The notes under the pieces: generated by a model
What the model saw: only the letters and a program-made list of their open reading frames with translations
Told to the model about the DNA's origin: nothing
The model's database searches: none
Position numbers and translations under genes: made by a program
Assembly: GCA_027485165.1 (NCBI GenBank)
Contig: JAIXRN010000075.1
Coordinates: 124,001-188,000 of the forward strand
Direction of reading: 5' to 3'
DNA length: 64,000 nucleotides
Source of the DNA: Rubrivivax sp.
Lineage (GTDB): Bacteria; Pseudomonadota; Gammaproteobacteria; Burkholderiales; Burkholderiaceae_C
Shown: positions 1 to 64,000 of the stretch, one piece after another
How positions within the stretch are numbered: the stretch's first letter is position 1
How the letters are laid out: the number at the start of each line of letters is the position of its first letter

Positions 1-671
1 TTCGCGGCGGCATGGGCGGCCAGCTTTTCGGCCACTTCACCGCGGTAGAAGGCGTCTCCTTTAGTCTGCGCGATCAGCCGCAGCGTGCGCGCGGCGTCGG
101 CGAACACGAAGCGCTCGCCTGGAGTGGGCGCACGGCCATGCGGCATGAAGGTCTGCGCAAAGCCGGGCTGGGCCTGCAGGCCGGGCACCTGGCGCGCCCA
201 CTTGTCGGCCGTCACCACGCCCACGCCAAAGCCGCGCTCGGCCAGCTCGATGGCCGGCTGCAACAGGTCGGCAAAGGGCAGCTTGCCGAAGCGCTGCGAC
301 AGCGCCACCCAGCCGGCCACGGCGCCGGGGGTGGTGACGCTGTCCCAGCCGCGCATGGGGAACACACCGCCATGCTTCTTCGCGAAGTAGTCGGGCGTCC
401 AGGCCGCCGGCGCCACGCCCGATGAATTCAGGCCGTGCAGCTGCTGCCCGTCCCAGAGGATGACGAAGTTGTCGCTGCCCAGGCCGTTGCTGACGGGTTC
501 GACCACGGTCATGGCCGCAGCCGTGGCAATGGCTGCGTCGACCGCATTCCCGCCGGCGCGCAGCATCTGCAGGCCGGCCTGCGCCGCCAACGGCTGCGAG
601 GTGGCGACGACGTTGCGCGCAAACAGCGGGCTGCGCAGGGTGGGGTAGGGGTTGGTCCAGTCGAAGTTCAT
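1..671 (-). CDS. ggt: Gamma-glutamyltransferase, 5' part (runs off the left edge)
   Basis: The minus strand encodes an N-terminal fragment of about 223 residues starting at ATG 669-671 with MNFDWTNPYPTLRSPLFARN. The stretch LQMLRAGGNAVDAAIATAAA followed by VVEPVSNGLGSDNF is the N-terminal signature of gamma-glutamyltranspeptidases, which cleave glutathione and transfer the gamma-glutamyl group. The Thr nucleophile that forms after autocleavage lies outside the window. No signal peptide is visible at this start, so the protein would be a cytoplasmic or YwrD-like form rather than the classic periplasmic one. The family call is firm; substrate and cell location are not. Confidence 0.9.
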   Translation of the reverse strand, partial: MNFDWTNPYPTLRSPLFARNVVATSQPLAAQAGLQMLRAGGNAVDAAIATAAAMTVVEPVSNGLGSDNFVILWDGQQLHGLNSSGVAPAAWTPDYFAKKHGGVFPMRGWDSVTTPGAVAGWVALSQRFGKLPFADLLQPAIELAERGFGVGVVTADKWARQVPGLQAQPGFAQTFMPHGRAPTPGERFVFADAARTLRLIAQTKGDAFYRGEVAEKLAAHAAA

Positions 672-1021
672 GGGCTTGGGGGACGTGGAGAAAACGGGGA
701 AGCGACGAAGGGGGCGGGCAAGCAAACGCGGAAGCCCGGAAGTATCTCGCTACCGGCAGGCCGCCACCGGCATCTCGCCATAGACCTGGCGCACCGCGCG
801 TGGCGCGCAGCAGCGCGGGCCCAAACCGCGGCCGGGCGGGCTGAAACCGACGCTGAGACTTAGCGTGCGATACGACCGTGACATTCGACGCAATTGCAAC
901 GCCTGGTAACCACCGGCGTCTTCGACCCCCTTAAACTAGGGATCAGGGAAGGTGGTCGTCACAATCCCACAGGCTTCTACACAGGCTGTTTGTCAAGCAC
1001 GCTTGACGCACGTTGGATCCC
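672..1021. other. Gene-free stretch between divergent ggt and the MHFG PEP-CTERM gene
   Basis: About 350 bases hold only short overlapping ORFs without family features. The stretch must contain both divergent promoters. It ends with a perfect palindrome 14 nt before the ATG of the plus-strand gene (annotated separately). I see no convincing sigma-70 boxes that I would commit to. Confidence 0.5.
992..1007. promoter_or_regulatory. 16-nt palindrome, candidate operator
   Basis: GTCAAGC-AC-GCTTGAC is a perfect 7+2+7 inverted repeat. It ends 14 nt before the ATG at 1022, so a bound dimeric regulator could block or steer transcription of the PEP-CTERM gene. The repeat is seen directly; an operator role is inference. 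Confidence 0.4.
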
Positions 1022-2119
1022 ATGTCCCTGGCCCTTGCCGCTGCCCTGGCACTTTCGCCAACCGTGCCCCAATGCTCGTGGGACAGCCCGGGCGTGAACC
1101 CCTTCATGGGCAACGTGCCGGCTGCGGTGGACCGCTACACCGACATCCCAGCAGCGGTGCGCGAACGCCTGAAGGCCCGCATGGCCGCGCGCCAGTACGA
1201 CGAGATGGCCACCATCCGCCGCGACAGCATCACCGGGCGCCAACGCTACGCCGCCGATATCCAGGACATGCATTTCGGGCAGGGCAAGGTCTGCCGCGCC
1301 GTGACGCGCACGAAGTGGGCGCCTGACGCCGTCGAGCGCGGGCTGGTGTACTGCGAAGCCGAGCACTGCATCATCGTGCCCACGGTGTGCCGCAACGTCA
1401 GCCGCGTCAAGCGCCTGCCGGGCCCGGGGACCGAAGCGCCCGGCGGCACGGCCGGTACGCCGCCCGGCATGCTGACAGGCCCCGGCGGGCCCGCCGCAGA
1501 CCCGGGCGGCAGCGCCGGCCCGCTGGCTGCCAACGACCCTGGCGAACTGGTCTTCGACCCCCCGGGCGCCGGCAACCCCAGTTTCAGCCAGGCCAGTCAA
1601 CCGCCTTCGCCGCTGCCTGCCGGAGGCGGCGGCTTGCCCCTGGTCGGTCTGCTGGGTGGCCTGCCGGGCCTGGGGCCCGCACCTGGCGGCGGCGGTGGTG
1701 GCGGCGGGCTTGGCCCCTTCGGCGGAGGGTCCGGCAGCGGGTCGAGCGGCGAAGGCGGTGCCAGCGCGCTGACGCCACCGGTCGGCGTACTGCCGCTCGG
1801 CGGCGGTTCGGTGGGCGGCGGTGGCATCACCGTCCCGCCCGTCGTGCCGGTGGTACCTGAAGTTCCGCCCACGCCAGAGGTGCCACCCACACCACCGGTG
1901 CCGCCTGTCCCGCCCGTTCCGCCTATTCCAGAGATCCCGCCGGTGCCGGAAATCCCACCGGTGCCAGAGATTCCCACGATCCCGCCGGTGCCGCCGTTGC
2001 CAGAGCTGCCACCGTTGACGCCGCCCGTGCCGCCGATCCCCGAGCCGTCGACCTGGGCGATGTGGCTGCTGGGCCTGGCCGGGCTGGCGGCCTTCAGCCG
2101 CCGGGCGCGCGGCCGGTAG
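1022..2119 (+). CDS. MHFG-family PEP-CTERM sorting-domain protein
   Basis: The 365-residue product begins MSLALAAALALSPTVPQCSW, a short signal-like N-terminus. A conserved Cys-containing domain carries the motif MHFGQGKVCRAVTRTKW near residues 80-97, the feature that gives the MHFG family its name. A Gly/Pro-rich linker follows, then about 60 residues of Pro-Val/Ile-Pro-Glu repeats. The C-terminus IPEPSTWAMWLLGLAGLAAF plus an Arg cluster is a typical PEP-CTERM tail, recognised by an exosortase encoded elsewhere. An in-frame TTG lies 9 nt upstream; I prefer the ATG. Function is unknown; it is likely a surface or exopolysaccharide-associated protein. Confidence 0.85.
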   Translation: MSLALAAALALSPTVPQCSWDSPGVNPFMGNVPAAVDRYTDIPAAVRERLKARMAARQYDEMATIRRDSITGRQRYAADIQDMHFGQGKVCRAVTRTKWAPDAVERGLVYCEAEHCIIVPTVCRNVSRVKRLPGPGTEAPGGTAGTPPGMLTGPGGPAADPGGSAGPLAANDPGELVFDPPGAGNPSFSQASQPPSPLPAGGGGLPLVGLLGGLPGLGPAPGGGGGGGGLGPFGGGSGSGSSGEGGASALTPPVGVLPLGGGSVGGGGITVPPVVPVVPEVPPTPEVPPTPPVPPVPPVPPIPEIPPVPEIPPVPEIPTIPPVPPLPELPPLTPPVPPIPEPSTWAMWLLGLAGLAAFSRRARGR

Positions 2120-2131
2120 CCTCGCTGAACC

Positions 2132-2566
2132 TCAGCTCTTCACCAGGGCCGACACGACGGCGGTGGTGGCTTCCTTAAGCTTGTCGGCGGCGGTGGTCTT
2201 GCACTGATCAGCAGTCGACGAAGGCACCGCGTCGAAGGTGGTGGCCGTCTTCTGCGGGCGGAACAGCACAGCCTTCGCAGTGGGGGTCAGCGGCATCAGC
2301 ATCACCCGGGCGGTGATGGCGCAGATGCCAGCGGTCGTGAGACCGCCTTCGACTTGGCTGATGAACACGTACTTGGTGGACGGGTAAACCTTCCAGACCT
2401 TGGCCGGCACGGCGTCGTCCATGATCTTCTTGGCCGCTTCCTCGCTGATCAGCGAACGCGTGGAGTAGTCCAGGAACTCGGCCTTGCTGGCCCCCTGGGA
2501 CCAGGCGGCACCCCCGGCAGTGGCCAGTACGGCCAGGACAGCGGTCGGGATCAGAGCGAAGTTCAT
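2132..2566 (-). CDS. Small exported protein of unknown function
   Basis: The 144-residue product starts MNFALIPTAVLAVLATAGGA with a signal peptide and probable cleavage after AAWSQG or nearby. An upstream in-frame start would add 15 residues before the signal peptide and is less likely. The mature part has two Cys (in GICAIT and DQCKTT) that could form a disulfide, and a Lys/Ala/Thr-rich amphipathic C-terminus. I do not recognise the family. It converges on the PEP-CTERM gene with a 12-nt gap. Confidence 0.7.
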   Translation of the reverse strand: MNFALIPTAVLAVLATAGGAAWSQGASKAEFLDYSTRSLISEEAAKKIMDDAVPAKVWKVYPSTKYVFISQVEGGLTTAGICAITARVMLMPLTPTAKAVLFRPQKTATTFDAVPSSTADQCKTTAADKLKEATTAVVSALVKS

Positions 2567-2795
2567 GATGTTGCGGTGTTGGGTTGGGGGACTGTCGTCC
2601 AGCGACGGCACGTCGCGTGGATGCGCACGCCTAGTGTATCGGCGCGTTCGTGGGCCTCAAGGACACCCGTTCCGGGACCCGTTTCCTCCTTTTGGGGGGC
2701 CAACCATGTCCCTCTCGCGACCGCCTCTTGTGGGATTCTTCAAGGCTCGCAGCCCGCCTAAATTGGAATTCCCCAAAACCCGTAAGGACTGCGAA

Positions 2796-3953
2796 ATGAA
2801 ATCTCTGCACACCCGCCGCAGCGCTCTTGGCGCGTCACTGGCGTTAAGCGCTTCCCTCTGGATCCCGGGCTCGGGCTTCGCCACGCCGCGTTCAGCCAAA
2901 CCAGCGCGAAAGCCCCGCCGCCCGCGGCCCCAGATAACCGAAGCCCGCCTGCGTGCCTTGGGCCTGTACTTTACAACTGCCGCCTACACCGCATCGACGG
3001 CGCCACACAAGCTGACACGCGACGTCCTCTCCAGGGCAACACCTGGGCTCAAGCCCGCGTCCTTTGTCAACCAAATTGAACAGAATTTCGCGCGAATGGA
3101 TCCAGCCCGCGCCGCACGTTTCATGGCGACGCTGCAAGATCGGGAACTGGCTGCGCTCGCGCAATCCTACGCAAATGCCTGCGCTGTACGCTTTACCCAT
3201 ACTCCGCGACTGCAGGACATTCTGGCCTTGCAGCTGACTCCGGCGCAACTTGGGCGCGTGTCACAGCATTTCGGATTCGCTCCGCTTTACGACTCCGTGA
3301 TCCGCCTGGCACCCCACAAGAGCCTGGAATTTCAGCGTCATACAAACCCGAACTTCATGGCGCCCGTGCCACGATTCGATGACAGCTATGGACCGAACAG
3401 CGGCCACAACACCAACAGCAACCTGCCGCCGCTTGGGCCGCTGGCACCATACGTGGCTTGGCTCGACTCCACGCCGCGGGACATCTACCTCACATTCCGC
3501 ACATCCCCCAATATTGGCTTGTTGAGCGTCACTTCATCACTCGCGGCAACCCTGGGGGCATACTCATTTGCCGCGCATCTGGCATGGGGATTCGGATACG
3601 GCGTCGGAACACTCATCGCTCAATTCGTCCAATGGGCCTCACCCTCGCTATGGGATGATATTGGCGGGACAGTCAACCAGATCCTGGAAAACTGGAATAT
3701 CGACATCTCTTCTACGACGAATACAGATACCCAGGTCGCGTACACAGGGGAAGCCCAGTATCAGCTCGCCAGCGCCTTCGCAGTGCCCATAGCGGAACAA
3801 GCTTTCCTGCAGGAAACTGGCGGCGATTACGGCGTATTCGCTCCCTGGAGCTACGAAACCTTTGATTATCCAGACGCCAACTGGGAAACCGTTGCTGCAC
3901 AATACGGCACTGTCGGATTTCCGCCTCTTTGCGATTATTGCGAAATGCCTTAA
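2796..3953 (+). CDS. Secreted protein of unknown function, lower GC than its neighbours
   Basis: I chose ATG 2796 because it opens a clear signal peptide (MKSLHTRRSALGASLALSAS, with a twin Arg) ending near SGFATP. Upstream in-frame codons give no sensible N-terminus. The 385-residue product has a basic Pro/Arg-rich segment after the signal, an alpha-helical N-terminal half and a hydrophobic Gly/Ala-rich stretch around residues 250-285 that could insert in a membrane. It ends with two Cys (LCDYCEMP). No known domain is recognised. The DNA has more A/T-rich codons than the flanks, suggesting acquisition. A small membrane protein gene follows after 18 nt. Confidence 0.75.
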   Translation: MKSLHTRRSALGASLALSASLWIPGSGFATPRSAKPARKPRRPRPQITEARLRALGLYFTTAAYTASTAPHKLTRDVLSRATPGLKPASFVNQIEQNFARMDPARAARFMATLQDRELAALAQSYANACAVRFTHTPRLQDILALQLTPAQLGRVSQHFGFAPLYDSVIRLAPHKSLEFQRHTNPNFMAPVPRFDDSYGPNSGHNTNSNLPPLGPLAPYVAWLDSTPRDIYLTFRTSPNIGLLSVTSSLAATLGAYSFAAHLAWGFGYGVGTLIAQFVQWASPSLWDDIGGTVNQILENWNIDISSTTNTDTQVAYTGEAQYQLASAFAVPIAEQAFLQETGGDYGVFAPWSYETFDYPDANWETVAAQYGTVGFPPLCDYCEMP

Positions 3954-3971
3954 CTTGATACGAGGTCCGCC

Positions 3972-4253
3972 GTGAACACATCCTTCTCTATCGCGTTATC
4001 GGTGTGTAAGTTGGTCGTCTTACTGGGCCTGCTTGCCGCCTGCCTGCTGCCCCCTGGAACTATTCCGGGCCTCGCAGAGTTTCTGAAGTACACAGGGATG
4101 TTGTTGGCCGCACTGGGGCTATACAAGATTTATAAGACTGGCAACCTGGGTTGGGGCGCTACGGCCAAAGATGCCGTGGCACGGAGTGAGGTGGACCTCG
4201 TCGCCGCTGTCTTGGTCATCGCACAACAGTTGGTCAACGCCTTTGTGCTCTGA
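3972..4253 (+). CDS. Small two-helix membrane protein
   Basis: The 93-residue product begins at GTG 3972. It has hydrophobic segments at about residues 8-28 and 33-52, a short basic loop (YKIYKTGN), and a hydrophobic C-terminus (DLVAAVLVIAQQLVNAFVL). An AGG-type ribosome site in tacgaggtcc sits just upstream. It lies 18 nt after the secreted protein gene and shares its lower GC, so the two are probably co-transcribed and acquired together. Function is unknown; a partner or immunity role for the upstream protein is only a guess. Confidence 0.7.
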   Translation: MNTSFSIALSVCKLVVLLGLLAACLLPPGTIPGLAEFLKYTGMLLAALGLYKIYKTGNLGWGATAKDAVARSEVDLVAAVLVIAQQLVNAFVL

Positions 4254-4333
4254 ACCGATGGGCCAGGGTGCGCCCAGCGTCGTCCTGCAGCGCCTCAAGC
4301 TCTGACAACGCATCGATCCCTGCGCTTCGAAGT

Positions 4334-5041
4334 TCAAGACGGCGGGCGTTGTGCGGCCAGTTCACCTTCCAGGCGCTGCACGTCTTCGGTCAGCCGCGCG
4401 GCGATCAGGCGCACGATCTCGAACCCGAAGTCCGGGTTCTGGAAGTACAGCTGCTTGAAGGTGGCCTCGTCGATCGACAGGACGGTGCAGGCGGTGGTGC
4501 AGCGCGCGGTGGCAGTGCGGCGGCGGTCGGGCGCAAAGAAGGCGATCTCGCCGAACATGCGCCCCGTGTGCAGCCGGCGACCGCTTTCCACCAGTTCCAT
4601 CTCGCCTTCGGCCAGCAGGTACAGGCGGTCGGCAGTGTCGCCCTTGCGGAACAGCACGCTGCCCGCGGCCATGCGCCGGCGGCGCATGTGCGGCTGCAGC
4701 CACAGGCCGGTGCGCAGCTCGGCCACGTTGGCGCTGCGTACGCGGCGCGTCAGGCGCTGCATTTCCAGCACGCGCCACAGGTTCACCGGCAGCAAGGCGG
4801 CATGCAGCGCCAGGATCAGCGGGCTGGGGTGCAGGTAGCCGTACAGCATGAAGCCGATGTTGCTGCCCACCGCCAGCCAGCGCAGCGGGATGATGGTCTT
4901 GACGAACGCGCTGACGACGATCAACGCCGCCGCCAGCACCGCCGCGCCCAGCGCCACGCGCTGCCAGGGGTCGGCCAGGGTCACGGCCAGCGCGCCCAGG
5001 TGCTGGGCGGCCGCTTCGGCCACTTCCTGCATCAGGCTCAT
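4334..5041 (-). CDS. Membrane-anchored cyclic nucleotide-binding protein
   Basis: The 235-residue product has two or three N-terminal membrane helices (about residues 25-85) followed by a cNMP-binding beta-roll (about 118-220). The latter contains the phosphate-binding-cassette-like run GRMFGEIAFFAPDRRRTATA. No helix-turn-helix follows, so this is a membrane sensor rather than a transcription factor. The helix-plus-cNMP arrangement resembles bacterial Popeye-like proteins. It sits 31 nt downstream of a Crp/Fnr regulator on the same strand, so the two are probably one operon tied to cyclic-nucleotide signalling. Confidence 0.8.
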   Translation of the reverse strand: MSLMQEVAEAAAQHLGALAVTLADPWQRVALGAAVLAAALIVVSAFVKTIIPLRWLAVGSNIGFMLYGYLHPSPLILALHAALLPVNLWRVLEMQRLTRRVRSANVAELRTGLWLQPHMRRRRMAAGSVLFRKGDTADRLYLLAEGEMELVESGRRLHTGRMFGEIAFFAPDRRRTATARCTTACTVLSIDEATFKQLYFQNPDFGFEIVRLIAARLTEDVQRLEGELAAQRPPS

Positions 5042-5072
5042 CGGCGCCCTAGGCTGTCACAACGCCAGCACG

Positions 5073-5723
5073 CTACCAGCGTGCCGGCAGTTTCTTCAGC
5101 AGCACGATGCGCCCGGCTCGCAGTTCCACATAGCCGCCTTCTACCAGCGGCTTGAAGATGCGGCTGACCATTTCGCGCGAAGAGCCCACGCGTTCGGCGA
5201 TGTCCTGCTGCGTCAGCTTGTCCGGCACCACCAGCACGCCGTCCTCTTCCCGCGCCAGCGTGCGCAGCAGCCGCGCGATGCGGCCGTAGACATCGTCCAG
5301 CGCCAGGCTCTTGACCTGGTCGGTGGCGGCCCGCGCAAGTCGGATGAGCTTCATCACCAGGTGCAGCGCAAAGTCGGGGTGGTGGGCCAGGAAGTCGCGC
5401 ACCTCGGCGCCGGGCACCACGGCACAGGTGGTGGGTTCCAGCGTCATCACGCTGGCCGAGCGCGCGCCGCCGTCCAGCGACAGTTCGCCGAAGTATTCGC
5501 CTGCGCCCTGGGTGCTGTAGACGACTTCGCGGCCATCGGGCCCAGCGCCGTAGGCCTTCACCCGGCCGCGCAGGATGATGAAAAGCGAATCGGAACGGTC
5601 TTCTTCGTTCACCAGCACGGCGTTGGCCGGGTACTGCCGCACGCCGCCACGGTCGGCAATGGCGCGCAACACCGCGTCCTGCAGCGGCTCGGGGTCGGAA
5701 GGGCGCGGGCGGGGGGTGGACAT
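5073..5723 (-). CDS. Crp/Fnr-family transcriptional regulator
   Basis: The 216-residue product has an N-terminal cNMP-binding domain (about 25-140) with GEYFGELSLDGGARSASV, where the Glu and Arg-Ser match cAMP-contacting positions in Crp. A dimerisation helix follows, then a winged helix-turn-helix LTQQDIAERVGSSREMVSRI near 165-185. No Fnr-type Cys cluster is visible. It is divergent from patZ across about 110 bp, so patZ and itself are likely targets. In Escherichia coli patZ is controlled by cAMP-CRP; the same logic here is inferred from position. Confidence 0.9.
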   Translation of the reverse strand: MSTPRPRPSDPEPLQDAVLRAIADRGGVRQYPANAVLVNEEDRSDSLFIILRGRVKAYGAGPDGREVVYSTQGAGEYFGELSLDGGARSASVMTLEPTTCAVVPGAEVRDFLAHHPDFALHLVMKLIRLARAATDQVKSLALDDVYGRIARLLRTLAREEDGVLVVPDKLTQQDIAERVGSSREMVSRIFKPLVEGGYVELRAGRIVLLKKLPARW

Positions 5724-5834
5724 GGCGGCCTATGGTGCCATGCCTGCCATGCCTGCCAGCCTGGGCCGGGCCGTGTCTCGGGCGGCGCCGCAGCGCCGCG
5801 TCGGGCTGTCATGGCCCGCTCAGCCGCTTGCCCT

Positions 5835-8543
5835 ATGCTGCGGCCGTCACCTACCCCTGCCAGAACCGCCTTGGACCGCCACTTCCTGACGCCGCTGTTC
5901 GACCCGCGTTCCATCATCGTCTTCGCCGGCGACCCGGACGGCAGCGCGCCCACGCCTGCCGCGCGCGCCCTGCGCCGCAGCCTGGCCACGCCCGCGGCGG
6001 GCTACGCCGGCACCGTCACCTGGCTGGATATCGGCATGACGGGCACGCTGGCCGACCTGGCCAATTCGCGCGCCGACCTGGCCCTGATCGCGCTGGCCCC
6101 CGAGCAGACCGCCGCAGCGCTGGAAATTGTCGGCCGCATCCGCTGCCGCGCCGCGCTCATCCTCACCAGCGGCCTGGCGCCGGCGCTGTGTGCAGAACTG
6201 CATGCCACCGCGCGCCGCTACGGCGTGCACTTGCTGGGCCCCAACTGCCAGGGCCTGCAGCGCCCGGGCCTGGGGCTCAACGCCAGCACACTGGGCCCGC
6301 TGGCGGCCAGCGGGCCACTGGCCCTGGTGTCGCAGTCGGGCGCGCTGACCTCGTCGATTCTTGACTGGGCGCGCCAGCACAACGTCGGCTTTTCCACCGT
6401 CGTTTCGCTGGGGCCTAACACCGCCGTCGAACTGCCCCAGGTGCTGGACTTCCTGGCCAGCGACGGCCGCACGCAAAGCATCCTGGTCTACATGGAAGGC
6501 ATCCGCCACGCGCGCCGCTTCATGAGCGCGCTGCGCGCGGCCGCTGCCGCCAAGCCGGTGGTGGTGATGAAGGCCGGCCGCCAGAAGGCGGGCTCGAAGG
6601 TGGCACTGACGCATTCGGCGGCCATCGTCGGCAATGACGAGGTCTTCGACGCCGCGCTGCGCCGCGCCGGCGTGGTGCGGGTGCGGCAGTTCACGCAGCT
6701 GTTCAGCGCCGCGCAGTGCCTGGCGTCGCGCTTCCGCCCTGCAGGACAAAACCTGGCCATCGTCACCAACGGCGGCGGCCCGGCCGTACTGGCCGCCGAC
6801 TGGGCCGACGAGATCGGCCTGACGGTGGCGGGCGTGCAGGACCTGGGGGAAGACGCCGACGGCCCGGCCTTCGTGGCCGCGCTGGAACGCGCGGTGCAGG
6901 ACCGTGCGGTGGACGGCGTGCTGCTGATCCATTCGCCCAAGCAGCAGATCGGCCCCGACGGCGAAGACATCGACGGCGAAGCCGTGGCCCGCGCGGTGGC
7001 GGAAGCCTTCGCCCCCGCCGGCAAGCCGGTGCTGGCCTGCTGGATGGGTGAAGCCAGCGCCCGCCCTTCGCGCGAACGCCTGGCAGCGCGCCAGATGCCG
7101 GTCTTCCGCACCCCGGAAGCGGCGGTGGACGCCTTCCACAGCATCGCCAGCTTCTACCGCAACCAGCAGCTGCTGCAGCAGACGCCGCCGCCGCTGTCGC
7201 ACCTGCTGGAACCCGACACCGAAGGCGCGCGCCTGTTGATCGAAGGCGTACTGGCCGAACGCCGCAAGGTGCTGACGGAAATGGAAAGCAAGGCCCTGTT
7301 GGCGGCTTTCCACATCCCCGTCACGCGCACGATGCTCGCGCGCAGCGCAAACGAAGCGATGCTGATCGCCAGCCAGCTGGGCTACCCGGTGGCGCTGAAG
7401 ATCGATTCGCCCGACATCGCGCACAAGAGTGACGTGCAAGGCGTGACGCTGGACGTGCACACCGCGGCCGCCGTGCGCGACCGTTACCACGAGATGCTGG
7501 CCGCGGTGGCGCGCGCGCAGCCCGGGGCCAAGATCAACGGCATCACGGTGCAACCGATGGCGCGGGCCAACGCCAGCGCGGGCGGGCCCTCGCGGGAAGT
7601 CTTCGTCGGCCTGTCGACCGAAGAACCTTTCGGCCCCGTCATCACCTTCGGCGCTGGCGGCACGATGGTCGAGCTGTTCCGCGACCGCGCGCTGGAGCTG
7701 CCGCCGCTGAACCAGTTCCTGGCGCGGCGGCTGATCGAACGTTCGCGCGCCGCCACGCTGCTGGGCGAATGGCGCGGCGCCAGTGCCGCGCCCACGGAAC
7801 TGCTGGAACAGGTGCTGCTGCGCGTGAGCGAAATGGTCTGCGCCCTGCCCCAGCTGCGCGAGATGGACATCAACCCCATCATCGTCGACGCCAGCGGCGT
7901 GGTGGCGGTGGACGCGCGTATCGTGGTGGACGGCACGCCGCAGGCCAGCAAAGGCATGGGCCATGGCATTCGGGGCGCCTACCCGCACCTGGCCATCCTG
8001 CCCTACCCCACCAGCCAGGAACAGGAATGGCCGCTAAAGGGCGGCGTGCTGGCCAGCGTGCGCCCCATCCGCCCCGACGACGCCGACATGCTGCAGGCCT
8101 TCGTGCGCGGGCTGTCGCAGGAGAGCCGCTACTTCCGCTTTGCCAGCGCCATCAGCGAACTGCCGGCGAGCGTGCTGTCGCGCTTCACGCTGATCGACTA
8201 CGACCGCGAAATGGCCCTGGTGGCGGCGGTGAAGGACCCGGCCGCACCCGAAGGCAGCGAAGCCACCGAACGCATGATCGGCGTGTCCCGCATCGTCGCC
8301 AACCCCGACGGGACGAGCTGTGAATTCAGCCTGGTGGTGGCCGACGACTTCAAAGGCCAGGGCCTGGGGTCGCGCCTGATGGGCGCCATCATCGAACAGG
8401 CGCGCAGCAAGGGGCTGGAAGAGATCATGGGCCTGATCCTGGCCAGCAACAGCGCCATGCTGCGGCTGATGACGAGCCTGGGCTTTGCCATCGGCCCCTG
8501 CCCGGAAGACCCGGACTTCAGGATCGCGACAAAAGCGCTGTAG
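5835..8543 (+). CDS. patZ: Protein lysine acetyltransferase PatZ-type (acyl-CoA synthetase plus GNAT fusion)
   Basis: The 902-residue protein has an NDP-forming acyl-CoA synthetase-like part: a CoA-binding domain (about 10-140), ligase domains (about 150-470) and an ATP-grasp domain (about 480-700). A C-terminal GNAT domain follows (about 735-895) with the acetyl-CoA loop GQGLG near 841. Such proteins acetylate lysines, classically inactivating acetyl-CoA synthetase. A His at about 260 (LTHSAAIVG) matches the phosphohistidine position of true acyl-CoA synthetases, so residual ligase activity should not be excluded. ATG 5835 is chosen; TTG 5871 (LDRHFLTPLF) and ATG 5811 are alternatives. Longer in-frame readings overlap the divergent crp gene and are artefacts. 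Confidence 0.9.
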   Translation: MLRPSPTPARTALDRHFLTPLFDPRSIIVFAGDPDGSAPTPAARALRRSLATPAAGYAGTVTWLDIGMTGTLADLANSRADLALIALAPEQTAAALEIVGRIRCRAALILTSGLAPALCAELHATARRYGVHLLGPNCQGLQRPGLGLNASTLGPLAASGPLALVSQSGALTSSILDWARQHNVGFSTVVSLGPNTAVELPQVLDFLASDGRTQSILVYMEGIRHARRFMSALRAAAAAKPVVVMKAGRQKAGSKVALTHSAAIVGNDEVFDAALRRAGVVRVRQFTQLFSAAQCLASRFRPAGQNLAIVTNGGGPAVLAADWADEIGLTVAGVQDLGEDADGPAFVAALERAVQDRAVDGVLLIHSPKQQIGPDGEDIDGEAVARAVAEAFAPAGKPVLACWMGEASARPSRERLAARQMPVFRTPEAAVDAFHSIASFYRNQQLLQQTPPPLSHLLEPDTEGARLLIEGVLAERRKVLTEMESKALLAAFHIPVTRTMLARSANEAMLIASQLGYPVALKIDSPDIAHKSDVQGVTLDVHTAAAVRDRYHEMLAAVARAQPGAKINGITVQPMARANASAGGPSREVFVGLSTEEPFGPVITFGAGGTMVELFRDRALELPPLNQFLARRLIERSRAATLLGEWRGASAAPTELLEQVLLRVSEMVCALPQLREMDINPIIVDASGVVAVDARIVVDGTPQASKGMGHGIRGAYPHLAILPYPTSQEQEWPLKGGVLASVRPIRPDDADMLQAFVRGLSQESRYFRFASAISELPASVLSRFTLIDYDREMALVAAVKDPAAPEGSEATERMIGVSRIVANPDGTSCEFSLVVADDFKGQGLGSRLMGAIIEQARSKGLEEIMGLILASNSAMLRLMTSLGFAIGPCPEDPDFRIATKAL

Positions 8544-8976
8544 CTTCGACTTCGATCAACAGCGAACGCAGCGCGGTGGCGTTGTTCGGGTCTTCGGCCG
8601 CGTCGATGGCGTCGGCCAGCACGTCGCGGATGTGTTCGGCGCCCACCAGTTCCATGTCCCAGCTGGGGAACAGGCGTTCGCGCGATTCCTCGGTCTCGTT
8701 CAGCAACACCACGCGCTGGTGGCGCGGGTCGCGCTGGATCAGGGCCATCAGGCGCTGCACCGCTTCGCGCGGGCCTTCCAGCCACTGGAAGAAGATGCCG
8801 CTGCCGAACACCAGCATGCCGGTGACGCCGTGCACCGGGTTGCAACGCCGCGCCGTGGCGATGATGGCGTCCACCGTGCCCTGGTCCACGCCCGGGGCCG
8901 CGCGGCTGCAGTACACCAGGTTGTAGAGCAGCGGGCCTTCGCGGTGGAAGCCCGGTTCGTCGGCGATCGATGTCAT
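8518..8976 (-). CDS. BLUF-domain blue-light sensor protein
   Basis: The 152-residue product starts MTSIADEPGF; a longer reading is possible but would precede the domain. It is a single BLUF domain, which binds FAD and responds to blue light. The family residues are present: Tyr22 (LVYCS), Asn46 (RCNPVHGVTGML), Gln64 (FFQWLEG), and Trp106/Met108 (FPSWDM). Short BLUF proteins normally act through partner proteins; no EAL or GGDEF domain is attached. Its 3' end overlaps that of patZ by 26 nt on the opposite strand. Confidence 0.92.
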   Translation of the reverse strand: MTSIADEPGFHREGPLLYNLVYCSRAAPGVDQGTVDAIIATARRCNPVHGVTGMLVFGSGIFFQWLEGPREAVQRLMALIQRDPRHQRVVLLNETEESRERLFPSWDMELVGAEHIRDVLADAIDAAEDPNNATALRSLLIEVEATALLSRS

Positions 8977-9014
8977 GGCGGGGCTTTCTAGGCGTGGCTT
9001 ACGGGGCCGGGCGT

Positions 9015-9953
9015 TCAGACGAGGAAGGCGTCCAAGTCGGCGCAGAAGGCCGCCGGCTGTTCGAAGTACATCAGGGCCCCGGTGTCGGGAAACACGCTGA
9101 TACGCCAATTCGGCCGATTGTCCACGCTGGCCTTGCCACGGTAGTCGGTGAAGTCCCCGCGCGTGCCGTGGCTCATCCACACCGGCTGCTGCAGCCGTTC
9201 ATACAGCGCATTCACATCGGTGCTGAACAGCACCGCGCCCAGGAAGTGCAGCGGCGCGAAGTGCGCGCCCGGCTGGCGCGTGGAGACAACGTCGTAGCGC
9301 CACAGCGCTTCGTCGATCTGCTTGCTGCCCCAGGTGCGTTCCAGGAAGTAGCGGATCACGCCCGGCCGGGTGAGCGCGCGGAACAAGCCCGCGCCCCAGC
9401 CGCGGCCCTGGCTGAAGCCCGGGCCCTGCATCAGCTTCAGCACCCAGGGCGGGCCCAGGCTGCCGCCGGGGGGGCCATAGCGGCGCTTGCGGCCGGCAAA
9501 GCCCGTCGGGCTGACCAGGGCGAGGCGGCGGTAATCGGCTGGCCTTTCCACGGCCGCGCGGGCCAGGAATTCACAGCTCAGGGACAGCGCCAGCGCGTCC
9601 ACGGGTGCGCCGCCATGGCGCTGCTGCAGCCAGGCCGCCGACTGGTGCACGGCGTCGGTCATCAGCCGAGGTGTATAGGCGCGGTCACTGCGTTCGCTGA
9701 TGCCGAAGCCGGGCAGGTCCACGGCCAGCACCGGGCGGCTGTGCGCGGCATGGTCGAACAGCGGCCGCACCTCGGCCGCCGAGCCCGATGCGTTCATGCT
9801 GTGCAGCAGCAGCAGGGGCGGCAGGGCGGGCCTGCTGGCCCCGCCCGGCGCAGGCGAAGGCCCGGCCAGGTAGCCGCCCAGGCGGCCGGCCGGGCCGGTG
9901 AATTCGACGCGTTCGCCTGCAAGGGCCAGCATCTCGGCGGGCACGGGCGTCAT
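9015..9953 (-). CDS. Alpha/beta-fold hydrolase with altered catalytic residues
   Basis: The 312-residue product shows the alpha/beta hydrolase core: LLLLHSMNASG (oxyanion-hole region), AVDLPGFGISERS, and the nucleophile-elbow region ALSLSCEFLARAA. The elbow reads S-L-S-C-E rather than G-x-S-x-G. The segment where the catalytic His usually sits reads TGALMYFEQP without a His. The fold is clear, but activity and substrate are uncertain; it may be a divergent or inactive member. It starts 38 nt after the divergent acyltransferase region and ends 38 nt from the BLUF gene on the same strand. Confidence 0.8.
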   Translation of the reverse strand: MTPVPAEMLALAGERVEFTGPAGRLGGYLAGPSPAPGGASRPALPPLLLLHSMNASGSAAEVRPLFDHAAHSRPVLAVDLPGFGISERSDRAYTPRLMTDAVHQSAAWLQQRHGGAPVDALALSLSCEFLARAAVERPADYRRLALVSPTGFAGRKRRYGPPGGSLGPPWVLKLMQGPGFSQGRGWGAGLFRALTRPGVIRYFLERTWGSKQIDEALWRYDVVSTRQPGAHFAPLHFLGAVLFSTDVNALYERLQQPVWMSHGTRGDFTDYRGKASVDNRPNWRISVFPDTGALMYFEQPAAFCADLDAFLV

Positions 9954-10055
9954 GGTGGGAAAGGGTCCTTGCGGCTGCGGGTAAGCGCTGGATCGTAGCG
10001 GCAGCAGGCGCCACCACAATCGCCGGTCCCGAAACACGGCCACAGGCCCGTGCCC

Positions 10056-10649
10056 ATGCACACCACGATCTTCGACACCCCCGGGGTGAACACGGCCCTG
10101 CGCGCGTTGTCGCGGGTGGTGCTGAAAGCCAAGGGCTGGCGCCTGGAAGGCAGCTTGCCCCCCGGGGCCGAAAAGGCGGTGCTGATCGCGGCGCCCCACA
10201 CCAGCAACTGGGACCTGCCCTACACGCTGATGGTGGCCTTCTGCCTGCGACTGAACATCTACTGGATGGGCAAGGCCAGCATCTTCCGCTGGCCTTTCGG
10301 GCCGCTGATGCGCTGGCTAGGCGGCATCCCGGTGCGGCGCGAGAGCAGCAACAACCTGGTGGCGGCATCAGCCGCGGCCATCGAGGCCGCCGACGGTCCG
10401 CTGCAGCTGGTGGTGCCGCCCGAAGGCACGCGCGGCAAGACCCGCCACTGGAAGACGGGCTTCTACTTCATCGCGCTGCAGGCCCGGGTGCCGATCGTGC
10501 TGGCCTACATGGACTACGAACGCCGCATCAGCGGCCTGGGGCCGGTGTTCCAGCCCACTGGCGACGTCGAAGCCGACATGGCCGCCATCAAACGCTTCTA
10601 CGCCCCCTTCAAGGGCCGGCGCGCGGCGCAGTTCGACGCCGAAGCGTAG
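10056..10649 (+). CDS. 1-acylglycerol-3-phosphate O-acyltransferase-like protein
   Basis: The 197-residue product carries the PlsC-family motifs HTSNWD (catalytic H-x4-D) near residue 48 and PEGTR near 126, with a hydrophobic stretch between. It is short for PlsC and matches the small lysophospholipid acyltransferase group often seen singly in proteobacteria. Substrate (lysophosphatidate or another acyl acceptor) cannot be told. ATG 10056 is preferred over GTG 10050. It is convergent with the next gene, with a hairpin between. Confidence 0.88.
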   Translation: MHTTIFDTPGVNTALRALSRVVLKAKGWRLEGSLPPGAEKAVLIAAPHTSNWDLPYTLMVAFCLRLNIYWMGKASIFRWPFGPLMRWLGGIPVRRESSNNLVAASAAAIEAADGPLQLVVPPEGTRGKTRHWKTGFYFIALQARVPIVLAYMDYERRISGLGPVFQPTGDVEADMAAIKRFYAPFKGRRAAQFDAEA

Positions 10650-10657
10650 GAGCCTGC

Positions 10658-10683
10658 GCAGCGGGCCTGCTGGCCCGCGCTGC
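10658..10683. terminator. Hairpin between convergent genes
   Basis: GCGGGCC-TGCT-GGCCCGC (10661-10678) forms a perfect 7-bp stem, with an outer GCA/TGC extension across a 2-nt bulge. It lies between convergent stop codons at 10649 and 10690. No T-run is present, so it is at best a weak or Rho-assisted bidirectional terminator. Confidence 0.45.
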
Positions 10684-10689
10684 CAGGGT

Positions 10690-12525
10690 CTAGAACTCGA
10701 CGGCTTCCAGCCGCAGCCCGCGCGTCAGCAGCAGGGCCCGCGCCAGCTGGGCGTCCTGCCGGCGCGGGAAGGGCCAGCAAACCACGCGCCAGTCGTCGCC
10801 GGCCGGCATCAGTTCCACCAGCACCGGTTCGCGCGTGTGGGTGTCCAGCAGGGCGCGCACCGCGGCCTGCACCTGTTCGCTTTCGGCGCGGGTGCGCAGC
10901 GGGCGGGTGGTCAAAGCGAAGCTGGGGCCGATGTCGGCAGCCGTGGCGACAGCGTCGGCGCCGGGGCTGGCGCCCTGGGCGACTGCCGGCACGGCGGCGG
11001 CGCCGTTGCGGGGTGCGGCCGCCTGGGCTGGGGATGAAGCCAAGGGTGGCAGAGGGGCGGGCGGGTCGCCCCGGGCCGCCCGCAGGTCGGCCACGGTCTG
11101 GCGGGCTGCGGCCTTGGTGGCTTCGTCCAGCGGGGCCACCAGCGGCCGCACCCAGGGGCCCTTGGCGGGGGCAGCGGCCTGCGGCGGCGGGTCGTCCGGG
11201 GGCAAGGGCGAGCCCGGTGTGGCGGTGGCCGGCGCAGCGGGCGTTCGGGTGGCGGCATCGGCCATGCGGTGACCCGCGGGCGCTGCCGGCGTCGCGTGGG
11301 CACCGGACGCCGTTTCAGGCGCCAGGGGCGCTGCAGCGCCAGCCAGCGCTGCCGAAGCCGCCCAGGCCGCGGCACCCGCGGCCAGTGCTTGCGAGGCTTC
11401 AGCGGCCGACGCCGCGGCTTGGGCATCGGCTGCCTGGGCATCGGCGCCCAGGGCATCGGAAGCCGGCGCCTGTCCTGCCAGCGCTGCCGCCAGCGCGGCG
11501 GCTTCTGGCCCGGCCGCGGCCGAAGCAGCGGCATGCGGGTCCAGGCCGGCTGCCGAGGCGGCCGCACCCGCCGCCTGCGCCAGGGCGGGGTAGGCCTGGC
11601 CATCGGCCGAGCGCTGCAGCACCCTTTGCACCAACGCGTGCACGCCCTGCACACCAGGCCATTGCGTGACGGGCGGCAGCGAAGACCAGGACGGCAGCGC
11701 CGCCAGCGCAGCCAGCGGCGAAGCCGGCATCCAGACCGGCGCCGCCAGCCCGCCCGCTGCCAGCAGCAGCGCCCCCAGCAGGGCAGCACCACGCTGCCGG
11801 CTGTACAGCCGTGGTCCGATCGCCTGGAGGCTGCCGCCCGGGCCCACAGGCCCCAGCAGCAGGCGCACGCGGCGCGGGCCTGCTTCGACAGCGGCCGTGG
11901 CCAGGTACAGGTGGGTCAGGCCAGACTCTGCCTGCGCCGTGGCGGTGTCGGCCTGCACCTGGCGCAGCGGCAGGTCGGCCAGGCGCGGGTGCAGCTGGCC
12001 GTGGCGCAGTGCCCAGCGCGCCGTGCGGGCGGGCGACAGCGGGGCGATGAAGTCTTCGCTGTAGGCCGGCCGCAGCGCGCGCTGCCGCGCCCGGCTGCGG
12101 CGCTGCCCGGCCAGGGCCGCCTGCCAGGCCGTACGCAGCCGTGCCGGGCCCGCCAGCAGCTGGCGCAGGGCAGCCTGGGCACCCGCCAGCAGCCGCCGCA
12201 CGCCCGTGGGCGCGGCGCCAGGCCGCCCTTCGGCCGCGCTGCCGGACGCAGCGCGCGCCTGAGCGCGGTCGCGCAAGCGTGGGCCGGCAGGCGGCGTGGC
12301 CGACGCCGGGGCGCCGTTGGCGACCGGGGGCAGCGCATCCAGCGGGTCGGCCAGCGTGGGCAGCCCGTCGCCCGAGAGCGCCGCCGCGCCCGGCTTGGCC
12401 GCAAAGGGCAAGGCCACCCAGCCCACGCCCTGCACCTGGGCTGGCGTGATGCGGCGCGCCAGCGGGTGGCGGTTGTGCCACGCGGCCACGCGGGCCGCGA
12501 CGTCGTCGGGGCGCAGCTCGTCCAC
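10690..12525 (-). CDS. Large Ala-rich single-pass membrane protein of unknown function
   Basis: The 611-residue product has a positively charged N-terminal half and one likely membrane helix (GAALLGALLLAAGGLAAPVW, about 248-270). A low-complexity Ala/Pro linker of about 230 residues follows, then a small folded C-terminal domain (VLVELMPAGDDWRVVCWPFP near 575-595, then a helix). The layout (cytosolic part, helix, flexible linker, small terminal domain) resembles envelope or division proteins with a SPOR-like end, but I cannot assign the domain. The extreme Ala content makes spurious matches likely. Confidence 0.65.
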   Translation of the reverse strand: MDELRPDDVAARVAAWHNRHPLARRITPAQVQGVGWVALPFAAKPGAAALSGDGLPTLADPLDALPPVANGAPASATPPAGPRLRDRAQARAASGSAAEGRPGAAPTGVRRLLAGAQAALRQLLAGPARLRTAWQAALAGQRRSRARQRALRPAYSEDFIAPLSPARTARWALRHGQLHPRLADLPLRQVQADTATAQAESGLTHLYLATAAVEAGPRRVRLLLGPVGPGGSLQAIGPRLYSRQRGAALLGALLLAAGGLAAPVWMPASPLAALAALPSWSSLPPVTQWPGVQGVHALVQRVLQRSADGQAYPALAQAAGAAASAAGLDPHAAASAAAGPEAAALAAALAGQAPASDALGADAQAADAQAAASAAEASQALAAGAAAWAASAALAGAAAPLAPETASGAHATPAAPAGHRMADAATRTPAAPATATPGSPLPPDDPPPQAAAPAKGPWVRPLVAPLDEATKAAARQTVADLRAARGDPPAPLPPLASSPAQAAAPRNGAAAVPAVAQGASPGADAVATAADIGPSFALTTRPLRTRAESEQVQAAVRALLDTHTREPVLVELMPAGDDWRVVCWPFPRRQDAQLARALLLTRGLRLEAVEF

Positions 12526-12679
12526 GTCAGCAGCAGCCAGGGGCCGTGGACAGAGCGGCCGCCCAGGCGGCGGGCAGCAAATGAGGAAGGCGCGGCGGTT
12601 CCATACCGGCCTTCATTCTTCCGAAGGGCTGCCGGCCCGATGGGTGCATCAGGCGGCACTTGGCCGCCTTGTTTGATGG

Positions 12680-14014
12680 CTAGACCGGGTCCAGCACCGG
12701 CAGCACGGTGCCGCTGACTTCGCCCAGCCCGATGCGCACGGCGCCCGGTGCTTCGCAGTAGGCGCGCAGCACCACCGTGTCACCGTCTTCCAGGAAGGTA
12801 CGGGTCTGGCCCCCGGGCAGGTCGATGGCCTGCTTGCCGCCCAGCGACAGTTCCAGCAGGCTGCCGCCCTGCCCCGGCGCCGAGCCGCTGAGCGTGCCGG
12901 TGCCCAGCAGGTCGCCAGTGGCCAGGTTGCAGCCGTTGCTGCTGTGGTGCGCCAGCAGTTGCGCCGGGGTCCAGTAGGCGTCCAGCGCGTTCGACTGCGA
13001 CAGCCGCACGGCCGCCTGCCCGGCCTGGCGCATGGCCGCGGTCTGAAGCCAGACTTCCAGCGTGATGTCGATGCCGCCGTGGGCGCGGTTGAAGGCGCTG
13101 TCCAGGTACGGCAAGGGCTCGGGGTCGTCGGCCGGGCGCTGCACGGGGCGGCGGAAGGGCGCCAAGGCGTCCAGGCTCACCAGCCAGGGCGACACGCTGG
13201 TGGCAAAGCTCTTGGCCAGGAAGGGGCCCAGCGGCTGGTATTCCCAGGCCTGCATGTCGCGCGCCGACCAGTCGTTGAGCAGGCTCACGCCATAGAGGTG
13301 GTCTTCAGCCCGCGCCATCGGCACCGGCTGGCCCAGTTCGTTGCCCACGCCCACCCACAGGCCCAGTTCCAGTTCGTAGTCCAGCCGGCGGCAGGGGGCG
13401 TAGGTCGGCGGCGCTTCGGCCGTGCTTTTCACCTGCCCGCGCGGCCGCCGCACGCTGCCACCCAGGCCCACCGAAGACGCGCGGCCGTGGTAGCCGATGG
13501 GCACCCATTTGTAGTTGGGCAGCAGCGGGTTGTCGGGCCGCATCAGCCGGCCCACCGTCATGGCGTGGTGGATGCCGGCATAGAAGTCGGTGTAGTCGCG
13601 CGGCGCCAGGGGCAAGGCCATCTCGACGGCCGACTGCGGGTGCAGGCACAGTTCCAGAAACGGGCCTTGTTCGCTGCCTTCGGCCAGGGCCGCCGACAGC
13701 GCCGCGCGCAGCCTGCGCCAGGCCGGGCGGCCGCTGGCCAGGAAGGCGGCCAGGTCGCCCTGCGCCAGCAGGTCCAGCAGCGAGTAGACGTCTTCGGGCC
13801 AGGGGCACTGCTGGCGCGCCAGGGCCAGGTCCAGCACCTGGTCACCGATGGCGATGCCCGCACGCCAGGGCGGCAGTTCGCGGCCCTCGGCCGCACGCGG
13901 CCGGAAGCGGCCCAGCGGCAGGTTCTGCACCGGGAAGTCGCAGCCCGGCAGATTGGCGGAAGGCACCCAGCTGCGCAGGGCGGGATGGTGGGTGGCATCG
14001 GTCAGGGCATTCAT
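12680..14014 (-). CDS. fahA: Fumarylacetoacetase
   Basis: The 444-residue product matches fumarylacetoacetases along its length. It has an N-terminal SH3-like domain and a catalytic domain with YTDFYAGIHHAMTVG, YHGRASSV, the metal-site stretch LDYELELGLWVG, LLNDWSARDMQAWEYQPLGP and the end-game motif GTGTLSG. The enzyme splits fumarylacetoacetate into fumarate and acetoacetate, the last step of tyrosine/homogentisate breakdown. The usual partner hmgA is not adjacent, so the gene stands alone here. The length is normal for the family. Confidence 0.95.
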   Translation of the reverse strand: MNALTDATHHPALRSWVPSANLPGCDFPVQNLPLGRFRPRAAEGRELPPWRAGIAIGDQVLDLALARQQCPWPEDVYSLLDLLAQGDLAAFLASGRPAWRRLRAALSAALAEGSEQGPFLELCLHPQSAVEMALPLAPRDYTDFYAGIHHAMTVGRLMRPDNPLLPNYKWVPIGYHGRASSVGLGGSVRRPRGQVKSTAEAPPTYAPCRRLDYELELGLWVGVGNELGQPVPMARAEDHLYGVSLLNDWSARDMQAWEYQPLGPFLAKSFATSVSPWLVSLDALAPFRRPVQRPADDPEPLPYLDSAFNRAHGGIDITLEVWLQTAAMRQAGQAAVRLSQSNALDAYWTPAQLLAHHSSNGCNLATGDLLGTGTLSGSAPGQGGSLLELSLGGKQAIDLPGGQTRTFLEDGDTVVLRAYCEAPGAVRIGLGEVSGTVLPVLDPV

Positions 14015-14275
14015 GTGCGCGGCAGATCAGGAGTTCAAGCCATCCATGATGACCGCATTCTGCTGCCCCAGCGCTGGCGCAAGCCGGCAGTGAACGCCTG
14101 GCTGCTGCGACAGCCCGGGCGCGGTGCCAGGCAGCTTCGGCGCTGGTCACGGGCGCGGCAGGCGCCACCGCGCCAGCCCTTGAAGGGGGCGCTCAAGCGC
14201 TTCGATTTCCGGGCTTGAGTGCGCGCGGCCGCTGCCGATACTTTCAGCATCACGGCCCCAGTACGCCAGCACACG

Positions 14276-14587
14276 ATGAACCCGGAACCCATCATTGCCG
14301 ACCGCGGCGAATTCGTCGACGCACTGAACCGGCTGCGACGCGGCCATGTGCTGGTGAAGGTGGGTTCGTCAGCCGGCGGCTGCGTGCTGGACGGCGGCGT
14401 GCTCTACCGGTCCTACGAACCGCTGGTGCGCTACGGCCTGATCGATGAGTTCAAGAACCCGCACGGGTTCCAGCACGCCAGCTACTACCGGCTGACCCCG
14501 CGCGGTCGCGACTTTGCAGAACGCGCGTGCCGGGCCTGGCGGCAAAAGCCGCTGTGGCAGCGCCTGGCGGTGCGCCTGGCGGGGTAA
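14276..14587 (+). CDS. Small protein with winged-helix-like features, unknown
   Basis: The 103-residue product starts MNPEPIIADRGEFVDALNRL at ATG 14276; an upstream start adds 19 unlikely residues. It has GGVLYRSYEPLVRYGLIDEF and YYRLTPRGRDFAERACRAWR, resembling the wing and last helix of small winged-helix proteins where a final strand ends in LTPRG. DNA binding is therefore possible but unproven. It has no neighbour in the same operon; the next plus-strand gene is 174 nt away. Confidence 0.6.
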   Translation: MNPEPIIADRGEFVDALNRLRRGHVLVKVGSSAGGCVLDGGVLYRSYEPLVRYGLIDEFKNPHGFQHASYYRLTPRGRDFAERACRAWRQKPLWQRLAVRLAG

Positions 14588-14761
14588 GGCGCCCTGCGCG
14601 ACGGGACTGAGCTCGTCGCGGCACGCGCTCGGGGCAGGCTGGGCGCTGCGAACATTTCGTTGCGCTGGCGCCGTATCAGGGTTCACGGCAACTCCTCTGT
14701 GCGTCGAGTCACGTGTCAGCTGACAGCGTGATCCGACCCGCACCGAACACAGGAGATCGAC

Positions 14762-15871
14762 GTGAACCCAAGCTCCATCCTGCACGCTGTGAGCAGCGGC
14801 ATGCCCACCGCCGAATTGACGCCCGAACGCCTCAGAGGCGTCAAGCGCGCTTACAACGCCCGGCGCGTGGCCACTTCAGACCTGGCGTCGCTGCTGACCG
14901 ACACAGGCGCCGTGCCACGCGCCGGTGACCTGGTGCTGGCGCGCGTCGAGCGCATTGGCAAGCATCCGGCCCTCGAGCTGACGGACAGCCGTCGATCAAG
15001 CTTGTTTGTCGGCGACGAAGTGCTGGTCGCCTACGCCGCGCGCTATGCGCCGGACCAGTTCGAAGCCCGGGTGCCCGACTCGCTGGGCCCCTGCCACCTG
15101 GCGGCCAGCGGGGGGGTCGCAGCAGAAGTGGTGTCGCGCCGTGCAGGCACGCCAGCGCCCACCGAGCTGCGCCCGCTGGGGCTGGTTCTGGACCCCCAGG
15201 GCCAGCGGGTCAACCTCGCACGGACCGCCTTGCCTTCAGGAACCGCACACGACCCACGGCCACTGACCCTGGCGTCACTGGGCACGTCGATGAACGCTGG
15301 CAAGACCACATCGGCCGCGCACCTGATTCATGGGCTCAAGCGGGCGGGCTTGCGGGTGGGTGGCGCGAAGATCACTGGCACCGGTTCCGGGAACGACCCC
15401 GGCCTGCTCAGCGACGCGGGAGCCGATTGGGTGCTGGATTTCACGCACTGCGGCTATGCCTCCACGTTCGGCCTGGGGCTGGATGAATTGCTGGGCATCT
15501 TGTACACGGTGCAGGCCCAGATGAAGGCCAGCGCCGTGGACGTGCTGGTGCTGGAAGTGGCTGACGGCCTGTTGCAGCGCGAGACCGCACTGCTGCTGAG
15601 TTCAGAAAAATTCCGTCAGCGCGTGGACGGCTGCCTCTTCAGCAGCGGCGAAGCCATGGGGGCCATTGCCGGCGCCAACTGGCTGCACCGGCATAAGCTG
15701 CCACTGCTGGCCCTGAGCGGCGCCATGACGCGGTCACCGCTGTCTTCAGCCGAAGCCGCCACGGCCACGGGCCTGCAGGCGCTGGCGCTGGATGCCCTGC
15801 GCGACCCGGCGACGGTGCGCGACATCCTGGCCCGTGCTGCACGCACGGGGCTGGCCATGGAGGCGGCGTGA
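14762..15871 (+). CDS. P-loop NTPase, dethiobiotin-synthetase/DUF1611-like fold
   Basis: The 369-residue product (GTG start) has an N-terminal beta-rich domain (about 45-155) and a C-terminal P-loop domain. Walker A is GTSMNAGKTTSA at about 174-185, and a second-strand region DVLVLEVADGLLQRET (about 260-276) lies where Walker B is expected. The MNAGKTT form is typical of the dethiobiotin synthetase, MobB and DUF1611 type of NTPases that use ATP or GTP in ligase or maturation steps. I cannot name the substrate. Its stop overlaps the GTG of the ABC gene (GTGA), so the two are translationally coupled. Confidence 0.75.
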   Translation: MNPSSILHAVSSGMPTAELTPERLRGVKRAYNARRVATSDLASLLTDTGAVPRAGDLVLARVERIGKHPALELTDSRRSSLFVGDEVLVAYAARYAPDQFEARVPDSLGPCHLAASGGVAAEVVSRRAGTPAPTELRPLGLVLDPQGQRVNLARTALPSGTAHDPRPLTLASLGTSMNAGKTTSAAHLIHGLKRAGLRVGGAKITGTGSGNDPGLLSDAGADWVLDFTHCGYASTFGLGLDELLGILYTVQAQMKASAVDVLVLEVADGLLQRETALLLSSEKFRQRVDGCLFSSGEAMGAIAGANWLHRHKLPLLALSGAMTRSPLSSAEAATATGLQALALDALRDPATVRDILARAARTGLAMEAA

Positions 15872-17697
15872 ACGACCCCCTTGGGGCGTCCCGGACATCA
15901 CAACGTCGCGCAGCCAATGACAGCGCCAGCGAGTCGCCGGCAGACGCCGACTGGAAGGCCGACGAGCCCGACGATGCGGGCGACGGCGAAGACGGTGGGC
16001 CGGTCTCACGGCTGGCTCGCAGCCACATGCCGCCACTGGCTGCGGGCAGCCGGCGCTTCACACTGGCTGCGCTGGTGGCAGGGGCTTCGTGCGAGGCCGG
16101 CCTGATCGTCGTGGCGGCCTGGTCGGCGCGTCAAACCCTGGATGCCGTCATGCAGGTTCATGGCGCTGCCGGCATGGCGTGGTGGTGGCTGGGCGCCACG
16201 GTCGCGGCGTTCATCGGCATCGCGGCGCTGGGGTGGTGGACGCTGGTACTGGGCGAACACCTGGCGCAGCACTACATCCGCGAGGTGCGCCTGGCCATGT
16301 TCGACACCTTGGCCACCCTGTCGGCCGAAGGCCGGCAACGGCGCAGTCGGGGTGCAGTGATGCTGCGCTTCATGGGCGACGCGCAGGCTTTGCGTGACTG
16401 GGCTGCGCAGGGCGCACCCGGGCTGGCCGCCGCCGCGATGTCGGGCGCCGCGCTGCTGGTTGGCCTGGGCCTGCTGGCGCCCCCGCTCGCGGCGTTGGCC
16501 GCCTTCTGGTTCACCCTGGGGGGCTTGGGCATGGCGCTGACGCTGCCACGCCTGGCCCAGCGCGTGCGCGAGGCCCGGCTCCGGCAGGCCTACCTGGCCG
16601 CCAACGTGCACGACCGCATTGCCGCCGTGCCCATCATGCAGTCAGCCGCCCAGTCCACGCGCGAACGCGCACGGCTGAACCGCCAGCTCGAGCGCTTGAG
16701 TGCAGCCCATGTGGCACGCACCAACGCCAAGGGTCGCCATCGCTGGTGGATCGAGCTGAGCCTGAGCGGACTGGCGGTTTCGGTGATCCTGGCCTGGAGC
16801 CTTGGCGCATCGGGAGCGCCAGGCTGGATGGCACAGTTTCGGGGGGTGAGCGAACTGGTGGGCGCACTCGGTCTGATCGCCTTGCTGTCGGCGCCCTTGC
16901 GGCATGTGGGCAGAGCGCTGGAAAAGTACATCGCCGCCGAAGTCGCCAAGGACCGCATTGCCGAGTACCTGGCCGACACCGAGGCCACGCCCCCGCCGCG
17001 TACGGCACCACTGCCCAAGGCGCTGGTGCTGCGGATGGCGGGTCTGCCCCTGCCGCAAAAGCCCGGGCAGGCGCTGGCGGCCACCGTCGCCCATGGCCGC
17101 TGCATCGCACTCGTGGGCCCATCCGGCAGCGGCAAGACGGCCCTGCTGGAAACGCTGGGCCGCTTGCGCCCGCTGGTCGCTGGCGAAGTAGAGCTCGGCG
17201 ATCGGCCCTTGGCAGACATCGGCCTGCGCGAGTTCTCGCGCCGGGTCAGCCACGTCGGGGGCGACACGGTCGTGCTGCGCGGCACGGTCGACAGCAACCT
17301 GCGCTACCGCCGGCGCGGTGCCACGGTGGAAGAACTGCGGGCCGCGTCAGCAGCCGCAGGCTGGCCCGGGCCGCTGGACGACGCGACCGCAGCGCAGCGG
17401 GTGCGCGACAGCGGCAGCAACCTCAGCGGCAGCCAGCGGCGCGCGCTGGTGCTCGCCCGGGCGCTGGTGGGGCGCCCGGCACTGCTGCTGGCAGACGATC
17501 TGGAACACTTGCTGGACAGCGCTGACCGAACGCTGGCCTTCGCACGGCTGCGCCAGGCGCACGCCGGCACCCTGATCTTCAGCACGCACGACCGACAGCT
17601 GGCCGCCCTTGCGGACGAGCGCTGGGAACTGGGCCCGGTGGAAGCGGCGCCGGCAACGCCCGCGCCCCTGAAGCTGGTGGCGGGAGACGAGCCATGA
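15868..17697 (+). CDS. ABC half-transporter (membrane domain plus ATPase) with degenerate motifs
   Basis: The 609-residue product has an acidic N-terminal tail (about 1-55), a six-helix exporter-type membrane domain (about 60-350) and an ATPase domain (about 385-590). Walker A GPSGSGKT is near 417 and the signature LSGSQ near 519, and His574 is in the H-loop. Two key positions deviate. The Q-loop reads HVGGDT (Gly465 for Gln), and the residue after Walker B Asp543 is Asp544 instead of the catalytic Glu. It could work as one half of a heterodimer or hydrolyse slowly. It overlaps the NTPase gene and a 21-codon ORF by 4 nt each. Confidence 0.85.
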   Translation: MNDPLGASRTSQRRAANDSASESPADADWKADEPDDAGDGEDGGPVSRLARSHMPPLAAGSRRFTLAALVAGASCEAGLIVVAAWSARQTLDAVMQVHGAAGMAWWWLGATVAAFIGIAALGWWTLVLGEHLAQHYIREVRLAMFDTLATLSAEGRQRRSRGAVMLRFMGDAQALRDWAAQGAPGLAAAAMSGAALLVGLGLLAPPLAALAAFWFTLGGLGMALTLPRLAQRVREARLRQAYLAANVHDRIAAVPIMQSAAQSTRERARLNRQLERLSAAHVARTNAKGRHRWWIELSLSGLAVSVILAWSLGASGAPGWMAQFRGVSELVGALGLIALLSAPLRHVGRALEKYIAAEVAKDRIAEYLADTEATPPPRTAPLPKALVLRMAGLPLPQKPGQALAATVAHGRCIALVGPSGSGKTALLETLGRLRPLVAGEVELGDRPLADIGLREFSRRVSHVGGDTVVLRGTVDSNLRYRRRGATVEELRAASAAAGWPGPLDDATAAQRVRDSGSNLSGSQRRALVLARALVGRPALLLADDLEHLLDSADRTLAFARLRQAHAGTLIFSTHDRQLAALADERWELGPVEAAPATPAPLKLVAGDEP

Positions 17698-17759
17698 GCG
17701 CGCGGGGCCGCTCCCAAGCGCTCAGCCCGGCGTGCGCAGCGCGGAGGGTTGTCCAGTGA
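17694..17759 (+). CDS. 21-codon ORF bridging the ABC transporter and hydrolase genes
   Basis: ATG 17694 overlaps the ABC stop (ATGA), and its TGA overlaps the GTG start of the hydrolase (GTGA). The product MSARGRSQALSPACAARRVVQ is basic with one Cys. It could be a coupling leader that keeps ribosomes moving into the hydrolase gene, a small peptide, or chance. The geometry is seen; expression is not. Confidence 0.35.
   Translation: MSARGRSQALSPACAARRVVQ
17743..17748 (+). promoter_or_regulatory. Strong ribosome-binding site deciding the hydrolase start
   Basis: GGAGGG sits 7 nt before GTG 17756, ideal spacing. It supports that start over the in-frame GTG at 17732, which would add eight residues and lacks a site. 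Confidence 0.7.
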
Positions 17760-18601
17760 GCGCCATCGCCTTCGCCTTGCCCCCGGTAACGATGCAGGTC
17801 AGCCCGGCTCAGACGGATCACGGCTTGCATCTGGTCGAGCCTGCGCAGGCGGACGGGCTGCCGCTGCTGCTGTTCAAGCCCGGTGGCAGCACCCAGGCCG
17901 TACCGCTGGCTGTGTGCGTGCATGGCTACACACGCCAGCCACTCGACCAGCTGCGCGCCTTCGCACCGCTGGCGGAACGGCTGGGCTTTGCGCTGGCCCT
18001 GCCCCTGTTCGACGACCGGCGCCACCGCCGCTATCAGCAGCTGCTGCACCCCCGTCTGCGAACCCGCTCGGACCTGGCGCTGCTGCAGGCCCTGGACGCC
18101 GCCGCAGGCCGCCACGGCATCGATGCGAAGCGGCTGTTTCTCTTCGGCTATTCAGGGGGCGCGCAGTTCGTGCACCGGTTTGCCATGTGCCATCCCCAGC
18201 GTACAGCCGCGCTGGCAGTCGGGGCGGCGGGCTGGTACACGTGGCCGGACATGCACCACGACTGGCCGCTGGGCCTGGCCAACGCGCACGACCGCCTGGA
18301 GCAGCCGATCTGCCTGCGTCGCTTTGTGCAGCTGCCGATGGCGGTGTGGGTCGGCGAACGCGACACCGCTGCCGACGAACACCTGCGGGACGAAGCCCAG
18401 CTTGCAGCCATGCAAGGCGCACATCGCCTGGACCGCGCGCACAACTGGGCACAAGCCGTGCGCGATGCGGGCCGGGCGTGCGGTGTGTCGAACGACGTGC
18501 CGGTGACCGTGCTGGCACGGGTGGGCCACGACTTCGCCAGCTGCCATCGCAAGGCCGGCCTGGCCGGGCAGGTCATGGACTTTTTCGACCGCCATCGCTG
18601 A
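17756..18601 (+). CDS. Alpha/beta hydrolase (PHB-depolymerase/esterase-like)
   Basis: The 281-residue product has VCVHGYTRQP (oxyanion region) and the nucleophile elbow FGYSGGAQF with Ser133. VWVGERDT carries the likely catalytic Asp, and RVGHDF carries His258, so the triad looks complete. It resembles the poly(3-hydroxybutyrate) depolymerase/dienelactone-hydrolase-like esterases. No signal peptide is visible, so it is probably cytoplasmic. It is the last gene of a coupled run with the NTPase and the ABC transporter and may process what they make or move. A degenerate relative lies about 700 nt downstream. Confidence 0.82.
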   Translation: MSAIAFALPPVTMQVSPAQTDHGLHLVEPAQADGLPLLLFKPGGSTQAVPLAVCVHGYTRQPLDQLRAFAPLAERLGFALALPLFDDRRHRRYQQLLHPRLRTRSDLALLQALDAAAGRHGIDAKRLFLFGYSGGAQFVHRFAMCHPQRTAALAVGAAGWYTWPDMHHDWPLGLANAHDRLEQPICLRRFVQLPMAVWVGERDTAADEHLRDEAQLAAMQGAHRLDRAHNWAQAVRDAGRACGVSNDVPVTVLARVGHDFASCHRKAGLAGQVMDFFDRHR

Positions 18602-18759
18602 TGTGCGTGGCGCCGGACGTGCGGCCCCGATGCAGAGCTTGGATCTACGGCCCGGATGTACGAAATCGGCAGCTTCCTCATCGGTGCAGCGTACGGACGC
18701 TGTGCAGGCCGAGCCAACCCGCCCGGCTTACTGATGAACCCCTCTTCACCCCCAACGCC

Positions 18760-19224
18760 ATGAATCGACCCACTGTCCCTGGCCTGACTGCCGCGCTCGC
18801 GCTGGCAGCACTGCTGACCGGCTGCGCCAGCACGACGCAGCCCGTGCTCTACCCCACCCCTGTGAAGGCCGACGCGGGCGCCGAGCCCAAGAAGCAGGCC
18901 GAGCGCCATGCGCGCGTCGATGGCGACATGGCGCAGTGCCGCGCCGCAGCAGACGAGGCCGTGGGCCTGCAGCGCCGCTCGCCCCAGGCGGGCGCCACGC
19001 AGGTGGCGCGCCGTGGCGCCGTCGAGTTCGTGGACAAGGCCGTCGAATCGCTGGTGGCCAACGCTCGCAATGGCTGGGAGCGCGCCCGCGGCGCCGGCGC
19101 TGGCGCGATGGCGGGCTCCGTCACGGCCGTGCTGTTGAACTGGAACGAGCCTGACGGCGTGTACCGCAGTTACGTCGAGCAGTGCCTGCGTGAACGCGGG
19201 CACCGCGTACTGGGCTGGCGTTGA
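18760..19224 (+). CDS. Small lipoprotein of unknown function
   Basis: The 154-residue product has a lipoprotein signal (MNRPTVPGLTAALALAALLT then GCAS). The acylated Cys is near residue 22, followed by STTQPV, which suggests outer-membrane sorting. The mature part is helical and charged with two further Cys (AQCRAAADEAVG and VEQCLRERGHRVLGW) and a Gly-rich hydrophobic patch (GAGAGAMAGSVTAVLL). This layout is like Burkholderiales glycine-zipper-type envelope proteins. It follows the hydrolase after 158 nt and may have its own promoter. Confidence 0.75.
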   Translation: MNRPTVPGLTAALALAALLTGCASTTQPVLYPTPVKADAGAEPKKQAERHARVDGDMAQCRAAADEAVGLQRRSPQAGATQVARRGAVEFVDKAVESLVANARNGWERARGAGAGAMAGSVTAVLLNWNEPDGVYRSYVEQCLRERGHRVLGWR

Positions 19225-19284
19225 GCCCTCATTCCCGGCGCCCGGAACTCAGCACAAGCAACGACTTGGAAGGGTGGAATCACT

Positions 19285-20142
19285 GTGGACTACCTGCTCA
19301 GCTGGCATGAGCCTGGCGCTTCGGCGGTCGGCAACTGTGCCGCCAAACACAGGGCTTTCAGCCCGGCGTCACCCCAGCCTGAAACCAGCCCGGGCGCTGG
19401 CACTGACACTCGTACTGGTACTGGCGTGAGCACTGACATCAGCACCGGCACTGGCACCGGCACGGCGGCGTCAGCAAGTGCTGGCGCCGCCCCCGGCAGC
19501 GGCCCCTTGCTGGTCGCGCTGGGCAGCAACGCGGCCGAAGGGCGGGCGCTGTGGCAGGCATTCGAGCCTGCGGCCCGTGCCGCTGGCCTGTCCTTGCTGG
19601 TGCCCCTGTTCGAACCGCTCTGGGGTAGCCCGCTTGCGACGCGCAGGACGTCCGAGGCGGCAGTGCCGCTGGCACGCGACGACGTGGTGCTCAGCGCCGT
19701 CGCGCACGCCAGCCGGCTCAGCGGTTGCCAGTGGTCGCACTGGTGCGTGCTGGGCCACGCCTGGGGCGCCACGCTGGCGCATCGGCTGGCCCGGCGCGAA
19801 CGCCGCCGTGTGGCTGCCCTGGCGCTGAGTTCGGCACCCTGGTACCCCTGGCTGGCGGACGGCCCACCGCAACCCGCGGCGCCGCGTGCCTTGCCGATTG
19901 GCGTCTGGGTGGCCGGGCCCGGCCGGGCCCTGCCGGCGCGGTCGTGGGTGATGGCCCAGCGCCATGCCGCGCGCCGCACGCGCCAGCCCTGCGACATTTC
20001 GCTCAGCCTGCTGCCTGGCGCCGATCTCGACGGCCCAGCTGCCGACCCGAACGGGCTGGCCACGGGGCTGGTCGACGAGGTCATGGGCTTTTTCACATCC
20101 AGCCTGGGCCTTGCGCGCGCCCAGACGATGGCGCCGCCGTGA
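19285..20142 (+). CDS. Catalytically dead alpha/beta hydrolase paralogue
   Basis: The 285-residue product (GTG start) has a Thr/Gly low-complexity region (about 35-60) and then an alpha/beta-hydrolase-like core. That core aligns with the 17756-18601 hydrolase: VLGHAWGATLAHR against FGYSGGAQFVHR, PWYPWLADG against GWYTWPD, LPIGVWVAG against LPMAVWVGE, and a shared VMGFF/VMDFF end. The nucleophile Ser is Ala159, the Asp segment is AGPGR and the His segment is LPGADL, so all three triad residues appear lost. It is probably a pseudoenzyme with a binding or regulatory role. It lies just before the sigma factor gene. Confidence 0.7.
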   Translation: MDYLLSWHEPGASAVGNCAAKHRAFSPASPQPETSPGAGTDTRTGTGVSTDISTGTGTGTAASASAGAAPGSGPLLVALGSNAAEGRALWQAFEPAARAAGLSLLVPLFEPLWGSPLATRRTSEAAVPLARDDVVLSAVAHASRLSGCQWSHWCVLGHAWGATLAHRLARRERRRVAALALSSAPWYPWLADGPPQPAAPRALPIGVWVAGPGRALPARSWVMAQRHAARRTRQPCDISLSLLPGADLDGPAADPNGLATGLVDEVMGFFTSSLGLARAQTMAPP

Positions 20143-20285
20143 GCTGGGCCGAGCTGGGTCCGCGCCCAGGATTTTCCCGTCCCGCTGGCCTCACCGGCTG
20201 GCCCGAAGAATGCGCGCGACGCTTCGGTAGCATCCATCGTTTGTGGGGCGCCGTTCCTGGCACCCGCCCGCCAACTGGGAACCGT

Positions 20286-20870
20286 GTGCAGCCACCCGAA
20301 GAAGCCGACGACGCGGAGTTGCTGGCGGCCTGCCGCGCCGGCCGGCAGGATGCCTGGTCGGCCCTGGTCAGGCGATACCAGCGCCTGGTCTACACCGTGC
20401 CGCGCCGCGCCGGGCTGCCCGAAGCGGCCGCTGCGGACGTCTTCCAGACCACTTTCGAGCGGCTGCTGCAACACCTGCACCGGATCGAAGACGCCGCCCG
20501 CGTGCGGGCCTGGCTGGTCACAACAGCGCGGCGCGAGACCTTGCGCTGGCTGGAACTGGCGGGCCGCACGGTACCGGGCGACGAGCCCACAGCCGACGGC
20601 GGGCCGTCGCTTCTGGATGCCATGGCTGACCCGGCGCCGCAGCCCGACGCGCTGCTGTCGGGGCTGCAGCAACATGAGCAATTGCGTCGCGCGGTGGACC
20701 AGCTGGACCCGCGGGCGCGTCAGTTCGTCGAGTTCGTGTTCCTGCAGGACGAGCCGCCGTCCTATGCCGAAATCGCCGCGCATCTGGGCATCGCTGAAGG
20801 CAGCATCGGCCCGACGCGCGCACGCGTGCTGGCCAAGCTGCGGGCGCTGCTCGAGAAACAGGGGGGCTAG
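20286..20870 (+). CDS. ECF-like sigma-70 family RNA polymerase sigma factor
   Basis: The 194-residue product starts at GTG 20286 (VQPPEEADDAELLAACRAGR), with GGGAA just upstream. It has region 2 (ALVRRYQRLVYTVPRRAG, then DVFQTTFERLLQHL and RVRAWLVTTARRETLRW) and region 4 (SYAEIAAHLGIAEGSIGPTR). These are the two domains of ECF sigma factors. No anti-sigma factor with a zinc-binding motif is next door. The following genes encode an Ig-like regulatory protein, a CHAT protease and a subtilase, so it probably drives that block. Longer in-frame readings run through the end of the preceding gene and are rejected. Confidence 0.9.
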   Translation: MQPPEEADDAELLAACRAGRQDAWSALVRRYQRLVYTVPRRAGLPEAAAADVFQTTFERLLQHLHRIEDAARVRAWLVTTARRETLRWLELAGRTVPGDEPTADGGPSLLDAMADPAPQPDALLSGLQQHEQLRRAVDQLDPRARQFVEFVFLQDEPPSYAEIAAHLGIAEGSIGPTRARVLAKLRALLEKQGG

Positions 20871-20997
20871 GCACCATGGACTGCTGCACCATGGCGTCAA
20901 ACGGGATGTATCAGAACGTTCACACGCTGCTCTGTGAGGCCAAGACGCCCCTGACTTGCGGCTTCCCGCCGTTGCCACACCCTTTTCCGTTCACGCC

Positions 20998-21552
20998 ATG
21001 AAGTCTGCCCAGCCCGACCCCGAAGACGAGTCCTTGGCGCAGGCCCTTTGCGCCAGCCGCGTGTTGGTCGATGCGCCTGAGGCGCTGATCCAGCGCGCCG
21101 TGCAACTTTTCGACCCTGCGCGGCGCATGGCTGTGGCAGACGTACCGGCCCCGGCGCGGCTGCCACGTCTGCTGGCGGCGCTGAAGTTCGACAGCGCAGG
21201 GGCTTCGCCGCTGGCTTACGGCCGGCGTTCAGGCCCGCAGCCGGGCAGCGGGGAAGTGCGCCAGTTGTTGTACGCGCTGGAAGACTGCGACATCGACCTG
21301 CGCGTCGCGCCGGCCGATGGCGGCCTGTTCAGCCTGAGCGGGCAACTACTGGGGCCCGTGGCCACGGGCGTGGTGTCGATCCAGCCTGAAGGGGCGGGTA
21401 CCGCCGCCAGCCGTGCCGCGCTCAACGAATGGGGTGAATTCCGCCTGCCGCCCCTGCCGGCTGGCGCCTGGCGCGTTTGCCTGGAGCTGCCAGACCGCGT
21501 GATCGAGCTGCCGCCGCTGCGCGTGATCGACGACGGGCCAGCCCTGGTGTGA
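20998..21552 (+). CDS. Carboxypeptidase-regulatory-like (Ig-fold) protein linked to the CHAT gene
   Basis: The 184-residue product has a helical, acidic N-terminal half with VPAPARLPRLLAALKFDSAG. Its C-terminal half resembles a carboxypeptidase regulatory/Ig-like beta-sandwich (FSLSGQLLGP, then EFRLPPLPAGAWRVCLELPD). No signal peptide is present. Its stop overlaps the GTG of the CHAT gene (GTGA), so the two proteins are made in a coupled way and probably work together. It may take the anti-sigma or adaptor place between sigma factor and protease; that is inference. Confidence 0.7.
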   Translation: MKSAQPDPEDESLAQALCASRVLVDAPEALIQRAVQLFDPARRMAVADVPAPARLPRLLAALKFDSAGASPLAYGRRSGPQPGSGEVRQLLYALEDCDIDLRVAPADGGLFSLSGQLLGPVATGVVSIQPEGAGTAASRAALNEWGEFRLPPLPAGAWRVCLELPDRVIELPPLRVIDDGPALV

Positions 21553-24464
21553 CAGCGCCCGGCGTCCACGGCGGGCCCGTACCAGCGACCGCTGCTCCTG
21601 CCGCCGCCGCTGCGGCTGCGGCCAGCGATGCTGCCTGCCTGGCACAGGCCCAGGCTCTGAAGGATGCCGGCTATGAAGCCCTCTACCGCGAGCCCGCCCA
21701 GGTGCAGGCCGCGCTGGCGCAGATGCAGGCCCTGCAGCTGGCCTGCCAGGATGCCGACGCCGGTGCGCAGATCAACGCCCTGGCAGCCTGGCTGGCAGGC
21801 GCAGACGCTGCCTTGCGCGGCCGCTCTGCCGAGGCGGTGGCAACGCTGGACGCGGCGTACACCGGCCTGCGTGCGGCCGGACGTCTGCGCGATGCAGCCG
21901 CCAGCCAGGTGCCCAAGCTCATCGCGCTGGCCATGCTGGGGCAAGGCGACGCCGCGCTGGCCTGCGGCGAGCGCACGCGCCAGGAACTGCTGGCCGCAGG
22001 CGACGAAGCTGCTGCGGGCCGCGTGGAAATCAACCTGGGCTCGATGCTGCTGCGGCAACACCGCTACGCGCAAGCGGCCAGCCGCTACCGCAGCGCCACG
22101 GCGCGGCTGGCCCGCCTGGGCGACCGCCGCCATTCGGTGATGGCCGATATCGGTCTGGCCACGGCCCTGGGCTGGACCAGCGACGACGCCGAAGCCGCGC
22201 GCATCTTCGAACGGGCTGCAGCCCGCGTGCGCGCCCACGGCCTGGACGACCTGCAGCCCGTCATCGACAACAGCCGCGGCCAGCTGGCACTGCGCCAGGG
22301 CCGGCATGCCGCGGCGCTGCGCTGGCTGGAAGCCGCACTGCGCATCTGCGAAGCGCGGGGTGTGCCGCAGCCCCTGGCCGAAGCGCGGCGCGACCTGGCC
22401 GATGCCTATCTGGCGCTGAACCTGCTGCCTGAAGCGCTGGCCTTGTACGAACAAGCCATCGCCGCCAGCCAGCAGGCGCAGGCCCCCACGGAACAGGCCT
22501 GGGCGACGATGCAGCGCGGCCGCGCCCGCGCCGGCCTGGGGGCGGCCACCACCGCAGCGCAAGACCTGGCCGCGGCGCGCGCGATGTTCGACAGCTTGGG
22601 CCACGCCGTGGGCGCGGCACGGGCTGCCAGCCACGCTGCCGCGCTGGCTTTGCGCCAGCAGCAATGGGCGCAGGCGCTGGCACTGGCCGAGCCCGCGGCG
22701 GCGGGCCTGCGCGCGGCCGGCGTGCATGGCTGGGCGGCCGAAGCGGCCTTGACGGCCGTGCGTGCGCGGCGCGGGCTGGGCCAGTATGCGCAGGCACAGG
22801 CCCTGGCCGAGCGCACCAGCGCCCAGGCCCAGGCCGCGGGCTGGGACGAGACCGCCAGCGCCTGCCTGGCCGAACAGGGCCTGCTGGCCTGGGCCTGCGG
22901 CGACGAGGACCGCGCCCGCGTCTGGCTGGAGCAGGCCGTCACTGCCATCGAAAGCCGCCGCGCCGAGCTGCCGGCCGACGAGTTCCGCAGCGCCTATGCC
23001 GGCGAAAGGCGTGAAGTCTTCGACGCGCTGCTGGCCCTGGCCTTGGCCGCGCCGGCCGACCCCGCAGCAACCGGCCGCGTGCTGGAAGCCAGCGAACGCG
23101 GGCGTGCACCGGCGCTGCGCCTGGCTGCCGGGCGTGGCGAAACCGCCACCGCCGCCGGCACCGTGGCACGGCGGCAACTGGAATGGACGCGCAGCGCCTG
23201 GCAGCGTGCGCTGGCGCTGGGCGCGCAGGCCCAGGCGGTCGAACTGGGCGAGCGCTGCCGCCACCTGGAAGCCGAGCTGCTGGAGCGGCGGCGCCGCGCC
23301 CGCGCCGCGCAAGACCAGCCGGCCAGCCCGCCCGTGGTGACGACGGCCCCGCGGCTGGCCTTTTCCAGCGCCGCGCTGCAATCAGCGCTGCGGGCCGACC
23401 AGGCCCTGGTGTCCTACGCCTGGTCGGCCGGCCAGCTGGTGGCGGTGGTGGCCACGCGGCAGCGTCTGCAGCGCTTCGACCTGCACACGGCGGACCTGGC
23501 CACCTGTGCCCAGCAGCTGCGCTTCCAGATCGACACGCTGCGTTTTGGCGCCTTGGCCGGCGCGCGCCATGCCGACCAGTTGCAGGCGCGCACGCAGGCG
23601 CGGCTGGCGCTGCTGTACCGCCAGCTGTGGGCGCCACTGGCCCGCGCGGTGGGCGACGCGGCCGAGGTGATCGTCGTGCCCAGTGGCCTGCTGCACGCCC
23701 TGCCCTTCGCCGCCTTCTGCGACAGCGGGCTGGCAGACGGCAGCCTGGCCGATGCCGCAGCCGGCCGCACGTCGCCCGGCCGCAGTGCCGCCGCCAGCGC
23801 CTTGCTGGACCGCCATGCCCTGCTGCTGAGCCCCAGCGCGGCGCTGTGGCTGCAACAGCGGGAAAGCGCGCCGCCCCTGCCGCGCCGCCTGCTGGCCCTG
23901 GGCGCGGCCGGGCCCGGCCTGCCGCATGTGCAGGCCGAGCTGGCCGCAGTCGCCGGGGCCTTCGAAGAACCGCAGCTGCTGCAGGGGCCGGCTGCCACCC
24001 GCCAGGCGCTGGCGCAGGCGCTGGCGCCACGGGCTGGCCTGGCCCAGGATCGGCCCGACGTGCTGCACCTGGCCTGCCACGGCCAATTCCGGGCCGACAG
24101 CCCCCTGTTCTCGGCCCTGGCACTGGCCGACGGGCCGCTGGCGCTGCACGACATCCAGAGCCTGCCGGCCCCGCGGGCGGCGGTCGTACTGTCGGCTTGC
24201 GAAACGGCGCAAAGCCACGTCGCCCCGGGTGACGAGATGCTGGGGCTGGCGCGCGGCTTTCTGCTGGCCGGAGCGCCGCGCGTGCTGGCCACGCTGTGGG
24301 CGGTGGAAGATGCCGCCACCGCGCGCCTGATGGCGGGCTTCTACCGCGCCTGGCGGACTGGCGCGCAGCCGGCACAAGCGCTGCGCCAGGCCCAGCTGGC
24401 GCTGAGGGCCGAGCAGCCGCACCCCTACTACTGGGCGCCCACGGTGCTGTACGGCGTGAACTGA
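21549..24464 (+). CDS. TPR-CHAT caspase-like cysteine protease
   Basis: The 971-residue product begins at GTG 21549, overlapping the previous stop. After an Ala-rich leader, residues about 30-510 are helical TPR-like repeats (for example AASRYRSATARLARLGD and ALRWLEAALRICEARG). A C-terminal CHAT domain spans about 610-970. The caspase-type dyad is intact: His844 in LHLACHGQF and Cys884 in VVLSACETAQ, followed by GLARGFLLAGAPRVLATLW and YYWAPTVLYG, typical for CHAT. CHAT proteases sense a partner through their repeats and cut a target. A subtilase gene follows after 130 nt. No CRISPR elements are near, so this is not a type III-E system. Confidence 0.92.
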   Translation: MTAPGVHGGPVPATAAPAAAAAAAASDAACLAQAQALKDAGYEALYREPAQVQAALAQMQALQLACQDADAGAQINALAAWLAGADAALRGRSAEAVATLDAAYTGLRAAGRLRDAAASQVPKLIALAMLGQGDAALACGERTRQELLAAGDEAAAGRVEINLGSMLLRQHRYAQAASRYRSATARLARLGDRRHSVMADIGLATALGWTSDDAEAARIFERAAARVRAHGLDDLQPVIDNSRGQLALRQGRHAAALRWLEAALRICEARGVPQPLAEARRDLADAYLALNLLPEALALYEQAIAASQQAQAPTEQAWATMQRGRARAGLGAATTAAQDLAAARAMFDSLGHAVGAARAASHAAALALRQQQWAQALALAEPAAAGLRAAGVHGWAAEAALTAVRARRGLGQYAQAQALAERTSAQAQAAGWDETASACLAEQGLLAWACGDEDRARVWLEQAVTAIESRRAELPADEFRSAYAGERREVFDALLALALAAPADPAATGRVLEASERGRAPALRLAAGRGETATAAGTVARRQLEWTRSAWQRALALGAQAQAVELGERCRHLEAELLERRRRARAAQDQPASPPVVTTAPRLAFSSAALQSALRADQALVSYAWSAGQLVAVVATRQRLQRFDLHTADLATCAQQLRFQIDTLRFGALAGARHADQLQARTQARLALLYRQLWAPLARAVGDAAEVIVVPSGLLHALPFAAFCDSGLADGSLADAAAGRTSPGRSAAASALLDRHALLLSPSAALWLQQRESAPPLPRRLLALGAAGPGLPHVQAELAAVAGAFEEPQLLQGPAATRQALAQALAPRAGLAQDRPDVLHLACHGQFRADSPLFSALALADGPLALHDIQSLPAPRAAVVLSACETAQSHVAPGDEMLGLARGFLLAGAPRVLATLWAVEDAATARLMAGFYRAWRTGAQPAQALRQAQLALRAEQPHPYYWAPTVLYGVN

Positions 24465-24594
24465 TCACGCGCTGGCGGTCAGCCCACCACCGGGGCACCC
24501 CCTGTGTGGGCGGCGCACGGTGCATTGGCCGCCGTTTCGTGTATCAAGGCGGCCCTTGCCCGTTCTGTGCCGGATTTGCAACCGGAAGCCGCCC

Positions 24595-26112
24595 ATGCCC
24601 CTGCACCACGTTTCATCTCTGATTCGTCCTCCTGTTCCCAGCCGCGCCGGCACGGCAAACCTGTCGGGCGCAGGGCTGCAGGCGCCTGCGCTGCAGCGGC
24701 CGCTGCGCCTGTCCGCCATCTTCGCGGCCGCCTGCCTGTGCGTGGCCTGCGGGGGTGGCGGGGGCGCGGGTCCAGGTGGCGACGCCAGCAGCACCCCGCT
24801 GGCAGCTTCCACCAGCGGTGGCGAAGGCAGCACGGCCGGCCGCCTGGCCGGGCCGGCGGTGGCGATCTCGGCCGGCGACGAGTTCGTCGTCATGCTCAAC
24901 CCGGGTGCGGACATGGCGCCCGTGGCCGCCACGCGCGGCGGGCAAGTGCTGGACCGCTTCGGCAACCGGCCCATCTGGCGCCTGAGCGTGCCGGCCGGCG
25001 CCACGCTGGCCGGCACGCTGGCAGCCTGGCAAGCCGACCCGCGCGTGCGCTTTGCCGAAGCCCTGCCCGAAGGTGGCCTGCCCGTGGCACGCGACCTGGT
25101 CGTCTGGGCGGTGGACCTGGTGGTCTGGGCCGTCGGCCTGGGTGAGGCGCAGGCCGCCGCGCAGTGGGCGCCGCAAGCCCTGGCCTTGCTGCCGGCGCAG
25201 GCGCTGTCGCGCGGCGATGGCGTGCGCGTGGCCGTGTTCGACACCGGCATCGAGCTCAACCACCCACTGATCGCCCCGCGCCTGGCGCGCACGCCGGCTG
25301 GCCGGCTGGTGGGCATCGACCTGGTCGATGGCGACGACGACCCCAGCGAAACCGCCCAGAGCGGCGACCGCGGCTATGGCCACGGCACGCACGTGGCCGG
25401 CATCGTGGCGCAGGCTGCGCCGGGGGCGCAGATCATGCCGGTGCGCGTGCTGGACCGCAGCGGCCGCGGCAATGGCTGGGTGCTGGCCGAGGCGCTGATG
25501 TGGGCCCTGGACCCGGATGGCAACCCCGCCACCGCCGACGGCGCGAGGGTGCTGAACTTCAGCCTGTCCACCCCGCAGCCCACGCGGCTGCTGCGCGCGG
25601 CCATCGCCCTGGCCAGCTGCGATGACGATGACGACGACAACGGCGACGTCGACCTCGGCGCCCCCGGCTTCGAGGCCGACAAGGCACGCTGCGACGCCAA
25701 CGGCGGCGCCGTCGTGCTGGCGGCTGCGGGCAACGATGGCACCACCACGCCCCAGTACCCGGCTGCCGAGGAAGCCGAGGGCAAGCTGGCCGTCACGGCC
25801 GTCGGCGTCGACGGCCGCCTGCCCGCATTCGCCAGCCGCGGCCCCTGGGTGGGCCTGGCGGCGCCAGGCGACCGCATCGTCAGCGCCTGGCCGGGTGGCC
25901 GCTACGGCACCGTCAGCGGCACATCGATGGCCACGCCCTGGGCGGCAGGTATCGCCGCGCTGGTGATCAACCGCAACCCGGACTGGAAGCCGGTGGACGT
26001 CACCAAGCGCTTGGCCGAACGCAGCCTGCCCGTGTGCGGCCAGACCGAACTGCGGCGCCTGCATGCGCACGGCGCGGTGGCCGACTTCGTGCCTGAGGGC
26101 AACGGCTGCTGA
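24595..26112 (+). CDS. S8 subtilisin-like serine peptidase, probable lipoprotein
   Basis: The 505-residue product has a long N-region (about 38 residues), a hydrophobic stretch and a lipobox-like CVACGGGG at Cys52, so export and lipidation are likely. A propeptide-like region (about 90-190) carries a tandem duplication of DLVVWAV. The peptidase domain has Asp216 (VFDTGIELNHP), His263 (GHGTHVAG) and Ser444 (GTSMATPWAAG), a complete triad. A highly acidic loop (CDDDDDDNGDVD) resembles a calcium-binding insert and is flanked by Cys residues. It is the last gene after the sigma factor, Ig-like and CHAT genes. Confidence 0.92.
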   Translation: MPLHHVSSLIRPPVPSRAGTANLSGAGLQAPALQRPLRLSAIFAAACLCVACGGGGGAGPGGDASSTPLAASTSGGEGSTAGRLAGPAVAISAGDEFVVMLNPGADMAPVAATRGGQVLDRFGNRPIWRLSVPAGATLAGTLAAWQADPRVRFAEALPEGGLPVARDLVVWAVDLVVWAVGLGEAQAAAQWAPQALALLPAQALSRGDGVRVAVFDTGIELNHPLIAPRLARTPAGRLVGIDLVDGDDDPSETAQSGDRGYGHGTHVAGIVAQAAPGAQIMPVRVLDRSGRGNGWVLAEALMWALDPDGNPATADGARVLNFSLSTPQPTRLLRAAIALASCDDDDDDNGDVDLGAPGFEADKARCDANGGAVVLAAAGNDGTTTPQYPAAEEAEGKLAVTAVGVDGRLPAFASRGPWVGLAAPGDRIVSAWPGGRYGTVSGTSMATPWAAGIAALVINRNPDWKPVDVTKRLAERSLPVCGQTELRRLHAHGAVADFVPEGNGC

Positions 26113-26128
26113 ATCCAGCCCGAAAAAA

Positions 26129-26157
26129 AGCCCGGGTCCGCGTCGCGCACCCGGGCT
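26129..26157 (-). terminator. Rho-independent terminator for the minus-strand solenoid gene
   Basis: AGCCCGGGT (26129-26137) and ACCCGGGCT (26149-26157) form a 9-bp stem with an 11-nt loop. Read on the minus strand it is followed by seven T (the A-run at 26123-26129), the classic form. It ends the gene at 26223-26960 and may also stop the subtilase transcript. Confidence 0.85.
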
Positions 26158-26222
26158 TGCTTGCTGCTAGCTTGCTGGCTTACCTGCTGTCGTACAGCCC
26201 GGGCGAACCGGGCCGCTGACCT

Positions 26223-26960
26223 TCAGATCAGGTTGCAGGCCGCGCCTTCGAAACGCAGGATGGTGTTGCTGCAGGTGCCCGGCAACTGGTGTTCGCTGTT
26301 GCCCTTGAAGGTGCCAGCGCCGCTGGTGGTCAGCGTGCCGCCAGCGTGTTCGGTGGCATTGCCTTCGAAGAAACCGTCCACCAGGGCGCTGACACTGCCG
26401 CCGTCGTATTCCTCGACCGCGCCTTTGAACGACATGCCGAAGTTCACGCTGATGTTGACGTTGCCAGCGCCGGTTTCAATCACGCTGCCTTCGAAGTTGC
26501 CGGCCTGGGCGTTGATGCTCACGCCGCCGTTGCCGTTCTCGTAGACGTCGCCCTTCACCAGACCGGGCACATCGACCGTGACGTTGACTGAACCATCACC
26601 GTTTTCCTCGATCAGGCCTTCCAGGCGCGCGCCACCGCGCACGGCGATGCTGCCGGCGTCGGACTCGGTCACGTCGCCGCCGATCGACGCACCGCGGGCG
26701 ATGGTCACGTCGCCAGCACCAGCTTCCGCAACGCCGCCGTTGACACGGCCGCGGATCACCAGACCACCTTCACCAGTCTGCGTGAGATTGCCGTTGATGT
26801 TGGCCATCGGGCCCACCGTGCAGGTCACGCCATCGGCCACGACGTCGTCGTTCACGAAGCTGTTGATGGTGTTGTTGGGAAAGCTGGCACAAGAAACAGC
26901 CGCCAAGGCGGGACCAGCAAAGCCCAGGGTCAGCAGGGCACTCGTCATCAGGGTACGCAT
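26223..26960 (-). CDS. Secreted beta-solenoid repeat protein
   Basis: The 245-residue product has a signal peptide (MRTLMTSALLTLGFAGPALA). It then has about eight or nine units of 20-22 residues with the pattern x-x-G-x-V-x-E-x-G-x-G-x-V-x-V, for example GGVAEAGAGDVTIARG and GDVYENGNGGVSINAQ. The pattern predicts a beta-helix like bactofilins or adhesins, here secreted and acidic. Two terminal Cys (PGTCSN, GAACNLI) and two near the start (VSCASF, VTCTVG) may cap the solenoid with disulfides. Function is unknown; a surface structural or adhesive role is likely. It is followed by a strong terminator. Confidence 0.75.
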   Translation of the reverse strand: MRTLMTSALLTLGFAGPALAAVSCASFPNNTINSFVNDDVVADGVTCTVGPMANINGNLTQTGEGGLVIRGRVNGGVAEAGAGDVTIARGASIGGDVTESDAGSIAVRGGARLEGLIEENGDGSVNVTVDVPGLVKGDVYENGNGGVSINAQAGNFEGSVIETGAGNVNISVNFGMSFKGAVEEYDGGSVSALVDGFFEGNATEHAGGTLTTSGAGTFKGNSEHQLPGTCSNTILRFEGAACNLI

Positions 26961-27065
26961 GGGGTTCTCCTCTCGGGTTGAGGGGGCTGCGGTTGCAGCC
27001 CCTCCCCACAGAGCGGTTAACCCATGCTTCCGTACATCGGGCGGCTGGCGGCTATCGCATCGGCC

Positions 27066-27491
27066 TCAGTTCACCGCCGGGCCACGCGAAGCCGCCACGT
27101 TCGGGTCCAGCGCGCGCTGGCCGGCCAGGCGGATGCTGTCCAGTTGCTCGGTGGTCGGGAAGACATAACGTTCGCTGCGGCTGATGGCCCCTACGCGGAT
27201 GGCTTCCAGGGTCTCGGCGCGCACTTGCGCACGGGTCTTGGCTTCGCCCACGGGTTCGGGGAAATAGAAGGCCTCGCCCTGCACGCGGAAGCCACCGGCC
27301 TGGGCCGCGGTCGCGGTGCGGGCTTGCTGCGACGTCGCAAGGTCAGCCTTCACCGCCGCGCGGGTGGTCGTGCTGGTGGCGGCAGCCGGATAGCCCGGGT
27401 CGGCGTCGCCCATGGTGCTGGCCATGGCAGGGGCCGCAACGGCAAAGGCAAGGGCGGCAAAGCTGGCGGACAAGAAGGTCTTGGCGTTCAT
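27066..27491 (-). CDS. DUF4148-like small exported protein
   Basis: The 141-residue product has a signal peptide ending near APAMAS. Its conserved C-terminal half contains TRAQVRAETLEAIRVGAISR followed by a short hydrophilic tail. Small exported proteins with the TRAQV-E-A-x-x-G-x-I motif are common in Burkholderiales and often annotated DUF4148. Function is unknown. It lies upstream of the solenoid gene on the same strand with a 105-nt gap, so the two may or may not share a transcript. Confidence 0.75.
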   Translation of the reverse strand: MNAKTFLSASFAALAFAVAAPAMASTMGDADPGYPAAATSTTTRAAVKADLATSQQARTATAAQAGGFRVQGEAFYFPEPVGEAKTRAQVRAETLEAIRVGAISRSERYVFPTTEQLDSIRLAGQRALDPNVAASRGPAVN

Positions 27492-27748
27492 GGTGATTCT
27501 TTCAATCTAAGGGTTGAGGAAACGAAAAAATCAGGGTAGTAACGGTCGACAGAGGCATCTGCTTCGTGTACGCATCGACTGACGATTCGGATGGGGATGA
27601 GTCGGCCGAGTTCCGCGGAAATGACAGCTTTCTCGCGTCAACATGGCCCCGGGTCGCACATGAAATCTTCAAATGCTGGACATTCACACCCACAACCGGT
27701 CGGGGTGATGCCAGCTACCCCGAACTAGCCCTGCCCTGTCAGCTGTCG

Positions 27749-28537
27749 ATGCGACACACCCACACCTCTTTCCCACCTACCGCCAGCCGCCCCGCGCGGC
27801 GGCGCCTGCTTGCTGCCGGGTTGCTGTTGACCCTGGCGCCGGTCGCACTGGCCCAGTCACCCGCGCCGGCGCGGCCCGCGCCGCCAGCGCCAGCGCCGCG
27901 CTACACCACCGGCCCGGCCAGCGCCGACGGCATCGGCAAGCGCTATATGGGCCGCGAGATCGCCGGCGTGATGGGCTGGCAGGGCGCGGCCTGGCTGGAA
28001 CGCGAGGAACGCGAACGCGAAGAGCGCACCGACCTGCTGATGGCCGCGCTGGCCCTGAAGCCCGGCATGGTGGTGGCCGACATCGGCGCCGGCACCGGCT
28101 ACCTGTCGCGCCGCATGGCCGCCACCGTGGGGCCCACTGGGCGCGTGCTGGCGGTGGACGTACAGCCGCAGATGGTGCGCATGCTGGAACAGCTGGCCAG
28201 CCAGCTGAAGCTGACCAACATCGAAGCCCGGCTGGGCGCCGAAGACGACGTGAAGCTGGCGCCCGCCAGCGTGGACCTGGCCATCATGGTCGACGTCTAC
28301 CACGAGCTGTCGCAGCCCTATGAAGTGCTGGCCAGCGTGGTGCGGGCGCTGAAGCCAGGCGGGCTGGTGGTGTTCGTCGAATACAAGGCCGAAGACTGGC
28401 AGGTACCCATCAAGGCCCTGCACAAGATGAGCGAAGCCCAGGTACGGCGAGAAGCCGAGGTGCACCCGCTGCAGTGGCAGCGCACCGTGTCCACCTTGCC
28501 CTGGCAGCACATGGTGGTGTTCCGGCGCCGCGACTGA
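27749..28537 (+). CDS. Exported SAM-dependent methyltransferase-like protein
   Basis: The 262-residue product begins MRHTHTSFPPTASRPARRRL with an Arg-rich n-region and a hydrophobic core ending in VALAQ, a Sec- or Tat-like signal. A Pro/Ala-rich linker follows. The class I methyltransferase fold starts near residue 100 with motif I VADIGAGTGYLSRRM, then VLAVDVQPQM and VDLAIMVDVYHELSQP. An exported methyltransferase-like domain is unusual because SAM is cytosolic, yet this arrangement recurs in proteobacteria. Upstream in-frame codons reach 27566 but would bury the signal. Confidence 0.82.
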   Translation: MRHTHTSFPPTASRPARRRLLAAGLLLTLAPVALAQSPAPARPAPPAPAPRYTTGPASADGIGKRYMGREIAGVMGWQGAAWLEREEREREERTDLLMAALALKPGMVVADIGAGTGYLSRRMAATVGPTGRVLAVDVQPQMVRMLEQLASQLKLTNIEARLGAEDDVKLAPASVDLAIMVDVYHELSQPYEVLASVVRALKPGGLVVFVEYKAEDWQVPIKALHKMSEAQVRREAEVHPLQWQRTVSTLPWQHMVVFRRRD

Positions 28538-28638
28538 AGCCCGGCTCGTGTCACAGCCGCGAAACCCCATTTCGCGCCGCTGGCCCGACATTCCAGCGCG
28601 GGCCGCTGCCGGGGCAGTGCGGCCAGCGCAAGAATGCC

Positions 28639-29784
28639 ATGACCATGAACGACACCGCGCCGGCCACCCCCTTGCCAGCCCATCTGCTGAATGCCACTGC
28701 GCCGCCAGCAAGCGGCACCCCACCGCAAACGGTGATGAAGGCCTACCTGGTGGGCTGGGTGCCGCTGGGGCTGGTGTACGCCATCGCCAACGAAACCGAC
28801 GGTGACCTGTCGCGCGGCATCAACGTGCTGATGGCGCTGGGCGGCATCGGCCGCAGCCTGGGCCCGGCCTTCCTGCTGCTGATGCTGGTCTGGCCCTACA
28901 CCGGCTGGCTGGAAAGGCGCGGCTTCGGCATCACCCGCGTGCTGCTGCACCACATGGCGATGGCGTTGATCTTTGCCGTGGCCTGGCACCTGCTGCTGTA
29001 CGCCACCTTCTGGCTGCTGTACGGGCCCGAAGTGGCTGAACGCGCGCGGCGTGGCTGGTTCATCTGGCAGGCCATGTTCGGGATGATGATGTACTGGGCC
29101 GTGGCCGGCGGCTTCACGGCCTACCGCGCGGTGCAGCGCGCCCGCCAAGAGGCCGCCGCCAGCGCGCAGGCCACGGCCCTGCTGGCCCGTACCGAACTGG
29201 CGGCACTGCGCCAGAAGCTGAACCCGCACTTCCTGTTCAACACCCTGCACAGCCTGCAGGCCCTGGTACGCAAGGACGCGCAGCGCGCCGAACAGGCGCT
29301 GCTGATGTTCAGCGACATGCTGCGCTATGTGCTGGACACCGAAAAGGAAGGCCAGGACACGGTCAGCCTGCAGCAGGAACTGGACTTCACGCGCGACTAC
29401 CTCGGCCTGGAAGCACTGCGCCTGGGCCCACGGCTGAAGGTGCAATGGCAAGTGGACGAAGCCGCCCTGGCGCACGCCGTGCCCGCGCTGTCGCTGCAGC
29501 CGCTGGTGGAAAACAGCATCAAGCACGCCTTCAACCCGCGCAGCGCACCGGGGCTGCTGACGATCCGCGTGACGCTGGACACGGCAGCTTCGCAACTGCA
29601 GGTGCAGGTGTCGGACGACGGCCCCGGCAGCGCACAGGCCACCGTGCTGGGCGGAAAGGGCCTGGGTCTGAAGACGGTCTCGCGCCGGCTGGCGCTGGCC
29701 TTCGGGCCAGACAGTGCCCTGGCCATCGACACCCGGCCCGGCGGTGGCTTCCGCGTCGGCTTCCAGTTGCCGGTAGCCGCCTGA
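28639..29784 (+). CDS. LytS/AlgZ-type sensor histidine kinase
   Basis: The 381-residue product has four likely membrane helices (about 30-170). A His_kinase domain follows with the phospho-acceptor His197 in LNPHFLFNTLHSLQ, then an ATP-binding domain with VENSIKHAFNP (N-box) and DDGPG (G1-like), and GGKGLGLKTVSRRL. This is the LytS/YehU/AlgZ class, which lacks a separate periplasmic sensor domain. Its partner response regulator starts 46 nt downstream. The stimulus is unknown. Confidence 0.9.
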   Translation: MTMNDTAPATPLPAHLLNATAPPASGTPPQTVMKAYLVGWVPLGLVYAIANETDGDLSRGINVLMALGGIGRSLGPAFLLLMLVWPYTGWLERRGFGITRVLLHHMAMALIFAVAWHLLLYATFWLLYGPEVAERARRGWFIWQAMFGMMMYWAVAGGFTAYRAVQRARQEAAASAQATALLARTELAALRQKLNPHFLFNTLHSLQALVRKDAQRAEQALLMFSDMLRYVLDTEKEGQDTVSLQQELDFTRDYLGLEALRLGPRLKVQWQVDEAALAHAVPALSLQPLVENSIKHAFNPRSAPGLLTIRVTLDTAASQLQVQVSDDGPGSAQATVLGGKGLGLKTVSRRLALAFGPDSALAIDTRPGGGFRVGFQLPVAA

Positions 29785-29830
29785 CCCGAACCGCACCGCC
29801 CGCGCCCACCCACAAGCCCTGACCACCCCG

Positions 29831-30607
29831 ATGACGGACGCCGCCCCCAAGATGAACCCCAGCCCGATGCGCGTCCTGATCTGCGAAGACGAACCACTGG
29901 CGCGCGAGACCCTGCGCGACTTCATCGGCCTGCGCCCTGAACTGCAGCTGGTGGGCGAAGCCGGCGACGGCCGCCAGGCGCTGCAGATGGCCAACGCCCT
30001 GGCGCCCGAGCTGGTGTTCATGGACATCCAGATGCCCGACATGACGGGGCTGGACGTGGTGCGCCGCCTGCAGCACCGGCCAGCCATCGTCTTCACCACG
30101 GCCTACGACCAGCATGCCGTGACGGCCTTTGAACTGAACGCGGCCGACTACCTGCTGAAGCCCTTTTCACAGGACCGCTTCGACCAGTCGGTGAACCGCG
30201 TGCTGGCCGTGGCGGCGTTGCAGGCGCCCGACGAGCACGACGGCCTGGCCGCCGCGCTGGCCGCACCAGGGGCAGCCCTGCCGCTGGAACGCATCCTGGT
30301 GCGCGACCGCGGGCGCATCTTTCCGCTCACGGTGGCCGAGATCGAATACCTGAAGTCCGACAGCAAATACACCCTGCTGGCTGCGCGCGGGCAGCACTAC
30401 TTCGTGCGCGTGCCGCTGAACGACATGGCGCCGCGCCTGAACCCGGAACGCTTTCTGCGCGTGCACCGCAACGCCATCGTCAACCTGGACTTCGTCGAAT
30501 CGATGAAACCCGACGAACAGTCGCAGCTGGAAATCCACATGCGCGACGGCACCCGGCTGCTGGCCAATCGCGAGGCTTCGCGGCTGCTGCGCGACCGGGC
30601 GCTGTAG
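29831..30607 (+). CDS. LytR/AlgR-family response regulator
   Basis: The 258-residue product has a receiver domain (about 13-130) with the phospho-acceptor Asp65 in LVFMDIQMPD, Thr in FTTAYD and Lys in LLKPF. A LytTR DNA-binding domain follows (about 155-258), with VAEIEYLKSDSKYTLL and FLRVHRNAIVNLD. LytTR proteins bind direct repeats in promoters. It forms a two-component pair with the kinase just upstream. The short distance (46 nt) suggests one transcript. Confidence 0.93.
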   Translation: MTDAAPKMNPSPMRVLICEDEPLARETLRDFIGLRPELQLVGEAGDGRQALQMANALAPELVFMDIQMPDMTGLDVVRRLQHRPAIVFTTAYDQHAVTAFELNAADYLLKPFSQDRFDQSVNRVLAVAALQAPDEHDGLAAALAAPGAALPLERILVRDRGRIFPLTVAEIEYLKSDSKYTLLAARGQHYFVRVPLNDMAPRLNPERFLRVHRNAIVNLDFVESMKPDEQSQLEIHMRDGTRLLANREASRLLRDRAL

Positions 30608-30791
30608 CGGCCAGCCCGGCAGCCCTGAAGCAAAGGACTGCGCGCGTTTCTTCGATGCAGTTCGTCGTCAGAGGCCTGCGGGCACAGCCCCACAACCCGC
30701 GCTTTCCCTACGTCGCCTTGACGCTGCCGGAAAGCGAGCCCTAGCATGCGCCCGGCTTGCCTCCAACCCGAGGAAGTCGACGACAACAAAC

Positions 30792-30796
30792 AGGAG
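30792..30796 (+). promoter_or_regulatory. Ribosome-binding site supporting an ACG start
   Basis: AGGAG sits 7 nt before ACG 30804. The next in-frame candidate (ATG 30876) has no purine-rich site and would cut the signal peptide. This spacing decides the start choice. Confidence 0.6.
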
Positions 30797-30803
30797 ACAC
30801 ACG

Positions 30804-32078
30804 ACGAAACAAGCACTTCGCCATGTCGTTCGCCTGGCGGCCATCACCGCCACGGCTGGTGCAGCTTTCGCTGCCATGGCACAACCCGCCGCGCCCAACC
30901 TGACGCACGCCACCGTGCTGTCGAAGCTGGACAGCCCCTGGGACATGGCCTTCCTGCAGGACGGCACCATGTTCTTCACCGAAAAGTGCCTGGGCCTGTC
31001 GGTACGCCAACCCAACGGCACGGTGAACAAGCTGCTGGGCATGAAGGACGCAAAGGGCTACGCTGCCAGCGCCAACGACCTGTTATGCGAAGGCCAGGCC
31101 GGCATGGCCGGTGTGGCAGTGGACCCCAACTTCGCCAGCAACCGCTTCATCTACGTCTACTCCACATCCAGTCTGACGGCGCCCGGCACCAACCGGCTGA
31201 TGCGCATGAAGGTGAACGACGCCGGCACGGCGGTTTCCGACCGCACGGACATCATCACCGACATCCCCTACAAGCCCAAGGCCAGCGACCACCCCTTCGG
31301 TGGCCCGGGTGCGCACAACGGCGGACGCGTGCGCTTCAGCCCCGGCGACGGCTTCCTGTACGTGACCACGGGCGACACGCACAACGGTGAAGTGCCGCAG
31401 AGCCCGAAGATGATGGGCGGCAAGGTGCTGCGCATCGACCGCGACGGCAAGCCCGCCCCGGGCAACGCCGCACCGGCAGGCTTCGACCCGCGCGTCTACA
31501 CCTACGGCCACCGCAACCCGCAGGGCATCGCCTTCCGGCCCGGCACGAACCAGCCGTACACGGCTGAAAACGGCCCCTGGCATTCCGACGAAGTCACGGC
31601 CCTGGTGCCCGGCGGCAACGCCGGCTGGGACCCGCGCCCGAACATCGGTGGTCGCGGCGCCTGCCCCGACAACTACTGCGGCTACAGCCCGAACCAGATG
31701 GGTGCCCTGCCGCCGAAGGAACGGTCAGCCTTCATGCCGATGACCGACACCAAGACCTACCCGAACGCGATGAAGCCGGCCTGGAACAACGACGGCCTGT
31801 CGCAGGGCCTGTTCTCGGGCACCTTCCTGAACGGGCCGCAGTGGAAGGGTTGGAACGGCCGGCTGATCATCGGCTTTGCCGGCATCGGCATCCACGGCAC
31901 ACCCGTGGGCAACCGGCTGGACGTGCTGGACATCACCCCCGACGGGTCTTCGGCCACGCGCACCACGGTCAACCTGCTCATGCCGGCCGCGCGCTTCCGT
32001 TCGCTGGTGCAGGGGCCTGACGGCAACCTGTACGTGGCCACCGACGAAGGCGCGATCTCGCGCCTGAGCCCGAACTGA
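30804..32078 (+). CDS. PQQ-dependent sugar dehydrogenase, apparent ACG start
   Basis: The beta-propeller domain follows LDSPWDMAFLQDGTMFFTEK and contains GAHNGGRVRFSPGDGFLYVT and YGHRNPQGIAFRPG, typical of soluble aldose sugar dehydrogenases (GSDH), periplasmic enzymes passing electrons to cytochrome c. The first ATG (30876) would remove most of a signal peptide. Reading in frame from ACG 30804 gives (M)KQALRHVVRLAAITATAG then AAFAAMAQ, a good Sec signal, and AGGAG lies 7 nt before it. No ATG, GTG or TTG is in frame upstream. Either an ACG start is used or ATG was mutated or misread. With this start the protein is 424 residues. Confidence 0.85.
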   Translation, partial: TKQALRHVVRLAAITATAGAAFAAMAQPAAPNLTHATVLSKLDSPWDMAFLQDGTMFFTEKCLGLSVRQPNGTVNKLLGMKDAKGYAASANDLLCEGQAGMAGVAVDPNFASNRFIYVYSTSSLTAPGTNRLMRMKVNDAGTAVSDRTDIITDIPYKPKASDHPFGGPGAHNGGRVRFSPGDGFLYVTTGDTHNGEVPQSPKMMGGKVLRIDRDGKPAPGNAAPAGFDPRVYTYGHRNPQGIAFRPGTNQPYTAENGPWHSDEVTALVPGGNAGWDPRPNIGGRGACPDNYCGYSPNQMGALPPKERSAFMPMTDTKTYPNAMKPAWNNDGLSQGLFSGTFLNGPQWKGWNGRLIIGFAGIGIHGTPVGNRLDVLDITPDGSSATRTTVNLLMPAARFRSLVQGPDGNLYVATDEGAISRLSPN

Positions 32079-32106
32079 TGCCAGCCCGCAAGGCCCGCTG
32101 ACGCAG

Positions 32107-32138
32107 CGCGTGGGGACCGGCAGGTCCCCACGCGTTTT
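32107..32138 (+). terminator. Strong hairpin terminator between sugar dehydrogenase and cytochrome c
   Basis: CGCGTGGGGACC (32107-32118), loop GGCA, and GGTCCCCACGCG (32123-32134) form a perfect 12-bp stem followed by TTTT. It should end most transcripts of the dehydrogenase. The cytochrome gene starts 32 nt later, so read-through or a very short downstream promoter must serve it. Confidence 0.85.
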
Positions 32139-32170
32139 CATGAAGCCCTTTTCGCCACGAACGACCCGAC

Positions 32171-32482
32171 ATGAAACACCTGCTGGCCGCCGCCGCCCTG
32201 GCCACCCTGCTGCCCACCGGCACCGCCTGGGCCCAGGACGAAGAGCTGTGGAAGACCAAGAACTGCATCGCCTGCCACCGCGTGGAACGCAACAGCCTGG
32301 GCCCTTCGTTCAAGAGCATTGCAGCCAAGTACGCCGACGACAAGACCGCCGAAGCCCGGCTGGCGAAGAAGATCCGCGAAGGCGGTGCCGGCGTCTGGGG
32401 CCAGGTGCCGATGCCGGCGCAGCCCCAGGTCAATGAAGCCGAAGGCCTGACCCTGGCGCGTTGGGTGCTGGACCAGAAGTAG
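32171..32482 (+). CDS. Class I c-type cytochrome
   Basis: The 103-residue product has a signal peptide ending in AWAQ. The haem site is CIACH (Cys32, Cys35, His36), and a likely Met ligand is Met81 in WGQVPMPAQ. This matches small c551/c552-type periplasmic electron carriers. Placed right after the PQQ-type sugar dehydrogenase, it is the probable electron acceptor of that enzyme, passing electrons to a terminal oxidase. A strong terminator separates the two genes. Confidence 0.92.
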   Translation: MKHLLAAAALATLLPTGTAWAQDEELWKTKNCIACHRVERNSLGPSFKSIAAKYADDKTAEARLAKKIREGGAGVWGQVPMPAQPQVNEAEGLTLARWVLDQK

Positions 32483-32505
32483 CCGCTGCGGGGCTATCCT
32501 GCCCC

Positions 32506-33249
32506 ATGCCACGCCAGACCCTGCGCAGCCTTGCCGGCCGCGAACGCACACCCCGCGCCAACCGCCAGCTGGGCCTGCTGCTGGCCTTCGTGGCTGGCGC
32601 GGTGAACGCCGGTGGCTTTCTGGCCATCCAGCGCTACACCTCGCACATGACGGGCATCGTCTCGGGCGTGGCCGACGACCTGGCCACCGGCCAGGTGGCC
32701 CTGGCCCTGGCCGGCGTGGGACTGGTGACCACCTTCCTGGCCGGTGCCGTCACCACCACGCTGCTGGTGAACTGGGCCCGGCAGCGCCAGATGCACAGCG
32801 AATACGCGCTCAGCCTGGGCCTGGAAGCCCTGCTGCTGCTGGCCTTCGGGCTGATGGGCACCAGCCTGGCTTCGCACACCACACTGCTGGTGCCGGCCAC
32901 CGTCACCCTGCTGTGCTTCATCATGGGCTTGCAGAACGCACTGGTGACGAAGATCTCGCATGCCGTGGTGCGCACCACGCACATGACGGGCGTCATCACC
33001 GACCTGGGCATCGCGCTGGGCCGGCTGCTGTTCTGGGCCCGGCGTGCTGCGCCCGAAGGCGCCGAAGACCGCCAGGCCGACCACGAACGCCTGCGCCTGC
33101 ACGCCGCCCTGCTCGGCTGTTTTGCCGGTGGCGGCCTGATCGGGGCGCTGGCTTTCCAGTGGCTGAGCTATGCCGCCACCCTGCCCATTGCTGCGCTGCT
33201 GGCCCTGCTGGCCATCGTGCCGATTGCCGACGACCTGCAGGGCGTATAG
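32506..33249 (+). CDS. DUF1275 (YoaK-type) membrane protein
   Basis: The 247-residue product has about six membrane helices and the DUF1275 hallmarks. These are FVAGAVNAGGFLAI and YTSHMTGIVSGVADDLA near the N-terminus, and the repeated MGLQNALVTKISHAVVRTTH with HMTGVITDLG in the second half. Two-fold internal similarity (HMTG in each half) is typical of the family. Function is unknown; a transporter-like role has been suggested. It starts 23 nt after the cytochrome stop and may be co-transcribed. Confidence 0.9.
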   Translation: MPRQTLRSLAGRERTPRANRQLGLLLAFVAGAVNAGGFLAIQRYTSHMTGIVSGVADDLATGQVALALAGVGLVTTFLAGAVTTTLLVNWARQRQMHSEYALSLGLEALLLLAFGLMGTSLASHTTLLVPATVTLLCFIMGLQNALVTKISHAVVRTTHMTGVITDLGIALGRLLFWARRAAPEGAEDRQADHERLRLHAALLGCFAGGGLIGALAFQWLSYAATLPIAALLALLAIVPIADDLQGV

Positions 33250-33251
33250 CA

Positions 33252-33272
33252 GGCTGGCCCGAAAGGCCAGCC
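33252..33272. terminator. Hairpin between convergent genes
   Basis: GGCTGGCC, loop CGAAA, GGCCAGCC is a perfect 8-bp stem between the DUF1275 stop and the stop of the minus-strand transglutaminase gene. There is no T-run, so bidirectional termination is plausible but weak. Confidence 0.45.
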
Positions 33273-33278
33273 CCGCCT

Positions 33279-34091
33279 TCAGTAGCCGTGCACTTCGTCG
33301 GTCCAGACCTGGAAGCCGCTCAGCGTGTGCGGGCCGAAGCTGGTGCAGATGGCCACGTCGGCGGCGTCACGGCCGCGGGCGATCAGGATGCGGCCCACGC
33401 GCGGCTGGTTGTTGCGCGCGTCGAAGGTGTACCACTGGCCGCCCAGGAAGGCTTCGAACCAGCCGGCGAAGTCCATCGGCGCGGGCAGGGGCGTCACCCC
33501 GATATCGCCCAGATAGCCCGTGCAGTAGCGCGCCGGGATGTTCAGGCAGCGGCACAGCGTGATAGCCAGGTGCGCGTAGTCGCGGCACACGCCGGCGCCT
33601 TCGTGCCAGGCTTCATAGGCGGTCTTGGAAGGCCGCGCATGTTCGTAGCCGAAGCGGATGTGGCGGTGCACGTAGTCGCAGATCGTCTGCACGCGCTGCC
33701 AGCCCGCGGGCACATGGCCGAACATCTGCCAGGCCACCGACTGCAGGCGTTCGGTTTCGCAGTAACGGCTTCCCAGCAGGTACACCAGGGCCTCTTCGGG
33801 CAGGTATTCCACCGGCAGCTGCTGCGCATGCGGCACCACGGGTTCCAGCATGCCGTGGTCGCGGATCAGGGTGCTGCTGGTGATGCGCGTGGTGCCGGCG
33901 GGCGCCACGATGCGCGTGCACCAGTTACCGAAGCCGTCGCGGTAGCCGCTGCTGGCCACGGCCGGCGTCAGGCGCGGCGTGTCCGATTCGAACAGGTCGG
34001 AAACGCGTGTGTAGTGCACGTTCAGCATCAGGATCATCGGCGTGGGCTGCGGGCAATCGACGCGGATGTCGTAACCAAAGCGAATGTGCAT
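33279..34091 (-). CDS. Transglutaminase-like protein, catalytic His position altered
   Basis: The 270-residue product has an N-terminal beta-sandwich (about 1-110) and a transglutaminase-like domain (about 115-240). Cys169 is in GAGVCRDYAHLAITLC and Asp224 in WYTFDAR. The segment usually holding the catalytic His (DF-H-x-W) reads MDFAGWFEAFLGG, with no His. Either another residue takes over or the protein is not a classical peptidase or transglutaminase. It is divergent from the UbiB-like kinase gene. Confidence 0.85.
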   Translation of the reverse strand: MHIRFGYDIRVDCPQPTPMILMLNVHYTRVSDLFESDTPRLTPAVASSGYRDGFGNWCTRIVAPAGTTRITSSTLIRDHGMLEPVVPHAQQLPVEYLPEEALVYLLGSRYCETERLQSVAWQMFGHVPAGWQRVQTICDYVHRHIRFGYEHARPSKTAYEAWHEGAGVCRDYAHLAITLCRCLNIPARYCTGYLGDIGVTPLPAPMDFAGWFEAFLGGQWYTFDARNNQPRVGRILIARGRDAADVAICTSFGPHTLSGFQVWTDEVHGY

Positions 34092-34239
34092 GCGGGTCTT
34101 CCAAAGTTGCCACGACGATAGGGCGGGCCCGCGGCCGCGCGTGTGGGACAAGACCGCGTCCGGCGGTCGGCCTGGCGGCGGGGCTGGCCGTGGGCCGGCG
34201 CCAGCGCCGTGGCCCGTTCTGCGGTGCAATGCAGCCCAG

Positions 34240-35691
34240 ATGCACGAGCCCCCCGACCCGAAGCCCCCCGCAGAACCACCGGCACCCCGGTCCGAAAGCC
34301 CGGTACCGCAAGGCCGCACGCGGCGCTTTCTGCACCTGGGCCGGGCGGTGGGCGAGATGGCCGCCAGCGCCGCTGCCCAGGGCCTGCAACAGCTGGCGCG
34401 CGGCGAACGCCCGGCGCTGCAGGACCTGATGCTGACGCCGGCCAACGCCCGGCGCCTGGCCGACCGCCTGTCCACCCTGCGCGGCGCGGCGATGAAGCTG
34501 GGGCAACTGATGTCGCTGGACGGACATGGCGTGCTGCCGGCCGAGTTCGCCGAACTGCTGGCCGGCCTGCGCGACCAGGCCCAGGGCATGCCTGCCACCC
34601 AGCTGACCCAGGTGCTGGAAGCCGAATACGGCCCGCAGTGGCACCAGCGCTTCAAGCGCCTGAGCTTTGCACCCATCGCTGCGGCCAGCATCGGCCAGGT
34701 GCACCGCGCCGAAACGCACGACGGCCGCGTGCTGGCGCTGAAGCTGCAGTACCCCGGCGTGCGCCGCAGCATCAGCAGCGACGTGGCCAACATCGCCCTG
34801 CTGCTGCGCACCCCTGGCCTGGTGCCCACCGGGATGGACCTGGCGCCGCTTCTGGCGCGCGTGCGCGAACAGCTGCTGCTGGAAACCGACTACGCGCGCG
34901 AAGCCGCGCAGCTGACGGACTACCGCGCCCGGCTGGGCGAAGACCCGGTGCTGTGGGTGCCGGCTGTGGTGCCCGAACACTGCACGCCGCAAATACTGGC
35001 CACCGAATTCGCCCCCGGCTTGCCGGTCGCGAACTGGATCGGCAGCGCGCAGCCGCAGGACCAGCGCAACCACATCGCCCGGGCGCTGTGCCGACTGTCG
35101 GTACGCGAATTCTTCGAGATGCAGCTGGTGCAGACCGACCCGAACATCGGCAACTACCTGTTCGACCCCGGCAGCGGGCGCATCGCCCTGCTGGACTTTG
35201 GCGCCACCGAAGCCGTGCCCGCCGCGCGCGTGGCCGACCTGCGCGAGATCGGCCTGGCGCTGAAGGCCGCCGACCGGCAGCGCCTGGCTGCGGCTTCAAT
35301 GCGCGCCGGCTTCACTGCCGCCAGCGACCCGCCAGCGCAGACAGAAGCCGTGCTGGACCTGATGCTGCTGTCGGGCGAACCGTTGCGCCATGTCGGCCCC
35401 TACGACTTCGCAGCGTCGCGCCTGGTGCGCGATGTCTTTGACCAGGGCCGTGCCCAGGTGATGGGCGGCGCGGGCTTCGCGCGCACCCCGCCGCCCGACC
35501 TGCTGTTCCTGCAGCGCAAATTCGCTGGCAGCTTCCTGCTGTGCGCCAAGCTGCAGGCGCAGGTGGACGTAGCCGCCGTGTTTGGGGCCCACCTGCAGGA
35601 AGGCGCCAGCACTGGCGACAGTGTGGGTGGCAGACTCGCTGAGATTGATCCACTTCCTTCAGCACACACCCTATGCCAAGCCAAGCCCTGA
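34240..35691 (+). CDS. UbiB/AarF-type atypical protein kinase-like protein
   Basis: The 483-residue product has the ABC1/UbiB family signatures: the KxGQ motif in GAAMKLGQLMSLDG, the A-rich loop AAASIGQVHRA, Lys in LALKLQYPGV, catalytic QTDPNIGNYLF and metal site LLDFGAT. These proteins are ATPases or kinases linked to ubiquinone biosynthesis and lipid homeostasis. The usual C-terminal membrane helices are not obvious. Its last 19 nt overlap the start of the DUF2796 gene, suggesting translational coupling. Longer in-frame starts upstream of ATG 34240 lie in the divergent promoter region. Confidence 0.9.
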   Translation: MHEPPDPKPPAEPPAPRSESPVPQGRTRRFLHLGRAVGEMAASAAAQGLQQLARGERPALQDLMLTPANARRLADRLSTLRGAAMKLGQLMSLDGHGVLPAEFAELLAGLRDQAQGMPATQLTQVLEAEYGPQWHQRFKRLSFAPIAAASIGQVHRAETHDGRVLALKLQYPGVRRSISSDVANIALLLRTPGLVPTGMDLAPLLARVREQLLLETDYAREAAQLTDYRARLGEDPVLWVPAVVPEHCTPQILATEFAPGLPVANWIGSAQPQDQRNHIARALCRLSVREFFEMQLVQTDPNIGNYLFDPGSGRIALLDFGATEAVPAARVADLREIGLALKAADRQRLAAASMRAGFTAASDPPAQTEAVLDLMLLSGEPLRHVGPYDFAASRLVRDVFDQGRAQVMGGAGFARTPPPDLLFLQRKFAGSFLLCAKLQAQVDVAAVFGAHLQEGASTGDSVGGRLAEIDPLPSAHTLCQAKP

Positions 35692-36290
35692 CATTCGCGC
35701 TGCGCTGCAGCCTGGTTCTGACCCTGGCGGCCGCCGCCGCTGGCACCCATGCCGGCGGCGCCCACCAGCATGGAGCGGCCAAGCTGGCCGTGGCGCTGGA
35801 CGGCGCGGTGCTGGAAATCAGCCTGGAAAGCCCGCTGGACAACCTGCTGGCCTTCGAACGCGCCCCGCGCACCGAAGCCGAACGCCAGGCCGTGCGCAAG
35901 ATGGCGCAGGGCTTCCATGCCGCCACCGGCCTGTTCGCGCCCACGCCCGCGGCGCAGTGCGTACCGGCGGGCGCAGAACTGGTGTCCAGCGTGCTGGACC
36001 CTGCCCTGCTGGCCGCCGCCGGCAGCCCGGGTGCAGCGGACAAGGCAGACAAAGCGACCCAAGCGCCCCAAGCGGCCAACCCGCCGGCCGCCAAGCCCGA
36101 CGACAGCCATGCCGACCTGGACGCCACCGTGCGCTTCCGCTGCGCGGCCCCGGCCGCACTGCGCGGGGTGGACGCAGCCGGGCTGTTCAAGACCTTCCCG
36201 AAGTTCCGCCAGGTCGACGCCGCTGTCGCCGCCGGCAGCCAGCAGCGCGGTGCCCGCCTGACGCCCCGGCAGGCCAATCTGGCCTGGTGA
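35673..36290 (+). CDS. DUF2796 (ZrgA-like) exported protein
   Basis: The 205-residue product has a signal peptide ending in AGTHAGG. The family start HQHGAAKLAVALDGAVLEIS follows, then SPLDNLLAFERAP, a central Lys/Ala/Pro linker with HADLD, and a C-terminal FRCAAPAALRGVDAAGLFKT. DUF2796 proteins are often zinc-regulated and include ZrgA of Vibrio, involved in zinc acquisition. The His-rich motifs could bind metal. It overlaps the UbiB-like gene by 19 nt. Confidence 0.85.
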   Translation: MPSQALTFALRCSLVLTLAAAAAGTHAGGAHQHGAAKLAVALDGAVLEISLESPLDNLLAFERAPRTEAERQAVRKMAQGFHAATGLFAPTPAAQCVPAGAELVSSVLDPALLAAAGSPGAADKADKATQAPQAANPPAAKPDDSHADLDATVRFRCAAPAALRGVDAAGLFKTFPKFRQVDAAVAAGSQQRGARLTPRQANLAW

Positions 36291-36469
36291 CGCGGCGCGG
36301 CCACCGCCTGGCCAGCCCGGCCCGCCGGCGCAGCCCCCTGCGGCTGGCCGTTACAGCGATCAGCCCGCGCTAAGAAAACCCTAATCTCGCCAGCGCAGGA
36401 TGCGGGGCTTGGCTGCCGGTACCCCCCGGCACGCCGCTCTTGGCATGACAACGACGATGATGAAGCCCC

Positions 36470-37141
36470 ATGCGCATCCTGCTGGCTGAAGACGACCCCC
36501 TGCTGGGCGATGGCCTGCGCGCCGGCCTGCGCCAGCGCGGCTTCCAGGTCGACTGGGTGCGCGATGGCCAGGCCGCCGAACGCGAACTGCGCGCCCACCC
36601 TTATGCCGCGGCCGTGCTGGACCTGGGCCTGCCGATGCAGGACGGCCTGGCCGTGCTGGCCGCCGTGCGCCAGGCCGGCATCGGCCTGCCGGTGCTGGTG
36701 CTGACGGCGCGCGACACCGTGCCCGACCGCGTGCGCGGGCTGGACCTGGGCGCCGACGACTACGTCGTCAAGCCCGTGGACCTGGACGAACTGGCCGCCC
36801 GCCTGCGCGCCCTGGTGCGCCGGTCCCACGGCCAGCCGCAGGAACTGCTGCAGGCCCAGGGCGTGGTGCTGGACCCGGCGGCCCGCCGCTGCACCCAGGG
36901 CGGCCGCGACGTGACGCTGTCGACGCGCGAATTCGACCTGTTGCAGGTGCTGATGCTGGCCAGCGGGCGCGTGCTGTCGCGCGAACAGATCGAACAGCAG
37001 CTGTACAGCTGGGGCCAGGAAGTCGACAGCAACACGGTCGAGGTGCATGTGCACCACCTGCGGCGCAAGCTGGGGCCGGCGCTGATCCAGACCCTGCGCG
37101 GCGTGGGCTACACCGCGCAGAAAGACCCGCCGCCCCCGTGA
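36470..37141 (+). CDS. OmpR-family response regulator (QseB/PmrA-like)
   Basis: The 223-residue product has a receiver domain with the acidic pair EDD at the start, phospho-acceptor Asp51 (AVLDLGLP), Thr in LTARD and Lys in VKPVD. A winged-helix trans_reg_C domain follows (about 125-220), with STREFDLLQVLMLASG and VDSNTVEVHVHHLRRKLG. It is the partner of the kinase immediately downstream, whose ATG overlaps its TGA. The QseB/PmrA grouping is based on domain and operon layout. Confidence 0.93.
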   Translation: MRILLAEDDPLLGDGLRAGLRQRGFQVDWVRDGQAAERELRAHPYAAAVLDLGLPMQDGLAVLAAVRQAGIGLPVLVLTARDTVPDRVRGLDLGADDYVVKPVDLDELAARLRALVRRSHGQPQELLQAQGVVLDPAARRCTQGGRDVTLSTREFDLLQVLMLASGRVLSREQIEQQLYSWGQEVDSNTVEVHVHHLRRKLGPALIQTLRGVGYTAQKDPPPP

Positions 37142-38586
37142 TGCGCCTGCCGCGTTCGCTGCAGGGCCGGCTGCTGGCCCTGGTGCTGGGCCTGGTGGGC
37201 GTGGTGTGGGCCTGCACGGCGGCGCTGACCTGGCGCGACGCCAGCCACGAACTGGACGAGCTGCTGGACGGCCACCTGGCCCAGGCCGCGGCCTTGCTGG
37301 TGGTACAGCAAAGCCACGAAGTGGCCGAGGCCGGCGAAACCCCGCAGGAACACGCGGCCGAGCAGCCCGGCGCTTCAACCCTGAACACCCCCAACCTGCA
37401 CCGTTATGCCCCGCGCGTGGCCTTCCAGGTCTTCCACGAAGGCCAGCTGGTGCTGCGTTCGGCCAATGCGCCAGCGCTGCCGATGGTGGCGCCAGAACGC
37501 GGCTTCCGCGAAGGCTTCACCGATGTCACGGCGAAAGGCCAGGCCTGGCGCGTGTTCGCAGCCTACGGGGCCGAAGCCGACGTGCAGGTCTACGTGGGCG
37601 AACAGGCCGCCGCGCGCGATGAAATCCTGCTGGCCGTGCTGCGCAGCACCCTGTGGCCGATGGCCCTGGCCCTGCCCCTGCTGGCCGGCGTGGCCGGCTG
37701 GGCCATCCGCCGCGGTCTGCAGCCCCTGCGCGCGCTGGGCGACCAGCTGCGGCAGCGGCCGGCGTCTTCCCTGGCGCCGCTGGAACTGCTGCAAACAGGC
37801 AGCGACCGCAGCAGCCGCGCCACCACGGCCACGCCACCCACGGAAGTGCAGCAGATGATGCAGGCCCTGGATGGCTTGTTCGAACGCATCGCCAGCCTGA
37901 TGGAACGCGAACGACGCTTCACCGCCGATGCTGCGCATGAACTGCGCACACCGATTGCCGCCATCCGCACCCAGGCCCAGGTGGCCTTGCACGAAGCCGA
38001 TGCCGGCCAGCGCCGGCACGCCCTGCAGGCCACGCTGGACGGCTGCGACCGCGCCACGCGGCTGGTGGAACAGCTGCTGACGCTGTCGCGGCTGGAGGCC
38101 AGTGCCGCACCGCCCACCCGCGTGGTCGACCTCGCCGCGCTGGCCCGCCAGGCCGTGGCCGACATCGCGCCACGTGCCCTGGTACAGGGCCAGACCGTGG
38201 CGCTGGACGCACCCGCCACTTGCCCGGTCAACGCCGACGAAACCTTGCTCGCCGTGTTGCTGCGCAATCTGCTGGACAACGCCGTTCGCTACAGCCCCAG
38301 CGGCGCCACGGTGCACGTGAGCCTGGCCGCGGCAGGCCCCGAACATCCTGGCCGCGTGCGGCTGACGGTCGAAGACAGTGGCCCCGGCCTGCCGTCGGAA
38401 GTGCAGGAACAGCTGGGCCGGCGTTTCCAGCGCCCGGCCGGACTGGCGCAGAGGGGCAGCGGCCTGGGCTGGTCGATCGTGCGGCGCATTGCTGAAGTGC
38501 TTCGCATCGAACTGCAACTGACATGCAGCCCCACATTGGGCGGCCTGGCCGTACAGGCCTGGCTAGCACCGGTACCACCGAGTTAA
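37141..38586 (+). CDS. QseC/PmrB-type sensor histidine kinase
   Basis: The 481-residue product has two membrane helices (about 12-32 and 170-190) around a roughly 135-residue periplasmic domain. Next come a HAMP-like linker, the H-box ADAAHELRTPIAAI with His266, and an ATPase domain with LRNLLDNAVRYSP (N-box), EDSGPGLP (G1) and GSGLGWSIV (G2). It starts at ATG 37141, sharing the A of the preceding TGA; GTG 37138 is an alternative. It pairs with the OmpR-type regulator upstream. The signal is unknown. Confidence 0.93.
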   Translation: MRLPRSLQGRLLALVLGLVGVVWACTAALTWRDASHELDELLDGHLAQAAALLVVQQSHEVAEAGETPQEHAAEQPGASTLNTPNLHRYAPRVAFQVFHEGQLVLRSANAPALPMVAPERGFREGFTDVTAKGQAWRVFAAYGAEADVQVYVGEQAAARDEILLAVLRSTLWPMALALPLLAGVAGWAIRRGLQPLRALGDQLRQRPASSLAPLELLQTGSDRSSRATTATPPTEVQQMMQALDGLFERIASLMERERRFTADAAHELRTPIAAIRTQAQVALHEADAGQRRHALQATLDGCDRATRLVEQLLTLSRLEASAAPPTRVVDLAALARQAVADIAPRALVQGQTVALDAPATCPVNADETLLAVLLRNLLDNAVRYSPSGATVHVSLAAAGPEHPGRVRLTVEDSGPGLPSEVQEQLGRRFQRPAGLAQRGSGLGWSIVRRIAEVLRIELQLTCSPTLGGLAVQAWLAPVPPS

Positions 38587-38592
38587 GGGTGC

Positions 38593-38608
38593 AGGCTTCA
38601 GGAAGCCT
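38593..38608. terminator. Short perfect hairpin after the kinase gene
   Basis: AGGCTTC-AG-GAAGCCT is a 7-bp inverted repeat with a 2-nt spacer, 7 nt after the kinase stop and 27 nt before the PEP-CTERM ATG. It may be a weak terminator or a dimer-binding operator for the PEP-CTERM gene; the two cannot be told apart here. Confidence 0.35.
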
Positions 38609-38635
38609 TCAGCTGGCGACCAGAAACTGGGGCGC

Positions 38636-39433
38636 ATGAACAGCATCGCCCCCTTAAGAATTGCCCGCACCCGGCTGCTGGCCAGCCTGGTTTTCGGCCT
38701 GACCCTGCTCGGCGCCGTCGGCGCACAGGCCGCCGAGCCCATGCTCGTGACCTACGGCTTCAACGGCTTCACCAGCGTGGGCGGCAGCACGCACAGCTAC
38801 ACCGGCACCTGGGTCTACCAGACCGGCACCGCGGGCCAGACGGTCTACACCAACCGCGTCAACGCGCCGGTTCAGCAAGGCTTCACCACGCGCTACAACG
38901 GCGCGCAACACAGCCTGCAGATCGTGCTCGACAACGGCGAGCAGGTCTCGGCCGGCACCGGGCAGATCCAGATCAACAACATCCAGCAGGCCGAGAGCGG
39001 CGCGCAGGTGCCGGCAGGCCTGTCTCTGCAATCGTGGCAATCGGCGGCCACCGGCACCATCAACGGCCTGGCTGTGTTCAACCTGTACCTGGCCTTCCTG
39101 CCCGTGGCCCCAAGCTTCAGCTGGGACCCGCTGGACAGTTACTTTGGCGGCAATGCCGAGGCCTTGTTGCAGGCCAACCCGGCCCTGCTGCCGCCCGGCA
39201 TCGACCCGCTGCTCACCGGCACCGCCCTGCCCCTGTTCGTGCCCGATCTGTTCTCGGGCGGTGTCTTCCTCGGCACCAACCACGGGTTCACGAACACCGT
39301 CAACAGCGCCGGGAACTTCACGCTCCTGAGCGTGGTGGCCCTGCCTGTCCCCGAGCCCGCAGCAGCCAGCCTCTTCTGGCTGGGACTGGCCGGACTCGCC
39401 GCCGCGACCCGGCGGCGCCTGCCTTCGGTTTGA
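38636..39433 (+). CDS. PEP-CTERM sorting-domain protein
   Basis: The 265-residue product has a signal peptide (LLASLVFGLTLLGAVGAQAA). A beta-rich middle domain contains YGFNGFTSVGGSTHSYTGTW, and the C-terminal tail is VPEPAAASLFWLGLAGLAAA followed by RRR, a typical PEP-CTERM. It should be exported, processed by an exosortase/archaeosortase-like enzyme and anchored or released. Function is unknown. It is a single-gene unit between the QseBC-like pair and the copper operon. Confidence 0.88.
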   Translation: MNSIAPLRIARTRLLASLVFGLTLLGAVGAQAAEPMLVTYGFNGFTSVGGSTHSYTGTWVYQTGTAGQTVYTNRVNAPVQQGFTTRYNGAQHSLQIVLDNGEQVSAGTGQIQINNIQQAESGAQVPAGLSLQSWQSAATGTINGLAVFNLYLAFLPVAPSFSWDPLDSYFGGNAEALLQANPALLPPGIDPLLTGTALPLFVPDLFSGGVFLGTNHGFTNTVNSAGNFTLLSVVALPVPEPAAASLFWLGLAGLAAATRRRLPSV

Positions 39434-39473
39434 TCCCGCATCGGGGCCAAGACGGCCCTGCTACATTGCCGCC

Positions 39474-39911
39474 ATGCGCCAAGCCCTGCGGCTTCCCTTC
39501 CGGCACTTCCTGATCTGGTGCCTGGCCTTGCTGTTGCCGCTGCAGGGGCTGAGCGCCAGCGCCGGCCTGCATTGCGTCGCGATGGCTACGGCAGGCCCGG
39601 CGCCGATGGCCATGGGTGACGGCGAGCACCCTTGCCATGCCATCGCCGCTGCTGACGCTGCTCAGGCACATCACCTCGCCTCTGCGGCATCGACCGAGCC
39701 AGGTGTTGCAACAGCCGCGTCAGACACGACGGCCACTGGCCACACCTGCAGTGCCTGTGCGGTCTGCTGCCCGGCAGCCGCATTACCCAGCCACAGCCAC
39801 TGGGCCGCCACCCTGGGGGTGGCCCAGGCCCTGCCCGCGCTGCGTCTGCCCGGCCGCGCCGCTGTCGCCAGCGCCGGGCTCGACCGCCCGCCCAAGACTT
39901 TCATCGCCTGA
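39474..39911 (+). CDS. DUF2946-like exported Cys/His-rich protein
   Basis: The 145-residue product has a signal peptide (LIWCLALLLPLQGLSASAG). The motif HTCSACAVCCPAAALPS near 105-121, together with His/Met residues (MAMGDGEHPCHAIAA), suggests soft-metal binding. DUF2946-like proteins commonly precede TolC-like and multicopper oxidase genes, as here. It is probably a periplasmic copper-associated protein. Confidence 0.78.
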   Translation: MRQALRLPFRHFLIWCLALLLPLQGLSASAGLHCVAMATAGPAPMAMGDGEHPCHAIAAADAAQAHHLASAASTEPGVATAASDTTATGHTCSACAVCCPAAALPSHSHWAATLGVAQALPALRLPGRAAVASAGLDRPPKTFIA

Positions 39912-40020
39912 CGCCGTGCTGTGCGTCTGGGGCTGCCACGTTGTGGCCAGCCACCCTCGCAGCCCACCCAGCGCCTTGGCAGCGCAGCGCCATCGTCGCT
40001 GTCTTCGATGAAAGCCACCC

Positions 40021-40398
40021 ATGAACCCATCCCCCTGCCTGCGCTGGCTGGCTGCGCTGGCCTTGGCAGCTGGCCCCGCAGCCACGCCGGCCGCATCACC
40101 CGCTACGCCACACGCCGCCAATGACCCCACCCAGGCCCAGGCCAGCGTGCCAGCCGTCCAGCACCGATCGGTCTTCACCCGCTATCGACCGCTGGCGGAC
40201 CTGAAGCCTGTGCCCTGGCGCGAAGCGAACGAAACCGTCAACCGCATCGGCGGCTGGCGGGCCTACGCGCGCGAGGCCGCCGCGCCCGAGCCACCGGCGT
40301 CTGCACCCGAAGGCACCGCCGCACGGCCCGGCAGCACCGCTGCACAGCCGCCGCTGGCGCCGCAGCCCCGGACACCGGAGCACCGCCATGGCCGCTGA
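40021..40398 (+). CDS. Small exported protein of the copper operon, unknown function
   Basis: The 125-residue product has a signal peptide (LRWLAALALAAGPAATPAAS). A short conserved-looking core reads RYRPLADLKPVPWREANETV and GGWRAYAREA, then a Pro/Ala-rich tail ends in EHRHGR. The last 11 nt overlap the TolC-like gene start, so it is translated with it. I recognise it only as a frequent companion of TolC and copper oxidase genes; function is unknown. Confidence 0.7.
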   Translation: MNPSPCLRWLAALALAAGPAATPAASPATPHAANDPTQAQASVPAVQHRSVFTRYRPLADLKPVPWREANETVNRIGGWRAYAREAAAPEPPASAPEGTAARPGSTAAQPPLAPQPRTPEHRHGR

Positions 40399-41812
40399 CC
40401 GCACGCACAGGGGCCTGCGCCTGGGCACGCTGGCCCTGGCGGCGCTACTGGGTGGCTGCGCCACGCTGGCGCCCGAGGCTGCCATCGAACCGGTGCAACG
40501 CAGCGCCCAGGCCCGCCTGGGCGCCGAACTGCCGGTAGCCCGCAGCGACGCCGACCAAGCGCGCATCACCCAGCGCGTGGCCGAACTGCTGGCCGCACCG
40601 CTGAGCGCCGACAGCGCAGTGCAGATCGCCCTGCTGAACAACCGCGGCCTGCAGGCCCGGCTGCAGGACCTGGGCATCGCCGACGCCGACCGCGTGCAGG
40701 CTGGCCGCCTGGCCAACCCGGGCTTCAGCTTCGGCCGCAGCCGCCGCGGCGACGAACGCGAGATCGAGCGCGGTCTGCACTTCAACCTGGCGCAACTGGT
40801 CGCCTGGCCCTGGGTGCAGACGCTGGCGCAGCGCCAGTTCGAACGCGTGCAGGGCGACGTGACGCTGCAGGTGCTGGCGCTGGCCACCGACACCCGCCGC
40901 GCCTTCATCCAGGCCGTGGCTGCAGAAGAAAGCCTGCGCTACATGCAGCAGGTGATGCAGGCCGCCGAAGCCAGCGCCGAACTGGCGCGACGCATGGCCG
41001 CGGTGGGCAACTTCAACAAGCTGAGCCAGGCGCGCGAACAGGCGTTCTATGCCGACGCCGCGCTGAACCTGGCGCGCGCCCAGCAGGCCCGTACGGCCAG
41101 CCGCGAAAGGCTGACCCGGCTGCTGGGCCTGTGGGGCGGGCAAACTGCGTTCCAGCTGCAACCACGCCTGCCCAGCCTGCCGCCAGAGCCCGCCGACCAG
41201 CCCGACATCGAACGCACGGCCATGGCCCAGCGCCTGGACGTGCAGGCCGCGCGCAAGGCCGCCGAACAGACCGCGAAGAACCTGGGCCTGACCCAGGCCA
41301 CGCGCTTCGTCAACGTGCTGGAACTGGGCCTGATGCGCAACGGCTCGAACGAAGCGCCCACCCAGCGCGGCTGGGAAATCGGCTTCGAACTCCCGCTGTT
41401 CGACAGCGGCAGCACACGCCTGGCCAAAGCCGAGGCCGTCTACCGCCAAACGCTGTACCAAGCCGCTGAAGTGGCCGTGAACGCGCGCAGCGAAGTGCGC
41501 GAAGCCTACGGCGCCTACCGCACGGCCTGGGACATCGCGCGACACCACCGTGACGAGATCGTGCCGCTGCGCCAGCGCATCCTGGACGAGAACCTGCTGC
41601 GCTACAACGGCATGCTGATCGGCGTGTTCGAACTGCTGGCCGACGCCCGCACACAGATCAGCAGCGTCAACGCCGCCATCGAAGCGCTGCGTGACTTCTG
41701 GCTGGCCCAGGCCGCGCTGGACCAGGCCCTGGTGGGCCCGGCCGGCAACGTGCCCGACATCAAGCCCAGCGGCGCCGGCGGCATGCCCGCTGCTGAAGCA
41801 AAAGGACATTGA
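40388..41812 (+). CDS. TolC-family outer-membrane efflux lipoprotein
   Basis: The 474-residue product has a lipoprotein signal (LALAALLGGCATLAP). It then has TolC-type helical repeats: SAVQIALLNNRGLQARLQDL in the first half and LDVQAARKAAEQTAKNLGLT plus GFELPLFDSGSTRLAKAEAV in the second. The length fits the CusC/NodT group of outer-membrane factors. No inner-membrane pump or adaptor is adjacent; the next gene is a multicopper oxidase. Copper export or handling is the likely role. Confidence 0.9.
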   Translation: MAADRTHRGLRLGTLALAALLGGCATLAPEAAIEPVQRSAQARLGAELPVARSDADQARITQRVAELLAAPLSADSAVQIALLNNRGLQARLQDLGIADADRVQAGRLANPGFSFGRSRRGDEREIERGLHFNLAQLVAWPWVQTLAQRQFERVQGDVTLQVLALATDTRRAFIQAVAAEESLRYMQQVMQAAEASAELARRMAAVGNFNKLSQAREQAFYADAALNLARAQQARTASRERLTRLLGLWGGQTAFQLQPRLPSLPPEPADQPDIERTAMAQRLDVQAARKAAEQTAKNLGLTQATRFVNVLELGLMRNGSNEAPTQRGWEIGFELPLFDSGSTRLAKAEAVYRQTLYQAAEVAVNARSEVREAYGAYRTAWDIARHHRDEIVPLRQRILDENLLRYNGMLIGVFELLADARTQISSVNAAIEALRDFWLAQAALDQALVGPAGNVPDIKPSGAGGMPAAEAKGH

Positions 41813-41816
41813 CGCC

Positions 41817-43211
41817 ATGGTCTCCCGACGCAATTTTCTGGGCCGCAGCGGCGCAGCCGCCGCCACCACACTGGCCGCGGCCGGTGTCAGCAAGGTGGCG
41901 ATGGCCGCCCTGCCCGAGCCCGTCATCCAGACCCGGCCCGACACCATGCCGCCGCTGCTGCCCGCCAGCGGCCGGCCCTACAACCCGGTGGTCACGCTGA
42001 ACGGCTGGACCCTGCCCTGGCGCATGAACAAGGGCGTGAAGGAATTCCACTTGGTAGCCGAACCCGTGGTGCGCGAAATGGCACCCGGCTTCAACGCCCA
42101 CCTGTGGGGCTACAACGGCCAGAGCCCGGGCCCGACCATCGAGGTGGTGGAAGGCGACCGCGTGCGCCTGTTCGTCACCAACCGGCTGGGCGAACTGACC
42201 AGCATCCACTGGCACGGCCAGCGCTTGCCCAACGGCATGGACGGCGTGACGGGCCTGAACCAGCCCGGCATCCCGCCCGGCAAGACCTACGTCTACGAGT
42301 TCGTGGCGCGCCGGCCCGGCACCTTCATGTACCACCCGCACGCCGACGAGATGGTGCAGATGGCGATGGGGATGATGGGCTTCTGGGTCACCCACCCCAA
42401 GGCGAAACACCCGCTCATCGACGAGGTCGACCGCGACTTCTGCTTCCTGCTGAACGCCTACGACATCGACCCCGGCAGCGCCACGCCGAAGATCATGACG
42501 ATGCTGGACTTCAACCTGTGGACCTGGAACAGCCGCATCTACCCGGCCATCGACCCGCTGGTGGTGCGCCTGAACGACAAGGTGCGCATCCGCGTGGGCA
42601 ATCTGACGATGACCAACCATCCCATCCACCTGCACGGCCATGAATTCCTGATCACTGGCACCGACGGCGGGCCCACGCCCAAGACCGCGCGCCAGTACGA
42701 GATCACGGCCGACATCGCGGTGGGTCAGATGCGGCAGCTGGACTTCGTCGCCGACGAACCTGGCGACTGGGCCTTCCATTGCCACAAGAGCCACCACACC
42801 ATGAACGCGATGGGCCACAACGTGCCCACGATGATCGGCGTGGACCACCGCGACGTGGCGCGCAAGATCACGCAGCTGGTGCCCGACTACATGGTGATGG
42901 GCGAACGCGGTATGAAGGACATGACCGAGATGGAAATGCCCCTGCCCGACAACACCGCGCCGATGATGACGGGCTTCGGGCCTTTTGGTGCCATCGGCAT
43001 GGGCGGCATGTTCAGCGTGCTGAAAGTGCGCGCCGACCAGAAGCGCGGCGACTACAGCGACCCGGGCTGGTACCAGCATCCGCCAGGCACGGTGGCCTAT
43101 GAATGGCAGGGCGCCCTGGCCGAGCCCGCCCGCGCGCAGCCGGCTGCGGCGGCCAAGAGCGGTGTCGAGGTGAAGATCCGCAAGCCGGGGGGCGGGCATG
43201 CGGGGCATTGA
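41817..43211 (+). CDS. Tat-exported multicopper oxidase
   Basis: The 464-residue product starts MVSRRNFLGRSGAAAATTLA, a clear twin-arginine signal. The copper-ligand motifs are HWHG, YHPHAD, HPIHLHGHEF and HCHKSHHTM with a following Met, so type 1, 2 and 3 copper sites look complete. A Met-rich segment (MKDMTEMEMPLPDNTAPMM, about 363-381) resembles copper-binding loops of copper-resistance oxidases. It probably oxidises Cu(I) in the periplasm. It starts 4 nt after the TolC-like gene, so it is in the same operon. Confidence 0.93.
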   Translation: MVSRRNFLGRSGAAAATTLAAAGVSKVAMAALPEPVIQTRPDTMPPLLPASGRPYNPVVTLNGWTLPWRMNKGVKEFHLVAEPVVREMAPGFNAHLWGYNGQSPGPTIEVVEGDRVRLFVTNRLGELTSIHWHGQRLPNGMDGVTGLNQPGIPPGKTYVYEFVARRPGTFMYHPHADEMVQMAMGMMGFWVTHPKAKHPLIDEVDRDFCFLLNAYDIDPGSATPKIMTMLDFNLWTWNSRIYPAIDPLVVRLNDKVRIRVGNLTMTNHPIHLHGHEFLITGTDGGPTPKTARQYEITADIAVGQMRQLDFVADEPGDWAFHCHKSHHTMNAMGHNVPTMIGVDHRDVARKITQLVPDYMVMGERGMKDMTEMEMPLPDNTAPMMTGFGPFGAIGMGGMFSVLKVRADQKRGDYSDPGWYQHPPGTVAYEWQGALAEPARAQPAAAAKSGVEVKIRKPGGGHAGH

Positions 43212-43621
43212 GCCGGCACGGTACCCGTCAGGCCGCCCTGGTTAACGGGACGATCGACAGGAAACGGCGCTTTTCGGTCGTTCGCTTGGACCCTTCGGCT
43301 TGTCAGCTTGGTCCCTGGGGCTGCGGGGCTTGGGTGGCCCCTGGAGCGAAGTCAAGGAGGAGCCAGCGCCGTGCCCTGCCGATCTGCTGGCTGGCGACGC
43401 GCTGGCGGGGGACATGAGCGGAAGGGGCCACCCGACTGTGCAGCCCAGGGTCCAACCATCCGATCCGAAGGGGCCGAGCGATCGACCGTAACGCGCCGTC
43501 CACTGCCGGTCACCTGCGCCCCACAGCCCCCTGCCAGCCGGTCGTGGCGCGCTAAAGGTCAGAGCCGAGTCCCAGGGCGTCCCGGCTTCGCACGCCAAAG
43601 CGTGCGAAGCCGGCAGCCAAC
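43212..43621. other. Gene-free stretch between convergent genes
   Basis: About 410 bases between the multicopper oxidase stop and the dehydrogenase stop hold no supported gene. It contains a 13-bp hairpin near the right end (annotated separately). Short ORFs here read through into the dehydrogenase in the wrong frame and have no family features. Confidence 0.6.
43582..43613. terminator. 13-bp hairpin at the 3' end of the dehydrogenase gene
   Basis: CCGGCTTCGCACG and CGTGCGAAGCCGG pair perfectly around the loop CCAAAG. The hairpin lies 9 nt beyond the minus-strand stop at 43622. No T-run follows on either strand. The stable stem suggests transcript end protection or Rho-assisted termination. 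Confidence 0.6.
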
Positions 43622-44716
43622 CTAGCCGTGCGCCACGCGTTCGGCCAGCGCACGGCCCACGTCGGCCGTGCCGGCACGGCCGCCCAGGTCGGCGGTGCGG
43701 GGCGCTTCGGGGTCGGCCAGCAGGGCTTCGATGGCGGCGAAGACGGCGTCGTGCGCGGCCGTGTGGCCCAGGAAGTCCAGCATCAGTGCGGCGCTCCAGA
43801 TCTGGCCGATGGGGTTGGCCACCCCGCGGCCGGCGATGTCGGGGGCTGAACCGTGCACCGGCTCGAACAGGCTGGGCCATTCCCGCGTGGGGTTCAGATT
43901 GGCCGAAGGCGCGATGCCGATGGTGCCGGTGCAGGCCGGGCCCAGGTCGGACAGGATGTCGCCAAACAGGTTGCTGGCCACCACCACGTCGAACTGCTGC
44001 GGCCGCTGCACGAAATGCGCGCACAGGATGTCGATGTGGAACTGGTCCACTGCCACGCTGGGGTACTGTGCTGCCATCGCCGCCACGCGTTCGTCCCAGT
44101 AGGGCATGGTGATGGCGATGCCGTTGCTCTTCGTGGCCGATGTCAGCCTCTGGCGCGGCCGGCGCTGGGCTTGTTCGAAGGCGAACTTCAGCACCCGGTC
44201 CACGCCATGGCGCGACATCACGGTTTCCTGCATCACGATCTCGCGCGGGGTGCCTTCGAACATGCGCCCGCCCACGCTGCTGTATTCGCCTTCGGTGTTC
44301 TCGCGCACGATCAGCATGTCGATGGCGCCAGGCGCCAGCGGCTGGCCGCTGCGGTCCACCAGCGGGCTGCGGATGCCGGGCATCAGCCGCGCGGGGCGAA
44401 GGTTCACGTACTGGTCGAATTCGCGCCTGAACTTCAGCAGGCTGCCCCACAGCGACACATGGTCGGGCACGGTGGCCGGCCAGCCCACGGCGCCGAAGAA
44501 GATGGCGTCGAAGCCGACCAGCCGGTCCTTCCAGTCGGCCGGCATCATCTGGCCGTGCCGGGCGTAGTAGTCGCAGCTGGCGAAGTCGAAGTGCTCGACT
44601 TCCAGCGCAATGCCGAAGCGCCGCGCGGCGGCGTCCAGCACGCGCAGGCCTTCGGGCAGCACTTCCTTGCCGATGCCGTCTCCGGCAATCGCTGCGATAC
44701 GGTGGGGTCGGGTCAT
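43622..44716 (-). CDS. Tartrate/D-malate dehydrogenase family protein
   Basis: The 364-residue product matches the decarboxylating dehydrogenase family of isocitrate and isopropylmalate dehydrogenases. It has AIAGDGIGKEVLPEG at the N-terminus, RPARLMPG and VRENTEGEYSS in the middle, SNLFGDILSDLGPA with metal-binding Asp, and EPVHGSAPDIAG in the NAD region. The NTEGEYSSVGGR and DWKDRLVGFDAIFFGAVGWP forms favour tartrate dehydrogenase/decarboxylase (TtuC) or D-malate dehydrogenase (DmlA). No transporter or LysR regulator is adjacent to settle the substrate. Confidence 0.88.
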   Translation of the reverse strand: MTRPHRIAAIAGDGIGKEVLPEGLRVLDAAARRFGIALEVEHFDFASCDYYARHGQMMPADWKDRLVGFDAIFFGAVGWPATVPDHVSLWGSLLKFRREFDQYVNLRPARLMPGIRSPLVDRSGQPLAPGAIDMLIVRENTEGEYSSVGGRMFEGTPREIVMQETVMSRHGVDRVLKFAFEQAQRRPRQRLTSATKSNGIAITMPYWDERVAAMAAQYPSVAVDQFHIDILCAHFVQRPQQFDVVVASNLFGDILSDLGPACTGTIGIAPSANLNPTREWPSLFEPVHGSAPDIAGRGVANPIGQIWSAALMLDFLGHTAAHDAVFAAIEALLADPEAPRTADLGGRAGTADVGRALAERVAHG

Positions 44717-44765
44717 GGCGGCTTTCCGTGTGCAAAGCCGCCATTGTCCGCAAGCGGCAGAGTCC

Positions 44766-45644
44766 TCAGCCGGCGCGGCGGCGGCGCACGCTGGCCAGCA
44801 CGGCCGCCAGGCCCAGGCCGAACAGCGCATAGGTGCCAGGTTCGGGAATGGGCGGCGTGCCGCCTGCGCCCTGGATGAAGGCAAAGGTGTTCAGCGCAAA
44901 GATGCCGTTGTTGTTCAGCGGGCTGTAGCTGGCCCCGCACACGCCACTGCAGCCGGACGTGGTGGCCACCATGTCGATGTCGGCATTGATGAACAGCGCC
45001 CCGGCACCCGGCGCGAATTCACCGGCGCGCCAGTAGGCTGATGTCACTTCACCTTCGGCGTTACGCCCCGCCACGGTGCCCCCCAGCGCCAGTACGTCGG
45101 ACTCTTCCAGACGGCCGACGTTGTAGTGCTGAGTGACGTTGGTGGCGGTGCCGAATGGGCCGCTGTACAGGGGCGCGCCGCCGTTGCTGACGCTGCCGGT
45201 GCTGCTGAAAGTGCTCAGGCCCAGGGCTTCACCGATGACGTCGTGTTCGTTGTCGTCCTGCAGCAGGAAAAGGTCGCCCCCGCCCAGGAAGAACGCGGTG
45301 ACGGCAGCGACTTGCTCGGCATTCAGGTCGCCATCGTCCAGCCAGGTGGCGACGAACATGTTCACCCCGGCCAGGGCGCCGGGCGTGAAGCTGTCGATGG
45401 TGACGGTGCTGATGCTGCGCTGCACGATGCCGGCAGGGCCGAAGTTGGCCGGGTTTTCCAGCGCACCGCGCAGGTCGCTGATGTACGGCTGGTCCCAGGC
45501 CCAGGACCCGCTGGCTGGCGTGATGCTGCCAGCCGGGCCAGCGACGGTGTAGCTGCTGCTGGCCCAGGCGGGTGTGGCCAAGGCGGCGGCGCAGGCCAAT
45601 GCCGCTGCGGCGGGCTTGAGCAGGCGTGAAAGAAGGTGCTTCAT
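44766..45644 (-). CDS. PEP-CTERM sorting-domain protein
   Basis: The 292-residue product has a signal peptide (LLKPAAAALACAAALATPAW). A middle domain resembles a type 1 glutamine-amidotransferase-like or DUF4350-like beta/alpha unit (NMFVATWLDDGDLNAEQV, then DLFLLQDDNEHDVIGEALG). The tail IPEPGTYALFGLGLAAVLAS with RRRR is a clear PEP-CTERM. It is divergent from an MFS gene; the space between holds 11-bp repeats. Function is unknown. Confidence 0.87.
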   Translation of the reverse strand: MKHLLSRLLKPAAAALACAAALATPAWASSSYTVAGPAGSITPASGSWAWDQPYISDLRGALENPANFGPAGIVQRSISTVTIDSFTPGALAGVNMFVATWLDDGDLNAEQVAAVTAFFLGGGDLFLLQDDNEHDVIGEALGLSTFSSTGSVSNGGAPLYSGPFGTATNVTQHYNVGRLEESDVLALGGTVAGRNAEGEVTSAYWRAGEFAPGAGALFINADIDMVATTSGCSGVCGASYSPLNNNGIFALNTFAFIQGAGGTPPIPEPGTYALFGLGLAAVLASVRRRRAG

Positions 45645-45780
45645 GGCAGGACTCCCGGGCAATGCCGATGTTGGAAACGAACAGGCCGATGCTGGACAAG
45701 TCCGGGCCGCCTGAAATCCTGCGGCGGGGGGACGAGCCGTGTGGCGACGCAGTCAAGCTAGGGGATGCAGCTCGGGGCCA

Positions 45781-45846
45781 GCGGGAGAGCAGCGGGACAG
45801 CAGCGGGACAGCAACGGGGCGGCAGTGGGGCCACAGCGGAACCGCG
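45781..45846. repeat. Six imperfect 11-bp tandem repeats in a divergent promoter region
   Basis: Units gcgggagagca, gcgggacagca (twice), acggggcggca, gtggggccaca and gcggaaccgcg lie head to tail between the divergent PEP-CTERM and MFS genes. The 11-nt period is close to one DNA turn, so G-tracts fall on the same helix face. Confidence 0.6.
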
Positions 45847-45891
45847 GCGCATGCGCCCTCCCCAGCGCTACCTGCAGACCACAATCGGGCC

Positions 45892-47208
45892 ATGAACAGA
45901 GCGCCTGGCCCCGGCGACCCCGCCATCGAAGAGCGCCCGGCAGGCCCAGCGGGCACACCCTGCGCCCCACCCCGCCCTGTGCCTGCACGGGTGCTGCCGC
46001 GGCTGGTGCTGGCGCAGTTCGCGGGCACTTCACCCTGGTTCGCCGTGAACGCCGTGATGCCTGACCTGCAGGCCGCCTACGGCTGGCCCGACAGCGCACT
46101 GGGCACGCTGACATCGGCCGTGCAGGCCGGCTTCATCGCCGGCACGCTGGTGTTCGCGCTGGGTGGCGTGGCCGACCGCTACAACGCGCGGCGCGTGTTC
46201 CTGCTGTGCGCGCTGGCCGCCGCGCTGTGCACCCTGGCGGCGCTGGCCACCGTGCTCTGGGGCGGCAGCCTGCCGGGCCTGCATGCCTGGCGCGCGGCCA
46301 CGGGCTTCTTCCTGGCCGGCATCTACCCCGTGGGCATGAAGATCGCCGCCCAGTGGTACCCCACGCGCCCAGGTGCTGGCGGGGGTGGCCTGGGCCTGGC
46401 CCTGGGCTGGCTGGTGGGCGCGCTGGTGCTGGGCTCGGCCAGCCCGCATGCACTGCGCGGCCTATTGGCGGCCTGGCCGCAAGCCCAGCTGCCCTGGGGC
46501 GGGGTGATGGTGGGCGTGGCCCTGCTGGCGGCAGCCGCGGGCCTGCTGGTGACCTGGGGCCTGCCGGACGCGCCAGGCACGCCGCCACGCGGCACGGGGG
46601 CCGCCACGCGCCCCGGCGCGCGTCAGCATGCCGTCGCCCTGGCCAGCCTGTGGACCGACCGCCGCCTGCGCGCATCGGCCCTGGGCTACTTCGGCCACAT
46701 GGTCGAGCTCTACACGCTGTGGGTGCTGATGCCCCTGGTGCTGGCCACACGGCTGCAGGGCGCGGTGCTGTCCTGGGCGGCCTTCGGCGTGCTGGGCGCA
46801 GGCATGCTGGGCTGCGTGCTGGGCGGGCTGTGGGCCCAGCGCTGGGGCAGCGCGCGTGTGGCGGCCGTGCAGCTGGCCACCAGCGGGCTGTGCTGCGCAC
46901 TGGCGCCCTGGGCGCTGGGCGCGCCGGCGGCGGTGTTTGCGGCCTGGGTGCTGCTGTGGGGCATCACGGTGGCAGGCGATTCGCCGCAGCTTTCCACGCT
47001 GACGGCGCGCAACGCCCCGCCACAAGCCGTGGGCAGCGTGCTGACCTTCACCAACAGCCTGGGCTTTGCGATCTCGATCATCAGCATCGAAGTCTTCGTC
47101 CGCTGGCAGGCCCACGCTGGCCTGGCCGCAGTGCTGCCCTGGCTGGGGCTGGGGCCGCTGCTGGGCGTGCTGGCGCTGCGGCCGCTGTGCCGTGAACGGC
47201 CAGCCTGA
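45892..47208 (+). CDS. MFS transporter
   Basis: The 438-residue product has a Pro-rich cytosolic leader (about 35 residues) and about twelve membrane helices. The MFS loop motif is GGVADRYNARRVFLL between helices 2 and 3. GIYPVGMKIAAQWYP near helix 5 resembles CynX/NarK-like branches. The substrate is not evident. Tandem 11-bp repeats lie just upstream. Confidence 0.9.
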   Translation: MNRAPGPGDPAIEERPAGPAGTPCAPPRPVPARVLPRLVLAQFAGTSPWFAVNAVMPDLQAAYGWPDSALGTLTSAVQAGFIAGTLVFALGGVADRYNARRVFLLCALAAALCTLAALATVLWGGSLPGLHAWRAATGFFLAGIYPVGMKIAAQWYPTRPGAGGGGLGLALGWLVGALVLGSASPHALRGLLAAWPQAQLPWGGVMVGVALLAAAAGLLVTWGLPDAPGTPPRGTGAATRPGARQHAVALASLWTDRRLRASALGYFGHMVELYTLWVLMPLVLATRLQGAVLSWAAFGVLGAGMLGCVLGGLWAQRWGSARVAAVQLATSGLCCALAPWALGAPAAVFAAWVLLWGITVAGDSPQLSTLTARNAPPQAVGSVLTFTNSLGFAISIISIEVFVRWQAHAGLAAVLPWLGLGPLLGVLALRPLCRERPA

Positions 47209-47267
47209 TCCGCCCCGGGCGGCTGGCCTGGCGGTGTGCGACCGCCCAGCCCAGGGTGCGGCAGGTG

Positions 47268-47645
47268 TCAGATCCCCATGTCCTGGAAAACCTCGCGCGC
47301 CTGGCGGAAGCTGTCCATCGACGCTGGCACGCCGCAGTAGATGGCGGTCTGCAGCAGCACTTCGCGGATCTCTTCCTTCGTCACGCCGTTGTTGATGGCG
47401 CCGCGCAAGTGCAGGCGCAGTTCGTGCGGGCGGTTCAGCGCCGTCAGCATGGCCAGGTTGATCAGGCTGCGGGCCTTGCGGTCCAGGCCCGGGCGGTTCC
47501 AGATGTCGCCCCAGGCGTACTGCGTCACCAGCTGCTGCAGGTCGCGGCTGAAGTCGTCGGCATTGGCGATGGCAGCGTCGACATAGTCGGCACCCAGCAC
47601 TTCGCGGCGCGTGGCCAGGCCTTGGTCGTAGAGGTCTTGGTTCAT
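47268..47645 (-). CDS. pcaC: 4-carboxymuconolactone decarboxylase-family protein
   Basis: The 125-residue product is a full-length carboxymuconolactone decarboxylase domain, with RREVLGADYVDAAIANAD, YAWGDIWNRPGLDRKARSLI, RPHELRLHLRGAINNGVTKE and EVLLQTAIYCGVPASMDSF. The length and residues match PcaC of the protocatechuate beta-ketoadipate pathway. No other pca gene is adjacent, but the tctC-like receptor next door is compatible with aromatic or carboxylate metabolism. The upstream minus-strand leader overlaps the divergent promoter of the Bug gene. Confidence 0.88.
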   Translation of the reverse strand: MNQDLYDQGLATRREVLGADYVDAAIANADDFSRDLQQLVTQYAWGDIWNRPGLDRKARSLINLAMLTALNRPHELRLHLRGAINNGVTKEEIREVLLQTAIYCGVPASMDSFRQAREVFQDMGI

Positions 47646-47745
47646 GCGGGGTTCATGCGGGGTTCATGTTGAGGCAGGCGTGGAACACAGACTGGGGCCG
47701 CGCTAGAGTGCCGGCCACGCACAGCAAGCCCCAGGAGAAGCCCGC

Positions 47746-48813
47746 ATGATGAAGCCTATTGTCGAAAGTCTGGCTAAAGGTCCAGCGGAAGGTCCAGCGG
47801 AAGGTCCGGCTGAAGGCCCGGCCCACCGCCCCGCGCGCCGCCAGGCCCTGCGCGCCGCGGGCGCAATCGGCGCCGCCGCGCTGCTGGCCAACCCACTGCG
47901 GCCGGCCTGGGGTCAGGCAGCCACCACCACACGGCTGCTGGTGGGCTTTCCTCCCGGCGGCGGCACCGACGCCATCGCCCGGCTGCTGGCCGACCGGCTG
48001 AAGGACGAACTCGGCGCGCCCGTGATCGTGGAAAACAGGGCCGGCGCCGGTGGCCAGCTGGCCGCGCAGGCACTGAAGGCGGCCGCGGCCGACGGCTTGA
48101 CCCTGCTGCTGAGCCACGACCACACCGTGTCCATCCTGCCCCTGGTGGTGAAGAACCCGGGCTTCGACCCGGCGCGCGACTTCATGCCCGTGGCCGGCTT
48201 TGCCACCTTCGCCAACGCCGTGGCGCTGAGCGGTGGCACGCCGGGCAAGAGCCTGGCGGACTACTTCGCGTGGGTGAAGGGCGCCGGCGCGGGCAAGGGC
48301 GCGGTGGGCATTCCAGCGCCAGCGTCGGTGCCGGAATTCCTGGTCAAGGTGATGGCGCAGAAGGCGGGCCTGGACCTGCAGCCGGTGCCCTACCGCGGCA
48401 GCGCGCCGATGATGCAGGACATGCTGGGCAACCAGATTGCCGCTGGCGTGGGCAGCATCCCCGACTTCATTGAAAACCACCGCGCTGGCAAGCTGCGCAT
48501 CGTGGCCGTGATGGGCGCGCAGCGCCAGGCCGCCCTGCCCGACGTGCCCACCCTGGCCGAAGCCGGCATCGCAGGCTTCGACGAACTGCCCTATTACGGC
48601 CTGTTCGCGCCGGCGGGTACGCCGCAGCCGCGGATCGACGCCTTGTCGGCCGCGCTGGCCAAGGTGCTGGCCCAAGCCGAGGTGCGCGAACGCCTGGCGG
48701 CCATGGGCCTGGCGGTGGGCCACATGGCCCCGGCCCAGCTGGCCACGCGCGAGAAGGCCTACAGCAGCACCTGGGCGAAGATCATCCAGGCCAGCGGCTT
48801 CACGCCGCAGTAG
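47746..48813 (+). CDS. Bug-family tripartite tricarboxylate transporter receptor
   Basis: The 355-residue product has an unusual cytosolic leader with four KGPA/EGPA units, then a Tat-like signal (ARRQALRAAGAIGAAALLAN). The TctC/Bug domain includes LLVGFPPGGGTDAIARLLAD, VENRAGAGGQLAAQALKAA, VPYRGSAPMMQDMLGNQIAA and ELPYYGLFAPAGTP. Bug proteins bind carboxylates in the periplasm; many are orphan receptors without TctAB, as here. It is divergent from pcaC. Confidence 0.92.
   Translation: MMKPIVESLAKGPAEGPAEGPAEGPAHRPARRQALRAAGAIGAAALLANPLRPAWGQAATTTRLLVGFPPGGGTDAIARLLADRLKDELGAPVIVENRAGAGGQLAAQALKAAAADGLTLLLSHDHTVSILPLVVKNPGFDPARDFMPVAGFATFANAVALSGGTPGKSLADYFAWVKGAGAGKGAVGIPAPASVPEFLVKVMAQKAGLDLQPVPYRGSAPMMQDMLGNQIAAGVGSIPDFIENHRAGKLRIVAVMGAQRQAALPDVPTLAEAGIAGFDELPYYGLFAPAGTPQPRIDALSAALAKVLAQAEVRERLAAMGLAVGHMAPAQLATREKAYSSTWAKIIQASGFTPQ
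47776..47823 (+). repeat. Four 12-bp repeats inside the Bug receptor leader
   Basis: Four near-identical 12-nt units, aaaggtccagcg-type then gaaggtccagcg, encode KGPA-EGPA-EGPA-EGPA. Copy-number change would alter the leader without breaking frame. The repeat sits before the signal peptide, so it does not touch the mature receptor. Confidence 0.85.
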
Positions 48814-48838
48814 CCGGGCTCTACCGGGCCGCGGCGGG

Positions 48839-50149
48839 TCAGGGCCGCGGCAGGTAGTCGGACGCACGCCGCACACGCAGGCTCTGCGCCTTCGCGGCCA
48901 GCAGTTCGGCATGGCGCGCCAGCGCCGGCTTCACGATGGCATCGTCCAGCACGGCCAGCAGTTCGGCCGTGTTGGCGTATTCCAGCGGGTCCAGCACCCA
49001 GGGGTACTTCACCCACAGGTCCTTGAACATCGCAAACGGCGCTTCGCCGGCGGCCAGGATGGGCACCATCGGCACCATGAAGTCGGGCACGGTGGCTTGC
49101 AGTTCCAGTGGGTTGCTGCGCGGGTTGGTCATGTCGCTGACGATGAAGCGGCTCAACCCGGCCAGGGTCTTGACGGTCTCGGTGACATCTTGCGCGCGCG
49201 GCTTGTCGAAGTCGAAGACGATGGGCACGAAGCCGCGTTCGCGCAGCGCATCGCGCAGCGCATGCAGCACCGCCAGGCGCTCGGTGCTGAAGCGGCCGAG
49301 GATCAGCACCGCCTTGTCGCAGACGGTGTCGATGACGCCGCGGATCTTGGGGTTCGACAGCAGCAGGTAGATGAACTGCGCGACCTCGATCCGGTCCACC
49401 GTCACCGCCGGCTGGCCATCGGGCGTGACGACCAGGTCACGCTGCAACGCTGCGTCGTGCTCGCCGTCAGCGGCGTCGACCTGGGCGTCCCACACCGACG
49501 CGCCATAGACATGGCTGCCCGACAGGTCGGCACCGCGCAGGTCAGCACCCACCAGGTTGGCGTGCAGCAGCCGCGCGCCCTGTAGCTGGGCGCGGCACAG
49601 GCGGGCACCAGCCAGGTTGGCACCGCTGAGGTCGGCGCCCTGCAGCTGGGCGCCGGTCAGGTCTGCGCCGCGCAGGTCGGCGTCCATCAGCCGCGCCCGG
49701 GCAATGTGGGTGCCGCGCAGGCTGGCGCATTGCAGTTGCACGCCTTTCAGGCCGGTCCAGGCGCGGTCGCGGACGTTGAAGCGCGCATCGTCCAGGCGCA
49801 CACCGCGCAGGTCGGCATAGCCCAGGCAGACGTCGGTGAAGTGGGCGCCGCGCAGGTCGATGGCTGGCGCTGTCAGCGCCGCCATTGCGCCGCTCTTGGT
49901 GCGCACGTCACGCGGGCCCGGGCCGCCCGCGGCGTCGAGGTAAGCCGCCTGGCGGCCCAGCTTGTAGGCCTGCCATTCCGCCAGGGCCGCATCGCGCAGC
50001 GAGCTGCGGATGGGCGAAGCCAGAAGCTGCACGAAGGCCTGCAGGTCGCCGGCATCGGGTGTGGCATCCGGCGCGGGCACGGCGGTGGCGGGTGCGGACA
50101 GGTCAGCCGATCGGCCGGCAACGGTGGGCTGGGGTGGTTCGCGCTTCAT
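48839..50149 (-). CDS. Pentapeptide-repeat protein with C-terminal TIR-like domain
   Basis: The 436-residue product has an N-terminal helical part and pentapeptide repeats at about 96-222 (A-D/N-L-x-G, as in GADLTGAQLQGADLSGANLA). A C-terminal alpha/beta domain spans about 278-400 (VLILGRFSTERLAVLHALRD, VPIVFDFDKP, FIVSDMTNPRSNPLELQA). It resembles TIR or nucleoside-2-deoxyribosyltransferase-like folds found in NAD-processing and defence effectors. A catalytic Glu is not certain. No signal peptide is seen. It stands alone on the minus strand. Confidence 0.78.
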   Translation of the reverse strand: MKREPPQPTVAGRSADLSAPATAVPAPDATPDAGDLQAFVQLLASPIRSSLRDAALAEWQAYKLGRQAAYLDAAGGPGPRDVRTKSGAMAALTAPAIDLRGAHFTDVCLGYADLRGVRLDDARFNVRDRAWTGLKGVQLQCASLRGTHIARARLMDADLRGADLTGAQLQGADLSGANLAGARLCRAQLQGARLLHANLVGADLRGADLSGSHVYGASVWDAQVDAADGEHDAALQRDLVVTPDGQPAVTVDRIEVAQFIYLLLSNPKIRGVIDTVCDKAVLILGRFSTERLAVLHALRDALRERGFVPIVFDFDKPRAQDVTETVKTLAGLSRFIVSDMTNPRSNPLELQATVPDFMVPMVPILAAGEAPFAMFKDLWVKYPWVLDPLEYANTAELLAVLDDAIVKPALARHAELLAAKAQSLRVRRASDYLPRP

Positions 50150-50277
50150 GCGGGCATGCTGCACCCGGCGCTGGATGCGCGCAACACCTGCCATCTGGCG
50201 CTTGTGGCCGGCCCGCGGCGGTGCCAGACTGCGCGATCGGGCCCTGCTTGCGGACCCCTTGCCGGCAGGAGCCCGCC

Positions 50278-50502
50278 ATGAACCTGTTCATCGTCGCCTT
50301 CCTGGTCGTCGGTGCCGCCTTCGGGCTGGTCACCGGCGGCCACCAGCACATCTTCAGCGAAGGCGTGACGCACCGCGACCGGCAAGGTTCGCGCCTGTTG
50401 TGGGTGCTGATCTGCAGCTTTCTGTGGCCGCTGATGGCGTTGACGGGGTTGCATTCCTGGTGGCGGCTGGCGCGTGCCAGGGCGCGCAGCCGGCACGAGT
50501 GA
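50278..50502 (+). CDS. Small two-helix membrane protein
   Basis: The 74-residue product has one N-terminal helix (LFIVAFLVVGAAFGLVTGG) and a second (LLWVLICSFLWPLMALTGL), a His/Glu/Asp-rich loop between, and a basic C-terminal tail. The start at ATG 50278 has GCAGGAGCC just upstream. It is a conserved-looking but unassigned membrane protein with no obvious operon partner. Confidence 0.65.
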   Translation: MNLFIVAFLVVGAAFGLVTGGHQHIFSEGVTHRDRQGSRLLWVLICSFLWPLMALTGLHSWWRLARARARSRHE

Positions 50503-50572
50503 ACGACGACACGCGGCCTGGGTGATTGGCCTTGGGTTGTGGGCATTGGGTTGTGGGCGTTGGGCCTCGGGC

Positions 50573-51562
50573 CTACACCCTTTGCCCCAGCAGCGCGCTG
50601 CTGAACCAGCTCTCAGGCTGCACCCGGTCGGCCGGGAATTCCCCCAAGCGCACCAGCAGGTCAGCAAAGCCAACCCAGCGCGCGGGGTCCATCGTGCCCC
50701 AGCGGCCTTGCCCGTCCAGGATGGCTGGGGCCAGCGCGCGCGCACTGTCGGCCAGGAAGTCGCCATCGGCCAGGCTGGGGTGGCCCGCCGTGGCCTGCAA
50801 CAGGCTGGCGGCGCGTTCAGGCTGCTGCGCCGCCAGCTGCCATCCGCGTGCGCTGGCCTGCACGAAGGCCCTTGCCACCGCGGGGTGCCGCTGCAGCCAG
50901 TCGGCCTGGGCCAGCAGCGCCGGTGAATAGCCGTAAGGCAGGCCGTGGTCGGCCAGGCGGAACTGCCGCAGCGGCCGGCCGCGCCGCGCCGCCAGCACGC
51001 CTTCCCAGTGGCTGAAAATCCAGGTCGCGTCGGCTTCGCCGCTGTCCAGCATCGCCGGGGCCGACAGGCGCTGCGGCTGCACTTCCAGCAGGTCGCCGCG
51101 CCCGCCGTCGGCACGCAGCAGCGCGCGCACGATGGCCATCTCGAAGCGGGCGCTGTAGCTGGCGTAGCGCCGCCCGTCCAGCTGCGCGGGCCGCAGCACC
51201 GGGCTGCTGGCGGGCACGGCAATCGCGCTGGTGTCTTGCTGCAGCACCGCGGCCACCGCCCGCAAAGCGGGCTTGTCGGGCTGGAGCGAAAAACTCAGCA
51301 GCGTTTCCGAGGGCGCCAGCCCGAACTGCGCCAGCCCGCGCGCCACCTTCACGGCGGGCGTCAACGTGTAGCCGTCGTCTTCGGGTGTCTGAAAGTGCAC
51401 CGCCAGCCCGGCTTCGCGGTAGGCCCCCATCGCCTGCGCGACGAAGAAGCCGATGTGCGTGGTGTTGGGCGTCCAGTCCAGCGCCAGGTGGATGGTGTGC
51501 AGGCTGGGGACGGCTGTATTTGCCGGGTCGGGCGGGGCTGGCAGGTCTGTCGGGGTGTCCAT
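50573..51562 (-). CDS. NMT1/THI5-like protein without signal peptide
   Basis: The 329-residue product starts MDTPTDLPAPPDPANTAVPS, with no signal peptide. A periplasmic-binding-protein fold of the NMT1/THI5 type follows: HLALDWTPNTTHIGFFVAQ, then VHFQTPEDDGYTLTPAVKV and LDSGEADATWIFSHWEGVLA. Most relatives are ABC receptors for pyrimidine thiamine precursors. Lack of a signal fits the cytosolic, single-turnover THI5 enzymes, but the CCCFC motif of yeast THI5 is absent. The role stays open between precursor binding and HMP-P synthesis. Confidence 0.8.
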   Translation of the reverse strand: MDTPTDLPAPPDPANTAVPSLHTIHLALDWTPNTTHIGFFVAQAMGAYREAGLAVHFQTPEDDGYTLTPAVKVARGLAQFGLAPSETLLSFSLQPDKPALRAVAAVLQQDTSAIAVPASSPVLRPAQLDGRRYASYSARFEMAIVRALLRADGGRGDLLEVQPQRLSAPAMLDSGEADATWIFSHWEGVLAARRGRPLRQFRLADHGLPYGYSPALLAQADWLQRHPAVARAFVQASARGWQLAAQQPERAASLLQATAGHPSLADGDFLADSARALAPAILDGQGRWGTMDPARWVGFADLLVRLGEFPADRVQPESWFSSALLGQRV

Positions 51563-51632
51563 GCCCGCGACTCTAGCCACAGCCCCGGCAGGCCGCGGGG
51601 GCAGGGCCAAGTCCTGGCCCCCAAGGCGGCGT

Positions 51633-52724
51633 TCAGCGCGGAAACAGGTTGCCCGGCACGATGCGCTGGAACACGCCAAACACGTTCGGGTCCTGTGCGT
51701 CGACCGTCACTTCCACCCAGTGGATGCTAGGCGTGCCGAAGTTCTCCAGCCGCGTGAAGTTTTCCAGCATGGCGTTGCCGCTGGGGGCCACGGGCGCGGT
51801 CAGCGGCTTGTCGACGCGGAAGTAGTGGCTGTCGCCATGCGTCAGCAGCACCGGCTTGCGGAAGGCCAGCGCGCGGGCGCGCAGCTTGTCGATGAAGCGG
51901 TTGAAGCCCTGCCGGGACTGGGCGGTGGACGCGGTCTCGAACAGCGGGTTGGCCTGGATGGCCACCAGTACGCCCGCGCTGTTGCTGGCGATGGCGGCGT
52001 CGAAGGTGGCGTCCACCCAGGACAGGGCAGCGGCTTCGCGCGCCTGGAATTCGGCGATGCGGTCCGGGCGCGGGCTGGTGTAGCTGTCGGCCGGGTCGAT
52101 ACCGGTCCACGGGTCGAGGTTGTTGTTGCTGCCCACCACGTGCACGGTGGCGAAAGTCACGCCGGCCATCTGCCAGCGCAGGTTTTCGACATAGGTCTCG
52201 AAGCCCGGCGTGGCCGCCTGCGTGACGGCCTGCAGCACCTGGCCGCCCGTGCTCTGGCCCGGCACGGGGAAGAAGATCTGCCGGAAGCGCGCCAGCCTTT
52301 CGGTCGGCAGGTAGGCGCCGTTGTTAGCGCGGTGGCAGTCGGTCCAGTCGTTGTCGCCCGGGGTCACGATGAAGGGGCGGGCCAAGCGCTGGAACTGGTC
52401 GAAGCGGCGCTGCAGCACGGCGTCGTCGCAGCGTTCAGCGCCCTGCTTCACGTCACCGCTGTGCAGTACGAACTGCACGCTGCGCGAGCTGTTGATCTGG
52501 CGGATGACGCGGTCGAACTGCGGTTCCTCGGCCAAGCCGTAAGGCACGTCGCCCAACAACGCAAAGGACACCGGGCCGGCGGTCTGTGCCACCACGGGGG
52601 CGGCCGCGACCAGGCCCAGGCTGAGGGCCAGGCCCGCCAGCAGCGTCGGCAAGCTGCGCTTGAAGGGGCGCGCCACGGGCTGCCTAACGGGTGAACACTG
52701 TGGCAGGGGCAAGGTCTGGTGCAT
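51633..52724 (-). CDS. Secreted metallophosphoesterase-like protein
   Basis: The 363-residue product has a signal peptide (LLAGLALSLGLVAAAPVVAQ) preceded by a 25-residue n-region. Calcineurin-like motifs are present: LLGDVPYG, LHSGDVKQG, TPGDNDWTDCHRA and LLTHGDSHYF, which supply the two metal sites. It should be a periplasmic phosphatase or phosphodiesterase of unknown substrate. It is divergent from the yghU gene and follows no operon partner. Confidence 0.88.
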   Translation of the reverse strand: MHQTLPLPQCSPVRQPVARPFKRSLPTLLAGLALSLGLVAAAPVVAQTAGPVSFALLGDVPYGLAEEPQFDRVIRQINSSRSVQFVLHSGDVKQGAERCDDAVLQRRFDQFQRLARPFIVTPGDNDWTDCHRANNGAYLPTERLARFRQIFFPVPGQSTGGQVLQAVTQAATPGFETYVENLRWQMAGVTFATVHVVGSNNNLDPWTGIDPADSYTSPRPDRIAEFQAREAAALSWVDATFDAAIASNSAGVLVAIQANPLFETASTAQSRQGFNRFIDKLRARALAFRKPVLLTHGDSHYFRVDKPLTAPVAPSGNAMLENFTRLENFGTPSIHWVEVTVDAQDPNVFGVFQRIVPGNLFPR

Positions 52725-52889
52725 GGTCGGTCTCCAGCAAGGTTCGGGGCGGGTGCCCCATGCACCCGTCGTGCGCCACGCTAGGCCGTTGCCGTGACAG
52801 GCCCGTGTCGATCGGTGTTGACAGGTCTCGATCGGTGCCGATGCCCGGCCCGGCGTAGAGTGCGCGGGCCTTCACCAGGAGCCCCGCCC

Positions 52890-53804
52890 ATGAGCGACAC
52901 CCCGCAAGCCCGCCCGAACGACCCGCCCGCCTACGCCCCGCCCCGCATCTGGACCTGGCAACAACCCAACGGCGGCCAGTTCGCCAGCATCAACCGGCCC
53001 GTGGCCGGCTCCACCCACGACAAGCCTCTGCCGGTGGGCCGCCACCCGCTGCAGCTGTATTCGCTGGCCACGCCCAACGGCGTGAAGGTAACGGTGCTGC
53101 TGGAAGAATTGCTGGCCCTGGGCCATGCGGGCGCTGAATACGACGCCTGGATCATCCGCATCCAGAACGGCGACCAGTTCGGCAGCGGCTTCGTGGGCGT
53201 GAACCCGAATTCCAAGATCCCGGCGCTGATGGACCACAGCGCGGTGGCCGCCGGCGGCCAGCCGGTACGGGTGTTCGAATCGGGCGCCATCCTGCTGTAC
53301 CTGGCCACGAAGTTCGGCGCCTTCCTGCCCAGTGACCCGGCAGCGCGCACCGAAACCCTGAACTGGCTGTTCTGGCAGATGGGCAGCGCGCCCTACCTGG
53401 GCGGCGGCTTCGGGCATTTCTATGCCTACGCGCCGCACAAGATCGAATACGCCATCGACCGTTTCGCGATGGAAACCAAGCGCCAGCTGGACGTGCTGGA
53501 TCGCCGCCTGGCCGAAGCGCCCTACCTGGGCGGGGCCGACTACAGCATCGCCGACATCGCCGTCTGGCCCTGGTACGGCGCGCTGGCCCTGGGGCAGCTG
53601 TATGGCGCCGCTGAATTCCTGCAGGTACAGGACTACACCCACGTGCAGCGCTGGGCGCAGGCCATCGCCCAGAGGCCCGCCGTGAAGCGCGGGCGCATGG
53701 TCAACCGCGCCTGGGGCGCGCCTGAAGAGCAGCTGCACGAAAGACATGCCGCCAGCGACTTCGACACCCAGACCCAGGACAAGCTGGCAGCGCCCGCAGG
53801 CTGA
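52890..53804 (+). CDS. yghU: YghU-type glutathione-dependent disulfide bond oxidoreductase
   Basis: The 304-residue product matches Nu-class glutathione transferases: INRPVAGSTHDKPLPVGRHP, LYSLATPNGVKVTVLLEEL (GSH-site TPN), VNPNSKIPAL, RVFESGAILLYLATKFG and the helical domain WLFWQMGSAPYLGGGFGHFY. These enzymes reduce disulfides with two glutathiones. The length and the TPNG motif agree with YghU. A good terminator follows. Confidence 0.93.
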   Translation: MSDTPQARPNDPPAYAPPRIWTWQQPNGGQFASINRPVAGSTHDKPLPVGRHPLQLYSLATPNGVKVTVLLEELLALGHAGAEYDAWIIRIQNGDQFGSGFVGVNPNSKIPALMDHSAVAAGGQPVRVFESGAILLYLATKFGAFLPSDPAARTETLNWLFWQMGSAPYLGGGFGHFYAYAPHKIEYAIDRFAMETKRQLDVLDRRLAEAPYLGGADYSIADIAVWPWYGALALGQLYGAAEFLQVQDYTHVQRWAQAIAQRPAVKRGRMVNRAWGAPEEQLHERHAASDFDTQTQDKLAAPAG

Positions 53805-53869
53805 ACGACCGGGTGGGGGTGAACGCAGGGCCACCCGATGCGGCAACCTGAACACCCAGCACCCGGAAG

Positions 53870-53894
53870 GCCCCACCCTGCGGGGCTTTTTTTT
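53870..53894 (+). terminator. Rho-independent terminator after yghU
   Basis: GCCCC (53870-53874) and GGGGC (53882-53886) form a short GC stem followed by eight T (53887-53894). It lies 66 nt after the yghU stop. Confidence 0.8.
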
Positions 53895-54015
53895 CGGCTG
53901 CCTTCCCGACGTAACGCTTCATTTCCGCTTCACCCTAGGGGTAGAACCGCGCGAAAGGCCGCCAGATACTGCGCCCCCGGGCCAGCCCAGGCCCGCGGCA
54001 CGACAGGAGACAAAC

Positions 54016-55269
54016 ATGGCCCTGCAAGCGCTCTTCATCGCGTCCTGGGAACAGTCTGGCGGCAACTGGGTGGCGCGGCACGGCCTGAATGGCGCGCAGT
54101 ACCAGGCGGCCTTCGACCAGTACCTGGCGCAGGGCTTCCGCCTGCGCTGCGTCAGCGGCTACAGCGTGGGGGGTGTGACGCGGTACGCCGCCATCTGGGA
54201 CAAGGCCGCCGGCCCGGCCTGGGCCGCGCGCCATGGCCTGACGGCGGCGCAATACCAGAAAGCCTTCGACGAACTGACGGGCCAGGGCTACCGGCTGAAG
54301 ACGATCAGCGGCTACTCGGTCGGCGCCAGCCCGCGCTTTGCCGCGCTGTGGGAGAAAGCTGCCGGCCCGGCCTGGGCTGCGCGCCATGGGCTGACGGCAG
54401 CGCAGTACCAGCAGGTTTTCGACCAGATGGGGGCTCAGGGCTTCCGGCTGCGCTGGGTTTCGGCCTATGCCGAAGGCGGCCAGGCGCGCTACGCCGCCTG
54501 GTGGGAAAAGTCCGCCGGCCTGCCCTGGGTGGCGCGCCACGGCCTGGAAGAAGCCGCCTTTCGCGCCGCCGCCCAAGGCTATGCCGCGCAGGGCTACGAC
54601 CTGGTGTGCGGCAATGCCGTCACGCTGGGCGGCAAGGACTACTACGCCGCGCTGTGGGAAAAGCGTTCTGTGGCCAGCGTCATGCACCACGGCATGACCG
54701 GCGGCACCTACCAGGTCAAGTTCGACGATCTGGTGGCACAGGGCTGGCGGCCCAGCTTCGTGGCCGGCTATGCCGGCGAAGACCCGGTCGACGTGAGCCT
54801 GCGCTTCCCCATCCAGGCCCAGCTGCAGAGCCAATGGTGCTGGGCCGGGGTGTCGGCCAGCGTGTCGCGCTACTACGTGCCGGCCACCACGTGGACGCAG
54901 TGCCACATCGCCAACGTGCAATGGGGCCGTAACGACTGCTGCGGCAGCGGCGCCAGCGGGGCGTGCAACAACCCGTCCACGCTGGGCACGGCACTGACCA
55001 CGGTGGGCCACTTCGACCGCCAGACCACGGCCCAGGAAAGCCTGCAGACGCTGGAAAACGAACTGGTGGCCGGGCGGCCGCTGTGCATCCGCGTGGGCTG
55101 GTCCGGCGGTGGCGGACACTTCGTCGTCGCCTCGGGGGTCGAAGACGACGGCTTCGTCTGGGTGTCGGACCCCGGCGGCGGTACCCTGGCCCTGGTGGCC
55201 TACGACACGCTACGCACCGCCTACCGCGGGTCGGGCACCTGGACCCACAGCTACTTCACGCGTGCCTGA
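54016..55269 (+). CDS. Tandem-repeat (BTRD1-like) protein with C-terminal papain-like cysteine protease
   Basis: The 417-residue product has five repeats of about 47 residues (about 3-250), each with W-x-A/V-RHGL, an A-x-F-x-x-L helix, GQGYRLKTISGYSVG-like and R-F/Y-A-A-W/L-W-E-K. These are the pattern of bacterial tandem repeat domain 1. A papain-like domain of the C70/AvrRpt2 type follows (about 258-415), with Cys275 in QWCWAGVSAS, His368 in GGGHFVVASG and Asp385 in VSDPGGG. No signal peptide is present. An AGGAGA site precedes ATG 54016. The next gene starts 25 nt later. An effector or intracellular protease role is possible. Confidence 0.85.
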   Translation: MALQALFIASWEQSGGNWVARHGLNGAQYQAAFDQYLAQGFRLRCVSGYSVGGVTRYAAIWDKAAGPAWAARHGLTAAQYQKAFDELTGQGYRLKTISGYSVGASPRFAALWEKAAGPAWAARHGLTAAQYQQVFDQMGAQGFRLRWVSAYAEGGQARYAAWWEKSAGLPWVARHGLEEAAFRAAAQGYAAQGYDLVCGNAVTLGGKDYYAALWEKRSVASVMHHGMTGGTYQVKFDDLVAQGWRPSFVAGYAGEDPVDVSLRFPIQAQLQSQWCWAGVSASVSRYYVPATTWTQCHIANVQWGRNDCCGSGASGACNNPSTLGTALTTVGHFDRQTTAQESLQTLENELVAGRPLCIRVGWSGGGGHFVVASGVEDDGFVWVSDPGGGTLALVAYDTLRTAYRGSGTWTHSYFTRA

Positions 55270-55294
55270 AGCGCGCCCTGGCCGGAGAACCACC

Positions 55295-55957
55295 ATGCCC
55301 ATCGACATGCCCGAAATGCCCGCCGCCGTGGCGGCCGCCCTGGCCAGCGGCTTGCCCCGCTTCGCGGTGGCGGCCAGCCCGCCAGCCGAGAACATCGCCG
55401 CGGCCATGGTGGTGCGGCCCAGCATCTCGCGCAGCGGGCGCACCATTGCGCGCTCGATCGAAACCGCCCTGGCCCAGGGCAGCGGTGCCGGCGTCGGCGC
55501 GCCGATGGTGGTGATGGGCCTGGACGACCTGGCCCAGGGCAAGAGCCCGCGCCAGTCGCCGTCGCGCCTGTGGCTGCAGTTGCTGCCGGCCGGCGACACG
55601 GGCCAGCGCGCGCTGGCCGAGGTGGACCAGGCGTCTGGCCAGCTGACGTCGGTGTCCGAAGGCGCCGAGGTCAAGGCCCTGGCGCGGCAGATCGACCAGG
55701 TGGCCAGCGCGGCTTCGCGGTCGGCCAGCACCACGCGCCAGGAACTGGCCCTGATCAGTGTGCCGGCCCTGCACCTGACGGCGGTGTGGCTGAAGGGCAG
55801 CCCGAAGACCGGCAGCGACGACATCGTGATCCCGAACGACGGCCCGATCGCACCCCTGGTGCCGGGCCAGCGTTACCCGCTGGCGGAATTCCAGCGCCTG
55901 GTGAAGGCGATGGCGGCTGATCGCATCGCCAAGACCCAGGGTGACATGGGCGGCTGA
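55295..55957 (+). CDS. Unknown protein downstream of the papain-like protease
   Basis: The 220-residue product begins MPIDMPEMPAAVAAALASGL and has no clear signal peptide. It contains a helical Ala-rich half and a beta-rich half (SRLWLQLLPAGDTGQRALAE; ELALISVPALHLTAVWLKG; DIVIPNDGPIAPL). I recognise no family. It starts 25 nt after the protease gene with GGAGAAC as ribosome site, so it is probably co-expressed. An inhibitor, immunity or substrate role is inference from position only. Confidence 0.65.
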   Translation: MPIDMPEMPAAVAAALASGLPRFAVAASPPAENIAAAMVVRPSISRSGRTIARSIETALAQGSGAGVGAPMVVMGLDDLAQGKSPRQSPSRLWLQLLPAGDTGQRALAEVDQASGQLTSVSEGAEVKALARQIDQVASAASRSASTTRQELALISVPALHLTAVWLKGSPKTGSDDIVIPNDGPIAPLVPGQRYPLAEFQRLVKAMAADRIAKTQGDMGG

Positions 55958-56055
55958 GCTGCAGGGCAGCCCGCCCGATAACCCCCGATGCGCGCGGGCG
56001 GCTGGGTGGTGGGATAACCGTGGGTGTCACACCCACCCGCGGCCCGCCCCCCCCC

Positions 56056-56448
56056 ATGACCCTGTCTTTTGCCGTCCTCACCACAGCCTTGCTCTTCGGC
56101 GGCATGAGCCTGTATTCCTTCGGCTTCGCCGCCTTCCTGTTCACCGCCTTTCCGCCGCAGGCCGCTGGGGCCGCACTGCGCAAGGCCTTCCCCTGGTTTT
56201 ATGTCTTCGTGATGGCCACGGCCGCACTGGCAGCCCTGCTGTGGTGGCCGCACGACCGCCTGTCCGCAGCGCTGATGGCCGCTGTGGCGCTGTCCACCCT
56301 GCCGCTGCGGCAATGGCTGATGCCGGCCATCAACCGCGCTACCGACGGCGGCCAGCGCCGGCGCTTCCAGTGGCTGCACAGCCTGTCGGTGGTCGTCACG
56401 CTGGCCCACATCGCGGCCTGCGGCTGGCTGCTGGCGCGCATCGTCTGA
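56056..56448 (+). CDS. DUF4149-like membrane protein
   Basis: The 130-residue product has four predicted membrane helices: LTTALLFGGMSLYSFGFAAF, FYVFVMATAALAALLWW, ALMAAVALSTLPLRQWLMP and LSVVVTLAHIAACGWLLARI. The core with PAINRATDGG between helices 3 and 4 is typical of DUF4149 proteins. Function is unknown. No operon partner is evident; the next gene starts 15 nt later. Confidence 0.78.
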   Translation: MTLSFAVLTTALLFGGMSLYSFGFAAFLFTAFPPQAAGAALRKAFPWFYVFVMATAALAALLWWPHDRLSAALMAAVALSTLPLRQWLMPAINRATDGGQRRRFQWLHSLSVVVTLAHIAACGWLLARIV

Positions 56449-56463
56449 AGCGCTGGCGCCAAA

Positions 56464-56721
56464 ATGCCACGCCGCAATTCACCGCGGGACATCCAGGACC
56501 TGGGTGACCTCAGCCGCCTGGGCGAAGTGGTGGTCGACAAGCGCCTGGGCCAGCGGGCTTCGGCAAAGAAGAACCGCCGCAACCGGCATTACGAAAAGCA
56601 GTTCATCCGCAACACGCTGTCGCACCTGCCCCTGGCTGCATCCACGGCGGCGCTGGCCGACGACAGCCTTGGCACCGACCCGGACGAGCTGCCTGCACCG
56701 CCAGCCGACACCCGGCCATGA
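56464..56721 (+). CDS. Small basic protein upstream of the HNH gene
   Basis: The 85-residue product has a basic stretch (QRASAKKNRRNRHYEKQFIR) and a Pro/Asp-rich C-terminus. Its last 4 nt overlap the start of the HNH gene (ATGA), so the two are translated together. I recognise no domain; nucleic-acid binding would fit the charge. Confidence 0.6.
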   Translation: MPRRNSPRDIQDLGDLSRLGEVVVDKRLGQRASAKKNRRNRHYEKQFIRNTLSHLPLAASTAALADDSLGTDPDELPAPPADTRP

Positions 56722-57032
56722 CGCCACCCGGCACGCCAGGACCCGTGGTCTGCCCGCTGTGCGAACGCGCGATCCCGCCGGCCCAGCGCGACGCCCACCA
56801 CCTGGTGCCCAAGAGCAAGGGCGGGCGGCAGACCGAATTCCTGCACCGTGTCTGCCACCGGCAGATCCACGCCTTGCTGACCGAAACCGAACTGGCGCGC
56901 CAGTACGCCACCGTCGACGCGCTGCTGGCCCACCCTGAACTGCAGGCTTTTGTGGCCTGGGTGAAGACCAAGCCCGACGACTTCTTCGTGCGCACGCGCA
57001 AGAGCACGCGCGTGCGCGGCCGCAAACGCTGA
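56718..57032 (+). CDS. HNH nuclease-like protein
   Basis: The 104-residue product has the zinc/HNH pattern CPLCER, then AHHLVPKSKGG and LHRVCHRQIHALLT, followed by a helical half with FVAWVKTKPDDFFVRT and a basic end (RVRGRKR). Small HNH proteins of this shape occur widely in proteobacteria and may nick DNA. No phage or toxin gene is adjacent. It overlaps the preceding small basic protein gene. Confidence 0.82.
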   Translation: MTPPGTPGPVVCPLCERAIPPAQRDAHHLVPKSKGGRQTEFLHRVCHRQIHALLTETELARQYATVDALLAHPELQAFVAWVKTKPDDFFVRTRKSTRVRGRKR

Positions 57033-57061
57033 AGGCCGCCGGCCGTCCGCAGCGTGCAGGC

Positions 57062-59329
57062 CTAGTCGCCCATCGTCGCATTCGGGAAGAACGGCAAGCT
57101 GCGCACGCGATTGCCGGTGGCGCGGAACACCGCATTCGCCAGCGCCGGCGCAAAGCAGGGCACGCCCAGCTCGCCCACGCCGCCGATGGGCACGTTGCGG
57201 TCAGGGCTGGGCGGGTTGGGAACGATCACCACGTTCACCGGTGGCATTTCCTGCATCCTGATCATGCGGCTGCGGTTGAAGTTCTTCGCCACCGCCGCGC
57301 CGTTGCTGAAGGTCTGCTGGCCATACAGGGTGGCGTTGATGGCGTGCACCACACCCCCGGCCAGCTGCTGTTCCACGGAAGCCGGGTTGACCACCATGTA
57401 GGCGTCCAGCACCACGGTGACCTTCTTGATCTTCAGGCCCGTGGCGGTGACGTTCGACACCTCGACCACCTGCGCCACGATGCTGTTGAAGGCCGTGCCG
57501 ATGGCCAGCCCGCGCGCGGTGCCGGCTGGCAGCGGGCTGCCCCAGCCAGCGGCCGCGGCGGCTGTGTCCAGCACGTTCAGCCAGCGCGGGTCGGTCAGGT
57601 GCTGGCGGCGGAACAGCAGCGGGTCCTGCCCCGCGGCGGCGGCCAGTTCGTCGATCATCGATTCCACGGCAAAGGTGTTGATCGACGCCCCCACCGACCG
57701 CCAGAAGCCCACTGGCACCGGCGCCGTGTGGCTGACCCATTCGGTGCGGCGGGCGCCGAAGGCATAGGGCAGGGCCTGGGACGATTCGTAGCCCTGGCTG
57801 TCGCCCGTGGCCGGCAGCACCGCCCCGCGCTGGCCCAGGATCGACGGCGACACATTGCGGTACAGCCAGCCGGCCACAGCGTTGTTCGCGTCCAGCCCGC
57901 CGCGCACCCGCACCAGGGCCATCGGGCGGTACTGGTCGTGCGTGAAATCTTCTTCGCGCGGCCACATCAGCTTCACCGGGCGGCCGATGGCCATGCCCAC
58001 CTGCACCGCCTGGCTGATGAAGTCCAGCTCGGCCTTGCGGCCCAGCCCGCCACCCAGGAAGGTGGTGTTGATCTTCACCTGCGCGGCCGGCAGGCCCGTC
58101 ATCGCCACCACCAGGGCCAGCGCCGAGCGCGCGCTCTGCGTCGGCGCCCAGACGTCGCAGCGCACGCCGGCCACGTAGTCGACGGTGCAGTTCAGCACTT
58201 CCAGGCAGGCGTGGGCCACATAGGGCAGCGAATAGGTGGCGTCGACGACGCGCGCACTGCCGGCCAGCGCGGCGTCCACGCTGGCGGTGCTGGCTTCTAC
58301 CGTGTACAGCGTGCCCGGCGGGTTGGCCGCGCCAGCCACATAGGGCGTGGCCGTGCCCAGAAGGGCTTGCGCGTCGGCCACGAACTGCGCCGTGTTCAGC
58401 AGCGCGGCCTGGGCCGGCAGGTTCCACTGCAGCGTCAGGCGCTTCGCACCCTGCCAGGCGTCCCAGGTGGTAGGGCCCACCACCGCCACGGCGTTGACGT
58501 TGCCCACCGCTTCCAGCCCGCGGCCGGTGCCGGCGTAGACGCGGGTCGGCACCACGGCCAGCATGCCGGCAGGCACGGCGGGCGTGGCCTGCAGCGTGCC
58601 GCCCAGGCTGGGGCTGTGGCGGATGACGGCGTAGACCATGCCCGGCAGCCGCACGTCGATGCCGTAGACGGCGCCGCCGTTCACCTTCAGCGGGATGTCC
58701 GGGCGCTTCAGCGGCTGGCCGATGGACCGCAGGCTGGCACCGTCCACCAGGGTCGAACCGCTGGGCACCGGCAGCGTGGCGGCCAGGGCCGCGACCTGGC
58801 CGTACGTCATGTAGCGGCCGCCCACGTGGCGCACCACGCCGTCGACGACGGTGAAGTTGGCGCGCGAGCGTTCGCCCGTTTTGATCATCACGGCCTTCAC
58901 CAGCAGTTCGCGCGCGTTGGCGGCCGCGTCGCGCAGGCGCCAGAGGTTGTTGCGCGTGACACCGCTGCCCACGGTGTTGATGGCCGCGCCGATGGGTGCC
59001 GGGCTGGCCAGGGTGGGGCCGCCCTGCACCAGCTTCACGCGCAGCGGGTTGACCATCAAGTCTTCGGCCAGCACCTGGCCCAGGCCGGCGAAAGAACCCT
59101 GGCCCATGTCGGAACTGCCGATCGTCAGCGTGATGCTGTCGTCGGTGCCGATGGTCAGCCAGCTGTTGACGGCACTGGCCGGGCTGGCAGCCTGGGCATC
59201 GCCCGCGGCCAGGGTGGCCAGGCCTGCTGCCGGCAGGGCAAAGCCCAGCGTCAGGCCACCGCTGCTGGCGATGAAGCGGCGGCGGTCGGCATCGGCCGGG
59301 GCGGTGTGGAAGTCGGTGGGGGTGTTCAT
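57062..59329 (-). CDS. Molybdenum hydroxylase large subunit (isoquinoline 1-oxidoreductase/aldehyde oxidase-like)
   Basis: The 755-residue product begins with a Tat-like signal (DRRRFIASSGGLTLGFALPA). Xanthine-oxidase-family molybdopterin-binding domains follow: SDMGQGSFAGLGQVLAEDL, NTTFLGGGLGRKAELDFISQ (Moco loop), PVGFWRSVGAS and IGGVGELGVPCFAPALANAV with the catalytic Glu. This is the IorB-like, single-chain form. The iron-sulfur subunit gene lies immediately upstream on the same strand (15-nt gap). The substrate is unknown; an N-heterocycle or aldehyde is likely. A periplasmic location follows from the Tat signal. Confidence 0.9.
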   Translation of the reverse strand: MNTPTDFHTAPADADRRRFIASSGGLTLGFALPAAGLATLAAGDAQAASPASAVNSWLTIGTDDSITLTIGSSDMGQGSFAGLGQVLAEDLMVNPLRVKLVQGGPTLASPAPIGAAINTVGSGVTRNNLWRLRDAAANARELLVKAVMIKTGERSRANFTVVDGVVRHVGGRYMTYGQVAALAATLPVPSGSTLVDGASLRSIGQPLKRPDIPLKVNGGAVYGIDVRLPGMVYAVIRHSPSLGGTLQATPAVPAGMLAVVPTRVYAGTGRGLEAVGNVNAVAVVGPTTWDAWQGAKRLTLQWNLPAQAALLNTAQFVADAQALLGTATPYVAGAANPPGTLYTVEASTASVDAALAGSARVVDATYSLPYVAHACLEVLNCTVDYVAGVRCDVWAPTQSARSALALVVAMTGLPAAQVKINTTFLGGGLGRKAELDFISQAVQVGMAIGRPVKLMWPREEDFTHDQYRPMALVRVRGGLDANNAVAGWLYRNVSPSILGQRGAVLPATGDSQGYESSQALPYAFGARRTEWVSHTAPVPVGFWRSVGASINTFAVESMIDELAAAAGQDPLLFRRQHLTDPRWLNVLDTAAAAAGWGSPLPAGTARGLAIGTAFNSIVAQVVEVSNVTATGLKIKKVTVVLDAYMVVNPASVEQQLAGGVVHAINATLYGQQTFSNGAAVAKNFNRSRMIRMQEMPPVNVVIVPNPPSPDRNVPIGGVGELGVPCFAPALANAVFRATGNRVRSLPFFPNATMGD

Positions 59330-59343
59330 GGGCTGCAGATCCT

Positions 59344-59784
59344 TCACAGCCCGGCGCAGGCCTGCTGGATGCGCGGATAGGTGCCGCACACGCACAGGTT
59401 CTTCACTTCGCTGGTGATGGCGCTGCCGTGCTGGCCGGCGCGCATGGCGCAGGCCACCGACATCAACATGCCCGACTGGCAGTAGCCGCACTGCGGCACC
59501 TGGTGTTCGACCCAGGCCTGCTGCGCCGGGTGGCTGCTGTCGGCCGACAGGCCTTCGATGGTGGTGATCTGCTTTCCGGCGGCGGACGAGACGTCCATGT
59601 CGCAGGACTTCTCGGGCTGGCCGTCCACCATCACGGTGCAGGCACCGCAGATTTCGATGCCGCAGCCGTACTTCGTGCCGGTCAGCCCCAGCACGTCGCG
59701 CAGCACCCAGAGCAAGGGCATGCCGCCGTCGGAAACCGTGACCGGCCGAGACTGGCCATTGACGTTCAGGGTGTAGCTGGGCAT
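59344..59784 (-). CDS. Molybdenum hydroxylase [2Fe-2S] small subunit
   Basis: The 146-residue product has two [2Fe-2S] clusters. The plant-ferredoxin type has YGCGIEICGACTVMVDG and a later Cys in EKSCDMDV. The second, helical type has QCGYCQSGMLMS and NLCVCGTYPRIQQAC. It is the IorA-like electron-transfer subunit for the large subunit 15 nt downstream. No signal is present; it would be exported by hitchhiking on the Tat signal of the partner. Confidence 0.93.
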   Translation of the reverse strand: MPSYTLNVNGQSRPVTVSDGGMPLLWVLRDVLGLTGTKYGCGIEICGACTVMVDGQPEKSCDMDVSSAAGKQITTIEGLSADSSHPAQQAWVEHQVPQCGYCQSGMLMSVACAMRAGQHGSAITSEVKNLCVCGTYPRIQQACAGL

Positions 59785-60086
59785 GGGTGGTTCTCCGTCC
59801 TGGGGGTGGGCTGCTGCCGGCCTCGACATGGGGCCGTGTCACGCCGCGGCATGTTGCGACGGAATCGGCTTAAATGCCCCTTAAATAAGTACGGATTTGT
59901 GAGAGCGGGGCGAATCGGGCGAACGCCGCGGCCTTGCGCGTGGCGCCAGAGCCGCCGCATGCCCGCTGGGGCGGCCCCGGGGCCGTCGCCAGGAACCGAC
60001 AGCGCGGCGCGCATTGCCAGCTTGGGGATGGTCTTCAGGCGCCGGGGCGTTACAACCTGTGCGATGAGCCACTGTGGAGCGCAACC
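59785..60086. other. Gene-free divergent promoter region
   Basis: About 300 bases lie between the hydroxylase small subunit and the plus-strand lipoprotein. An A/T-rich patch around 59868-59892 (ttaaatgcccc and taaataagta) stands out from the GC-rich surroundings and is the best place for a promoter. I see no gene or repeat. Confidence 0.5.
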
Positions 60087-60437
60087 ATGTCCTGGCAACT
60101 TCACGGGTGGCTAGCTGCCGGCCGGGGGCGTTCTGCCTGCCTGCTGATGCTGGCTTCGGCCCTGTGCAGCGGCTGTGCCCATGTCTGGGTAGACGCCGCG
60201 GGCAACCGGCATGTGCTGGGCCTGGTGGCGATGACCCTGCCCCCGGCCGATGCCGCCCCCCGCGGGGCAGACACCCTGCGCACGCGCGCCATCGGCCTGA
60301 CGCTCACACGCAGCGAAGTCGGTTCGGCCCTGGTGCTGGGCTACCACGACAGCAGCCTGACGGCAGTCCGCAACCACGCCTTGGTGCCCCTGGCCCTGCT
60401 GCAGGACGCGGGCACAGACACCGGAACCCAGCCATGA
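60087..60437 (+). CDS. Small lipoprotein
   Basis: The 116-residue product has a lipoprotein signal with SALCSGCAHVWV (acylated Cys near 29). The mature part contains RAIGLTLTRSEVGSALVLGY and a neutral C-terminus. It overlaps the next lipoprotein gene by 4 nt (ATGA), so the two are coupled. Function is unknown. Confidence 0.78.
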   Translation: MSWQLHGWLAAGRGRSACLLMLASALCSGCAHVWVDAAGNRHVLGLVAMTLPPADAAPRGADTLRTRAIGLTLTRSEVGSALVLGYHDSSLTAVRNHALVPLALLQDAGTDTGTQP

Positions 60438-61543
60438 CACGAGCCCCCACATCGCCCACCCAGCAGCCGCAGGCCCCGGCCCTGGCCACCGTCGCGATGG
60501 CCACGCTGGCCGCGCTGGCCGCCTTGTCCATTGCGGGCTGCGCTTCGCCCGACAAGCACGCCACCTTCGTCACCAAGACATCGCTGTCGGTGCTGGACGT
60601 GGACACCGCGCCGGCTGGCGTCAGCATCGCCTACGACCGCGTCGAAGGCTTCATCGGCCCGCGCTTCGCCGACGGCACGGCCGTGCCGGTGGCTGGCTTC
60701 TTCGACACCGACGGCGGGCTCACGTCGCGCCGGGTGCGCCAGGTCTACGTCACCGGGCAGGCGGCCAAGCTGGCAACGCAGCAAACGTCAGGCGCGGGGG
60801 CAAGCACAGGTGCAGGCACCGGTGCAGGCCTAGCAGGCAGCGGCGCCACGGGCGGCAAAGTGGCCGGCAACGAAGCCTCTGCAGCGACATCGTCAAACCC
60901 CGTCATGTTCTTCGGCACGGGCACGACCATTGGCATGCGCATCGGCTTCGCCGTCAATTCGCCGGTGCCCGACAGCTTCGTGTTCGGCTTCCGGCGCAAA
61001 GAAGCGTCGGTGATCCCGGTGGACAAGGATGGTGGCGTCGAAAGGTTCCCGTCGGTGCTGTCGACCCTGGACAACAGCAACGAAGCCCCTGCCGTGGGCG
61101 GCGCCGTGCCGGCCGGGGGCGCGGCCAGCGCGCCGAAGTTGGGCATCACGCAGTATTTCGCCACTGGGCAGGCGGCGGAAAACCTGGCCATGCTGCCTTC
61201 CGTGCAGCAGCGCTTCAAGCAGAAGGCCGAAGACGCCGTGGGGGCCTTCCGCGAACAGGAAGCACAGCAGGGCAAACGCGCGCTGGACACCCTGTTCTGC
61301 CTGAGCCAGCTGCCCGACAACAAGCTCGACCGCGTGTGGGCCAACGCCGAAGCGCTGGGCTTGTTTGCCGCCGCGGGCATCAGCAGCACGCCGGCCAGCC
61401 TCCAGGCCGCGGCCGGCAAACCCACACTGCAGCGCCAGATCTACACCGGCGACCTGGGCGTGCTGAACGCGGCCAACCGGGAATACACCCAGCTGCTGGG
61501 CCTGCACCAGGCCTTCGTCTGCCGTCTCCGGACCTTGCCCTGA
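60434..61543 (+). CDS. Lipoprotein of unknown function
   Basis: The 369-residue product has a lipoprotein signal (TLAALAALSIAGCASPDKHA). A beta-rich N-terminal domain (about 45-115) follows, then a Gly/Thr/Ala linker (ASTGAGTGAGLAGSGATGG), and a domain with MFFGTGTTIGMRIGFAVNSP and FVFGFRRKEASVIPVD. The C-terminal half is helical (about 240-369) with Cys near LFCLSQLPDN. The FGFRRKE pattern resembles large lipoproteins of unknown role. It sits between a small lipoprotein (4-nt overlap) and the chitosanase-like gene (70 nt). Confidence 0.75.
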   Translation: MTRAPTSPTQQPQAPALATVAMATLAALAALSIAGCASPDKHATFVTKTSLSVLDVDTAPAGVSIAYDRVEGFIGPRFADGTAVPVAGFFDTDGGLTSRRVRQVYVTGQAAKLATQQTSGAGASTGAGTGAGLAGSGATGGKVAGNEASAATSSNPVMFFGTGTTIGMRIGFAVNSPVPDSFVFGFRRKEASVIPVDKDGGVERFPSVLSTLDNSNEAPAVGGAVPAGGAASAPKLGITQYFATGQAAENLAMLPSVQQRFKQKAEDAVGAFREQEAQQGKRALDTLFCLSQLPDNKLDRVWANAEALGLFAAAGISSTPASLQAAAGKPTLQRQIYTGDLGVLNAANREYTQLLGLHQAFVCRLRTLP

Positions 61544-61613
61544 GACGCGCTGCGCCCCGCGGCAGGGCCTGAAGCGCCCCTGCACGCCCTCGCCCCCCTG
61601 AAAGGAAAGCCCC

Positions 61614-62813
61614 GTGGACAAGCTCGAGATCCCCTGCAGCGACTGCGCAGATACCCAGCAACGGCTGGAACTGCGCGGCTTCACCGTGCACGGCTGCACC
61701 GACGCCCCGGGTCGGCCAGGCTTCTGCGTCATCGCCTTTGACAGGCCGTCACAGGACATGGCAGCCGCCGGTGCGGGCACCGGCGCCCCCGCTGCGATGG
61801 CCGCAGCCGCAGGGGCGGCCAGGGCAGCCCCTGGCGGGGCCGACGTCGGTGGCGCTGGGGGCGCCTCTAGCGCCAACGCGGGCCCCATCACCGCGTCCCA
61901 GGCCGCAGCCGCGCGGGCCATCGTCAACATCTTCGAAACCAGCTCGGTGCTGGGCCGCTATGGCCAGGTGACGCTGATCCCGGGCGACACCGGGCGGCTG
62001 ACCTTCGGCAGGTCGCAGACGACGCTGGGTTCGGGCAACCTGCACTTGCTGCTGTCGGCCTACTGCGCCAACCCCGGGGCGCGCTTTGGCGCCCGCATCG
62101 CCCCGGCCCTGCCCGACATCGCCACCAAGGCCGCGCGCATCGACACCGACCTGAAGCTGCACAACGTGCTGCGCGCCAGCGCCGACGACCCGGTGATGCG
62201 CGAACTGCAGGACGAATTCTTCGACCAGGTCTACTGGCAGCCGGCCGTGAAGGCCGCTGCGCGGCTGGGCATCCGCACCCCGCTGGGGCATGCCGTGGTC
62301 TACGACAGCCATGTGCACGGCAGCTGGGTGCCACGGCGCGATGAAGTGCTCACCCAGACCGGCAGCGTTGCGGCCGTGGGCGAAAAGGCCTGGATCAGCG
62401 CCTACGTCGCGCGCCGCCGGGCCTGGCTGGAAAGCAGCCGCCCCGACCTGCGCAAGACCGTCTACCGCATGGACAGCTTCAAGCGCCTGATCGAGCTGGG
62501 CCTCTGGGGCCTGCCGCTGCCGCTGGTGGTGCGCGACATCGAAATCTCGCAGGCCGCGTTGGCGGCGGCGCCGCCCGACTGCTACGACGGCCCCGAACCG
62601 GGGTCGCGCCCGCTGGCCATCCAGCAGCCGCTGGCGCGCGGCCTGGACGTGCGGCTGGTGCAGCTGGGCCTGTCTGACCGCGGCATCAACATCAAGGCCG
62701 ACGGCGTGTTCGGCCCCGGTGCGCGCGACGCGCTGAAGGCCTTCCAGGCTGCCAGCGGGCTGCCGGTGAACGGCATCGCCGATGTCGGCCTGATCGCCAC
62801 CCTGGTGGGCTGA
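61614..62813 (+). CDS. GH46 chitosanase-like glycosidase with C-terminal peptidoglycan-binding domain
   Basis: The 399-residue product (GTG start) lacks a signal peptide. A Cys-bearing N-terminal segment (about 1-45) and a Gly/Ala linker precede a GH46-like catalytic region (about 95-320). Glu108 in NIFETSSVLGRYG and Asp125 in LIPGDTGRLTFGRSQTTLG match the chitosanase Glu/Asp pair. Residues about 330-399 form a peptidoglycan-binding fold (LVQLGLSDRGINIKADGVFG and ARDALKAFQAASGLPVNGIA). Chitosan or peptidoglycan is the likely target; without a signal it needs a special export route or lysis. Two lipoprotein genes precede it. Confidence 0.82.
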   Translation: MDKLEIPCSDCADTQQRLELRGFTVHGCTDAPGRPGFCVIAFDRPSQDMAAAGAGTGAPAAMAAAAGAARAAPGGADVGGAGGASSANAGPITASQAAAARAIVNIFETSSVLGRYGQVTLIPGDTGRLTFGRSQTTLGSGNLHLLLSAYCANPGARFGARIAPALPDIATKAARIDTDLKLHNVLRASADDPVMRELQDEFFDQVYWQPAVKAAARLGIRTPLGHAVVYDSHVHGSWVPRRDEVLTQTGSVAAVGEKAWISAYVARRRAWLESSRPDLRKTVYRMDSFKRLIELGLWGLPLPLVVRDIEISQAALAAAPPDCYDGPEPGSRPLAIQQPLARGLDVRLVQLGLSDRGINIKADGVFGPGARDALKAFQAASGLPVNGIADVGLIATLVG

Positions 62814-62915
62814 CGGGGCGCCAGGCAGCAGCAAGCACTGCCTTCGGCCGGTTTCGGGGCGGTTCGGTCTGGCTTCACGGCAGGCCCGTGCAGGCGTCAC
62901 GAGGCCGCGTTAGCA

Positions 62916-62930
62916 TAGGGTTTAACCCTA
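62916..62930. promoter_or_regulatory. Perfect 7+1+7 inverted repeat before the CBS gene
   Basis: TAGGGTT-T-AACCCTA lies 35 nt upstream of ATG 62966 in the A/T-richest part of this intergenic space. The symmetry and position fit a dimer-binding operator overlapping the promoter. Regulator unknown. Confidence 0.45.
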
Positions 62931-62965
62931 GACTTTGTCCTGGCTCTCGCCAGGCGTACTCGACC

Positions 62966-63403
62966 ATGGCCACCGTGCAGCAGTGCCTGAATGACAAGCC
63001 CAACCGGCTGGTTTCCGTCCGTTCAACCGACCCCGTGGTGCTGGCCCTGCAGCAGATGCGCGACAACCGTGTGCGCGCCGTGCTCGTCGTCGACGACGAC
63101 CGCCTGGCGGGCATCATCACCCAGGGTGATTGCGCCATCAAGGTGCTGCTGCCCGGCCGCGACGCGAAAGAGACCGTGGTGCGCGAAGTCATGACGGCGC
63201 AGCCCATGACCGTCAAGCCCAGCGACCCGCTGGAAGCCTGCATGGGCCTGATGGCCACCCGCGGCTACCGCCACCTGCCGGTGATGGACGGCGCGAAGGT
63301 CGTGGGCGTGGTGTCGGTGGGCGACGTGGTGAAGGACAGCATGCGCCGCATGGGCGAACAGATCGGCTTTCTGGAAACCTACATCAAAGGCCACGGCCGC
63401 TGA
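62966..63403 (+). CDS. Two-CBS-domain protein
   Basis: The 145-residue product has paired CBS domains: VRSTDPVVLALQQMRDNRVR with LAGIITQGDCAIKVLLPGRD, then MTAQPMTVKPSDPLEACMGL with GVVSVGDVVKDSM. CBS pairs sense adenosine nucleotides such as AMP, ATP or SAM. No enzyme domain is attached, so it acts as a stand-alone regulator or partner. Its 3' end overlaps that of the convergent PEP-CTERM gene by 20 nt. Confidence 0.92.
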   Translation: MATVQQCLNDKPNRLVSVRSTDPVVLALQQMRDNRVRAVLVVDDDRLAGIITQGDCAIKVLLPGRDAKETVVREVMTAQPMTVKPSDPLEACMGLMATRGYRHLPVMDGAKVVGVVSVGDVVKDSMRRMGEQIGFLETYIKGHGR

Positions 63404-64000
63404 GCAGCTGCTGGCGCCGCCACCAGGCCAGGCCACCCAGCCCCGCCAGACACAGCAGGCCGGCGCCAGGCTCGGGCACCGGCGTGATGGCCAGGGCCAC
63501 GAACTGCGTGAACTGAGTGCCGGAGAAGTTGTTGTCCGACACCAGCACCAGGCTCTGGCGGCCATCGGGCAACACGGGCCCGAGCGTGATGCCTTCGATG
63601 TTGTCCAGCGCCAGCGCGCTGCCGTCGGCTTGCCGCAGGTCCGACAAATCCAGCAGCAGGGTCTTGCTGGCGGCGGTGAAGCTCTGGCCCGCCAGACTGT
63701 CCAGGCCCGACACATCGGTCGCGCCGCGGACGTCCACGTGGAACAGGCGGATCGTGTTGCCTGTGGCCTGGCCACCAGGGCCCACGCCAGGCGTGGCGGC
63801 GCCGGTGGCAAATGACCGTTCCACGGCGATGAACTGGCCCGGCGCGATGGCCAGCAGTTCCACCAGCCCGTTGGTGGCAAAGCCGCCTGCAGGGCTGGGT
63901 GCGATCGCCACGGGCGACACCGGGTAGACGTATTCGGCCTGCGCAGCGCCGGTGTTCAGGTCGAAGGCCAGGATGCGCGAATTCGACCCGTTCGAAACAC
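63384..64000 (-). CDS. Phytase-like PEP-CTERM protein, 3' part (runs off the right edge)
   Basis: The reading frame is open from the window edge to the stop at 63384. The visible 200 or so residues include ILAFDLNTGAAQAEYVYPVS, LVELLAIAPGQFIAVERSFA and IEGITLGPVLPDGRQSLVLV followed by DNNFSGTQFTQF. This is the pattern of esterase-like phytase family beta-propellers. The C-terminus VPEPGAGLLCLAGLGGLAWW with RR is a PEP-CTERM tail. The start and signal peptide are outside the window; the in-frame GTG at 63920 is not the true start. The 3' end overlaps the CBS gene by 20 nt. Confidence 0.85.
   Translation of the reverse strand, partial: VSNGSNSRILAFDLNTGAAQAEYVYPVSPVAIAPSPAGGFATNGLVELLAIAPGQFIAVERSFATGAATPGVGPGGQATGNTIRLFHVDVRGATDVSGLDSLAGQSFTAASKTLLLDLSDLRQADGSALALDNIEGITLGPVLPDGRQSLVLVSDNNFSGTQFTQFVALAITPVPEPGAGLLCLAGLGGLAWWRRQQLLSGRGL

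Follow-up and report, generated by a model that had tools for sequence, protein, structure and literature searches.

A conserved block of genes for an ECF sigma factor, a putative anti-sigma factor, a TPR-CHAT protease and a subtilase, and its possible role as a CRISPR-free switch

In the 64,000-nucleotide stretch of Rubrivivax sp. DNA analysed here (the window), positions 20286-26112 hold four genes, all on the plus strand, which encode an ECF sigma factor (SIG), a putative soluble anti-sigma factor (ADA), a TPR-CHAT protease (CHAT) and an S8 subtilase (SUB). The gene identities are established, the linkage and the active sites are conserved, and homologues of ADA carry an anti-sigma domain. 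By analogy with known systems, there is about an even chance that the block works as a cytosolic, CRISPR-free sigma-factor switch, in which ADA would hold SIG until activated CHAT cuts ADA and sets SIG free.

The block in the window and in the genus

The features of the block are as follows.

20286..20870, plus strand: SIG, ECF sigma factor with sigma-70 regions 2 and 4 (GTG start; 194 aa; Pfam and TIGR02937; homologues at 17 of the 18 genus loci)
20998..21552, plus strand: ADA, putative soluble anti-sigma factor (184 aa; based on the zf-HC2/anti-sigma domain and CarboxypepD_reg of homologues and on the model of the homologue at locus L045)
21226..21228, plus strand: Arg77 of ADA, in the loop joining the helices to the beta-sandwich (invariant in alignments A1, 19 rows, A3, 23 rows, and A4, 22 rows)
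21549..24464, plus strand: TPR-CHAT protease (971 aa; GTG start; Pfam CHAT E 3.3e-58)
24078..24080, plus strand: catalytic His844 of CHAT (invariant in the 23 sequences of alignment A5)
24198..24200, plus strand: catalytic Cys884 of CHAT (invariant in A5; in the model, residues 885-893 directly after it form a loop of low confidence)
24595..26112, plus strand: SUB, S8 subtilase with Asp216/His263/Ser444 and an N-terminal signal-like segment (based on Pfam S8, E 6.7e-39, on the residues and on the N-termini)
25092..25141, plus strand: 21-nt tandem repeat (DLVVWAV x2) ahead of the SUB catalytic domain (TRF score 72)

The original prediction of four consecutive same-strand genes at these positions was confirmed by Pfam matches for SIG, CHAT and SUB and by the recurrence of the gene order in relatives. 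SIG matches Sigma70_r2 (E 2.9e-11) and Sigma70_r4_2 (E 2.2e-6), both above the curated cut-offs. In CHAT, a TPR region (TPR_12, E 5.6e-10) precedes the CHAT domain (PF12770, 197.9 bits against a cut-off of 24), and SUB matches Peptidase_S8 with the Asp/His/Ser triad present at the predicted residues, provided that the start is the ATG at 24595. The predicted 4-nt overlap of ADA and CHAT was found as well (21549-21552, GTGA). His844 and Cys884 of CHAT had been placed correctly, and the catalytic pair does not vary in alignment A2 either, which has 17 genus sequences and leaves out the CHAT copy of locus L028. An AF2 model of window CHAT (pLDDT 85.9) has Csx29 and separase as its first Foldseek matches.

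ADA is present in 15 of 61 related genomes, the own genome counted; these are 15 of 37 genomes of the same genus and none of 24 others of the order, with 19 copies in all. We have fetched 17 regions, which hold the 18 copies other than that of the window, and the four-gene order recurs in most of them. These loci were picked by ADA matches, and the presence of ADA in them is therefore no independent evidence. A search of the same 61 genomes in the other direction, with the CHAT profile (the best 14 candidates at most scored per genome), yielded 18 full-length orthologues, each scoring at least 1057 bits, the next matches lying at 235 bits or less. CHAT homologues that lack the neighbouring genes, which the original prediction named as a refuter, are not what we find among the genus orthologues. 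All 18 adjoin ADA, and they are exactly the ADA-linked CHATs. Overall, the four genes form the conserved unit that had been proposed, with ADA in 18/18, SIG in 17/18 (iterated profiles; missing from L033) and SUB after 16/18 CHATs, the two exceptions, L025 and L028, stopping at the contig edge. CHAT in turn accompanies 18 of the 19 ADA copies and is missing at L037. Since the flanking genes vary from genome to genome, the block itself is the unit.

Some variants of this arrangement were observed. L031 carries a tandem pair of sets with a single SIG between them, and at L037 and L217 the region read holds SIG and ADA as a pair but no CHAT gene. In the own genome, two more CHAT genes lie at L040 (contig C98) and L041 (contig C24), with open frames of 1943 and 1278 aa, and the genes in the surrounding 18 kb gave no phmmer match (E <= 1e-4) to window SIG, ADA, CHAT or SUB. 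A Thermodesulfovibrionia contig encodes CHAT, DUF4384 and trypsin domains in one protein (L072:3003-6053), possibly a two-protease fusion. The same contig also has another TPR-CHAT gene and a gene for a sigma factor of weak similarity to SIG.

Spread over phyla and the CHAT tree

We have scanned the genome contigs with a profile of the CHAT alignment and taken the best 80 loci. Twenty-four of them have ADA, and of these 15 have SIG and 18 have SUB; among the 56 without ADA, only 3 have SIG and 2 have SUB (L050 and L056, whose contigs begin at or inside the CHAT gene). A looser search found extra weak S8 matches in L068 and L090. According to the record titles, the 24 ADA-CHAT loci belong to Rubrivivax, Acidobacteria including Pyrinomonadaceae, Chloroflexi, Rubrobacter and Patulibacter, Meiothermus, and Planctomycetes. 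That is, among the best 80 loci the ADA-CHAT pair occurs in six phyla and all four genes in five, Meiothermus (L053) being without detected SIG; Rubrobacter taiwanensis and Meiothermus hypogaeus are named strains, and many other records are metagenome bins, for which single phylum labels may be wrong.

Nineteen loci of the phylum to which the Rubrobacteraceae genome G464 belongs (Actinomycetota) were picked by ADA matches and are thus not independent as to ADA presence; SIG is found at 19 of them, CHAT at 17 and SUB at 16, in several gene orders. The same partners in differing gene orders argue for functional linkage. The ADA search of this phylum gave matches in 180 of 296 genomes (the best 10 candidates at most scored in each), but most of the listed rows cover the anti-sigma part only and presumably stand for anti-sigma factors of other kinds. 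With E 6.8e-28 or better, ADA is found in 13 of the 296, three of them already known carriers. In the host phylum, 2 of 398 genomes gave matches, namely the own genome and a weak partial match, a figure that understates the spread because the best 8 candidates at most were scored per genome.

In a FastTree phylogeny of 108 CHAT domains, 54 ADA-linked CHATs fall into one clade with a support of 0.996. Besides these, the clade holds only L050, L056 and L058, the contig of the last also beginning at or inside the CHAT gene. The CHAT-picked sets are the best 80 contig loci and the converse search of the 61 related genomes, the contig loci entering the tree with 23 CHATs linked to ADA and 54 without it. 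Of 111 CHATs, three were too short and left out (L102, L123 and the ADA-linked L216), and those of the ADA loci L210 and L222 were under the E cut-off, so that three ADA-linked CHATs stand outside the tree in total. L044, which is the same contig as L033, is counted in the 24 loci and in A3-A5, and is left out of the tree and of the distance correlation. Over 43 loci, the distances of the four proteins correlate with r of 0.59-0.83 (0 of 500 permutations), a correlation that shared descent also produces.

In two Chloroflexota loci, the gene before ADA encodes a protein of about 230-270 aa (L118:5590-6354 and L071:6662-7438), and similar-looking open reading frames are present in L068, L090 and L121. 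The two proteins scanned, from L118 and L071, gave no Pfam match above the cut-off. The pre-ADA protein of these loci may be a sigma factor that has diverged and takes the place of SIG.

ADA as a probable anti-sigma factor

Window ADA alone has no match in Pfam, NCBIfam or PDB (E <= 1 in each) or in PADLOC (E <= 0.01), and its reading comes from its homologues. At E <= 0.1, CarboxypepD_reg matches 7 of 19 genus ADAs and zf-HC2 matches 7 of 23 ADA homologues. The profile of ADA homologues matches RsiW and DdvA, and in several homologues a transthyretin-like domain is fused to an anti-sigma domain. The predicted fold of the L045 homologue is ChrR-like in the structure search, with N-terminal anti-sigma helices and then a beta domain. 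Because the homologues carry an anti-sigma domain, ADA is probably a soluble anti-sigma factor, though the H-x3-C-x2-C zinc motif, which 6 of the 22 sequences in A4 have, is absent from the window copy. By orthology, window ADA has a putative architecture of a shortened N-terminal helical part, a linker and a transthyretin-like C-terminal domain, and the loop with Arg77 is a candidate region for recognition or cutting by CHAT. The comparison with ChrR holds for the order of helices and beta domain in the homologue model; the C-terminal domain of ChrR is a cupin, whereas that of ADA is transthyretin-like, and window ADA is without the zinc motif. Csx30 is not among the listed structural matches of the ADA model, which excludes nothing.

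As to a membrane segment like that of DdvA, judged by hydropathy only, the highest 19-residue mean of window ADA is 1.45; that of window CHAT is 1.63 and falls within the CHAT domain. In Meiothermus (L053, 3769-11631), the stretch between SUB and a gene of 678 aa that precedes CHAT holds two short ADA-like genes, neither of which has the helical part.

The proposed switch and its alternatives

In the switch that we propose, ADA would act as a soluble anti-sigma factor and keep SIG inactive through anti-sigma-derived N-terminal helices, which a flexible linker with the invariant Arg would join to the transthyretin-like C-terminal domain. The TPR solenoid of CHAT would sense a signal and activate the cysteine protease, which would then cut ADA in the linker, so that SIG is released and its regulon is transcribed. 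SUB, probably exported and usually co-inherited, would most likely be an output of the switch, or else the maker of the signal outside. Here we infer ADA-SIG binding in the host, ADA cleavage, the signal and the role of SUB. Of the targets that the original prediction had considered for CHAT, the adaptor or the sigma factor fits the anti-sigma domain of the ADA homologues, with ADA as the putative target.

Several known systems share parts of this logic. In CalpL/CalpT/CalpS of type III CRISPR, a soluble protease cuts an anti-sigma-like protein and the sigma factor is freed; there the protease is of the Lon-SAVED type and the signal is cyclic oligoadenylate, while the block has a TPR-CHAT protease. 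In the type III-E Craspase of D. ishimotonii, Csx30, the inhibitor of CASP-sigma, is described as cut by Csx29 (PMC10028731), and a TPR-CHAT protease, a cleavable inhibitor (in the block a putative one) and a sigma factor are common to both. On the other hand, the block has no CRISPR array nearby (a single 2-copy 22-nt repeat was the only one found in window 8000-38000), Csx30 extends to residue 565 while ADA has 184 aa, and window CHAT reaches 48.6 bits with the Csx29 profile NF041237 (NCBIfam), whose cut-off is 300. Csx29 above the cut-off was found in none of 395 genomes of the phylum of genome G766 (2 candidates at most scored in each) and in none of 3 genomes. A special kinship of block CHAT to Csx29 was also considered and not seen, as module CHATs score no better than others: all 23 module CHATs match NF041237 (best E 3.8e-22), and so do 17 out of 23 picked from the 56 loci without ADA (best E 1.5e-21). 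The CHAT tree is built without any Csx29 sequence. In Myxococcus xanthus, the anti-sigma factor DdvA is described as keeping DdvS inactive (PMC4374960), and the PDB deposit of DdvA is labelled a CHAT-domain protein. An anti-sigma domain and a CHAT-type protein are thus paired with an ECF sigma factor, although DdvA is a single transmembrane chain and the block has two separate proteins plus a subtilase. Since Csx29 cuts Csx30 and DdvA restrains DdvS, CHAT should by analogy act on ADA and free SIG.

DdvA, which unites the anti-sigma and CHAT parts in one chain, also lends itself to another reading, in which ADA is an anti-sigma factor and CHAT a sensor or scaffold, the signal-bound TPR-CHAT protein altering the grip of ADA on SIG without cutting. 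The tight ADA-CHAT pairing requires contact only. However, a pure scaffold does not need the invariant His844 and Cys884 of A5, and we consider this reading rather unlikely.

The gene neighbourhood itself is already known from the ECF54 group (Huang 2015; Casas-Pastor 2021), for which a review passage gives conserved neighbours with carboxypeptidase, subtilase and CHAT domains, and proposes control by proteolysis with no anti-sigma factor (PMC8999054). By its neighbourhood the block resembles this group, with an ECF sigma factor next to CHAT and subtilase genes. Its putative carboxypeptidase-type neighbour differs in being a transthyretin-like domain, joined to an anti-sigma domain in several homologues. 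If the published view is followed, the proteases of the cluster would act on the sigma factor itself; that passage speaks for it and the anti-sigma domain of the ADA homologues against it, which makes it quite unlikely here. As far as an incomplete literature search shows, what is added here is the reading of the carboxypeptidase-type gene as one for an anti-sigma factor, the grouping of the CHATs in a single clade and the occurrence of the block in several phyla, and in the literature so searched no paper naming the ADA family an anti-sigma factor was found.

A role in defence or regulated death, as the original prediction suggested, would mean that infected cells are killed or protected by SIG once it is freed or by ADA once it is cut. 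The two nearest parallels, Csx29 and DdvS, are tied to phage defence, DdvS being said in the source to control a CBASS/CRISPR antiphage island (PMC12288465). The ten flanking ORFs, among them those for an ABC transporter, a methyltransferase, a histidine kinase plus LytTR regulator and a sugar dehydrogenase, contain no recognised defence system, and the PADLOC matches there are just two, both partial (ABC and methyltransferase domains). A tblastn search, which reaches close relatives only, also gave no match to window ADA among 50,697 phage and 72,556 plasmid records, and the suggestion appears improbable.

By a crude hydropathy measure, an N-terminal hydrophobic signal-like segment is present in 33 of 36 SUBs, in a single one of 23 ADAs and in 4 of 23 CHATs, and neither window ADA nor window CHAT has one. 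Judged by eye, SUB is probably a lipoprotein. As SUBs are mostly signal-like at the N-terminus and ADAs and CHATs seldom are, SUB is unlikely to be a CHAT substrate. The original idea of a two-protease cascade, with CHAT cutting the subtilase propeptide, is hardly credible: SUB does come after CHAT in the 16 genus pairs whose contig continues, but the signal-like start is on SUB and not on window CHAT, and S8 subtilases normally mature by themselves.

Returning to the proposed switch, we regard it as possible, though on balance doubtful, that it is one case of a general CRISPR-free TPR-CHAT/anti-sigma/ECF-sigma proteolytic device in at least five phyla, with Craspase and DdvA as specialised versions and ADA as an unrecognised anti-sigma factor. 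If true, it would be a cytosolic counterpart of regulated intramembrane proteolysis, and wherever a genome carries the block, the substrate of its TPR-CHAT protease from this clade could be predicted. The Craspase logic, a caspase-like protease freeing a sigma factor, might then be a general bacterial signalling device and not a CRISPR speciality. The switch model also offers a plausible brake and trigger for a group of sigma factors.

The claim that the block stands under its own sigma factor was not borne out by the promoter search. The best bipartite motif reached a maximum of 3 sequences, against 3-4 in ten two-base-block shuffles. The element GGCATSAT, the single one that recurs, precedes SIG in 6 of 17 loci (L023, L024, L025, L027, L030 and L031, 23-58 bases upstream of the estimated gene start) against an expectation of 0.009 per upstream region, the element having been spotted by eye in the same sequences before counting. 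It precedes none of the other three genes and has no recognisable -35 partner. The search gave no sigma-specific promoter, and GGCATSAT may be an ordinary promoter element.

Just ahead of the SUB catalytic domain, short tandem Trp motifs of varying copy number are observed: DLVVWAV x2 in the window, where the copies differ at third codon positions only, NSWQVG x4 in L045, FNSWAGG x3 in L053, and [ST]WSIG x2 in L046 and L048.
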